Assembly (NCBI GenBank): GCA_018652475.1
Contig: JABICB010000004.1
Span: 1 to 36,130, forward strand
From: an archaeon
GTDB lineage: Archaea > Nanobdellota > Nanobdellia > SCGC-AAA011-G17 > PNOQ01
DNA: 36,130 bases
Reading direction: 5' to 3'
Both the position numbers and the translations under genes were made by a program. This document shows positions 1 to 36,130 of this stretch, piece after piece. Each line of letters starts with the position of its first letter. Position 1 is the stretch's first letter. Under the pieces are notes generated by a model. The model had not been told where the DNA came from, did no database searches, and saw only the letters and a list, made by a program, of their open reading frames with translations.

Positions 1-108
1 GTTGCTTCTTCTTCAGAACTTTCTTCAGTTGCTTCTTCTTCAGAACTTTCTTCAGTTGCTTCTTCTTCAGAACTTTCTTCAGTTGCTTCTTCTTCAGAAC
101 TTTCTTCA
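1..108. repeat. Four tandem 27-bp repeats coding the acidic tail
   Basis: A 27-bp unit beginning GTTGCTTCTT is repeated without spacers at 1-27, 28-54, 55-81 and 82-108. The copies are identical as written. The unit is a multiple of three, so copy-number change keeps frame and lengthens or shortens the acidic tail of the cold-shock protein. The array may continue outside the window. Confidence 0.95.
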
Positions 109-347
109 GTTGTTTTTTCTTCTTCTGCAGGTAAATCTGTTCTTTCACTGCCTTTTTGTTCTAATACAACATTTTGAGCTTGCTTTCCTTTATCTGTATC
201 AGCTGCTTCAAATGAAACAAGATCATTTTCTCTCAAAAATACACCTTCTCCTAAAGCACTGTGATGAATAAAGTAATCTACTTCGTCTTCACCTTTGATG
301 AATCCGTAACCCTTTCTTATATTGTACCATTTTACTGTTCCTTTCAT
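1..347 (-). CDS. Cold-shock-domain protein with acidic repeat tail (C-terminus off window)
   Basis: Reading leftward from the ATG at 347, the product opens with MKGTVKWYN, then KGYGFI (RNP1-like) and DYFIHH (RNP2-like). These are the nucleic-acid-binding motifs of a CspA-type cold-shock domain, spanning about residues 1-65. Such proteins bind single-stranded RNA or DNA, often as RNA chaperones. After the domain comes a Thr/Glu/Ser-rich tail made of a nine-residue unit, TEESSEEEA, present in four copies up to the window edge. The tail is strongly acidic and probably disordered. The gene is partial: no stop codon is reached. The domain call is secure; the role of the tail is unknown. Confidence 0.9.
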   Translation of the reverse strand, partial: MKGTVKWYNIRKGYGFIKGEDEVDYFIHHSALGEGVFLRENDLVSFEAADTDKGKQAQNVVLEQKGSERTDLPAEEEKTTEESSEEEATEESSEEEATEESSEEEATEESSEEEA

Positions 348-482
348 TTTATTTCCTCAAAATTATCGGAGATTATTTTCCAATAATTTACTAACCAAAA
401 GACCAACTAATTGATTTATAAAGTTTTTGTTAAAAAATAAAAGAGATTACTTTTGTAAGATTATTTTTGTTAGGATATTCTA

Positions 483-809
483 TCACTTATTTGATAGCTC
501 TTGATATTCTTCTAATCTTCCATTTCTTCTTGCAGCACATCTAATTCCGAATTTATAACACAATGTTTCCCTCATTATTGAAACAAATCTTCCATCTAAA
601 TTTCCATAAGTTTCTATATGCTCAGAAGTTTTATTATATGCAAATATTCCTTTTTGATATTGTGCAATAGATAGTCCTGTTAACATGAATGATGCAGGAT
701 GGGCATCATTTAACAGCCCTGTAATGATCGCTCCAGTAGCCAATAAAAATCCATCTGGTGCTATTTCTATTGGTTTATACAAATTATCTATTAGTTCAAT
801 TAATCCCAT
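483..809 (-). CDS. Unrecognised 108-aa protein
   Basis: I do not recognise this family. The 108-residue product has a hydrophobic central stretch (about residues 20-50, Gly/Ala/Leu/Ile-rich, containing LLATGAIITGLL) and a basic, cysteine-containing C-terminal third (IRCAARRNGR). It could be a small membrane-associated or compact globular protein. A TATA-like GATATATTAATT on the minus strand lies about 25 nt upstream of the ATG at 809 and there is no Shine-Dalgarno sequence, consistent with leaderless expression. It lies between the cold-shock gene and another small minus-strand gene; no functional inference follows from that. Confidence 0.6.
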   Translation of the reverse strand: MGLIELIDNLYKPIEIAPDGFLLATGAIITGLLNDAHPASFMLTGLSIAQYQKGIFAYNKTSEHIETYGNLDGRFVSIMRETLCYKFGIRCAARRNGRLEEYQELSNK

Positions 810-858
810 TTTCTTCAGTTATTGGAACTAATTAATATATCTTTTCAATTTGCATTCT

Positions 859-1077
859 TTAGCTATCAATAATTTTATATCCTCTTTCTTCAAGAACTTC
901 AAAAAGTTTATCCATATCTAATTGGTAACTGTCATCAGCCCCTTTATCCTGTAGGGTGGATGAAGGATAAAATTCCATTTTTCCATCATATGATCTTTTA
1001 GTGTGTGCCAAAATTTTGTGTTCTACAACCCGATCACCTTCATCCATCATGGATTCTAATCTTGTTGTAACTGCCAA
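859..1077 (-). CDS. Unrecognised small protein (63-72 aa)
   Basis: The family is not recognised. The frame runs from a TTG at 1077, directly after an in-frame TGA; the first ATGs are at 1050 and 1047, giving products of 63 or 62 residues. The product is soluble and charged, with a C-terminal helix-like segment (MDKLFEVLEERGYKII) similar in feel to small regulatory or antitoxin-like proteins, but nothing supports a specific function. The 5' end abuts the relic of an Lrp-type gene on the other strand, so its start may lie at a rearrangement junction. Coding status is moderately supported by typical codon use and length. Confidence 0.45.
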   Translation of the reverse strand: MAVTTRLESMMDEGDRVVEHKILAHTKRSYDGKMEFYPSSTLQDKGADDSYQLDMDKLFEVLEERGYKIIDS

Positions 1078-1262
1078 ATACTTTCAACATAATAAGGGTA
1101 GTTGGAGATTGGAAATTAGAAGTTGAAATACTAACTAAAGAATACAAAGAAGTTGAAGAAATAACGAGAAATCTTTATGACAATTTTTCAGAAAACATAA
1201 GAAATGTCAAATTATTTGTCATAAGTAAGGAACAGTTTTATCCAGAGATAATTAATCAATAA
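1071..1262 (+). pseudogene. Relic of an Lrp/AsnC-family regulator (C-terminal ligand-binding domain)
   Basis: An open frame without any start codon runs from just after a TAA at 1068 to the TAA at 1260. It encodes about 63 residues including RVVGDWKLEVEI and a segment ending LFVISKEQFYPE. This matches the shape of the Lrp/AsnC C-terminal (RAM) domain: a V-G-x-W-x-L-E-x-E strand, a helix, then a final strand ending with K-E. The N-terminal helix-turn-helix half is absent; upstream sequence is occupied by an unrelated minus-strand gene. I read it as the 3' remnant of a broken gene. A standalone RAM-domain protein with a non-standard start is the alternative. Confidence 0.6.
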
Positions 1263-1271
1263 ATTTATATT
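1262..1271 (+). promoter_or_regulatory. TATA box of DNA ligase gene
   Basis: AATTTATATT lies about 24 nt upstream of the ATG at 1295. There is no Shine-Dalgarno sequence between them, so the transcript is probably leaderless. Confidence 0.55.
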
Positions 1272-1294
1272 AAATCAAATTCAAACAAACAATT

Positions 1295-2971
1295 ATGGAT
1301 TATTCAAACCTAACAAATACTTACAGGGAATTAGAAGCAACTACAAAAAGGTTAGAAAAAACAGAAATAATTTCAGAACTTCTTAAGAAAACTAAAGAAA
1401 AAGAACTAAATCAAATTATTTACCTACTTCAAGGAAAAGCATTTCCAAAATGGGATGAAAGAAAGACAGGAATGTCTTCAAGATTAGTTTTGAAAGCAAT
1501 AAATTCTGCAACAGGTATCTCCACAACAGATTTAGAGAAAGAGTGGGTAAAAAAAGGAGATTTAGGGAATGTAGTTGAAGAACAAATAAAAAAAGTAAAA
1601 CAAACTTCATTATTCAAAACAAAATTAACAATAGATAAAGTTTTCAAGAATATTCAAAAACTTGCAGAATTAGAAGGAAAGGGGACAGTAACTAAAAAAA
1701 TACAATATATAATAGAATTACTTACTTCTGCAGAACCAGAAGAATCAAAATATATCATAAGGACAGTAATTGAAGATTTACGGATTGGTGTAAAAGACGG
1801 AGTAATAAAAGATTCAATTGCCAAAGCATTTTCAAAAGAACCAATACAGATAGAAAAAGCATATAATTTAACAAATGATTTTGCAGAAGTAGCTATGGCT
1901 GCAAAGAATAACAAATTATCAGATTTAAAAATGCAAGTTGGAAAACCGATTAATCCTATGTTGGCCATAAAAGTAGAAAATATAGAAGAGGGATTCAAAG
2001 CAGTAGGGATGCCTGCACAGGCGGAATATAAATTAGATGGATTCAGATTGCAAATTCACAAAAATAATTCCGAAATAAATCTATTTACTAGAAAATTAGA
2101 AAATGTAACAAAACAGTTTGAAGAGATATTACTTATAATAAAATCTAATATAAAATTAAAAAAATGCATTTTAGATGCAGAACTAGTAGGATACAGCCCA
2201 AAAACAAATAAATATTTACCTTTCCAACATATATCTCAACGAGTAAGGAGAAAATATAATATTGAAGCGATGGCAAAAGAAGTGCCAGTTGAAATAAATG
2301 TATTTGATATTATGTGTAAGGGGGAAACTTCATTGTTAGATCTTTCACAAGAAAAAAGAAGGGAAATTTTAGAAGAAATAATAATTGAAGAGAAACATAA
2401 AATTATTTTAACTAATAAGATAATTACAGAGAATAAAAAAGAGCTTGAAAAATTCTATAAAGAATCATTAAAAAAAGGAAATGAGGGTGTAATGATAAAA
2501 AGCACAGACTCAAATTATGTCCCGGGCAGAAGAGTCGGAGGCTGGGTAAAATTAAAACCTATTCAAGAAACATTAGATTTAGTTATAACTGGCGCAGAGT
2601 GGGGCGAAGGAAAACGTGCAAATTGGTTAAGTTCACTAACAATATCTTGCAAAGAAGGGGATGAATTTTTAGAGATTGGAAAAGTGGGGACTGGAATTAG
2701 AGAAAAAGAAAATGAAGAAGGATTAAGTTTTTCTCAAATAACAAAAGAGTTAGAACCACTAATCATTTCAAAGAAAGGGAAGGAAGTAAAATTAGAACCA
2801 AAATTAATTTTAGAAATTGCTTATGAAGAAATTCAGAACTCTAATAATTATAATTCAAAATATGCATTAAGATTTCCAAGGGTTCTAAAAATTAGAAATG
2901 ATTTGTCATTAAACGACGTTGATGACTTAGAAAGAGTAGAAAAAATTTACAAAAAACAGAGAAAGATTTAA
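1295..2971 (+). CDS. lig: ATP-dependent DNA ligase (archaeal LigB/Lig1 type)
   Basis: The 558-residue product has the length and order of archaeal replicative DNA ligases: an N-terminal DNA-binding domain (about 1-210), a nucleotidyltransferase domain with motif I KLDG (catalytic lysine K246, which becomes adenylated), and a C-terminal OB-fold. Downstream landmarks are LDAELVG (motif III-like), EGVMIKS (motif IV) and GGWVKLKP (motif V, the KxK box). The enzyme seals nicks and joins Okazaki fragments using ATP. The ATG at 1295 follows a TATA box at leaderless spacing. It appears to be a single-gene unit, followed by the TrmB-type regulator with its own promoter. Confidence 0.95.
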   Translation: MDYSNLTNTYRELEATTKRLEKTEIISELLKKTKEKELNQIIYLLQGKAFPKWDERKTGMSSRLVLKAINSATGISTTDLEKEWVKKGDLGNVVEEQIKKVKQTSLFKTKLTIDKVFKNIQKLAELEGKGTVTKKIQYIIELLTSAEPEESKYIIRTVIEDLRIGVKDGVIKDSIAKAFSKEPIQIEKAYNLTNDFAEVAMAAKNNKLSDLKMQVGKPINPMLAIKVENIEEGFKAVGMPAQAEYKLDGFRLQIHKNNSEINLFTRKLENVTKQFEEILLIIKSNIKLKKCILDAELVGYSPKTNKYLPFQHISQRVRRKYNIEAMAKEVPVEINVFDIMCKGETSLLDLSQEKRREILEEIIIEEKHKIILTNKIITENKKELEKFYKESLKKGNEGVMIKSTDSNYVPGRRVGGWVKLKPIQETLDLVITGAEWGEGKRANWLSSLTISCKEGDEFLEIGKVGTGIREKENEEGLSFSQITKELEPLIISKKGKEVKLEPKLILEIAYEEIQNSNNYNSKYALRFPRVLKIRNDLSLNDVDDLERVEKIYKKQRKI

Positions 2972-2997
2972 AAAACAAATCGTAAATGACAGCAATC

Positions 2998-3009
2998 TTT
3001 ATATATGCT
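2998..3009 (+). promoter_or_regulatory. TATA box of TrmB-type regulator
   Basis: CTTTATATATGC lies about 75 nt upstream of the regulator's ATG, predicting a 5' leader of about 50 nt. The leader carries two overlapping dyads and a Shine-Dalgarno site GGGAGGGT at 3067-3074. Confidence 0.6.
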
Positions 3010-3011
3010 AC

Positions 3012-3049
3012 AAGTAATAGGGTACTTATTAGTCATAAAAAACTAATAA
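3012..3049. promoter_or_regulatory. Overlapping inverted repeats at the TrmB-type promoter (candidate operator)
   Basis: Two perfect dyads overlap. AAGTA (3012-3016) pairs with TACTT (3023-3027) across a 6-nt spacer. TTATTAGT (3026-3033) pairs with ACTAATAA (3042-3049) across an 8-nt loop. They sit immediately downstream of the TATA box, around the expected transcription start, where archaeal repressors often bind. TrmB-family proteins usually bind palindromes and commonly autoregulate; that link here is inference. Confidence 0.45.
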
Positions 3050-3082
3050 AAAAAAGAGGCAAACTCGGGAGGGTTTAATAAT

Positions 3083-3886
3083 ATGATTGTGGAAGAAGGA
3101 TTTTTAAATAAACTACGTCAACATTTCAATTTAAATTTATATGAGGTGCGAATTTGGACAGCACTATTATCAAGGGGTGTAGCAACAGCAGGAGAATTAT
3201 CCGACATTGGAGATGTTCCACGATCCAGAACTTATGATATTCTCGAGTCTTTAGAAAAAAAAGGATTTGTCGTTATGAAGTTAGGAAAGCCAATAAAATA
3301 TTTGGCAGTCGAACCAACAGAAGTTGTAGAGAGAGTAAAGAAATCTATAAAGAAAGAATCCGATTCAAATATTCAAAAATTAAAAGAATTATCTACTACG
3401 GATGTTTTAGCAGAATTATCAAATTTACATAAACAAGGTATTGAGTTTGTAGAACCTACTGATTTATCTGGTTCAATAAAAGGCAGACATAATATTTACA
3501 CACAGTTAGAAACTATGGTAAGCAATGCAGACAAGTCTGTTACTATTGTTACAACTGCAAAAGGTTTACCAAGAAAAGCAGAAGCATTATCTCATTTATT
3601 TGGAAAATTATCTAAGAAAGGCGTTTCAATTAGAATAGCCGCACCAAAGGATGAAAACAATACAACTCACTTCGAAGAACTTTCAAAAGTTGCAGATATA
3701 AAACATATGTCTGGGATGGATGCAAGATTTGTAATTGTAGATGGAAAAGAAGTATTATTTATGGTAACAGATGATAAAGAAATACACCCTTCTTATGATG
3801 TGGGAGTATGGATTAAAGCACCATTTTTTGCAAAGGCATTAGAAAATATGTCAAATTCACATTGGGATGCAGCTCCAATTAACTGA
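3083..3886 (+). CDS. TrmB-family transcriptional regulator
   Basis: The 267-residue product begins with a winged helix-turn-helix (about residues 17-80; LNLYEVRIWTALLSRG and the recognition segment VPRSRTYDILESLEKKGFV), followed by a coiled linker. The C-terminal part (about 125-265) resembles the phospholipase-D-like effector domain of TrmB proteins (KGRHNIYTQLETMV, then RFVIVDGKEVLFMV). In TrmB itself this kind of region senses sugars; the ligand here cannot be told. It has its own TATA box, a structured leader and a strong Shine-Dalgarno site. It is monocistronic or reads into the tiny zinc-ribbon gene. The downstream transporter could be a target, but that is speculation. Confidence 0.9.
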   Translation: MIVEEGFLNKLRQHFNLNLYEVRIWTALLSRGVATAGELSDIGDVPRSRTYDILESLEKKGFVVMKLGKPIKYLAVEPTEVVERVKKSIKKESDSNIQKLKELSTTDVLAELSNLHKQGIEFVEPTDLSGSIKGRHNIYTQLETMVSNADKSVTIVTTAKGLPRKAEALSHLFGKLSKKGVSIRIAAPKDENNTTHFEELSKVADIKHMSGMDARFVIVDGKEVLFMVTDDKEIHPSYDVGVWIKAPFFAKALENMSNSHWDAAPIN

Positions 3887-3927
3887 GCTACCAATACATT
3901 TAATAACTAATTCTTTTTTATTTTGTT

Positions 3928-4041
3928 ATGGTAAAATGTTCTAACTGTAATGAAAAAATTGAAGAAACTTTTTTAGGAAAGATTAAAGGAACTTTCATAA
4001 AAGGAAAACCTATATGTAGTAAGTGCCAAAAGAAAGAATAA
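3928..4041 (+). CDS. 37-aa zinc-ribbon-like microprotein
   Basis: A short frame, ATG at 3928 to TAA at 4039, encodes 37 residues with CSNC at positions 4-7 and CSKC at 30-33, separated by a lysine-rich loop. Two C-x-x-C knuckles 22 residues apart are the pattern of a single-zinc ribbon. Such microproteins are common in small archaeal genomes and may bind nucleic acid or protein. No family name can be given. It sits 41 nt after the TrmB-type gene and 32 nt before the DMT transporter on the same strand. Confidence 0.6.
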   Translation: MVKCSNCNEKIEETFLGKIKGTFIKGKPICSKCQKKE

Positions 4042-4073
4042 ATTTTTAAAGAACTATTTCTAAAATTCAATTA

Positions 4074-4967
4074 ATGAAACATAAAAAAGAGATGTATGCA
4101 ATTATTATTGCAAGTGTTTTAACTGGATTAGTGGGTTTACTTGTAAAACTAATAGGTACAGAAATTCATCCATTAACTTTGGCATTTTATAGGATTGCAG
4201 TAGGTGGACTATTTTTAGCAATAGCATTACCATCCTTTGATCCAGATTTTCATAAACCAAGAAAGGGAGATATCAAATTATTTGCAGTTGCAGGATTATT
4301 ATTGGCAGCATCACTATCTTCATTTGTTTTCGCATTATCAATAAGTTCGGTATCCGAAGTTATGTTAATAACTTCAACTTACATATTTTTTGTAGCAATT
4401 TTTGCATCATTATTTTTAAAAGAAAAACTAAAACATAAACACATTTTAGCATTAATATTAATCTTGATTGGTATGTTTATAATCAATCCAATCAGTTCAG
4501 GAATGTCAATTTTAGGTTTAATTATTGCCTTAACTAATGCAATGATCCATGCAGGACTATTAGTATATATGAAATACGAAGGAAAACGCCACAAGTCTAG
4601 CGCAATAGTTTGGATATTATTATGTGCTACTTTATTCCTATTACCTGCCCCCTTCATATTTGGATTTGGAAATATAATAAAAGTTTTACCTCTTTTGTTA
4701 GTATTGGGAATTGTTTCAACAGCAGTAACATATACCTTACTATCATTTGGTTTAAGAAAAATAAGTGCAGATTCTGTAGCAATACTACAACTATCAATAA
4801 CTCCAATAACTGCAATACTTTTAGCGATTATATTCCTACAAGAGAGATTATCGGATAGGACTGTAATTGGCGGAACATTTATTTTATTGGGTGGAATAAG
4901 TTTGATTTATTCATTAGCTAAGTTTAAATCATTTTTACAAGAGAGATTACATGTAGCCCCACATTAA
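4074..4967 (+). CDS. DMT-superfamily (EamA) transporter
   Basis: The 297-residue integral membrane protein has about ten hydrophobic segments arranged as two EamA repeats of roughly 140 residues. The first begins YAIIIASVLTGLVGLLVKLI, and ITPITAILLAIIFLQERLS in the second repeat is a hallmark EamA helix. The end of the first repeat (ASLFLKEKL) has the matching hallmark. Members of the drug/metabolite transporter superfamily export or import small metabolites across the cytoplasmic membrane; the substrate cannot be read from sequence. Its stop codon overlaps the last codons of the convergent DUF4160-like gene by 4 nt. Confidence 0.9.
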   Translation: MKHKKEMYAIIIASVLTGLVGLLVKLIGTEIHPLTLAFYRIAVGGLFLAIALPSFDPDFHKPRKGDIKLFAVAGLLLAASLSSFVFALSISSVSEVMLITSTYIFFVAIFASLFLKEKLKHKHILALILILIGMFIINPISSGMSILGLIIALTNAMIHAGLLVYMKYEGKRHKSSAIVWILLCATLFLLPAPFIFGFGNIIKVLPLLLVLGIVSTAVTYTLLSFGLRKISADSVAILQLSITPITAILLAIIFLQERLSDRTVIGGTFILLGGISLIYSLAKFKSFLQERLHVAPH

Positions 4968-5311
4968 ATACTATACTCTCCAGTATGGAATACTTCTTCA
5001 ATTCTATTTTGAATTTTTTCAGAATTATTAATCAAATGATTTTTTAATTTTTTAGGTAATCTTTTTTGATCTAATTCAATTATTTTGTTAGATTCAAAAC
5101 TTACCCTATAAATTTGTTCATTATTTTTTTTAATGTGGCAATGGTATGGGTGATGTTCTGCTCTAAACTGACCAACTACCTCTTCACCAGGATATGCATA
5201 TATTTTATATTTTTCAACTGGTTTTAAGATTATAATGCCCATACACTCTCCCGAGATATTAGATAACTCTCTACCTAGTTCAACTTCCATTATTTTCTGT
5301 TCTAATGCCAT
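4964..5311 (-). CDS. DUF4160-like small protein
   Basis: The 115-residue product contains a histidine cluster EHHPYHCHI at about residue 52, then a strand-rich section, the segment KRLPKKLKNHLI, and a C-terminal helix. The order histidine motif, beta strands, leucine-proline-lysine segment, helix resembles DUF4160 proteins (H-x-P-P-H-x-H), which occur in toxin-antitoxin-like contexts in bacteria. The resemblance is by eye only, and the N-terminal 45 residues do not fit the short DUF4160 domain. The ATG at 5311 is followed by a well-formed N-terminus. Convergent with the transporter; no operon partner. Confidence 0.55.
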   Translation of the reverse strand: MALEQKIMEVELGRELSNISGECMGIIILKPVEKYKIYAYPGEEVVGQFRAEHHPYHCHIKKNNEQIYRVSFESNKIIELDQKRLPKKLKNHLINNSEKIQNRIEEVFHTGEYSI

Positions 5312-5413
5312 ACAAAATAGAAAAAATAGCTCTTTTTAAAAGTAATCATTAATAATAATTAAAGATAAAAAGTAGTAAATCTTATAAATAAAACTCTGGC
5401 TATTAAATCATAT

Positions 5414-5499
5414 GAGGGGGTGCCGGAGTCTGGTCAAACGGGCAGGACTTAAGATCCTGTGGCTTAGTGCCTACGAGGGTTCGAATCCCTTCCCCCTCA
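5414..5499 (+). tRNA. tRNA-Leu (TAA)
   Basis: Acceptor stem GAGGGGG pairs with CCCCCTC. The anticodon stem-loop is CAGGA-CTTAAGA-TCCTG with anticodon TAA. A long class II variable arm (TGGCTTAGTGCCTAC region) and a TTCGAAT T-loop follow. Discriminator base is A, as expected for leucine. The CCA end is not encoded. A T-run follows at 5501-5510. Confidence 0.95.
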
Positions 5500-5500
5500 T

Positions 5501-5511
5501 TCTTTTTTTTT
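5501..5511 (+). terminator. T-tract after tRNA-Leu
   Basis: TCTTTTTTTTT directly follows the tRNA-Leu 3' end; archaeal RNA polymerase terminates at such U-tracts. It separates tRNA-Leu from the tRNA-Thr gene 3 nt further on. Confidence 0.45.
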
Positions 5512-5514
5512 CAT

Positions 5515-5587
5515 GCCTTGGTAGCTTAGTTGGTAGAGCACTGCATTGGTAATGCAGAGGTCGTGGGTTCGACTCCCATCCAAGGCT
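5515..5587 (+). tRNA. tRNA-Thr (GGT)
   Basis: Acceptor stem GCCTTGG pairs with CCAAGGC. The anticodon stem-loop is CTGCA-TTGGTAA-TGCAG with anticodon GGT. The T-arm is GTGGG-TTCGACT-CCCAT. Length is 73 nt with discriminator T; CCA is not encoded. The bacterial-type ThrRS at 28353-30056 would charge it. Confidence 0.95.
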
Positions 5588-5600
5588 TCATTAAGAAAGA

Positions 5601-5611
5601 TATTTATATAA
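5601..5611 (+). promoter_or_regulatory. TATA box of the pilus locus
   Basis: TATTTATATAA lies about 20-25 nt upstream of the first pilin-like gene's ATG at 5630, with no Shine-Dalgarno site between, so the operon's first message is probably leaderless. Confidence 0.55.
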
Positions 5612-5629
5612 GTAAAAATAAATATTGTT

Positions 5630-6319
5630 ATGAATAAGAGAGGTCAGTTCTATATAATTACTGTATTGATAATAGCAATGGCTACTTTCGCAATTACTGC
5701 AGAATCAAATACAATAAAAAAAAGTAAATTATTTGAAGATTTTTCTCCCGTTTCAGAAAATTATGTTAAGGAAAGTACAAAGGCAATAAACTTAGCAATT
5801 AAGAATGAAGAAGTTGACTCGATTGATACAAATTTAGAAAATTTTACAAAATCTTTTTTGAACTATGCAAAACAAAGAGATCCTTCTATTGAATTAGTTT
5901 ATGTTTTCAAAGATGGCGATGATATAATTGTAAAAAATTATTTAACTTCTTCAAATGTCAATTATCATAATACTACTATCTTTCCGGCAGGAGAAGAGGT
6001 TTTACAAGCAATAACATTAGAAGTTGGAGGAAAAGAATTTTCACATCAAACTCCTGTTAGTGTAGAAGATATGGGGAAAACTTGGTACACTTATAATGGT
6101 GCTGGTACTGTTCAAGAAATGAATTTAAGTGTAGGGGGAATTGCACATAATTTCGATTTAGCTTCTGGACCAGATTTCAAAGTGATAATCAGATCAGCAA
6201 CTAACTCTCAAGAAATAACTTTAGGGGACGGGACAGAAGAATGGGTTCCAAAATCAAAAGAAAGAGGAGGTTTGTTGGGAAAAGTTTTTGAAGTAGTACA
6301 ACAATTTATAACTAAATGA
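5630..6319 (+). CDS. Pilin-like protein 1
   Basis: The 229-residue product has a short basic leader MNKRG followed by a hydrophobic helix (about residues 6-24, FYIITVLIIAMATFAI). This is the layout of archaeal class III signal peptides, cut after K/R-G by a prepilin peptidase so that the helix packs into a filament core. The remaining part is a large extracytoplasmic domain with NFT and NTT sequons. It opens the locus, and its stop overlaps the next start by 4 nt (ATGA), implying translational coupling. The size suggests a minor or tip pilin rather than the major subunit. No prepilin peptidase gene is in the window. Confidence 0.7.
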   Translation: MNKRGQFYIITVLIIAMATFAITAESNTIKKSKLFEDFSPVSENYVKESTKAINLAIKNEEVDSIDTNLENFTKSFLNYAKQRDPSIELVYVFKDGDDIIVKNYLTSSNVNYHNTTIFPAGEEVLQAITLEVGGKEFSHQTPVSVEDMGKTWYTYNGAGTVQEMNLSVGGIAHNFDLASGPDFKVIIRSATNSQEITLGDGTEEWVPKSKERGGLLGKVFEVVQQFITK

Positions 6320-6843
6320 AATCAAAAAAAGGTATATCTCCTTTAATAGGTTGGATATTATTAATTGGATTCGCAGTAGCAATGGCAAGTTTTGTCGGAA
6401 CGTGGATGATAGATCAAACTAGGAATATTGAATTTCCAGGAGAAGGGCCAGATATGTATTGCGATAGTATTAAATTATCTGCAGTGCATATAGAAAGGGC
6501 AGCAGATAATTCTACAGTAAATTTCGAATTAAAAAATACTGGCAATTTTAAGATTGATCAATTTACAGTTGGAAGAGATACAGCTAGTATGGTTGATGAA
6601 TGGTGTTTGGAACAAAATATAAATTTAATGCCCGGCAGTGTATTCAATTTTAATTTAAGTGCAAATGAGGATTTTATGAGTGGGGCAGGATATGCTGTAT
6701 GTGGAAATTATCTTGGATCAGCAAATAGTAAAATAGTAACAAAAATTACTTTTGTACCTTGGATAAAAATTGATGAGGAATTTATGCACTGTTCAAAACA
6801 GAAATTAATATTAATGATGGAGCATACAGATTTAAATAACTAA
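6316..6843 (+). CDS. Archaeal type IV pilin-like protein 2
   Basis: The 175-residue product starts MKSKKG then ISPLIGWILLIGFAVAMASF, the canonical archaeal pilin N-terminus (K-K-G followed by I-S-P and a helix, as in Pfam archaeal pilin families). Cleavage is expected after G6. The globular part contains cysteines in MYCDS, EWCLEQ, YAVCGNY and MHCSKQ and a short beta-rich region typical of N-terminal-helix pilins with immunoglobulin-like C-terminal folds. It overlaps pilin 1 by 4 nt and is separated from pilin 3 by 1 nt. Confidence 0.85.
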   Translation: MKSKKGISPLIGWILLIGFAVAMASFVGTWMIDQTRNIEFPGEGPDMYCDSIKLSAVHIERAADNSTVNFELKNTGNFKIDQFTVGRDTASMVDEWCLEQNINLMPGSVFNFNLSANEDFMSGAGYAVCGNYLGSANSKIVTKITFVPWIKIDEEFMHCSKQKLILMMEHTDLNN

Positions 6844-6844
6844 A

Positions 6845-7306
6845 ATGAAAAGAAGTGAAAAAAAAGCAATAAGTCCTTTATTGGCAACAGTAATGTTGAT
6901 AGCATTCGTATTAGTTCTAGCAATTTTAGTTTGGTTCTGGTATTCAGGAGTGATTGGAGATTATACTGAAAAAAGTGGAATTGGGGGGGATCAAATATGT
7001 GCACAAGATGTAAGTTTCATAATTAGTTCTGCATGTAATAATGCTGACTCAGTAATAATTGGAGTAGAGAATCCGGGAAGAACCCATATAATAAGTTTTA
7101 AAGTAGTTATTAATGGGGATACAGTAGAAACAAAAGAAACAAGCACTGGAGTTCAGATGGGAGTAACTGCTCAAATAAGTGCTACGTATAATGCAACAGC
7201 AATGGGTACTGTTCAAACAGTAAAATTAATTCCAATGATATTTTCTCAGGGATATACTACTGAATGTACTGAAAATATACAAACAGCGAATGTAATTTCG
7301 TGTTAA
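6845..7306 (+). CDS. Archaeal type IV pilin-like protein 3
   Basis: The 153-residue product has leader MKRSEKKA, then ISPLLATVMLIAFVLVLAIL. Here alanine replaces the usual glycine at the cleavage position, which archaeal prepilin peptidases can tolerate. The C-terminal half shares recognisable segments with the next pilin (ATYNATA, then TVKLIP and a cysteine pair near the C-terminus), so the two are likely paralogues. The final residue region ends NVISC. It is followed by a promoter for the next pilin gene. Confidence 0.85.
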   Translation: MKRSEKKAISPLLATVMLIAFVLVLAILVWFWYSGVIGDYTEKSGIGGDQICAQDVSFIISSACNNADSVIIGVENPGRTHIISFKVVINGDTVETKETSTGVQMGVTAQISATYNATAMGTVQTVKLIPMIFSQGYTTECTENIQTANVISC

Positions 7307-7318
7307 GTTCACCAAAAC

Positions 7319-7330
7319 CTTTAAATATCT
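7319..7330 (+). promoter_or_regulatory. Internal promoter for the candidate major pilin
   Basis: CTTTAAATATCT is a good TATA box about 70 nt upstream of the ATG at 7390. It implies a leader of roughly 40 nt ending in the strongest Shine-Dalgarno sequence seen here. Confidence 0.6.
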
Positions 7331-7376
7331 TGTAATCAAATTTTCTATAATATTATTAAAAAACCAATGATAAAAA

Positions 7377-7384
7377 GGAGGTGA
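7377..7384 (+). promoter_or_regulatory. Strong Shine-Dalgarno site of candidate major pilin
   Basis: GGAGGTGA, five bases before the ATG at 7390, is a full match to the usual archaeal 16S 3' tail complement. Most genes in the window lack such a site, so this one is marked for high translation. Confidence 0.7.
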
Positions 7385-7389
7385 AATAA

Positions 7390-7848
7390 ATGAATAAAAA
7401 AGGAATGTCATCATTAATCGCAACAGTATTAATTATAGGATTCACAATAGTTTTAGCAGTATTAGTTATTAACTTTGTACAGAATATATTTGAAGACAGA
7501 ATGGATGCAACTGGATGTGATGCAGCAGGTTATAATATTTGTTTAAGTGCAACTAATTATGATATTGTGGCAACATATAATGCAACCGCTAATGAAACAA
7601 CAACAAATATAATCAATATGAATTCGCAAGCAATGGATTTTGCAGTAATATTCTATGGTGCAGCCGGACAATCACTATTAGTAAATTCATCTGTTGGAAT
7701 TGTAGCAGGATATACAGCAATAGATGTAATCTATGAGGGTAACGCAACGACTGTAAAGATTATACCTTCAGCAATTGGAGAGTATGAAGATTTAGAATGT
7801 GCAGCAGTAACTTGTGATGAGAAAGAAGTAGATGTGGCAACAGTATAA
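7390..7848 (+). CDS. Candidate major type IV pilin (pilin-like protein 4)
   Basis: The 152-residue product begins MNKKG, then MSSLIATVLIIGFTIVLAVL, a typical archaeal pilin leader and filament-core helix. The extracytoplasmic domain is rich in Ala/Thr/Asn, carries four sequons (NAT, NET, NSS, NAT) for N-glycosylation, and ends with a cysteine-containing region. Own TATA box, about 40-nt leader, full Shine-Dalgarno match and a T-tract after the stop codon single it out as the most highly expressed member, hence the major-subunit assignment, which is inference. It resembles pilin 3 in the C-terminal half (ATYNATA; TVKIIP versus TVKLIP). Confidence 0.85.
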   Translation: MNKKGMSSLIATVLIIGFTIVLAVLVINFVQNIFEDRMDATGCDAAGYNICLSATNYDIVATYNATANETTTNIINMNSQAMDFAVIFYGAAGQSLLVNSSVGIVAGYTAIDVIYEGNATTVKIIPSAIGEYEDLECAAVTCDEKEVDVATV

Positions 7849-7858
7849 GCCACATTAT

Positions 7859-7869
7859 TATTTTTTTTT
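7859..7869 (+). terminator. T-tract after candidate major pilin
   Basis: A run of nine T (7861-7869) lies between the pilin 4 stop and the next ATG at 7876. A U-tract terminator here would give abundant short pilin mRNA and only partial read-through into the assembly genes. Confidence 0.45.
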
Positions 7870-7875
7870 AAAAAG

Positions 7876-8379
7876 ATGATGAAAAAAAGAGGACAAATTT
7901 GGATATCTGCTGTATTATATATGGCAATAGGAATAGTAATAATTTCATTAATTATGGCGGTAGGAGTTCCAGTAATTCAAAAGATGAGTGATAGACATAC
8001 ATTAGTTCAAACTGAAGAAATGATGGCTTCATTGGATGAAATAGTTCGTTCGGTCAAGGGTCAAGGATTAGGTGCCCAAGATGTAGTTTCTATGGGATTA
8101 AACAAGGGAACTTTCAATATAGATGAAACTAATGATCAAATTAGTTGGCAAATGGAAACAACTGCATTATTATCTGAACCAGGTTATCCAGTAACACATG
8201 GAAATTTAATTTTATTAACTGAAGTAAAAGGAAATAGGTATGATGTAACTTTAACTTTAAATTATACAAGTACAATAGATATAACTTATAGTGGGATGCT
8301 TCCTATATCTGGAAAGCACCGTATAGCAATACAAAATAAAGGAAATAATGAAATTCATTTAGAGGATTTATCAGTATGA
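7876..8379 (+). CDS. Pilin-like protein 5
   Basis: The 167-residue product has leader MMKKRG, then QIWISAVLYMAIGIVIISLI, resembling the R-G-Q leader of pilin 1 rather than the I-S-P type. The soluble part is beta-rich with sequons NYT. It immediately precedes the ATPase, overlapping it by 4 nt (ATGA), which suggests a minor or assembly-initiating pilin made in step with the motor. A second ATG at 7879 could also serve as start. Confidence 0.75.
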   Translation: MMKKRGQIWISAVLYMAIGIVIISLIMAVGVPVIQKMSDRHTLVQTEEMMASLDEIVRSVKGQGLGAQDVVSMGLNKGTFNIDETNDQISWQMETTALLSEPGYPVTHGNLILLTEVKGNRYDVTLTLNYTSTIDITYSGMLPISGKHRIAIQNKGNNEIHLEDLSV

Positions 8380-9944
8380 AAAAATTACCAAATTTAGAAA
8401 AAAAAGAGGAATCAATATTCAAATTAGATCTAGCTCCAAGATTACCTACTTTCAAGGCTGTTGAAAAGGATCAAGTTGACGAAAAATACCCACTTATTGC
8501 ACCTTATGCATATGCACACATAAAATGGGATAAAGAAAAAAAAGAGTTAATTTACACAGTTGAAGAACCTAATTTAGATCCAAAAGAGAAAAAAATTCTA
8601 ACTTTAATTGAAGGAGGAGTAAAAGAACTAATTAATATAAGTTATTTAGCTGCAGAAAAAGGGGAAACTGTAATTGCATATTTAGAAAAGAATGTTAGGG
8701 TTTTATTGGATGAATTAAGGATAACAATAACAAAAGAATCATACCTAAAGATAATGTATTATATTTACAGAGATTTTGTAGGGTTGGGGAGAATAGAACC
8801 ATTAATGAAAGATCCATTAATTGAAGATATTGAATGTAACGGGTCAGATTTTCCAATATTCATAGTTCATAGGAAATTTAGAAATATTAAAACTAATATA
8901 ATATATAAAAGTATTTCAGAATCTGCACATTTTGTAGAAAGATTAGCTCAAAAATCGGGACAATATGTTTCTTATGCAAGCCCATTATTAGATAGTGCAC
9001 TACCTGATGGGAGCAGAGTAAATGCTACGTTCACTGAAGATATTTCATCAAGGGGACCAACTTTCACAATCAGAAAGTTCACAAAAAAACCTTGGACTCC
9101 AACACAATTAATACACTTAAAAACACTCCCTCCAGAATCATTAGCCTATTTATGGTTATTAATAGAATATGAAAAAAATATAATGATAGTAGGGGGAACA
9201 GCATCAGGGAAAACAACTCTATTAAATGCACTAACCTTCTTTATCCCTCCTGCAGCAAGAATAGTTTCTATTGAAGACACTAGGGAATTAAATTTAGAAC
9301 ATAGTAATTGGTTACCTTCTGTCGCAAGAGCTGGAGTCGGATTAGCAAACCTAGTTGGACAAAAATATGGAGAAGTTACATTATTCAACTTATTAAAAGA
9401 GAGTTTCAGGCAGAATCCTGATTATGTATTAGTCGGAGAGATAAGGGGTGAAGAAGCATATGTATTATTCCAAGGCATGGCTTCAGGACACCCTAGTTTT
9501 GGTACTATGCATGCAAATGATGTAGAAACTATGATTAGAAGATTAGAAACTCCTCCCATAAATTTATCTCCTTCTTTGGTAGAGTCTATGGATGCAGTAG
9601 TAGTTATGACTGGAACGAAAGTTAATGGGAAAGCAGTTAGGAGAGTAAAGGAAATTGCAGAAATTATTTCTGTAAGGGACGAGGGGGCAGTAATAAATAA
9701 ACCTTTCACTTGGAATCCTGCTACGGACTCATTTATAGCAAATGCAGAAAGTCATGTATTCAAAACAATAATTGAACAACATGGAGTGAAGTATGAAGAT
9801 CTTATAGCAGAGTATAACAGGCGGGCAAAATTATTAAAAAAATTATATGAGGGAAAATATTTTGAGTTTTCACAAGTTCAAGAAATAATTAATGAGTACT
9901 ATAAGGATCCTGCAGCAGTTTTAAGTAGATTTGGAGTAGTATAA
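8376..9944 (+). CDS. Type IV pilus/secretion motor ATPase (ArlI/GspE-VirB11 family)
   Basis: The 522-residue cytoplasmic ATPase powers assembly of the filament. Visible motifs are Walker A GGTASGKTT (residues 273-281), the Asp-box/arginine region before it (SRGPTFTIRKF), the Walker B segment YVLVGEIRG with E355, and the His box SFGTMHAND with H379. The N-terminal 200 residues match the usual ArlI/GspE2 N-domain. Length is close to archaeal family members. It overlaps pilin 5 by 4 nt and the following small gene by 1 nt, so all are one operon. Whether the machine makes adhesive pili, a motility filament or a secretion pseudopilus is not shown. Confidence 0.95.
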   Translation: MKKLPNLEKKEESIFKLDLAPRLPTFKAVEKDQVDEKYPLIAPYAYAHIKWDKEKKELIYTVEEPNLDPKEKKILTLIEGGVKELINISYLAAEKGETVIAYLEKNVRVLLDELRITITKESYLKIMYYIYRDFVGLGRIEPLMKDPLIEDIECNGSDFPIFIVHRKFRNIKTNIIYKSISESAHFVERLAQKSGQYVSYASPLLDSALPDGSRVNATFTEDISSRGPTFTIRKFTKKPWTPTQLIHLKTLPPESLAYLWLLIEYEKNIMIVGGTASGKTTLLNALTFFIPPAARIVSIEDTRELNLEHSNWLPSVARAGVGLANLVGQKYGEVTLFNLLKESFRQNPDYVLVGEIRGEEAYVLFQGMASGHPSFGTMHANDVETMIRRLETPPINLSPSLVESMDAVVVMTGTKVNGKAVRRVKEIAEIISVRDEGAVINKPFTWNPATDSFIANAESHVFKTIIEQHGVKYEDLIAEYNRRAKLLKKLYEGKYFEFSQVQEIINEYYKDPAAVLSRFGVV

Positions 9945-10171
9945 TGGTAATTGATATGATAACTGAAAATGCCAAGACTCTTGCAGAACTTATAAAAAAA
10001 TATGATGCCTTGGTAAAGAAAAGGCAGATTGTATATGAGGAATCGCTCAATAATAAAGAAAAGAAACATGGTGAAGAATTAAATCAAATAAATTCTAAGT
10101 TGGAAAAAATGAAAGATTATGTATTGGCTCTGATGACTAGTATGGAAAAACAAATTGATTCAAAATTATAA
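9944..10171 (+). CDS. Small coiled-coil protein in pilus operon
   Basis: The 75-residue product is charged and helical throughout, with a likely coiled coil over about residues 15-65 (heptad-like ELIKKYDALVKKRQIVYEE, then LNQINSKLEKMKDYVLALM). It has no membrane segment or signal peptide. It starts inside the ATPase stop codon (TAATG overlap) and ends 3 nt before the platform gene, whose product also starts with a coiled coil. I infer an adaptor between motor ATPase and platform, but no known family is recognised. Confidence 0.7.
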   Translation: MVIDMITENAKTLAELIKKYDALVKKRQIVYEESLNNKEKKHGEELNQINSKLEKMKDYVLALMTSMEKQIDSKL

Positions 10172-10174
10172 AAA

Positions 10175-11431
10175 ATGTACGAAGATATAAAACATGTGGC
10201 AGAGCGAATATTAAATACTTCGAAAGAGGCAGAAAAATATGATTCTGAAAAAAAAGAATTGATTTCTAAGCATGCCAATAAAGAAGATATTGAAGAATAT
10301 AATGAAAAGATTAAAAATTTATTAAAACAAATAAAAAATGATCTCCCTATAATTTATAATGAAGTTAAGAAAACTCCCGTATTAGATTCAAAGAATAATA
10401 TATCTCAACAAGAATCAACAGGATCTAGTTTTGGAACAAAATTATCTTTTTCAGAAAAAAGAAAATTACTTTCTGAGTTAAATATTTCTGAAGATGATTT
10501 AAAAAAATTTGCAAAAATCCATAAATCTCCAAAAAAAGAAGTAGAAAATAAAGATTTTACTGTTTACAAATCAACAAAATATGCAAAATTGTCTAATACT
10601 ATGGTAGAAAGATTTTCTTTTTCTTTAATGAAAAAGAAACCTGACTTATTCAAACCTTTATTTGGTGCAATGAATTCTGCAAATTTGAAAGTATTTTCAA
10701 GAAGTTATGTAGATATAATATTATTTTCAGCAATCTTGGCATTACCCATTACTATGTTAGTTTTATTTTTAATAACATCAAATCCAATTATTTCTATACT
10801 TTCTGGGATAGTGGCAATGCCTGTAGTAGCTATACTAATCTATATGTACCCTTTTTCGATTGTTAATACTAGGAGGAGGGAAATAAAGAGAGAATTAGTA
10901 TTTGCAATAATTCATATGGCTGCAATATCAGGATCAGGAGTAAAACCTTCAAAAATTTTCAAATTATTAATAGAATCAAAAGAATATCCAGAATTAGAAA
11001 CAGAATTTAAGAGAATTCTGAATTATACTAATCTATTCGGATACAGTTTATCTACTTCATTAAGGGCTGTTGCAGAAACAACTCCCTCTCCAGAATTTAA
11101 AGAGTTATTGCACGGTATGACTTCAACAATTGAGACTGGTGGGAGTTTAAACGATTATCTTTCGAATAAAGCAGATGAAACTATGGGTAGATTTAATTTA
11201 GATCAAAAAAAATATTTAGAAACAATTGCCACATATTCAGATGTTTATACTGGATTATTAATTGCAGGGCCATTATTATTCATAGTAACTTTAGCAATTC
11301 TTGAAAGTATTTCTCCAGATTTAGGAGGAATAGCAATATCAACTTTGGCAAGTCTAGGAGTATTTGTTATGATGCCTTTGTTGAATATAATCTTTATGTT
11401 ATTTTTAGAAATGGGGAAGTCAGAAATATGA
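10175..11431 (+). CDS. Pilus platform membrane protein A (TadC/ArlJ-like, T2SSF domain)
   Basis: The 418-residue protein has a long cytoplasmic N-terminal region (about 1-175, partly coiled coil), two transmembrane helices near 180-230 (IILFSAILALPITMLVLFLI and the following one), a cytoplasmic T2SSF-type helical domain (about 235-345, with ISGSGVKPSKIFKLL), and two C-terminal transmembrane helices. This is the inner-membrane platform on which the ATPase acts. Canonical ArlJ carries two T2SSF domains in one chain; here the second is in the next gene, overlapping by 4 nt. Confidence 0.9.
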   Translation: MYEDIKHVAERILNTSKEAEKYDSEKKELISKHANKEDIEEYNEKIKNLLKQIKNDLPIIYNEVKKTPVLDSKNNISQQESTGSSFGTKLSFSEKRKLLSELNISEDDLKKFAKIHKSPKKEVENKDFTVYKSTKYAKLSNTMVERFSFSLMKKKPDLFKPLFGAMNSANLKVFSRSYVDIILFSAILALPITMLVLFLITSNPIISILSGIVAMPVVAILIYMYPFSIVNTRRREIKRELVFAIIHMAAISGSGVKPSKIFKLLIESKEYPELETEFKRILNYTNLFGYSLSTSLRAVAETTPSPEFKELLHGMTSTIETGGSLNDYLSNKADETMGRFNLDQKKYLETIATYSDVYTGLLIAGPLLFIVTLAILESISPDLGGIAISTLASLGVFVMMPLLNIIFMLFLEMGKSEI

Positions 11432-12285
11432 AAATAAAAATTAAAATCAGGCACATAATATCTCTTATCACGGGGTTATCGATGATAGTCCTATCATTAA
11501 TTATGTTATCTGAATCTAGGTGGATGAAATCAATAATTACTGTTGGCGTATTTCTGATGGTATCACAGTTTTGGATAGATAAGCTAATTGATAACAGAAA
11601 ACAACAAGAAGTTGAAGAAAAGTTTTTAGAATTTGTCCGTGCATTATCAAACTCAGTTAAAGCAGGAATACCTGTTCCAAAAGCAGTCATGATGGTGTCT
11701 GGGGCAGATTATGGTGCCTTGACTCCTTATGTAAAAAAGTTAGCTAAACAGCTAGAATGGGGCTTCCCTCTGCGGCAAGCATTAATGACCTTTGCATTAG
11801 GAACCGGAAATAAATTAATTAAAAAGGCAATCAATATTGTTATTGAGGCAGAAAAAGGTGGAGGGGATATTCAAGAAGTATTGACTAAAGTAACCACTGC
11901 AGTTTTACAAATAAAAAAGATAAAAGAAGAAAGAAAATCCATGATATTCTCTCAGATTCTTCAAGGATACATAGTATTCTTCATATTTATTGGAATAATG
12001 GTGGTATTACTAATATATTTATTACCTCAGATGGAAGGAATGGGGGGAATGATGACTGGTCAGTTAATGGGCGGATCTAGTAATTTATTAGATTCAGGAA
12101 CAGAAGCTGCTGCTTCAAAAATAGATTTCAATATAATTTTCACAGGATTAATTTTAATTCAGGGATTTTTTGCAGGACTAATGTTAGGTAAATTTTCAGA
12201 AGGGGAATTAAAGCATGGAATAAAACATTCATTGTTAATGATGCTTGGGGGATACTTAATCTTCGCAACAGCAGTAGGTATGTAA
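11428..12285 (+). CDS. Pilus platform membrane protein B (TadC/ArlJ-like, T2SSF domain)
   Basis: The 285-residue protein has two N-terminal transmembrane helices (about 8-50), one T2SSF domain (about 60-165; EFVRALSNSVKAGIPVPKAV and EAEKGGGDIQEVL), then a transmembrane helix (YIVFFIFIGIMVVLLIYLL), a Gly/Met-rich extracytoplasmic loop, and further helices at the C-terminus. It is the second half of a bipartite platform, comparable to TadB/TadC pairs or to a split ArlJ. It is translationally coupled to platform protein A, and 2 nt separate it from the next pilin-like gene. Confidence 0.9.
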   Translation: MKIKIKIRHIISLITGLSMIVLSLIMLSESRWMKSIITVGVFLMVSQFWIDKLIDNRKQQEVEEKFLEFVRALSNSVKAGIPVPKAVMMVSGADYGALTPYVKKLAKQLEWGFPLRQALMTFALGTGNKLIKKAINIVIEAEKGGGDIQEVLTKVTTAVLQIKKIKEERKSMIFSQILQGYIVFFIFIGIMVVLLIYLLPQMEGMGGMMTGQLMGGSSNLLDSGTEAAASKIDFNIIFTGLILIQGFFAGLMLGKFSEGELKHGIKHSLLMMLGGYLIFATAVGM

Positions 12286-12287
12286 TT

Positions 12288-13013
12288 ATGAATAAAAAAG
12301 GATTATCTTATGTGGATTGGGCAATAAGCTTCGGGCTATTTGTAATATATTTGTTAGCTATATTTATTCTAATTAAACCAGATGTAATAGATTCATATGA
12401 TTCGGATTTCTTAAATTCAATTGTGCAACAAGGATTGGAAGAAGATGTATATATTGATCTAACTACTTATCCTTTATTTATTGATACAGTCTCTCCAGGT
12501 AGCCATATTTCACTAGATCTGATTAATAATTTTCAATTTTTAAATAATACTAATACTGTAATTTTAGATAACAATTCAAATAAACTAAACTTTAGCCGTA
12601 GTTCAACTAGATTGAATTTTGATTATGATTTCACTAATGGGATGAATGATTTCAAAATAATATATTCAGAAAAGTTAAATTATTCAAATCATGTACCTTT
12701 TGGGGAAACGAGTATTTCTGCAAATTATACAATAGGAATAGCAGAACATAGAAAAGGAGTATATACAACTTTTTTTAATGATCTCCATGATATTGATTAT
12801 TATGATTTAAAGACAAAGTGGGGATATCCTATACAAAATGAGTTTGCAATAGAGATATACAATGGTTCAGATTTAACTATTGGGCCAGAATTATCTTATG
12901 AGTACATAACTCCTCAAATAGATGCAAAAGTAAATGTATTGATGTGGAGTGATTGGAGAATAAATGCACATGCTAATAATGAGTTAGTAACTATGTTAAT
13001 CAAAACTTGGTAA
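12288..13013 (+). CDS. Pilin-like protein 6 (large, sequon-rich)
   Basis: The 241-residue product starts MNKKG, then LSYVDWAISFGLFVIYLLAI, a class III-like leader and hydrophobic helix. The extracytoplasmic domain is beta-rich, aromatic and asparagine-rich with at least six N-x-S/T sequons (NNT, NFS, NYS, NYT, NGS among them). The size exceeds a normal pilin, suggesting a minor or tip subunit, or an adhesin-like subunit. It is encoded 2 nt after the platform gene and 1 nt before the last pilin-like gene. Confidence 0.75.
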   Translation: MNKKGLSYVDWAISFGLFVIYLLAIFILIKPDVIDSYDSDFLNSIVQQGLEEDVYIDLTTYPLFIDTVSPGSHISLDLINNFQFLNNTNTVILDNNSNKLNFSRSSTRLNFDYDFTNGMNDFKIIYSEKLNYSNHVPFGETSISANYTIGIAEHRKGVYTTFFNDLHDIDYYDLKTKWGYPIQNEFAIEIYNGSDLTIGPELSYEYITPQIDAKVNVLMWSDWRINAHANNELVTMLIKTW

Positions 13014-13014
13014 A

Positions 13015-13404
13015 ATGAATAAAAAAGCATATATGAAAACACTGGAAGCAATAATTGCGATAGTACTATTCTTAGGAGTAATTACAATTTTATTATCTTC
13101 AAATAAAGAAATTGAAACAGGGGTTCCCCAAGATATGGTTTTAATTCAAGATACTATCTTAAATACAATTCAAGAAAATAATACTTTAAGGAATTATGCA
13201 ATTTTATTAAGTGATTTCAACATTGATTCATTCATCAGTTCATCAATCCCAGTAGGAATTGGATATAACTTCACATTATGTGATGATATATCTTCTGGTG
13301 GATATCCTACAAGTACAGAAAGTGAAAAATTATACGCAGATAGTTTAATAATAGTTGAAGGCGAAGATATAGCAATAATCAATCTTATATTATGGAGAAT
13401 ATAA
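13015..13404 (+). CDS. Pilin-like protein 7 (Glu-containing leader)
   Basis: The 129-residue product starts MNKKAYMKTLEAIIAIVLFL. It is the only pilin-like protein here with a glutamate near the start of the hydrophobic helix, like the conserved Glu5 of bacterial type IV pilins. The leader lacks the glycine, so processing after A5 is a guess. It could be the initiating pseudopilin or an unprocessed membrane anchor. It closes the pilus operon; the arvABC-like promoter follows directly. Confidence 0.7.
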   Translation: MNKKAYMKTLEAIIAIVLFLGVITILLSSNKEIETGVPQDMVLIQDTILNTIQENNTLRNYAILLSDFNIDSFISSSIPVGIGYNFTLCDDISSGGYPTSTESEKLYADSLIIVEGEDIAIINLILWRI

Positions 13405-13416
13405 TTTCTCCGAAAG

Positions 13417-13426
13417 ATTTAAAAGG
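13417..13426 (+). promoter_or_regulatory. TATA box of arvABC-like operon
   Basis: ATTTAAAAGG with a purine-rich BRE-like CGAAAG just upstream. It predicts a transcript start near 13445, which leaves room for the Shine-Dalgarno-like AGGGGTG at 13453-13459 but not for any upstream ATG. Confidence 0.55.
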
Positions 13427-13466
13427 ATTATATCAAACAATATAATTAAATAAGGGGTGTTTAGAA

Positions 13467-14099
13467 ATTAAAAAATTCAAATCATTTTTTTTAAAATATT
13501 TTTTAAATGTATTCAAAAAAAAGAAAGAGCTTAGCTTAGGTTTCTATGGTCCACCAAATGCAGGCAAGACTACGTTAGCAAACAGAATCTGTATGGATTG
13601 GATTGGAGAAGAAATGGGTAGTGTTTCAAATATGCCTCATGAGACTAGGGAAGTAACACTAAAAGAAAGTGTAGTTATAGAATCAGAAGGGAAAAAATTA
13701 ACATTTAATATTGTTGATACTCCTGGAATTACAACAAAGATAGATTATGAAGAATTCTTAAAATTCAAAAGTATGTCCAAGAAGAAATCTAAAGAGAGAG
13801 CAAAAGAAGCAACAAAAGGAGTAATAGATTCAATCAAATGGTTAGATAATATGGACGCAGTAGTAGTTGTGTTGGATGCAACAACGAATCCCTATTCTCA
13901 AGTAAATATTACTATCATTGGGAATCTTGCAGCAAGAGATATTCCTGTATTAATTGTAGCAAATAAAGTTGATTTAAAGAAAGCAAATTTTAAAAAAGTA
14001 ACAAATGCATTTCCACAATATCCTGTGATTGGTTTATCTGCAAAGAAAGGAAAAGGTGTTGAAGGATTCTATAAGGAGATATTCAAGTTAGTAAAATGA
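13467..14099 (+). CDS. arvA: ArvA-like Era-type GTPase, apparent ATT start
   Basis: With the start at 13467 the product has 210 residues. G1 is GPPNAGKTT (residues 28-36), G3 is DTPG (84-87), G4 is NKVD (166-169) and G5 is SAKKG. The first ATG in frame (13593) would delete the P-loop, so it cannot be the true start. The frame is open back to a TAA at 13443, with no ATG, GTG or TTG before the P-loop. ATT at 13467 is preceded by AGGGGTG at a 7-nt spacing, like the GGAGGTGA site of the major pilin. The N-terminus is basic and hydrophobic (KKFKSFFLKYF), possibly membrane-binding. With DUF2073 and zinc-ribbon neighbours it matches ArvA/OapA, a small GTPase linked to vesicle formation in Euryarchaeota. 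A homopolymer error at 13515-13522 is the alternative (ATG 13507). Confidence 0.75.
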   Translation: MKKFKSFFLKYFLNVFKKKKELSLGFYGPPNAGKTTLANRICMDWIGEEMGSVSNMPHETREVTLKESVVIESEGKKLTFNIVDTPGITTKIDYEEFLKFKSMSKKKSKERAKEATKGVIDSIKWLDNMDAVVVVLDATTNPYSQVNITIIGNLAARDIPVLIVANKVDLKKANFKKVTNAFPQYPVIGLSAKKGKGVEGFYKEIFKLVK

Positions 14100-14524
14100 T
14101 GACTACATTCCAATATATACCATACAGGGAACATTCCTCACAAGGAACTGATGAAAAATTAAATAGAATATTAGATATAGTAAAAAATGAGCGAGTAATT
14201 TTAATGGAAGGGCGATTAAAACCAACAGAAGAACTTGAACTAATGAAAAGAAATATGGAAGCAATATCAAAAAAGTTTTCTGGGATATCATTAGTAACAA
14301 TAAATCCAAATCAAGATAGATTAAAAAAGAAAGATCAAGAATTTCATGAAAAAATAAAAGAAGGAATAAAAAATAATTTATATAAGTTAATGATGGGCAA
14401 AAGAGAAGGATTAACTATAATCGGTCCAGCATCAATAATCAAAGAGATTAGAAAAGATCCTTCAAAGATAGAATTAATAACTAATTCAGAAAAGAAAAAA
14501 CCATTAAGGAAGAGGAAGAAATAA
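14096..14524 (+). CDS. arvB: ArvB/OapB-family protein (DUF2073)
   Basis: The 142-residue product is soluble with an alpha/beta pattern, beginning FQYIPYREHSSQGTDEKLN and continuing with a segment MEGRLKPTEELELMK and GLTIIGPASIIKEIRKDP. The spacing and position between an Era-like GTPase and a zinc-ribbon protein identify the DUF2073 (OapB/ArvB) family. The start overlaps the GTPase stop by 4 nt and the end overlaps the next start by 1 nt. Function is known mainly by association with the vesicle GTPase; it likely acts as a partner in the cytoplasm. The C-terminus is lysine/arginine-rich (LRKRKK). Confidence 0.75.
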   Translation: MMTTFQYIPYREHSSQGTDEKLNRILDIVKNERVILMEGRLKPTEELELMKRNMEAISKKFSGISLVTINPNQDRLKKKDQEFHEKIKEGIKNNLYKLMMGKREGLTIIGPASIIKEIRKDPSKIELITNSEKKKPLRKRKK

Positions 14525-14898
14525 TGCCCCATCAATGCGTTCGATGTGGTAAGATGTATGATGACGGTTCAGAAAACTTACTCTCCGGCTGCGCATGTGG
14601 AGGGGGATTTTTTTTCTATATCAAAAAATCCAAAGTAAAAGAAGCAGAAGAAATTTCTAAAGAATTATCCTCTGAACAGAGAGTACAAATAGAGAAAGAT
14701 GTTACTGAAATTGTTGGGGCACCCAAAGATGATCAACCAGTATATCTAGATTTAGAGTCAATTAGAGTTCTTCAGCCAGGAAAATATGAATTAGATTTAA
14801 TATCTCTTTTCAAAAAAGGAAACCCAGTTGTTTACAAAGTTGAGGACGGTAAATACATAATTGATTTAGCTGCAACATTAGATTCAGTGAAGAAATAA
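14524..14898 (+). CDS. arvC: ArvC/OapC-family zinc-ribbon protein (DUF2072)
   Basis: The 124-residue product opens MPHQCVRCGKMYDDGSENLL, then GCACGGGFFFY. This is the N-terminal signature of the OapC/ArvC zinc-ribbon family (DUF2072). The metal knuckles are C5-x-x-C8 and C23-x-C25; the second knuckle is C-x-C. A predicted helix and beta-rich domain follow (residues 40-124). The start codon shares its A with the arvB stop (TAATG), so the three genes are translationally coupled. A short hairpin (14901-14918) follows the stop. Confidence 0.8.
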   Translation: MPHQCVRCGKMYDDGSENLLSGCACGGGFFFYIKKSKVKEAEEISKELSSEQRVQIEKDVTEIVGAPKDDQPVYLDLESIRVLQPGKYELDLISLFKKGNPVVYKVEDGKYIIDLAATLDSVKK

Positions 14899-14900
14899 AC

Positions 14901-14918
14901 GAGTTTAAATCGAAACTC
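14901..14918 (+). other. Short hairpin after arvC-like gene
   Basis: GAGTTT (14901-14906) and AAACTC (14913-14918) form a 6-bp stem with a 6-nt loop. There is no T-tract after it, so it is not a convincing intrinsic terminator; it may mark the 3' end of the operon transcript. Confidence 0.3.
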
Positions 14919-14932
14919 TTAAAAAAGATTCT

Positions 14933-14948
14933 GTGGCGGTTTCGTCAC
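14933..14948. promoter_or_regulatory. Inverted repeat just upstream of surface-protein promoter
   Basis: GTGGCG and CGTCAC flank a GTTT loop; pairing is complete if one G-T wobble is allowed. It ends 7 nt before the TATA box, where an activator or repressor could act. It is the most G+C-rich patch in this intergenic region. Confidence 0.35.
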
Positions 14949-14954
14949 CATAAG

Positions 14955-14965
14955 GTTTATATAAG
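14955..14965 (+). promoter_or_regulatory. TATA box of surface protein 1
   Basis: GTTTATATAAG preceded by a purine-containing BRE-like TAAG. Transcript start is predicted near 14985, giving a leader of about 40 nt with a Shine-Dalgarno site AAGGGGGGT at 15006-15014. Confidence 0.6.
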
Positions 14966-14989
14966 TTTCCCTACTTTTCAATAGCAACA

Positions 14990-15009
14990 CCTTAAGATTA
15001 TTTTTAAGG
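14990..15009 (+). promoter_or_regulatory. 5'-leader hairpin overlapping the Shine-Dalgarno site
   Basis: CCTTAA (14990-14995) pairs with TTAAGG (15004-15009) across an 8-nt loop. The 3' arm covers the first part of the Shine-Dalgarno run. In the mRNA it could limit ribosome access or protect the 5' end. No known riboswitch class is recognised. Confidence 0.4.
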
Positions 15010-15023
15010 GGGGTTAAAAAACA

Positions 15024-16313
15024 ATGAAAGGATATAAACTAATGACTGTAGCTTTACTTGCTCTAGTTTTACTAGGGTTCTCAGGTATTGCAAATGCAGA
15101 CAGTACTAACGTAGAGTTAGAAACTATATCTCTTAATGGAATTGAATTTGATTCAACTGAAGAATCTGTTGCTTTAACAGTTTACAGAGGAACCGAATTA
15201 GATATTGATGTTCTACTAAAAGGTAATGCAGATATAGATGACGTAAGAGTAAGTGTAGAACTTCTAAATAGCGAATACGATTTAGAAGTAAAAACAGAAA
15301 AATTCGATGTAATAAATAACAGTTATTACACCAAATCATTAACAATTATAGTTCCAGAAGATATGGAAGTAAGTGGTTATGAATTATCTGTGGAAGCATA
15401 TTTCTACAATGAAAGCGGTAGTATTGTAAATGAAGAGTTCACATCAACAATTTATGTTGAGATGAGCAATACTTTGGAAGTATACGATTTAGTTGTTAGT
15501 CCAAGTTTAAATATCGAAGCAGGTCAAATGATCGCTGCAAACATCGGTGTTAAAAATTTGGGTGAAGAACAAGAAGATGTTAGAGTTTACATGAAAGTTC
15601 CTGCTTTAGGTCTTTCAACTATGACTACATTATTTGATTTAGTTTCTGAAACTGAAGAAGATGAAGATAATAATGATTATTACAAAGTTCACAAAGCTTT
15701 GGAATTATTAGTTCCATCAAGTGTAGATGCAGGAAACTATGAATTAGTTTTCGAAGTTGTTTACGAAGATGGTGACGAAGTAGTTACTGAAACTAGAACT
15801 TTAGTTGTAAACGGTGGAAGTGTAACAACTGAAGACGTAGTTATTAGCGTAGATGTAACATCACAAAATATCGTACAAGGTAGAGGCGCAGTTTATAAAA
15901 TCCTTTTTGCTAACGTTGGCTCAAACACAGCAGCATACACTATTGAATTAAGTGATGTTAGTGCTTGGGGTACAGTAAGGGCTGATCCTTTAACTTTAAC
16001 TGTTAGTCCAGACAACAATGGAGAAGCATACATTTTTGTATCAACTCATGAGAGTTCCCCATTGAATGCACATACTTTCACAGTGAGTGTATTATCTGGC
16101 GATTCTGTAGTTAAGGAATTTGATCTAACTGCTAACATAATTGAATCATCCAATTTATCAGGATGGGACGAAGTTAGAGTAGGTCTAGAGATTGGTTTCG
16201 CTGTATTATTAGTCATTTTAGTAGTTCTTGGAATAGTTCTTGTGGCTAAAAGGTTAGGAAAAGGCGAAGATGGTGAAGAACCATTAATAGAAGAAGGACA
16301 AAGTTATTACTAA
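15024..16313 (+). CDS. Membrane-anchored surface protein 1 with Ig-like domains
   Basis: The 429-residue product has a signal peptide (about 1-25, LMTVALLALVLLGFSGIANA), three to four beta-rich immunoglobulin-like domains, and a C-terminal transmembrane helix (about 390-412, IGFAVLLVILVVLGIVLVA) followed by a short charged cytoplasmic tail. Sequences such as LNIEAGQMIAANIGVKNLGE and VSPDNNGEAYIFVS are typical of CARDB/COG1361-like domains of archaeal envelope proteins. Strong TATA box, structured leader, G-rich Shine-Dalgarno site and a long T-rich terminator point to high expression, so a structural envelope role (S-layer-like or partner) is plausible but inferred. Confidence 0.8.
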   Translation: MKGYKLMTVALLALVLLGFSGIANADSTNVELETISLNGIEFDSTEESVALTVYRGTELDIDVLLKGNADIDDVRVSVELLNSEYDLEVKTEKFDVINNSYYTKSLTIIVPEDMEVSGYELSVEAYFYNESGSIVNEEFTSTIYVEMSNTLEVYDLVVSPSLNIEAGQMIAANIGVKNLGEEQEDVRVYMKVPALGLSTMTTLFDLVSETEEDEDNNDYYKVHKALELLVPSSVDAGNYELVFEVVYEDGDEVVTETRTLVVNGGSVTTEDVVISVDVTSQNIVQGRGAVYKILFANVGSNTAAYTIELSDVSAWGTVRADPLTLTVSPDNNGEAYIFVSTHESSPLNAHTFTVSVLSGDSVVKEFDLTANIIESSNLSGWDEVRVGLEIGFAVLLVILVVLGIVLVAKRLGKGEDGEEPLIEEGQSYY

Positions 16314-16316
16314 CTC

Positions 16317-16345
16317 CTTTTTCTTTTTTTTCTTTTTTTTCTTTT
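16317..16345 (+). terminator. T-rich terminator after surface protein 1
   Basis: Directly after the stop codon lies a 29-nt stretch that is nearly all T with a few C, the longest T-tract in the window. Multiple U-runs are efficient archaeal terminators and suit a highly transcribed gene. Confidence 0.65.
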
Positions 16346-16410
16346 ATAAATTCTTTTTAAACTCTTTATAAAAAATATTTACTTCATTAGTATAATTAAA
16401 AAACAATTTT

Positions 16411-16419
16411 CTTTATAAG
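16411..16419 (+). promoter_or_regulatory. TATA box of surface protein 2
   Basis: CTTTATAAG, about 45 nt upstream of the ATG at 16463, with a GGGGG Shine-Dalgarno core at 16450-16454. Confidence 0.5.
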
Positions 16420-16462
16420 TAAAGTCGGTATTCCAAAAGAGTAACAAAAGGGGGTTTACATA

Positions 16463-19045
16463 ATGAGTAACAAAAAGTTAATACTACTAATGTTGGTAAC
16501 ATTGTTTTTGCCTGCAGTTTTTGCAAGCGGAAATTTTAACGTATTTGAAGGATCAAATATCGATTCAGTGTGCCCAACATCTACAGGACTAATTACAGAC
16601 GCAGTTGAAAATACAGGTGATGAGCCGCTAGAGTTTTCAGTAAGTTCATCAGGAAGTGCAGCAGCATTTTCTACAACAGTTCCACAAGGATTTATTCTTG
16701 CACCTGGGGCAGTTAAAACTATTTTCACTTACATAACACCAATGTCTTCAATAAATGTTGGACAATATTCTTTAACAATATCTTTCAATTCAAATGCAGG
16801 ATCAAAAACAATTTCACATCCAGTACTTGTAGAAGATTGTTTTGAATATTCTTTCGAAGCACTTGATGAATTAAAACATGTATGTCCTTGTGAGGCAGAC
16901 AAATTTGATTTTGAGATAGAAAACAATGGAGAATATTCTGAGACATATTATTTAACAGTTGAAGGACAAGCAGCTAATTCAATAGTACTAAGTGAAGAAG
17001 TTGTAAGTTTAAATGCAGGTCAATCAAAAATAGTTTATGCATATGCTACTTCAAGTTGTGATGATTTAGGTGATTACGAATTTACAGTAATTGCGAATCC
17101 AGTATCTGGAAGTTCAATAAAATCTGTAAATGCAAAATTAGTAGTTGATCCATGTTATGATTTTGATATTCAAACAGAAAAGGACCTTATAGCATTCTGT
17201 GAACATTCTCAAATAGCTGTGCCTATCAAAATAGAGAATGAAGGTTCAACACCAAATACATATTACTTTGATATAAGTGGGCCAGCGTGGGCTAATTTAG
17301 AGAACAATAAATTAGATATTCTTGCAGGACAATCAAGTAATGTAAATATGATATTAACTCCAGATTATGGAATTGAAGGATTATTTGAAATAAATTTCAA
17401 TGTTGATACTGATAAGGGGGAAGTTGGATTAGAAAATACTTTCAATATTCAGGTAAAGAATTGTTATTCTGTTGATCTTGATATAATGAGGGATACAGAT
17501 AGAATTTGTAATGCATTAGAAAATACTTATTCATTAAAAGTAAGAAATGATGGGGAGTTAACAAAAGCTTATTTACTAACATTAGATGGTCCGGATTGGG
17601 CAACACTAAGTAAGACTAGAGTTGATTTAGAAGCTGGGGCAGAAGAAGAAGTTACTCTTACAATAAACCCTACTTATAATACAGTTCCAGCAGCTTACAA
17701 CATCAAAATAAAAGCTACAGCAATAGACAGTGATAAAATAGCAGCTGAAGAAAATATTGAGATAACAACAGTTTCAAAAGAGGAATGTTATCAAGCGAGT
17801 ATTGGATTAGATGAAGATAATCTAGAAGTATATTATGATTCAAGTTCCACTATTCCAGTTGTAATAGAAAATTTAGGAACTTATACTGCAACTTATGATT
17901 TAACTTTAACAGGTACTGCAGCAAATTTCGTATACTTGAATCCAGCTGTAGTGACTATAGATGAAGCAAAATCTGAATTAGTTTACTTATATGTGGCACC
18001 ATCTTCACAGATACCAAATGGTAACTATAAGGCAACAATCTCTGTAAGATTGGGAGATAGTACAATCTTAGCTTCAAAGACTGTGAATATAGAAGTGACA
18101 GATAGCGAAAGCATGATGCCTACTGGCGCAGTAGTTGCTGAGACAGAAGGAATTTCAATATTTACAAGAATAGCAGGATTTTTCAAATCACTATTTGCAA
18201 CAGTTGAAGAAACAGAGGAATTAGTTGATTCATTAAATGAAACAGAAGAGTTAGAATTAGAATTAAACGAAACCGCTGAATTAATAGCTGATTTAAACGA
18301 GTCAGTAGAAATTAATGAAACAGTAGAAATTAATGAAACAGTAGAAATTAATGAAACAGTAGAAATTAATGAAACAGAAGAAGTAACTGAGTTTATGGCT
18401 AAAACTATTTTAATAGGATTAGAAGAATCAACAAGTTTCAATTTGGGGGATGAAGAACACACAATAACCCTTACAGAAGTAGTTGATGAAACAAAAATAG
18501 TTTTAACAATTAATTCAGATCCAATCTTAGTTGAGTTAGATATTGGGGAAACAAAAGAAATAGATGTTAATCAAGATTCAGTAATTGATCTTAAATTAAG
18601 ATTTGATGGTATGGCTGGAGATAAAGCAGACATTTCATATGAATACTTAGTGGGGGAAGATGCTGGGATGGGAGACATAACTGGCAATGCAGTTGATGAA
18701 ACTCCAAAAGAACCATTATTCAGTGGAATATCTAGTTTATTCGGTTCAATGGCAGGATATTCAAACTATTTGATAGGGATAATAGTGATATTATTACTAG
18801 TATTTGTATCAATCAGAACAGACTTCCATCACAAAGTAATTGACTTTTTCGAAGAAGAAATCGATGAAAAAGATTACAAGGATCTAACTGAAGAATCTGA
18901 CCAAACTCCAATAAATCTATCTAGTGATGAACCAAAAGAAACTGAAATCGAGATAGAAACTGAAGATGAAAAACCTAAAACTTCAGAAGAAGAAGATGAT
19001 GATGACGAAGTAATCATTGAGTTTGATGATGACGATGAAGAGTAA
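16463..19045 (+). CDS. Large membrane-anchored surface protein 2 with repeated beta domains and sequon stalk
   Basis: The 860-residue product has a signal peptide (about 1-20, LILLMLVTLFLPAVFA), then about five repeated beta domains of about 95 residues up to residue 550. Several begin near a cysteine in a segment like DCFEYSF or DPCYDFDI. Each contains an N-G/N-E-G turn and a segment such as LNAGQSKIVY or LAGQSSNVNM. Next come a PTGAVV motif (553-558), an amphipathic helix, and a Glu/Asn-rich stalk with tandem VEINET repeats (615-638). A beta domain, ITGNAV (739-744), a transmembrane helix (about 763-785) and a very acidic cytoplasmic tail complete it. It is likely an abundant envelope glycoprotein. 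Confidence 0.8.
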   Translation: MSNKKLILLMLVTLFLPAVFASGNFNVFEGSNIDSVCPTSTGLITDAVENTGDEPLEFSVSSSGSAAAFSTTVPQGFILAPGAVKTIFTYITPMSSINVGQYSLTISFNSNAGSKTISHPVLVEDCFEYSFEALDELKHVCPCEADKFDFEIENNGEYSETYYLTVEGQAANSIVLSEEVVSLNAGQSKIVYAYATSSCDDLGDYEFTVIANPVSGSSIKSVNAKLVVDPCYDFDIQTEKDLIAFCEHSQIAVPIKIENEGSTPNTYYFDISGPAWANLENNKLDILAGQSSNVNMILTPDYGIEGLFEINFNVDTDKGEVGLENTFNIQVKNCYSVDLDIMRDTDRICNALENTYSLKVRNDGELTKAYLLTLDGPDWATLSKTRVDLEAGAEEEVTLTINPTYNTVPAAYNIKIKATAIDSDKIAAEENIEITTVSKEECYQASIGLDEDNLEVYYDSSSTIPVVIENLGTYTATYDLTLTGTAANFVYLNPAVVTIDEAKSELVYLYVAPSSQIPNGNYKATISVRLGDSTILASKTVNIEVTDSESMMPTGAVVAETEGISIFTRIAGFFKSLFATVEETEELVDSLNETEELELELNETAELIADLNESVEINETVEINETVEINETVEINETEEVTEFMAKTILIGLEESTSFNLGDEEHTITLTEVVDETKIVLTINSDPILVELDIGETKEIDVNQDSVIDLKLRFDGMAGDKADISYEYLVGEDAGMGDITGNAVDETPKEPLFSGISSLFGSMAGYSNYLIGIIVILLLVFVSIRTDFHHKVIDFFEEEIDEKDYKDLTEESDQTPINLSSDEPKETEIEIETEDEKPKTSEEEDDDDEVIIEFDDDDEE
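18305..18376 (+). repeat. Four tandem 18-bp repeats coding VEINET
   Basis: An 18-bp unit starting GTAGAAATTA is repeated exactly four times (18305-18322, 18323-18340, 18341-18358, 18359-18376). In frame it encodes VEINET, so each unit adds one N-x-T glycosylation sequon. Copy number could vary without loss of frame. Confidence 0.95.
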
Positions 19046-19072
19046 TCTTCATCTATTTTTATTTTTATTATT

Positions 19073-19297
19073 ATGAGTTATAAGTTTTTTACAAATAGTT
19101 CTTGCGAGTATTTTCCATGCCACAAATTAGAAGAAGATTTTAATTGTTTATTTTGTTTTTGTCCATTATATGATCGGGACTGCCCAGGTAATTACACAAT
19201 CTTGGAGAATAAAATAAAAGATTGTTCTGAGTGTACATTCCCTCATAAGAGAGAAAATTATGAAACTATAGTGGAATTACTTAAATCTTTAGACTAG
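19073..19297 (+). CDS. Cysteine-rich small domain protein
   Basis: The 74-residue product carries eight cysteines (C11, 16, 25, 28, 30, 37, 51, 54) in the order CEYFPCHK, CLFCFCPLY, DCPGNY, CSECTFPHKREN. This is the pattern of the Pfam cysteine-rich small domain (PF04071-type), found alone in archaea or near cobalamin-related genes in bacteria, and thought to bind metal. No cobalamin gene is nearby. Its 3' end overlaps the convergent SMC gene by 17 nt. Start ATG at 19073 follows a T-rich stretch after surface protein 2. Confidence 0.85.
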   Translation: MSYKFFTNSSCEYFPCHKLEEDFNCLFCFCPLYDRDCPGNYTILENKIKDCSECTFPHKRENYETIVELLKSLD

Positions 19298-22200
19298 TAA
19301 CTTTAGAAATTTCATCTTGCATTGAAACACCATATATCTGATTAGCTTCTCCAATGACTGAGTCATTGTGAGAGATTACGATATACTGTGCATGATGCGC
19401 ATATTTATTAAATAATTTAGATAATTTTTCAGAGTTATGTTTATCCAATGCAGCATCAACCTCATCCATCAAATAGAATGAAGCAGGGTTGTGTTCCTGT
19501 ATTGCAAAAATAAAGGATAGTGCGGCCAATGTTTTTTCACCACCGCTCAAACTCCTAATATCTAAGTATTTATTCTTGGCAGTTTTAACTTTAATATCTA
19601 CTCCTGCACTTAATGGATCTTCTGGATCCTCTAATACTAAGGATGCTTCTCCTTTGCTGTATAAGTAACTAAAAGTTTCTCTGAACTTTGAATTAAGTTC
19701 ATTATAAGTTTCCATAAATACCCATTTCTTGGACTGCTCAACTTCATCAATCATAGAAAGAACATCTTCCCTTTCAGATTTCAAGATACTAACTTTTTCT
19801 AATAATTTATCATACTCTTCTTTAATTTTATCAAATATTTCAAGAGCTTTCATGTTAACATTACCAATATTTTTTATTATTCTATCATCTTTCTTTATTT
19901 CTTCTTGTAATGTAGGTAAATCAACATTCCTTCTAATTATTCCATCTTTAAATTCTTCAGATTCTTCTTTTATTCCACTAATCTCTGCTATTACTTGAGC
20001 AACATTAACCGAAACTTTATTCTTTCTAGCTTGTACTGCAGCAATATTTTCTTCTTCTTTCTCAATAAATTTCTGAATACTCTGAACATCTTCAGTAAGT
20101 TTATTTCTCTTAACTGTCAGTGATTTAAATTTACCATAGAAACTTTGTTCTTCTTTTTCCTTTTCTCTTAATGTGGATTTATTATTTTTTATAACCACTA
20201 AAAGATCTACAGATTCTTTTTTGAAATCTTCCTTATCTGTTAATGCTTGATTAATTACTTTGCCAAATTTCCCCCTTTCATCAGAAATCATTTGAATTTT
20301 ATTATCAATAGTTTTTATATCAGATTGAATTTTAATTTTTTGTTTAAACAATTCTGTTTGTTCAAGTTCTAATTTATCAATTCCTGATTCTTCAATTTTA
20401 CTAAGGCCATCCTTTATCGTCCTATTCCTTTTTTGTAATCCAGAAAGTTCAGTTTCAAATTTATTAACATCTGTATCAATTCCAGAAAGTTCAGATTCTA
20501 ATTCAGATCTTTTAGTTTTAAGCGAATTTACTTGATCAATGATGTTAGTGGAAGTAGAATCAATTCCCATACTTTTTTCTATTTTTATTACTTCACCTTC
20601 AACATTAGCTTTTTCTTTTTGGATTGAGTATATTTTATCATCTGTTGAAGCTTTCTGTGTGTATATCTCAGAAATTAATTTATCCAATCTATTTCTATTA
20701 TTCTCTGCTTTTTCAAGTTCTTCATCCATCTTCTTTTGTGAGAACCCCATACTTGTTTTTTTTCTGTGTCCTCCAACCATTGCACCACTTGGTTCAACTA
20801 AATCTCCTTCTAAGGTAACCATTCTGGCACGACCTACACCTATTTCTCTAGCAATATTTAAATTTTCAACAACAATAGTATTAGAAAAAACATATTCAAA
20901 TATATTTTTGAATTGCGGATTAAAATTAATCAGTTTTACAGCATACTCATAAACACCGTTTTGTTTCAATATATTGATATCAGCAGGATTCTTTTTTCTA
21001 ATCTTGATTTTATTTAAGGGTAAGAATGTAACCACTCCTAATTTATTCTGTTTTAATGATCTGATGTGGGTAGCTGCAGTAGAATCGCTATCAACAACAA
21101 CACTTTTAGTTCTTCCTCCAGCTGCAACTTCTAATGCAGTAGAGAATTTTTGTTCAACATCTCCAAGCTCTGAAACAGTTCCATAAACCCCATTACCTTT
21201 TGATTCAAGCACCTTTTTGATAGCAAGGTTTCCTAATATTCTTTCCTTTGTTCCATCACTTTTGGCCTTTACTTTAGCCAAATTATTATTTGCTGCAATA
21301 AGATTATCACTATTTTTTTCTAATTGAGTTTCAAGTGTATCTCTTTCTGCACGTAGTTTATTCAATGAACTTATAAATTTACTAACTTCAGTTTTTAATC
21401 TCTTTAATTCGGCACCTTCTTTGTTTCCAGATAATTTTTCAATAGTTGCATTAACTTTTTCTAATTCATATTTAGTAATATCCAATTCTCTGATTATATC
21501 TTGTTTTGCTTCTGTTGCTGATTTTATCAAGGCCCTTTTCTTTTCAATTTCAGAATCAATATCTCCAATCTTTGTACTAAAACTACCTAGGTCCTCAATA
21601 CCATACTTTTTCTTGAATTCCTCTATTTTTTCATTAATCTTCTTTTCTTTTCCTTCAACTTCAGATACTTCCCTAACAAATCTTTTCTTTTCATTTTCTA
21701 ATGATTTAATTTGAACATCAGAATCAGAACCTTCTGATTTAATTTGCCTTACTCTAGTATCAATTTTAATTAATTCAGATTTTATATTATCAATTCGAGC
21801 ATTATGTTTTATAACGTCAGAATTTAATTTAGCAATTTCAATTCTAAGCACTTTATGTTCTTGTTCGCCACGCTGATCTAAAATATCATTAATTTCTCTT
21901 ATTCCGGTATTTTTTTCATTAATTTTATTTTTATATTCATCAACTTTTGATTTAATTTGATTTAATTTGGAATCAAAATTAGAAAGAAACTTATCAAAAT
22001 CTTCTTTCCTTCTTTCTCTTTGTTTAAGTTTCATATGAAGTTGGGTTGCTTTATTATCAACAAATCTTTTTTTAACTTCTAAGAATCTTTTTGCCTGATC
22101 TCTATCTTTTCTCAACTCCCTCAAATGTGTTTCTCTTTCAGTAAGAATAATATTAATTTGATTTAACTTATCTTGGACATGGTCTAATTCATTAAGTGCT

Positions 22201-22730
22201 TTATTTTTTTTATCATCGAATACAGAAATACCTGCTACTTCTTCTAATAGGACTCTTCTATCTACTGGCCGCATACCCATGAATTTAACAATATCTCCTT
22301 GCAATACGATGCTATGTCCATCTGGATCTATGTTCGCCTTTGCCAATAAATCAACTACTTGCTGTCTAGTATGAGTTTTATCATTAATTTTATAGATGGA
22401 ATTTCCAGTTTTTCTAAGAATTCTACTAATCTTAACTTCTTTAGTATCTACGGGGAATTCATGTTCATCATTACTGAACCAAATACTAACTTCTGCTTCC
22501 TTTGCAGGCCTACCTTTTTTCCCACCATTAAATATTAAATTTGCAGATTTTTCTGCTCTTAATCCTTTAGCAGAAGATTTTCCAAGAACAAAACATAATG
22601 CATCCATGACGTTGGATTTTCCAGAGCCGTTCGGCCCTAATATGCAATTAAAATCATTTCCAAAAACCAAATCGGTTTGATTAGCAAATGATTTAAAGCC
22701 CTTGGCCCTAAGTTTTAAAACTATAGTCAT
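19281..22730 (-). CDS. smc: Chromosome segregation ATPase SMC
   Basis: SMC condenses and organises the chromosome with its kleisin partners. The 1149-residue product, taken from the ATG at 22730, has Walker A GPNGSGKS (residues 32-39), a long coiled coil, a hinge (about 500-650, around GVYGTVSEL and VEPSGAMVGGHR), the returning coiled coil, the signature LSGGEKTLAAL and Walker B SFYLMDEVDAALD near the C-terminus. I prefer ATG 22730 over the upstream TTG-like start at 22760 because GGTGAT lies 6 nt before it and the family begins at this point. Partners ScpA/ScpB are not in the window. It is divergent from the small basic gene. Confidence 0.95.
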   Translation of the reverse strand: MTIVLKLRAKGFKSFANQTDLVFGNDFNCILGPNGSGKSNVMDALCFVLGKSSAKGLRAEKSANLIFNGGKKGRPAKEAEVSIWFSNDEHEFPVDTKEVKISRILRKTGNSIYKINDKTHTRQQVVDLLAKANIDPDGHSIVLQGDIVKFMGMRPVDRRVLLEEVAGISVFDDKKNKALNELDHVQDKLNQINIILTERETHLRELRKDRDQAKRFLEVKKRFVDNKATQLHMKLKQRERRKEDFDKFLSNFDSKLNQIKSKVDEYKNKINEKNTGIREINDILDQRGEQEHKVLRIEIAKLNSDVIKHNARIDNIKSELIKIDTRVRQIKSEGSDSDVQIKSLENEKKRFVREVSEVEGKEKKINEKIEEFKKKYGIEDLGSFSTKIGDIDSEIEKKRALIKSATEAKQDIIRELDITKYELEKVNATIEKLSGNKEGAELKRLKTEVSKFISSLNKLRAERDTLETQLEKNSDNLIAANNNLAKVKAKSDGTKERILGNLAIKKVLESKGNGVYGTVSELGDVEQKFSTALEVAAGGRTKSVVVDSDSTAATHIRSLKQNKLGVVTFLPLNKIKIRKKNPADINILKQNGVYEYAVKLINFNPQFKNIFEYVFSNTIVVENLNIAREIGVGRARMVTLEGDLVEPSGAMVGGHRKKTSMGFSQKKMDEELEKAENNRNRLDKLISEIYTQKASTDDKIYSIQKEKANVEGEVIKIEKSMGIDSTSTNIIDQVNSLKTKRSELESELSGIDTDVNKFETELSGLQKRNRTIKDGLSKIEESGIDKLELEQTELFKQKIKIQSDIKTIDNKIQMISDERGKFGKVINQALTDKEDFKKESVDLLVVIKNNKSTLREKEKEEQSFYGKFKSLTVKRNKLTEDVQSIQKFIEKEEENIAAVQARKNKVSVNVAQVIAEISGIKEESEEFKDGIIRRNVDLPTLQEEIKKDDRIIKNIGNVNMKALEIFDKIKEEYDKLLEKVSILKSEREDVLSMIDEVEQSKKWVFMETYNELNSKFRETFSYLYSKGEASLVLEDPEDPLSAGVDIKVKTAKNKYLDIRSLSGGEKTLAALSFIFAIQEHNPASFYLMDEVDAALDKHNSEKLSKLFNKYAHHAQYIVISHNDSVIGEANQIYGVSMQDEISKVTSLKI

Positions 22731-22856
22731 TAATTTATCACCACTTAAATGTTTAAACAATTCTTGTAGTGTTTTCTTGTTTTTAAAGTTTTTCTAAGAT
22801 ATTACTCGACTATTAATAGTTAAATTTATAAATGGGCCAATTTGTTAGAAATTAAC

Positions 22857-23075
22857 ATGAAAAAGATACATACTCGTGCAAAAAAGAAATTGAGATTAGG
22901 AACTCACACTCAACATAAAGCAAGATTGTTCGGTTGGGGCAGGAAGAAAGGAGCAAAGACTTTCAAGACTGAAGAGTCCGCGAATACTTATGCTAAAGAG
23001 AATAGTATAACAAATTTCGAGTTAAAAAAAGTAAAAAGGAATAAGAAATTTCAGATTGTAGAATTGAATGAATAA
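22857..23075 (+). CDS. Small basic protein, possibly ribosome-associated
   Basis: The 72-residue product is very basic (many Lys/Arg, for example HTRAKKKLRLG and GRKKGAKTFKTEE) with a beta-like C-terminus (FELKKVKRNKKFQIVEL). I start it at ATG 22857 rather than the upstream TTG at 22842 because TTTATAA lies about 25 nt before the ATG, the leaderless spacing seen elsewhere. Composition and size suggest an RNA- or DNA-binding protein such as an archaeal or DPANN-specific ribosomal protein, but I cannot assign it to a known family. It is divergently transcribed from smc. Confidence 0.75.
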   Translation: MKKIHTRAKKKLRLGTHTQHKARLFGWGRKKGAKTFKTEESANTYAKENSITNFELKKVKRNKKFQIVELNE

Positions 23076-23077
23076 TT

Positions 23078-24418
23078 CTATTTTTTATTAATTATACTTT
23101 CAGCAGCTAATATTCCTGTTAGTCCTGCACCAACTATACCTCTAGATTTTCCAGCACCATCTCCTGTAACAAATATATTTTCTACATTAGTTTCTAAAGT
23201 ACTTCCAATCGTAGCATATTTTGTATCATAAAATTTTACTTCTGGAGCATAGAGTAATGTAGATGGATGAGCAGTTCCTGGAACAATATTATCTAATACT
23301 TCAATAAATTCCTTAATATTATCAACAAATCTGCCATAATATGCAAGATTCAAATCACCTGGAGTAATCTTGTCTAAACTCATAGTAGGAATAACTCTAT
23401 CAAATCCTCTATGTGGATCTAAGAATGTTTCAATCTTAGATCTAGAACCTCTTTTCAAATCTCCCCATCTCTGAACAAGAGGTTTCCATCCTCCAGCACG
23501 ATATGCCGAGACTACCATATTTCTTCCTAGCTCAGTAGTATCTGCATAAGGTTCAGTCATAGTAATAGTGGATAGGATAGCAAAATTAGTATTATCAGAC
23601 TTTTTTCTTTTGAATGAATGTCCATTCACTGGACGCAAACTTCTGTCCCTATATTCAATTGCATTTTGCTTAGGTTCTGCCGTAACAAATCCATGTGGAT
23701 TAACACAAAAAGTTCTAACTTTATCACCATGGCAGAGAGTATTATAATGAAACTTTGCATCATAACTAACATCAGTTATTGGGTCGAAAGTACTTGCGGC
23801 AAGTTCAACTCTGACTCCTACATCTATTGCTCCCCACTTATGTTTGATGTCTAATTTTTCTGCCTGATCTCTCATCCAATAAGCACCGCTCCTACCAGGG
23901 CCCATAATAAGATATTTACACTCAATAGTTTCAGCATCAGTTTTAACATAAATATTTCCATCTTTACTTATGCTATCTACTTTTGTTCCAAGTTTAAACT
24001 CAATACCTTTCGATTCTAAATCCTCCTTAAATTTTCTAATAATTTTTGGAGTATTATCTGTACCCATATGTCTTTGTTTTCCAACAATAAAGTCAACATT
24101 ATATTCACTAGATCTTTCAATTATTTTATCAAGCGATGCCTTATCTCCATTTCCTACAGAAGGATCCGCGCCATACTCTAAAAATTTATCATCAATATAA
24201 TCCATAAACATTCTAGCTCTTTTTTCAGAAATTTTCAATTCATCTAAGTCCATAGTTACCTTTGGATGATATACTAGTTTTCCATCAGTTAAAGTTCCAG
24301 AACCTCCTGCAGACCTTCTTTCGTCAATTACTAAGACATTATAATCTTCCTTGGCTAATCTATCTGCTGCAAATAACCCTGCAGGTCCAGACCCAACTAT
24401 AACAACATCATATTCCAT
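23078..24418 (-). CDS. FAD-dependent dehydrogenase (COG2509 type)
   Basis: The 446-residue product begins MEYDVVIVGSGPAGLFAA, the FAD-binding Rossmann motif GxGxxG, followed by DERRSAGGSGTLTDGKL. The C-terminal FAD contact is VTGDGAGKSRGIVGAG. This pairing and the SGTLTDGK segment are typical of the uncharacterised COG2509 FAD-dependent dehydrogenases. Substrate is unknown. The ATG at 24418 is chosen over an upstream start at 24439 because TTTATAAAT lies about 24 nt upstream of it and the family N-terminus begins there. Its stop lies 2 nt beyond the convergent basic-protein gene. Confidence 0.9.
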   Translation of the reverse strand: MEYDVVIVGSGPAGLFAADRLAKEDYNVLVIDERRSAGGSGTLTDGKLVYHPKVTMDLDELKISEKRARMFMDYIDDKFLEYGADPSVGNGDKASLDKIIERSSEYNVDFIVGKQRHMGTDNTPKIIRKFKEDLESKGIEFKLGTKVDSISKDGNIYVKTDAETIECKYLIMGPGRSGAYWMRDQAEKLDIKHKWGAIDVGVRVELAASTFDPITDVSYDAKFHYNTLCHGDKVRTFCVNPHGFVTAEPKQNAIEYRDRSLRPVNGHSFKRKKSDNTNFAILSTITMTEPYADTTELGRNMVVSAYRAGGWKPLVQRWGDLKRGSRSKIETFLDPHRGFDRVIPTMSLDKITPGDLNLAYYGRFVDNIKEFIEVLDNIVPGTAHPSTLLYAPEVKFYDTKYATIGSTLETNVENIFVTGDGAGKSRGIVGAGLTGILAAESIINKK

Positions 24419-24494
24419 AATTAAAAAACTATTAAACAATTTATAAATATATATGCGTTTTTTGATACAAGATTATATAAGTAAATTTTAAGAG

Positions 24495-25151
24495 TTAGAA
24501 TTCAGATAATTCTGATTGTTTTTTCTTTTTAACTTGGTTTTTATACGTTGCCCAACTTTTTCTAAAAATTTCTGGATGCTTTTCAAAGTTTTCTTCAACA
24601 AATTTTTTAGTCACAGGATTTGCAGGATATCCTGGTCCAACTTCACCATATTTAGCATTTATTTCAGCCATTTCTCTTTCCCTAATAACTTTAGCAAGTA
24701 TGGATGCCGCCCCACAAATAACATAATTATCATCTGCCTTATGTTCACAAATTATTTTTACATCTTTATTATCTAATAATTCTCTAACATATGTTTCATA
24801 TTTTGAAGGGATTGGGTGTGGACAATCTAAAATAACTACATCAGGTTTTAGTTCATTAATCATCTCTGCAGATTTTACTGCTTCTAACCAGTTTAGATTC
24901 ATTCCATTCTTGGATTCAACAGCCATATCAATTTCTTCAGGCATTACAACTTTAATATCAGTACTATTAGAAATTTTTATTATTTGATCAAACATAATTT
25001 CTCTTTTATTTTGAGGAATCTTTTTAGAATCTTTAACTCCAAGTTCAGTTAGTTTACTCTCAAAGTCAGATTTAACTAATGCTCCCCCAATAACCATGGG
25101 CCCAATAACGGGCCCCCTTCCAGCTTCATCAATCCCTAATATTAATGTCAT
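24495..25151 (-). CDS. rnhB: Ribonuclease HII
   Basis: RNase HII cuts the RNA strand of RNA/DNA hybrids and removes misincorporated ribonucleotides and primer remnants. The 218-residue product opens with GIDEAGRGPVIGPMVIG, containing catalytic D8 and E9, then ILDCPHP with D109 and HKADDNY with D140. The segment CGAASILAKVIRE is also characteristic. Length fits archaeal family members. The ATG at 25151 sits about 25 nt after a TATA-like TTTATCTTATAA on the minus strand, suggesting leaderless expression. Together with ligase it forms the replication-related content of the window. Confidence 0.97.
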   Translation of the reverse strand: MTLILGIDEAGRGPVIGPMVIGGALVKSDFESKLTELGVKDSKKIPQNKREIMFDQIIKISNSTDIKVVMPEEIDMAVESKNGMNLNWLEAVKSAEMINELKPDVVILDCPHPIPSKYETYVRELLDNKDVKIICEHKADDNYVICGAASILAKVIREREMAEINAKYGEVGPGYPANPVTKKFVEENFEKHPEIFRKSWATYKNQVKKKKQSELSEF

Positions 25152-25175
25152 GATTATAAGATAAAATCTATTCTT

Positions 25176-25514
25176 TTAAAACTTCTCATTTTTCAGATCG
25201 TATAAATCTATAATAAATTCAGCAACCTCTGGAGTTTTATTATATGTTTCAACTGCATCCACTTCAAAAAGATCTTCTTCATTAAATAAATGATCAGCAA
25301 ATCCACCTAATTCATTTTTAGCATGAATAAATTCATGAAGTAAAGTAATGTTATATTCCTTCATAGAAGGTATATTATCAACATATATATTAATTAATGA
25401 TTTATCAGGTTCAATATATCCCATTGCAATAGGATAAAATGAAGGAGGTTGATTAGTTAATGAGATCTCATATCCTTCTTCACAAATATCAATAACATCA
25501 TCTATAGTTAACAT
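25176..25514 (-). CDS. Small HExxH putative metallopeptidase-like protein
   Basis: The 112-residue product contains LLHEFIHAKNELGG, a zincin HExxH motif (H60, E61, H64), with a possible third ligand E84 or E88 in LFEVDAVET. The layout resembles small single-domain zincins such as IrrE/ImmA-like or SprT-like folds, but no specific family is recognised. It lacks a signal peptide. The frame is open upstream through the tRNA-Met gene, but the ATG at 25514 is the first sensible start, 46 nt from the tRNA. Substrate and activity are unknown; catalytic competence is inferred from the motif. Confidence 0.7.
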   Translation of the reverse strand: MLTIDDVIDICEEGYEISLTNQPPSFYPIAMGYIEPDKSLINIYVDNIPSMKEYNITLLHEFIHAKNELGGFADHLFNEEDLFEVDAVETYNKTPEVAEFIIDLYDLKNEKF

Positions 25515-25559
25515 AAAAAAATAAGTCAAGGGGAATTTAAAAGAATATGGATAATAAAA

Positions 25560-25634
25560 TAGCGAGAGAAGGATTTGAACCTCCGACCTTTGGGTTATGA
25601 GCCCAACGAACACTCCTAACTGTTCTACCTCGCT
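25560..25634 (-). tRNA. Initiator tRNA-Met (CAT)
   Basis: Acceptor stem AGCGAGG pairs with TCTCGCT, giving the A1:U72 pair that marks archaeal initiators. The anticodon stem-loop is TTGGG-CTCATAA-CCCAA with the three G:C pairs of initiators and anticodon CAT. The D stem GAAC/GTTC and T-loop TTCAAAT are intact. Discriminator is A and CCA is not encoded. Confidence 0.9.
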
Positions 25635-25686
25635 ATGCAAAACTAAAGATAGTTCGTTTTTAAATGTTATGTTTTAGAAAATTAAA

Positions 25687-25917
25687 TTATTTTCTAACTA
25701 GCCATTTACTTAATTTCTTAAAAGGTCCTTTTCGATCAACAATTAATTCGCCTAATGCTGCAAATGGAATTGTAACTCCTATAACTATCCAAATAACACT
25801 CCAAGTTATCGGTGCATCAGTAGATAAAACTATTGCTAACAAATCTTCAGCAACACCCATTATAACTCCAAAAATAAGGAATTCAAAAAATACTTCTAAT
25901 ATTTTGTGTTTTTTCAT
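25687..25917 (-). CDS. Small two-helix membrane protein
   Basis: The 76-residue product has a short basic N-terminus, two hydrophobic helices (about 8-30, FFEFLIFGVIMGVAEDLLAIV, and 38-58, WSVIWIVIGVTIPFAAL) and a basic C-terminal tail (RKGPFKKLSKWLVRK). This is a small double-spanning membrane protein with no recognised family. The positive-inside pattern puts both ends in the cytoplasm. It lies upstream of initiator tRNA-Met on the same strand. Confidence 0.65.
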   Translation of the reverse strand: MKKHKILEVFFEFLIFGVIMGVAEDLLAIVLSTDAPITWSVIWIVIGVTIPFAALGELIVDRKGPFKKLSKWLVRK

Positions 25918-26010
25918 ACATCCATATTCAAATTTGTTTTATTTAAACCTTACTAAGTAAAATATAGATATTAGAAATCTTTAAAAACAAAATTCATTCA
26001 CAGTTTGTAT

Positions 26011-26093
26011 GCCGCGATCGCATAACATGGTATTGCACCGGATTGCTAATCCGGGCCCTTCTGGGCGTCTGGGTTCAAATCCCAGTTGCGGCG
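26011..26093 (+). tRNA. tRNA-Ser (GCT)
   Basis: Acceptor stem GCCGCGA pairs with TTGCGGC (one G-T). Anticodon stem-loop CCGGA-TTGCTAA-TCCGG has anticodon GCT. A long variable arm with a GCCC/GGGC stem and T-loop TTCAAAT follow. Discriminator G is typical of serine tRNA. CCA is not encoded. Confidence 0.95.
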
Positions 26094-26107
26094 TTTTTAT
26101 TCAATAA

Positions 26108-26356
26108 AATGGCAACAGATATAATAGACTTTATTTTAAACACCCTCATAGCATACCTTATGAAATTTCACCACTACATACGCATACATTAGAAGAGTAT
26201 TGTGTTGTAAAAAGGAATATGTTGATTAGTTTAGGTGGTTTACCTGATAAGTTAGAATCAATTGCTTCAGAAGTAGAATCTTACAAAGGAAATGAAGATA
26301 AACTAAAAGAAGAAGTATCAAGACTAACTACAAAATATCTAAGTAAGTTATATTGA
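26108..26356 (+). pseudogene. Possible broken or frameshifted small gene
   Basis: The 302-nt gap between tRNA-Ser and the next gene holds protein-like sequence without a clean gene. An ATG at 26109 opens a 27-codon frame that stops at TAG. A second frame, open from 26108 to TGA at 26354, encodes about 82 residues including HSIPYEISPLHTHTLEEY and a charged helical C-terminus (ASEVESYKGNEDKLKEEVSR) but has no start before ATG 26219. From that ATG a 45-residue product is possible. This could be a short real gene (26219-26356) or a decayed longer one. Coding status is uncertain. Confidence 0.35.
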
Positions 26357-26395
26357 TCCCAAAAGATTTTTATATTAACAAAATAATTTTTCTTT

Positions 26396-26908
26396 ATGAT
26401 ATTATTAATCTTATTAGCTTTTTTAGGTTTGATAGCAGGAGTAATCTTAGCAAAGTATACCAAAGAAGAGTTAGATGAAGGAAAAAAGTATTTCATACTC
26501 CTAGAAAAATTAGTGTTATTGTTATTAATAGTTTTATTATTGTTTAAAACAGGAAGTAATTTTTTTGTAACCAGTATTTTTTTCATATTAGGGGCAATAT
26601 CATTTCCACTAGTTGGAAGAACATATCCAATTTTAGCTTTGGCAGTTTTGATGGCATCTTTTTTTTCAAATAATTATTTCGGAATAATCATTGCTTTGGT
26701 ATTTTTATATGGACTGCCAATAGGAACACTATTATTTAAGAAATTCATGAAAAATAAAAAAAGGTTATTTAGGGAATTATTAACTGATGCAATTTTATTT
26801 ATCTTACCTTTCAGTTTAGTTTTAATTTCAAGCACACTAATTTTTTACAATAGCGTAATATTATCTTTCATTTCTGGAGCTTTATTCACTAAATTCATCA
26901 AGAAATAG
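26396..26908 (+). CDS. Multi-pass membrane protein, unknown function
   Basis: The 170-residue product is nearly all hydrophobic, with about five or six transmembrane helices broken by short basic loops (AKYTKEELDEGKKY, FKKFMKNKKRLFRE). I do not recognise the family. A TATA box TTTTTATATTA lies about 25 nt before the ATG with no Shine-Dalgarno sequence. It is followed by dphB on the same strand, which has its own TATA box, so co-transcription is possible but not required. Confidence 0.75.
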   Translation: MILLILLAFLGLIAGVILAKYTKEELDEGKKYFILLEKLVLLLLIVLLLFKTGSNFFVTSIFFILGAISFPLVGRTYPILALAVLMASFFSNNYFGIIIALVFLYGLPIGTLLFKKFMKNKKRLFRELLTDAILFILPFSLVLISSTLIFYNSVILSFISGALFTKFIKK

Positions 26909-26938
26909 ATTTATAAATCAATATTTTACTTCATAATT

Positions 26939-27667
26939 ATGTTATATTTCATAGGATTAGGATTAAATGATGCAAGGGACATTACAGTAAAAGGTTTAGA
27001 AGCTGTAAAGTCATGTAAATACATCTACTTAGAAAATTATACTTCAATACTAGAAAGTTCTAAAGAGGAATTAGAAGAATTTTATCAAAAAGAAGTAATA
27101 TTAGCAGATAGAGATTTAGTAGAAAAACAAGCAGATGAAATATTGATAAGATCAGAGGAAGAAGATGTAGCATTTTTAGTAGTTGGAGATATTTTCGGGG
27201 CAACAACACACACAGATTTGATGATGAGGGCTAAAGAAAAAAACATCAAAACTAAATTTATACACAATGCTTCAATATTAACTGCAGTAGGAATAGTAGG
27301 GTTAGAACTATACAAGTATGGTAAAACAACTTCAATACCTTTCAATAATGAAAATGTTGATACTCCTATAAAAGTATTTAACAAAAATAAAGAACATAAT
27401 TTACACACATTATTTCTATTGGATTTAGATCCAAAAAATAATAATTTCTTAACAATAAATGATGCTGCAGATTATTTAATCAAAAAAGGAGTAAATAAAG
27501 AATTAATTGCAATAGGTTGTGCAAAGATTGGAAATGAACATCAAGAGATAAAAGTAACAACTTTGGAAAATTTAACAAAAGAAAATTTTACCAAGTATCC
27601 GCAGTGTTTAATCATACCTGGAGATTTACACTTTATGGAAGAAGATGCATTAGAGTTATGGAAATAA
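26939..27667 (+). CDS. dphB: Diphthine synthase
   Basis: DphB (Dph5) methylates the modified histidine of elongation factor 2 during diphthamide synthesis, using S-adenosylmethionine. The 242-residue product begins MLYFIGLGLNDARDITVKGL, then KYIYLENYTSIL, and contains FLVVGDIFGATTHTDL; these are hallmark segments of the tetrapyrrole-methylase-like fold of this family. Length is normal. A TATA box ATTTATAAAT lies about 25 nt upstream, so the message is probably leaderless. The DUF167 gene starts inside its last codons. Confidence 0.95.
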   Translation: MLYFIGLGLNDARDITVKGLEAVKSCKYIYLENYTSILESSKEELEEFYQKEVILADRDLVEKQADEILIRSEEEDVAFLVVGDIFGATTHTDLMMRAKEKNIKTKFIHNASILTAVGIVGLELYKYGKTTSIPFNNENVDTPIKVFNKNKEHNLHTLFLLDLDPKNNNFLTINDAADYLIKKGVNKELIAIGCAKIGNEHQEIKVTTLENLTKENFTKYPQCLIIPGDLHFMEEDALELWK

Positions 27668-27888
27668 AAAATAAATTCTATATTATTGTAAAAACAAATA
27701 CACCAAAAAATGAAATTCTAAGTTTTGATGAAGTTAGGCAAGCTTACAAAGTAAATATAAAAGCAAGCCCAGAAAAAGGTAAGGCAAATTTAGAAATTGA
27801 AAAATTTTTAACAAAACATTTCAAAAAGAAAATAAAGATTATTTCTGGTTTTAAATCAAAGAAAAAATTAATAGAGTTATCCCCTTAA
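27658..27888 (+). CDS. DUF167/YggU-family protein
   Basis: The 76-residue product contains VKTNTPKNEIL, then YKVNIKASPEKGKANLEIEKFL and a C-terminal IISGFKSKKKLIEL. The motif A-x-P-x-x-G-K-A-N is diagnostic of the YggU/DUF167 family, small proteins of unknown function with an alpha/beta fold. The ATG at 27658 overlaps the last ten bases of dphB in another frame, indicating translational coupling; the longer frame beginning at 27604 lies wholly inside dphB and is rejected. Its 3' end overlaps the convergent gene by 12 nt. Confidence 0.9.
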   Translation: MEIKNKFYIIVKTNTPKNEILSFDEVRQAYKVNIKASPEKGKANLEIEKFLTKHFKKKIKIISGFKSKKKLIELSP

Positions 27889-28359
27889 GTTCATTATATT
27901 TTCAAACTTTTCTTCAACAATTTCACCACTAATAGCATTTATTTTCACATTAAGAACATTCATTGCAGAAGTAACATAAGTAATATTCCAAGTTGGAACA
28001 TCAAATTGTTGTAAAATAATTATTTTTTTAGTACTCTCTTCACCATTATATTTTTCATCTATAAGATTAGAAATAGTTTTTTCAACATTAGTGTACTCTA
28101 TCTTTATATCTTCAATTTTTAATTCAGTTAACTTTCTTTTTTCCTTTCTAAATATTTTTTCATTTTCTTTAGTTACAACATCATTCTCAATTCGAAAAGT
28201 AGTCATATCATCAGATTCAGAATTATAATAATGAATACTCCAAACTTCTTTGTCTAGGAATGCACTAGTAATGTAAGAAGAATTATGATCTTTTTTCCAA
28301 TCTATGAATTCATTACTCTCTTTTATCTTCTCAATAGAATCTCTTAATTTATTTAACAT
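27877..28359 (-). CDS. Unrecognised 160-aa protein downstream of thrS
   Basis: The 160-residue product is soluble and charged: an N-terminal helix (LRDSIEKIKESNEFIDWKK), two copies of a beta-hairpin-like pattern (DKEVWSIHYYNSESDD and VPTWNITYVTSAMN), and the segment VKINAISGEIVEE. The W-x-I-x-Y and I-x-x-x-S/T-G-E-I-V patterns recall PepSY-like repeats, but the match is weak. Its ATG overlaps the thrS stop region (AAATGTTAA), so it is translated from the same transcript as thrS. Function is unknown. Confidence 0.65.
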   Translation of the reverse strand: MLNKLRDSIEKIKESNEFIDWKKDHNSSYITSAFLDKEVWSIHYYNSESDDMTTFRIENDVVTKENEKIFRKEKRKLTELKIEDIKIEYTNVEKTISNLIDEKYNGEESTKKIIILQQFDVPTWNITYVTSAMNVLNVKINAISGEIVEEKFENIMNLRG

Positions 28360-30056
28360 TTTTCTTCAATTTCTTTTTTTAAATCTTTAACAAACTTATC
28401 AAGAGAAACTCCAAAATTAATCTTTCCATCTCTAGTTCTTATTGCTAATTTTTTAGATTCAACTTCTTTTTCACCAATTGTAATCATATAATTTATCTTT
28501 TGATTTTGTGCATCTCTAACTTTCTTTGAAACAGATTCATTTCTATCATCAATTTCAACCCTAATATCATTTTTCTCCAATTCTTCTTTTATTTTATTAG
28601 AGTATTCTAGCACATCATCATTAACATTCATTATTTTCACTTGTACCGGAGATAACCATGCTGGGAATTTTCCCGCATAATGTTCAATCAGTATTCCAAA
28701 GAATCTTTCTAAACTACCTAACAAAGCACGGTGAACCATAACGGGTCTATGTTTTTTATTATCTTCTCCAGTATATTCTAAATCAAATTTCTCAGGCATA
28801 GAAAAATCTACTTGAATAGTTCCACATTGCCAAGATCTTCCAATAGAATCTTTTATATGGAAATCAATCTTTGGACCATAGAATGCACCATCTCCTTCAT
28901 TCAATTGATATTCTAATTTTAATGTATCTAGGGCATTCTTTAATGAATCTTCTGCACTGTCCCACATTTTCTGATTACCAATTGATTTTTCTGGTTTAGT
29001 AGAAAGTTCTAATTCGTAAGTCAATCCAAATGTTTTGTAAATCTCATCTGCCAAATTAATTATCTTAATTATTTCTTCTTCTAACTGTTTTTCAGTACAA
29101 TAAACATGGGCATCATCTTGTGTAAAGTTTCTCACCCTAAATAATCCATTAAGTACTCCAGATAATTCGTGCCTATGGACTAATCCTAATTCAGCAAGTT
29201 TTAATGGTAAATCCCTATAACTATGTAATTTATCTTTGTAAACTAAAATTCCTCCGGGACAATTCATTGGTTTTACTGCATAATCTTTTTTATCAATTTT
29301 AGTAAAGTACATATTTTCTTTATAATTATCCCAATGTCCAGATTTTAACCATAACTCTTTATTCAAAATAATGGGAGTTTTAATTTCCTTATAATTATGT
29401 TTTTTATGAACTTCTTTCCAATAATCTGTAAGTGCATTATAAACAATCATCCCATTTGGATGAAAGAATGGAAATCCTGGGCCTTCTTCCTGAAAGGAAA
29501 ACAAATCTAATTTTTCTCCCAATTTCTTATGATCTCTTTTTTTAGCTTCTTCTAACATAAACAAATATTTTCTTAGTTCTTTTTTATCATAAAAGGCAGT
29601 ACCATAAATTCTTTGAAGCATCTTATTATTAGAATCTCCTTTCCAATATGCTCCAGCAGTACTTAAAATTTTGAAAGCTTTAATTTCTTTAGTTGATTCA
29701 ACATGTGGACCTGCACACATATCAATAAAATTACCTTGCTTGTAAAAAGTAATTTTTTTATCGAGTTCTTTTAGTAATTCTAATTTGTAAGGTTCATCTT
29801 TCAAAAATTTTTTAGCTTCAGATTGAGATTTTTCTTCTTTGACTATTTTCAAATCAGATTTGATTATTTCTTTACATTTAGCTTCTATGCTCTTCAAATC
29901 TTCAGGAGTAAAACCTTCTTTTTTATCAAAATCGTAGTAAAAACCAGTTTCAATAGCAGGACCTATTCCTAACTTAACTTTCGGAAATAACTCTTTAACT
30001 GCCTGGGCCAATACATGGCTTGCACTGTGTCTTAATTTACCTAGATCTTGTTTCAT
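28353..30056 (-). CDS. thrS: Threonyl-tRNA synthetase, bacterial type without TGS domain
   Basis: ThrRS charges tRNA-Thr. The 567-residue product starts directly in the bacterial/eukaryal N2 editing domain, with its zinc-type motifs H10-S-A-S-H14 and C114-A-G-P-H118. It then has the class II core: motif 2 around RVRNFTQDDAH, the substrate pocket KPMNCPGG, motif 3 VHRALLGSLERFF, and an anticodon-binding domain. Bacterial enzymes carry a TGS domain of about 60 residues before the editing domain; it is absent here. Most archaea use a different editing domain, so a bacterial origin by transfer is likely. Start ATG 30056 has a TATA-like TTAAATATAAAC upstream. It is co-transcribed with the following small gene. 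Confidence 0.95.
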   Translation of the reverse strand: MKQDLGKLRHSASHVLAQAVKELFPKVKLGIGPAIETGFYYDFDKKEGFTPEDLKSIEAKCKEIIKSDLKIVKEEKSQSEAKKFLKDEPYKLELLKELDKKITFYKQGNFIDMCAGPHVESTKEIKAFKILSTAGAYWKGDSNNKMLQRIYGTAFYDKKELRKYLFMLEEAKKRDHKKLGEKLDLFSFQEEGPGFPFFHPNGMIVYNALTDYWKEVHKKHNYKEIKTPIILNKELWLKSGHWDNYKENMYFTKIDKKDYAVKPMNCPGGILVYKDKLHSYRDLPLKLAELGLVHRHELSGVLNGLFRVRNFTQDDAHVYCTEKQLEEEIIKIINLADEIYKTFGLTYELELSTKPEKSIGNQKMWDSAEDSLKNALDTLKLEYQLNEGDGAFYGPKIDFHIKDSIGRSWQCGTIQVDFSMPEKFDLEYTGEDNKKHRPVMVHRALLGSLERFFGILIEHYAGKFPAWLSPVQVKIMNVNDDVLEYSNKIKEELEKNDIRVEIDDRNESVSKKVRDAQNQKINYMITIGEKEVESKKLAIRTRDGKINFGVSLDKFVKDLKKEIEEKC

Positions 30057-30273
30057 AGTTAGTTAGATTTTAGTTTATATTTAAAATTAACTAATGAGCT
30101 CATAGTTCAGCTAAATTTTTACTTCGCAAAAATTTCTCATAATCTTCAATTTATTCAAAATATTTAAAAGTAAATACTGTAAACTTGTTTTCACTTTAGC
30201 ATTAATACTAGCTTACTTCTTAATTCCAAAAACTGTTTTTCATGGAATTCATAATATTGCCGCAATATTATTC

Positions 30274-30588
30274 ATGATTGTATTCGCCCTGACAATGACT
30301 TGTATTGTAAATAATATAAAAGAAAGAATAATCTTAGCAAAAACTTACAAAACTTCAATGGTAAGCATTATAGCAACTGCGATAGGAATCTCTGCATTAC
30401 AAGTTTGTGGAGTTGGTGCACCAATTTGTACTGCAACAATCGGTGCAGGGGTGCTGGCATTAATATTTCCAATAACTCTCATAGAGGTTTTATCAAGATA
30501 TAGTATTCTAATAATTAGTTTTTCAATTCTATTACAATTAACTGCATTATACTTCCTAGGTTGTTTTAAAAGAGTCACTGACGATTAA
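30274..30588 (+). CDS. Membrane protein with uncertain 5' end
   Basis: From ATG 30274 the product is 104 residues with about three transmembrane helices and a Cys-containing Gly-rich loop (QVCGVGAPICTATIGAG). The family is not recognised. In the same frame, membrane-like coding sequence continues upstream to about 30180 (LVFTLALILAYFLIP), but there is no ATG, GTG or TTG; the frame is open back to a TAA at 30112. A TATA-like ATATTTAAAAG at 30160-30170 would start a transcript near 30187. So the true gene may be longer with an unusual start, or be a damaged copy. Confidence 0.5.
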   Translation: MIVFALTMTCIVNNIKERIILAKTYKTSMVSIIATAIGISALQVCGVGAPICTATIGAGVLALIFPITLIEVLSRYSILIISFSILLQLTALYFLGCFKRVTDD

Positions 30589-30601
30589 ATTTACAAAAAC
30601 A

Positions 30602-30614
30602 TTTATATATGTGT
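30602..30614 (+). promoter_or_regulatory. TATA box of surface protein 3
   Basis: TTTATATATGTGT about 20-25 nt upstream of the ATG at 30632 and no Shine-Dalgarno sequence, so probably leaderless, unlike surface proteins 1 and 2. Confidence 0.5.
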
Positions 30615-30631
30615 AATTCAAACATTTTAAT

Positions 30632-32449
30632 ATGAAAAAGAGTTACCTGATACTATTATTACTACTATTATTACCTTTTGTAAATGCAGGAGAATATTAT
30701 GGTTCATTTGAATTAGATAAAACACAGGTGCAGTTAGGGGATCCATTTACTTTGACTGCGGAGTTAAGTTATGAAAATGCTACTGCCCCAGAGATAGCAA
30801 GAATTTACTTTAGGAATGGGGATATTTCTTATAAAACAGTTTCATTAATAATCAATAATCAATTTGGTTCAACAAATGAATTAACTTTTGATGCAAATGG
30901 GGAACCTTTGCCAGAAGGAACTTATCAAGTGGATATAGTTTTAGAAGATAACTGGGGAACCTTAAAAGAATTCAATAATGTTTTAACAATCGAAGTAAAA
31001 ACAGAACTAGAATTAGAACTAAGCTTAGGAGAAGAACAAATTTTGCCAGGAGAAGTAATCAATATCATCGGAAGAGCAACTAAGAAAATTAGTGGGGATG
31101 AAGTTTCTGCCGGAACAATAAAAATATTATTAGATGGAGAAGATTATCAAACAAGTTTTTCAGGAAATGAATTTCTTTATGCAATCACTTCACAATCAAA
31201 CATAGAATCCTATTATCATAATATCGATGTAACTATGCAAGACGATTATGGAAATAAAGATACAAAGTCTCTAAGTTTTTACGTTATTCCTCAACCTGCA
31301 ACTTTCGAAATAAATACTGGAAAAACTGATTTTTTCCCCGAAGAAGAATTAATAATTATACCTTCTGTGTTTGATCAAGCAGGTGCAGTAATGTCAGAAG
31401 ATATAGAAGTTAGAATGTATACTGCTGATAAAAAAAGAGAAATAAAAGAAATAATAATTTCTGGGGAAGAAATAAAATATGATATCTCTAAATATGCAAC
31501 TCCTGGAGAATGGAGAGTAAAAGCAAAGTCAGAAAGTGGTTTAGAATCAGAAATTTTCATAAATATAGCAGAAGTTAATGAGCTTTCAACCAGAATTTTG
31601 AATCAAACATTACTAGTAAAAAATTTAGGAAATGTAAAATATAGGGAGTTACTGGAAATAAATATAACTTCAATAGATAATTTTTCAACTACTTTCACAA
31701 AGAGAACAAATTTACTTCCAGGAGAAGAAATAACAATTGACTTAATGAAAGAATTAAGATCAGGAAATTATACTTTGCTTATATCAAACACAAATCAAGA
31801 TTTTAACATATCAATAAATGATGATAGGGATTTATTAACAAGATTCGGAGATTTTTTAGTTGGTGTAACAGGGGAAGTTGTACGTTCAAAGGGAAGTAAT
31901 CCTTCAATGACTTCAAGCTATGTATTACTATTACTATTTTTGGCTGGAGCATTCACTATGAGCTATAGGATTAGAAGTTATAAGAAATCAAAAGCAAATA
32001 ATCAATTAAAAAATAAACAAATAGTTGTAAGGAAGAAAGCGCCAATTGCTGAAGAAAAAAAGGAAGATGCAACTTTAGTCGATCTTAAAAAAAGAATATT
32101 AAGGGATATTGAGGAAGCAAAAATAAAGAGAAAGGAAACAAGTTCATTCGCAATTAAACCAATATCTGCGCCAACAAAAGTAGAAGCAAGAAGGCCAGTT
32201 GAATCTGATGCAAGAAAGCAAATAGAGATTATGAGGGAATTACAACGTGCAAAAGTAGAAGCAAGAAATAATGCACAAGAAGAACAAACAAGAAGAACAG
32301 AAACAAAAAGAGAATCACCAAAAAGAATAGAGTTTGATAGGCCATTGACACAGAGAGAAGACAAGGTAGCAGATTTTGTTCCAGCAGAGAAACCAACCGT
32401 AGAAGAATCAAAGGAAGAAAAGAAAGGCTTATTCGGAATGTTTGATTAA
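30632..32449 (+). CDS. Membrane-anchored surface protein 3 with charged cytoplasmic tail
   Basis: The 605-residue product has a signal peptide (about 1-19, a Leu-rich run ending in VNA), several Ig-like beta domains (about 20-400; segments such as LGDPFTLTAELSY and FFPEEELIIIPSVF), a VTGEVV motif (412-417), and a transmembrane helix (about 429-448, YVLLLLFLAGAFTMSYRI). A cytoplasmic region of about 155 residues, rich in Lys/Arg/Glu and partly coiled coil, ends in GLFGMFD. A receptor-like or envelope-anchoring role is possible. It overlaps the convergent methyltransferase gene by 21 nt. The layout parallels surface protein 2. Confidence 0.8.
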   Translation: MKKSYLILLLLLLLPFVNAGEYYGSFELDKTQVQLGDPFTLTAELSYENATAPEIARIYFRNGDISYKTVSLIINNQFGSTNELTFDANGEPLPEGTYQVDIVLEDNWGTLKEFNNVLTIEVKTELELELSLGEEQILPGEVINIIGRATKKISGDEVSAGTIKILLDGEDYQTSFSGNEFLYAITSQSNIESYYHNIDVTMQDDYGNKDTKSLSFYVIPQPATFEINTGKTDFFPEEELIIIPSVFDQAGAVMSEDIEVRMYTADKKREIKEIIISGEEIKYDISKYATPGEWRVKAKSESGLESEIFINIAEVNELSTRILNQTLLVKNLGNVKYRELLEINITSIDNFSTTFTKRTNLLPGEEITIDLMKELRSGNYTLLISNTNQDFNISINDDRDLLTRFGDFLVGVTGEVVRSKGSNPSMTSSYVLLLLFLAGAFTMSYRIRSYKKSKANNQLKNKQIVVRKKAPIAEEKKEDATLVDLKKRILRDIEEAKIKRKETSSFAIKPISAPTKVEARRPVESDARKQIEIMRELQRAKVEARNNAQEEQTRRTETKRESPKRIEFDRPLTQREDKVADFVPAEKPTVEESKEEKKGLFGMFD

Positions 32450-32899
32450 TTTATAAAAAATAATATCTTTATCTTCTTCAAATTGTTCAAAATCAGATAA
32501 TAATTCTTTAAATTTAGATATCTTAGAAGATTTTTTCAAAACACTTATTGCAATCTTATTCTTAGAAACTCGCTTTATCTCTGAGATTGCTTTTTGAATA
32601 TTTTTAACATTTTGTAATGCTGTAATACTAATAACACAATCAAAACTATCATCTAAGAATGGAATCTCCTCTGCATCTCCATATTGAACATTATATTTAG
32701 ATTTTTCAAGCATTCCTTTACTATTATCTACTCCAGTATAATCAGAAAATAGGTCGCCATATAGGGCAGTTCCACAGCCAACATCAAGAACAGTTTCATC
32801 ACCAATATTGATTAGATCAATCACAAGTTTTACTTTTTTTAATTGTTCTTCTCTATGAAGTTCCTCATATCCTTCTGCTATCTGATCATAGTAATTCAT
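32429..32899 (-). CDS. SAM-dependent methyltransferase (class I, UbiE/Methyltransf_11-like)
   Basis: The 156-residue product contains motif I VLDVGCGTALYGDLF, an acidic motif II region (TGVDNSKGMLE), the motif YGDAEEIPFLDDSFD and a following ISITALQNV strand. This is a class I Rossmann-fold methyltransferase with a minimal C-terminal part. The substrate cannot be deduced; the family includes small-molecule and quinone methylases. The N-terminus MNYYDQIAEGYEELHREEQ is typical of the family and supports ATG 32899. It overlaps surface protein 3 tail-to-tail. Confidence 0.9.
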   Translation of the reverse strand: MNYYDQIAEGYEELHREEQLKKVKLVIDLINIGDETVLDVGCGTALYGDLFSDYTGVDNSKGMLEKSKYNVQYGDAEEIPFLDDSFDCVISITALQNVKNIQKAISEIKRVSKNKIAISVLKKSSKISKFKELLSDFEQFEEDKDIIFYKLIKHSE

Positions 32900-32954
32900 A
32901 CTGAAAATAGAATCAAAACTTATTTAAATTATTGTATCACCATAATCTGTAATT

Positions 32955-33026
32955 GCGAGGATAGTTTAGTGGTTAGAATACGACGTTGCCAACGTTGTGA
33001 CCTGGGTTCGATCCCCAGTCCCCGCA
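32955..33026 (+). tRNA. tRNA-Gly (GCC)
   Basis: Anticodon stem-loop CGACG-TTGCCAA-CGTTG has anticodon GCC. T-arm CTGGG-TTCGATC-CCCAG is intact. The acceptor stem is GCGAGGA against TCCCCGC, leaving an A:C mismatch at pair 4-69 where G:C is usual. Discriminator A; CCA not encoded. The 3' end is 1 nt from the stop codon of the convergent gene. Confidence 0.9.
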
Positions 33027-33027
33027 T

Positions 33028-33990
33028 TCAATGTACTCTTTTTAATAATTTTTCAAGAATTTCAGCAACAACTTCGGGATACCAAAAATTCATAAGCCTA
33101 CTAGGTTCAACTTCTATAATTGTTTTATTTGTAGGGAATAATTTTCTTTGAGGACCAAACGCCAAAGATCCATTAAATGCATGTTCTACAGTTATCCTAG
33201 GGGCAGGTGCATTTTTCAGTGCATTATCTACTGCCTCTAAAAATGTTTTAGCATTAAAATTATTTGATAATTGTCTAATAAAATTATCATCAGCATATTC
33301 TTTTATCTTTTCAATATCTTTAAGAATTCCAGATTTAGTTTCACCTTTTATTTTGTTCAAATCAAATGTTTTGAAAACTTTTATTGTATTAAATATAAGT
33401 CTTTTTTCTTCAAATAGAATCATTTTTTTATAATCTGTTTCAATTTTTTTTAAGAAAGGTGCATATTCTTTATTCAAATCTTTTACAACTTTATTTAGTT
33501 TATCAAGTTTAACTCCCTTTCCTTCAAAACTAATTATATCGATTATACTCGGAACAAATTTCATCCGTGGAAATGCCCGGTGAATAAATAGAATAGGATT
33601 ACCTGAACTAACATCTGACCAGAAGTTTTGATAAATACTAAGTTTTTCAAAATGCTCCCCCTCATCTTTTGCAACCCATGCAAATCTTTTTCTATATTCA
33701 TGAATTTTATCAAGTTCTATATTTTTTACAAAATATCCATGCGCCCGAGTAGATTCAGTCAAAGTAGGTATATCTCTGTTAAAGTCAACACCTAATACTC
33801 TATTCCTGGGCATGTTAGAGATTATCATTTTACCTCCAAATTTTTTCCAACAGTTAGTACTTACAGTTTCAGAGTTATCATCTCTTGAAGTTGCATTTTC
33901 CAATGCGGGGCCAGAATGCGGGGCAGCAATAACAAAATTAGATTTATCATTCTTATATACAATATAACCTCTTTTGAAATTCATTTCCAT
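33028..33990 (-). CDS. N-formylglutamate amidohydrolase-like protein
   Basis: The 320-residue product has near its N-terminus FVIAAPHSGPALEN, then GGKMIISNMPRNRVLGVDFNRD. The PHxG motif and the R-x-x-x-D-x-N-R-D segment resemble the N-formylglutamate amidohydrolase (FGase) superfamily of zinc hydrolases. A long helical insertion (about 150-270, FLKKIETDYKKMILFEEKRL region) separates it from a C-terminal part with VEHAFNGSLAFGPQRK. The substrate is unknown. ATG 33990 is chosen over the upstream start at 34050 because a TATA box (CTTTAAATATG) lies about 25 nt before it. It is divergent from the m5C methyltransferase gene. Confidence 0.65.
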   Translation of the reverse strand: MEMNFKRGYIVYKNDKSNFVIAAPHSGPALENATSRDDNSETVSTNCWKKFGGKMIISNMPRNRVLGVDFNRDIPTLTESTRAHGYFVKNIELDKIHEYRKRFAWVAKDEGEHFEKLSIYQNFWSDVSSGNPILFIHRAFPRMKFVPSIIDIISFEGKGVKLDKLNKVVKDLNKEYAPFLKKIETDYKKMILFEEKRLIFNTIKVFKTFDLNKIKGETKSGILKDIEKIKEYADDNFIRQLSNNFNAKTFLEAVDNALKNAPAPRITVEHAFNGSLAFGPQRKLFPTNKTIIEVEPSRLMNFWYPEVVAEILEKLLKRVH

Positions 33991-34067
33991 AAATAAAGAG
34001 AATTCAATCCCATATTTAAAGATTTCAATAGAAAAAGATATAAAAAACAACAGTTCTTGTTATAATC

Positions 34068-34979
34068 ATGTTGAAATTTAAACAAAAATTTATTGATAGA
34101 TATTCGGAACTTACAGACTTTGATGCATTTAAAGAATATAGTGAGAAAAGAATAAGAAAGTCATTCCGAGTTAACACATTAAAATCAACAGTATCAAATA
34201 CAAAAAAAAGATTAGAAAAATATTTCGAAGTAGAACCAGTACCTTGGTGTAAAGAAGGTTTTTTTATTAAAGATACAAAAAGGATTGCCGTAGGAAATTT
34301 AAGAGAATATATGTTAGGATATATTTACATACAAGAAGCTTCTTCAATGATCCCTCCAACCATATTAAAACCAAAACCAGGAGATTTCGTATTAGATATG
34401 GCTGCAGCACCAGGTTCAAAAACAACTCAAATGGCAGCAATGATGAAAAATGAAGGACTACTGATAGCAAACGATTACAAATATGATAGGTTAAAATCAT
34501 TATCTTCAAATTTACAACGGTGCGGAGTAGCAAACACTGCAACAACATTACAAGAAGGAAGATTTTTCAAAGGGTTTAGTTTTGATAAGGTTCTTCTAGA
34601 TGCACCTTGTTCTGGAACCGGAACATTAAGAAAATCACCTTATACTTTAGAGACTTGGAATCCTAATGCAATCAGGCGTATAGCTGGAACTCAAAGACAA
34701 TTAATAAAATCAGCTTTTGAAAATTTAAAAAGTGGGGGAACTTTAACTTTCTCAACTTGCACCTTAGAACCAGAAGAAAATGAGATGACTGTGGATTATT
34801 TATTAGATACTTTCGATAATGCAAAACTCCAAAAGATAAATATTGATATTAAATCTTCAAAACCTGTTGAAGAATTTGAAGGAAAAAAATTTACGAGTGA
34901 AGTAAAGAAATGTTTACGAATTTGGCCACAAGATAATAATACTGATGGTTTCTTTGTTGCTAAAATAAAGAAAGATTAA
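34068..34979 (+). CDS. NSUN/RsmB-family RNA m5C methyltransferase
   Basis: This class methylates cytosine C5 in tRNA or rRNA using S-adenosylmethionine. The 303-residue product has the SAM motif DMAAAPGSKTTQMAA, motif IV LLDAPCSGTGT with C181, and motif VI STCTLEPEENE with C231; the two cysteines serve catalysis and product release. The N-terminal region (KSFRVNTLKS) matches the archaeal Trm4/NSUN6-like group, which lacks a PUA domain. Its stop overlaps the convergent nucleotidyltransferase by 4 nt. A TATA-like GATATAAAA lies about 30 nt upstream. Confidence 0.92.
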   Translation: MLKFKQKFIDRYSELTDFDAFKEYSEKRIRKSFRVNTLKSTVSNTKKRLEKYFEVEPVPWCKEGFFIKDTKRIAVGNLREYMLGYIYIQEASSMIPPTILKPKPGDFVLDMAAAPGSKTTQMAAMMKNEGLLIANDYKYDRLKSLSSNLQRCGVANTATTLQEGRFFKGFSFDKVLLDAPCSGTGTLRKSPYTLETWNPNAIRRIAGTQRQLIKSAFENLKSGGTLTFSTCTLEPEENEMTVDYLLDTFDNAKLQKINIDIKSSKPVEEFEGKKFTSEVKKCLRIWPQDNNTDGFFVAKIKKD

Positions 34980-35845
34980 ATTTCTTTTTCATAATTTTTC
35001 AAATCTTCTTCAGAGTCAATATCTTCTTCAATATCTGAAGAATAAACTTCAATAAGTTTAAAATTTGTTCCAAGAATTTCGGAAAGTTTATTTTCGACAT
35101 CCAAAACTGATAAGTTTTTATTAAAATATTTGTTTCTAAACTTCTTTCCAACATGTTTCCATAATGTAATTAAATTTTGAGGAAGTAATAATTTTCTAGT
35201 ATTATAAGCTATATCAACAATATACTGATTGTTTATTTCATTTGGATTGGCATAAATCATATTACCTACCCTAAATCCCCTTCTATTATCTTGATCAACA
35301 GTTTTTCCAACCAAACTAACACTTTTATCATCAATTAATTTCATAGGTGGACGTCTATTTTCTATCAGCGTATTTTCCCATCCTACAATTGGAAAATATA
35401 CGTCGCTCTTATCATCACACCTATTTAAAAAATCTTCAATAGAAAATGAAGTTAATCTTGGCAAATCTGATGCAAGAAATAATGCATGTTCTTTTGTATT
35501 AATAGAATCATAAGCATGAATTGCATTTTCAAGCAAACTACCTTTTTGTTGAACTATATTAATTTCAGTTTGATAATCTTGAGTTTCTATAAATTTGTCA
35601 AGTCTATTTTTTTCACCAACAATAGTTATATTATCTATTGAGGGAGACCCACAGGCTGCAGAGATAACATAATGGATTAAAGGATACCTTTTAGCATTAC
35701 GTTTATTCCGTACCATTTTCAAGGGTTTGTATCCCTTACTTGCCAAATGATCTTCATTATATACAGAATAAATTTCTCTTTTTAATAAGATATCTTTGAG
35801 AGACCTTCTTATCTTTCCACCAGCCATGATTATCGCTTTTACCAT
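34976..35845 (-). CDS. NTP-transferase-fold protein (MobA-like, atypical)
   Basis: The 289-residue product begins MVKAIIMAGGK, the start of nucleotide-sugar or molybdopterin-guanylyl transferases, and has ALFLASDLPRLT, the metal-binding D of the NTP_transf fold. The usual GxSxRMGxxK continuation is replaced by a long basic segment (IRRSLKDILLKREIYSVYNE) before KPLKMV and YPLIHYVISAA. The C-terminal 100 residues are unlike MobA. It may activate a sugar or alcohol phosphate for envelope glycans. Start: ATG 35845 is preferred over the GTG at 35860, which would add MIFDK. Confidence 0.75.
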   Translation of the reverse strand: MVKAIIMAGGKIRRSLKDILLKREIYSVYNEDHLASKGYKPLKMVRNKRNAKRYPLIHYVISAACGSPSIDNITIVGEKNRLDKFIETQDYQTEINIVQQKGSLLENAIHAYDSINTKEHALFLASDLPRLTSFSIEDFLNRCDDKSDVYFPIVGWENTLIENRRPPMKLIDDKSVSLVGKTVDQDNRRGFRVGNMIYANPNEINNQYIVDIAYNTRKLLLPQNLITLWKHVGKKFRNKYFNKNLSVLDVENKLSEILGTNFKLIEVYSSDIEEDIDSEEDLKNYEKEI

Positions 35846-35960
35846 TTTATCAAATATCACAACTTTTTTTTCAAAATAGATTATTATCTCTTATTAATAA
35901 CATATTTTTCGGAATAATAATGTTTATAAAGCTTATTAAAAAAGATTGACTATCCGAAAG

Positions 35961-35966
35961 GAGGAA
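35961..35966 (+). promoter_or_regulatory. Shine-Dalgarno site of the last gene
   Basis: AAAGGAGG (35957-35964) ends 7 nt before the ATG at 35972, one of the stronger ribosome-binding sites here. A TATA-like TTTATAAAG lies at about 35931-35939. Confidence 0.55.
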
Positions 35967-35971
35967 TTATA

Positions 35972-36130
35972 ATGGAAGAGAATTATCAAGAAAACAATAT
36001 GGAAGAAACAACTGAAGAAGTTTCTCAAGTTATGAACACAGAAGAACCTGTAGCTGAAGAAGAAACAACTGAAGAAGCTCCTGTAGAAGAAACTACTGAA
36101 GAAGCAGAAGAACCTGCAGCTGAAGAAGAA
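35972..36130 (+). CDS. N-terminus of an acidic protein (partial)
   Basis: Fifty-three codons are visible from ATG 35972 to the window edge. The peptide starts MEENYQENNMEETTEEVSQ and continues as a Glu/Thr/Ala/Pro-rich repeat (EETTEEAPVEE and similar). No domain is visible yet; a disordered acidic N-terminal extension on a protein whose main domain lies beyond the window is the likeliest reading. The strong Shine-Dalgarno site and TATA box suggest good expression. Its composition resembles the tail of the cold-shock protein at the other end of the window. Confidence 0.7.
   Translation, partial: MEENYQENNMEETTEEVSQVMNTEEPVAEEETTEEAPVEETTEEAEEPAAEEE

Follow-up and report, generated by a model that had tools for sequence, protein, structure and literature searches.

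A Small Coiled-Coil Protein Encoded Between the Motor and Platform Genes of a Type IV Pilus Locus in DPANN Archaea

The DNA analyzed here (the window) is a stretch of 36,130 nucleotides from an archaeal genome of 525,744 bases, assembled in 20 contigs and 92% complete. Checking of the open reading frames (ORFs) between positions 5630 and 13404 confirmed the coordinates and strand recorded in an initial annotation of the window; all of the genes are on the + strand, and most of them almost abut. In order, they encode five leader-plus-helix proteins (pA to pE), an ATPase, a protein of 75 aa (CC), two platform subunits (PF1 and PF2), and two more leader-plus-helix proteins (pF and pG). The ORFs and domain searches thus bear out the gene content described in that annotation, namely seven leader-plus-helix proteins, one ATPase, a 75-residue protein, and two proteins with a single T2SSF domain each.

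Three of the seven leader-plus-helix proteins exceeded the cut-off (20 bits) of TIGR02537, the archaellin/T4-pilin N-terminal model: pB (6316 to 6843, +; KKG↓ISPLIG; 24.1 bits), pC (6845 to 7306, +; KKA↓ISPLLA; 27.2 bits), and pD (7390 to 7848, +; KKG↓MSSLIATVLIIGFTIVLA; 29.4 bits). A weak match of pC to the UpsA model scored 33.1 bits against a cut-off of 130. Because pD is present in one to three copies in relatives, it is a candidate major pilin. By inspection, the other four, pA (5630 to 6319, +; KRG↓QFYIITVLII), pE (7876 to 8379, +; KRG↓QIWISAVLYM), pF (12288 to 13013, +; KKG↓LSYVDW), and pG (13015 to 13404, +; KKA↓YMKTLEAII, with a conserved LE motif), carry the cleavage motif K-K/R-G/A ahead of a hydrophobic helix. 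In many related loci, profile searches placed relatives of these four in corresponding gene positions; among 35 loci with enough flanking sequence, they were present in 21 for pA, 24 for pE, 22 for pF, and 20 for pG. pE, which in relatives lies immediately 5′ of the ATPase gene, matched DUF7289 weakly (E 0.0026, under the cut-off). pA had no Pfam or NCBIfam match above cut-off and is likely a minor pilin. The earlier grouping of the leaders into at least three types was a fair one, to which the acidic residue at mature position 5 of pF can be added.

The ATPase (8376 to 9944, +; 522 aa) is of the GspE/FlaI pilus assembly type (T2SSE, 111.5 bits). PF1 (10175 to 11431, +) and PF2 (11428 to 12285, +) matched T2SSF with 64.3 and 62.6 bits, respectively, one domain in each. 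Because PF1 corresponds to the first half of the ArlJ models and PF2 to the second, and together they span them, the platform is one ArlJ/TadC split in two. Contig C18 contains a gene for a prepilin peptidase (Peptidase_A24, 62.8 bits; G000:C18:18684-19046), with a partial match to the FlaK-like model that was under the cut-off; the initial annotation, which reported no such gene, was therefore right for the window and not for the genome. Searches of the 92% complete genome gave no match to Arch_flagellin and none to ArlD/E (Arch_fla_DE), and the controls were positive in both cases, those for Arch_fla_DE being M. jannaschii and H. volcanii. Inspection of the locus itself found no ArlH or ArlF/G. 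The features expected of an archaeal type IV pilus (T4P) are present, with a GspE/PilB-type ATPase, two T2SSF domains in total, class III leaders, and a prepilin peptidase in the genome, and the platform is split as in TadB/TadC of the bacterial Tad pilus, a system whose Flp pilin, RcpA secretin, and TadZ would not be looked for in an archaeon.

Because archaellin and ArlD/E matches are missing from the genome while a prepilin peptidase is encoded on C18, we conclude from these sequence comparisons that the locus belongs to a T4P rather than to an archaellum. It is an ordinary T4P cluster, a machine of a known kind in a known setting, from a DPANN archaeon, one of a group of tiny organisms prone to symbiosis. 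The initial annotation had also read it as T4P-like and non-archaellar, and the full archaellum cluster that would have spoken against that reading did not appear, archaellin and ArlD/E being the components sought genome-wide. A stripped-down archaellum in which CC is a divergent ArlC/D/E-type scaffold is improbable in the extreme: the FlaI model is the best NCBIfam family for the ATPase (391.5 bits, below its cut-off of 550), but in the PDB the ATPase is nearer to A. fulgidus GspE (2oap, 363.9 bits) than to FlaI (4ii7, 256.9 bits), the platform is split, and the archaellum matches are lacking.

Contig C18 carries a second T4P-type motor, consisting of a 760-aa T2SSE protein and a 709-aa TadC-like protein, alongside several genes for products with leaders and a pair of coiled-coil genes (L114:13212-14274). 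Assignment of the genome's second T2SSE gene as a PIN-KH ATPase was rejected, since it is this 760-aa motor beside the TadC-like protein. The second motor agrees with what the main text of Hamm et al. (2024, PMC11291902) describes for cluster 2 DPANN archaea, namely two conserved T4P loci that are accompanied by coiled-coil proteins. The loci in the window and on C18 are probably those two, and novelty of the locus as such is not supported.

Relatives of the ATPase were drawn from metagenome-assembled genomes labelled Woesearchaeota, Pacearchaeota, and Nanoarchaeota. An ATPase match of some kind was found in all 99 relatives searched; a large subset had a close orthologue (at least 54% identity), and the others had only distant paralogues at about 35%. 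In Woesearchaeota-type genomes the conserved order is pA-pB/pC/pD-pE-ATPase-(CC)-PF1-PF2-pF-pG. Most of the 35 loci with sufficient flanks retain pA, pE, one to five ISP-type pilins, PF1, PF2, pF, and pG in that same order. The ISP-type pilins were absent upstream in 10 of the 35, which are among the more distant loci and include those of Aenigmarchaeota and Nanohaloarchaeota. A gene order shared by most intact relatives lies well outside what chance could produce. In the Aenigmarchaeota and Nanohaloarchaeota relatives, a KaiC/ArlH-like ATPase occupies the gene slot of CC; the slot may therefore host alternative motor-coupling subunits.

The CC gene (9944 to 10171, +) encodes a two-helix hairpin protein, identified by its profile relatives and by an AlphaFold model with one hairpin (helices 2-36 and 40-74; mean pLDDT 89.7). 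It has neither a signal peptide nor a membrane helix. A profile search found CC in 48 of the 99 relatives, about half of the close ones, as a single copy directly after the ATPase, bar one borderline match; its absence from all relatives, which would have counted against the initial annotation, is not what was seen. The relatives are 48-92 aa long, occupy the slot between ATPase and PF1, and share the family consensus MSLxxIKQN...E....Y, of which the N-terminal motif is kept over large divergence. The start of the CC gene frequently overlaps the ATPase stop codon. Across 279 genomes of the phylum, all matches to the CC profile better than E 4e-4 fell in the ATPase-PF1 slot, and weaker ones were mostly short stretches of longer frames. 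Because the matches are confined to this slot, CC is specific to this motor. CC genes moved elsewhere in CC-less genomes were not found; one such case, L135, does have CC in its slot, where an ATPase frame that overlaps it had hidden it.

Searches of Pfam and NCBIfam with CC returned, at E<=1, sub-cut-off matches to unrelated helical families, none of them FliJ/YscO, and assignment to a family in either collection was rejected on that basis. A fold search returned generic coiled coils and designed hairpins, with nothing at E<=0.001. We conclude from these comparisons that CC is a real, dedicated family without a curated Pfam or NCBIfam model, in accord with the earlier view that the small coiled-coil gene lay outside known families.

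Coiled-coil genes are reported with the T4P loci of cluster 2 DPANN archaea, Woesearchaeota included, and CC could on that account be an attachment-fiber-like protein that acts outside the motor in host attachment. We consider this very improbable. The proteins in the main text of Hamm et al. (2024, PMC11291902) were found through nucleoporin-like domains and resemble the reovirus sigma-1 fiber, whereas CC is 48-92 aa long and lacks both a signal peptide and a membrane helix; the coiled-coil genes of the second motor locus look like better candidates. CC was set apart from the published proteins (NAR1_03220/NAR1_01690) by their descriptions.

The AlphaFold model of PF1 has an N-terminal hairpin (residues 5-31 and 36-65, high confidence), then a linker predicted with low confidence, and lastly the membrane part with T2SSF; PF2 is without the hairpin extension. 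Foldseek with the PF1 model matched only the cytoplasmic domains of EpsF/OutF/PilC, with high probability and E-values above 0.05, and a PDB profile search with PF1 gave no match. In the first loci that were read, PF1 was long exactly where CC was present, and this held in 80 loci added later. In the full set of 135 distinct loci with an alignable ATPase, automatic scoring gave 100 loci with both CC and the PF1 extension, 31 with neither, 4 with the extension only, and none with CC only. Two loci were then read by eye: L135 contains the hidden CC described above, and the PF1 extension of L070 is a low-complexity stretch and not a hairpin. The revised counts were 101 with both, 32 with neither, 2 with the PF1 hairpin only (L108 and L128, each with an N-terminal PF1 hairpin and no CC), and 0 with CC only. 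The automatic scoring left out one more locus, L144, in which the slot is occupied by a 45-aa frame that overlaps a PF1 with a wrongly assigned start.

On a tree of the ATPases, made by a quick search with SH-aLRT support only, there were about 13 changes of both traits. Among 10 independent pairs, all on branches with good support, the two traits changed in the same direction in 8.8 on average and in opposite directions in 0 (sign test, p 0.004; with the automatic scoring, p 0.008). The lengths of CC and of the PF1 hairpin showed no positive correlation (Spearman -0.24).

These counts bear on two alternatives to a partnership of CC with PF1. FliJ/YscO of type III export is a small antiparallel hairpin whose gene follows the ATPase gene. 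By analogy, CC could be an ATPase stalk or chaperone, a free hairpin that docks in or on the hexamer and touches the platform transiently, the PF1 hairpin being a separate trait. The position of the CC gene directly 3′ of the ATPase gene, often overlapping its stop codon, and the bare antiparallel hairpin of its model fit such a role, and the very weak fold matches of the PF1 model include a chain of a FliJ-family complex (6wa9_M, E 9). That fold match is generic, however, and CC without the PF1 extension occurs in 0 of the 135 loci, whereas a partner of the ATPase alone would not need the extension. CC and FliJ/YscO resemble each other in hairpin and gene position, but they have no detectable homology and belong with different ATPase families. 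We regard a FliJ-like role as unlikely, although it deserves some weight.

Alternatively, CC and the PF1 extension could be dispensable adjacent DNA, lost jointly by single contiguous deletions, with CC having no dedicated partner in the machine. The two are indeed adjacent, and in CC-less loci the ATPase and PF1 genes are often joined with a 4-base overlap. Such losses should frequently be one-sided in both directions, but CC alone was never found and the extension alone was found in 2 of 135 loci; the conserved N-terminal motif of CC, despite large divergence, also argues against this explanation, which we consider distinctly unlikely.

The two hairpins are weakly alike in sequence, at a level that is suggestive only. 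Comparison of the CC and PF1-extension profiles gave a score of 25.6, against at most 12.4 for reversed profiles, at most 8.8 for 100 column shuffles, and at most 16.4 for 60 heptad-preserving block shuffles. With a larger set of 100 loci the score was 22.1, mainly from helix 1, and the best of 42 unrelated blocks scored 15.3; the hhalign probability was 52-68%. Because the score exceeds those of the controls, CC may have come from the 5′ part of PF1 by tandem duplication, a suggestion and nothing firmer. The PF1 N-terminus of L128, a possible natural CC-PF1 fusion, matched the CC profile with E 0.0044, and its pairwise z was below 2 against its nearest kin.

The reading that we favor, and hold to be probable, is a T4P motor of the GspE/TadC kind in which CC and the PF1 hairpin would pair to form a detachable cytoplasmic motor-platform module. 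The core machine would consist of the ATPase, the PF1/PF2 platform, and major and minor pilins processed by the prepilin peptidase encoded elsewhere, and CC would be an extra cytoplasmic subunit of the motor. Its hairpin would pack on the similar N-terminal hairpin of PF1 to form a helical bundle, tethered to the platform on the ATPase side through the flexible linker, and the bundle could keep platform and ATPase together, couple them, or determine stoichiometry. Where a lineage loses the module, the two halves go together and the other components of the machine stay. Because CC is gained and lost together with a matching PF1 hairpin, it is probably a new part of motor-to-platform coupling in a DPANN pilus. 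The proposal of a new motor-platform linker in the initial annotation therefore stands in part: CC is a real family whose distribution is tied to the PF1 hairpin, the data do not tie it to the ATPase, and a linker is possible.

The main weakness of the favored reading is that CC and the 5′ end of PF1 are adjacent on the DNA, so that one deletion can easily remove both without any physical partnership. Pure chance is made less credible by the lack of CC-only loci, by the small number of loci with the extension alone, and by the retention of the CC motif, though these are no proof of contact. A more specific proposal, that CC and the PF1 hairpin are a helical coupling module that arose by tandem duplication of the platform N-terminus and was lost whole in several DPANN lineages, with a slot that may host alternative motor-coupling subunits, is tentative, and we give it somewhat less than even weight.

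It is still an open question how the ATPase of a type IV filament drives the platform in the membrane, and an ATPase, a platform, and pilins are considered nearly sufficient for archaeal machines. Lineages with and without CC and the PF1 hairpin, in which the machine is kept, provide natural plus/minus pairs for tests of motor-platform coupling, and the work annotates a DPANN gene family that the curated collections lack. A role of this pilus in host contact is plausible from the literature on DPANN archaea and other episymbionts.

The archaellum motor (ArlI/ArlJ with ArlH and ArlC/D/E) has an ATPase and a platform homologous to those of the window; it differs in its archaellin and ArlD/E, and in that a single ArlJ corresponds to PF1 plus PF2. 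Among known T4P, the euryarchaeal clade 2 systems (Makarova, Koonin and Albers 2016, PMC4858521) share with this locus a GspE-like ATPase, often two tadC-like genes (present in many of their loci), and adjacent pilins with class III leaders, and a few nanoarchaeal ATPases belong to that clade. The clade 2 description in that paper does not include a hairpin protein between ATPase and TadC, and the T4P-linked coiled-coil family that it lists, arCOG07564, is found in halobacterial loci of subclade 4F. The loci of Hamm et al. (2024, PMC11291902) come from the same archaeal groups and agree in outline, with an ATPase, TadC, pilin-like proteins, and coiled-coil proteins; the latter are proposed to be of an attachment type, and a hairpin subunit coupled to the platform does not figure in the main text. 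On comparison with that text, both the CC family and the way it depends on the PF1 hairpin are apparently undescribed. The account of the bacterial Tad motor CpaF-CpaG/CpaH (TadA-TadB/TadC) in the relevant parts of PMC11300603 mentions no CC-like subunit. The split platform, which the initial annotation had considered unusual, is shared with Tad systems as well as with many euryarchaeal loci (PMC11300603, PMC4858521): TadB and TadC are described as fission products of a single ancestor, and there, as here, the platform is made of two single-domain proteins, thought in the Tad motor to act as one unit on the hexameric ATPase.

The pilus genes are followed by a gene for a conserved P-loop GTPase (window 13440-14099), the frame of which is open through the P-loop. 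At the position corresponding to the start of the relatives' GTPases (MIKKFK...), the window reads GAA ATT AAA, without ATG, GTG, or TTG; therefore, translation begins at a non-standard codon unless the assembly is wrong here. Directly after this gene come those for the origin-associated proteins OapB and OapC (window 14096-14898; matches of 54.4 and 86.3 bits, respectively), and several close relatives likewise have the GTPase-OapB-OapC trio next to their pilus genes. Two proteins with repeated Ig-like domains, secreted or membrane-anchored, are encoded at window 15024-19045; relatives of the first adjoin the same pilus locus in two other loci (L035 and L037), and the second has an acidic tail.

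The window's genome carries a second T4P-like motor locus on contig C18 (L114:2917-13130, minus strand, and 13212-14274, plus strand). Alongside the genes for a 760-aa ATPase and a 709-aa TadC-like protein, this locus has several leader-bearing genes and, transcribed divergently, two coiled-coil genes; the product of one looks nucleoporin-like. The prepilin peptidase gene on C18 lies approximately 4 kb past these leader-bearing genes.

The pilus ATPase of many relatives (e.g., genomes G040, G046, G048, G067, and G072) bears insertions that recur at several positions, around residues 213, 302, and 370, and give open frames of approximately 1000-2000 aa. These insertions are probably inteins.

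L128, a locus without a separate gene for the predicted hairpin protein CC (75 aa in the window), encodes a platform protein PF1 (L128:1542-3218, minus strand) with an N-terminus weakly resembling CC (E 0.0044), and this PF1 may be a CC-PF1 fusion. In four Aenigmarchaeota/Nanohaloarchaeota loci (L080, L081, L082, and L088), a KaiC/ArlH-like RecA-fold ATPase lies between the ATPase and a PF1 without the hairpin, in the slot held elsewhere by CC.
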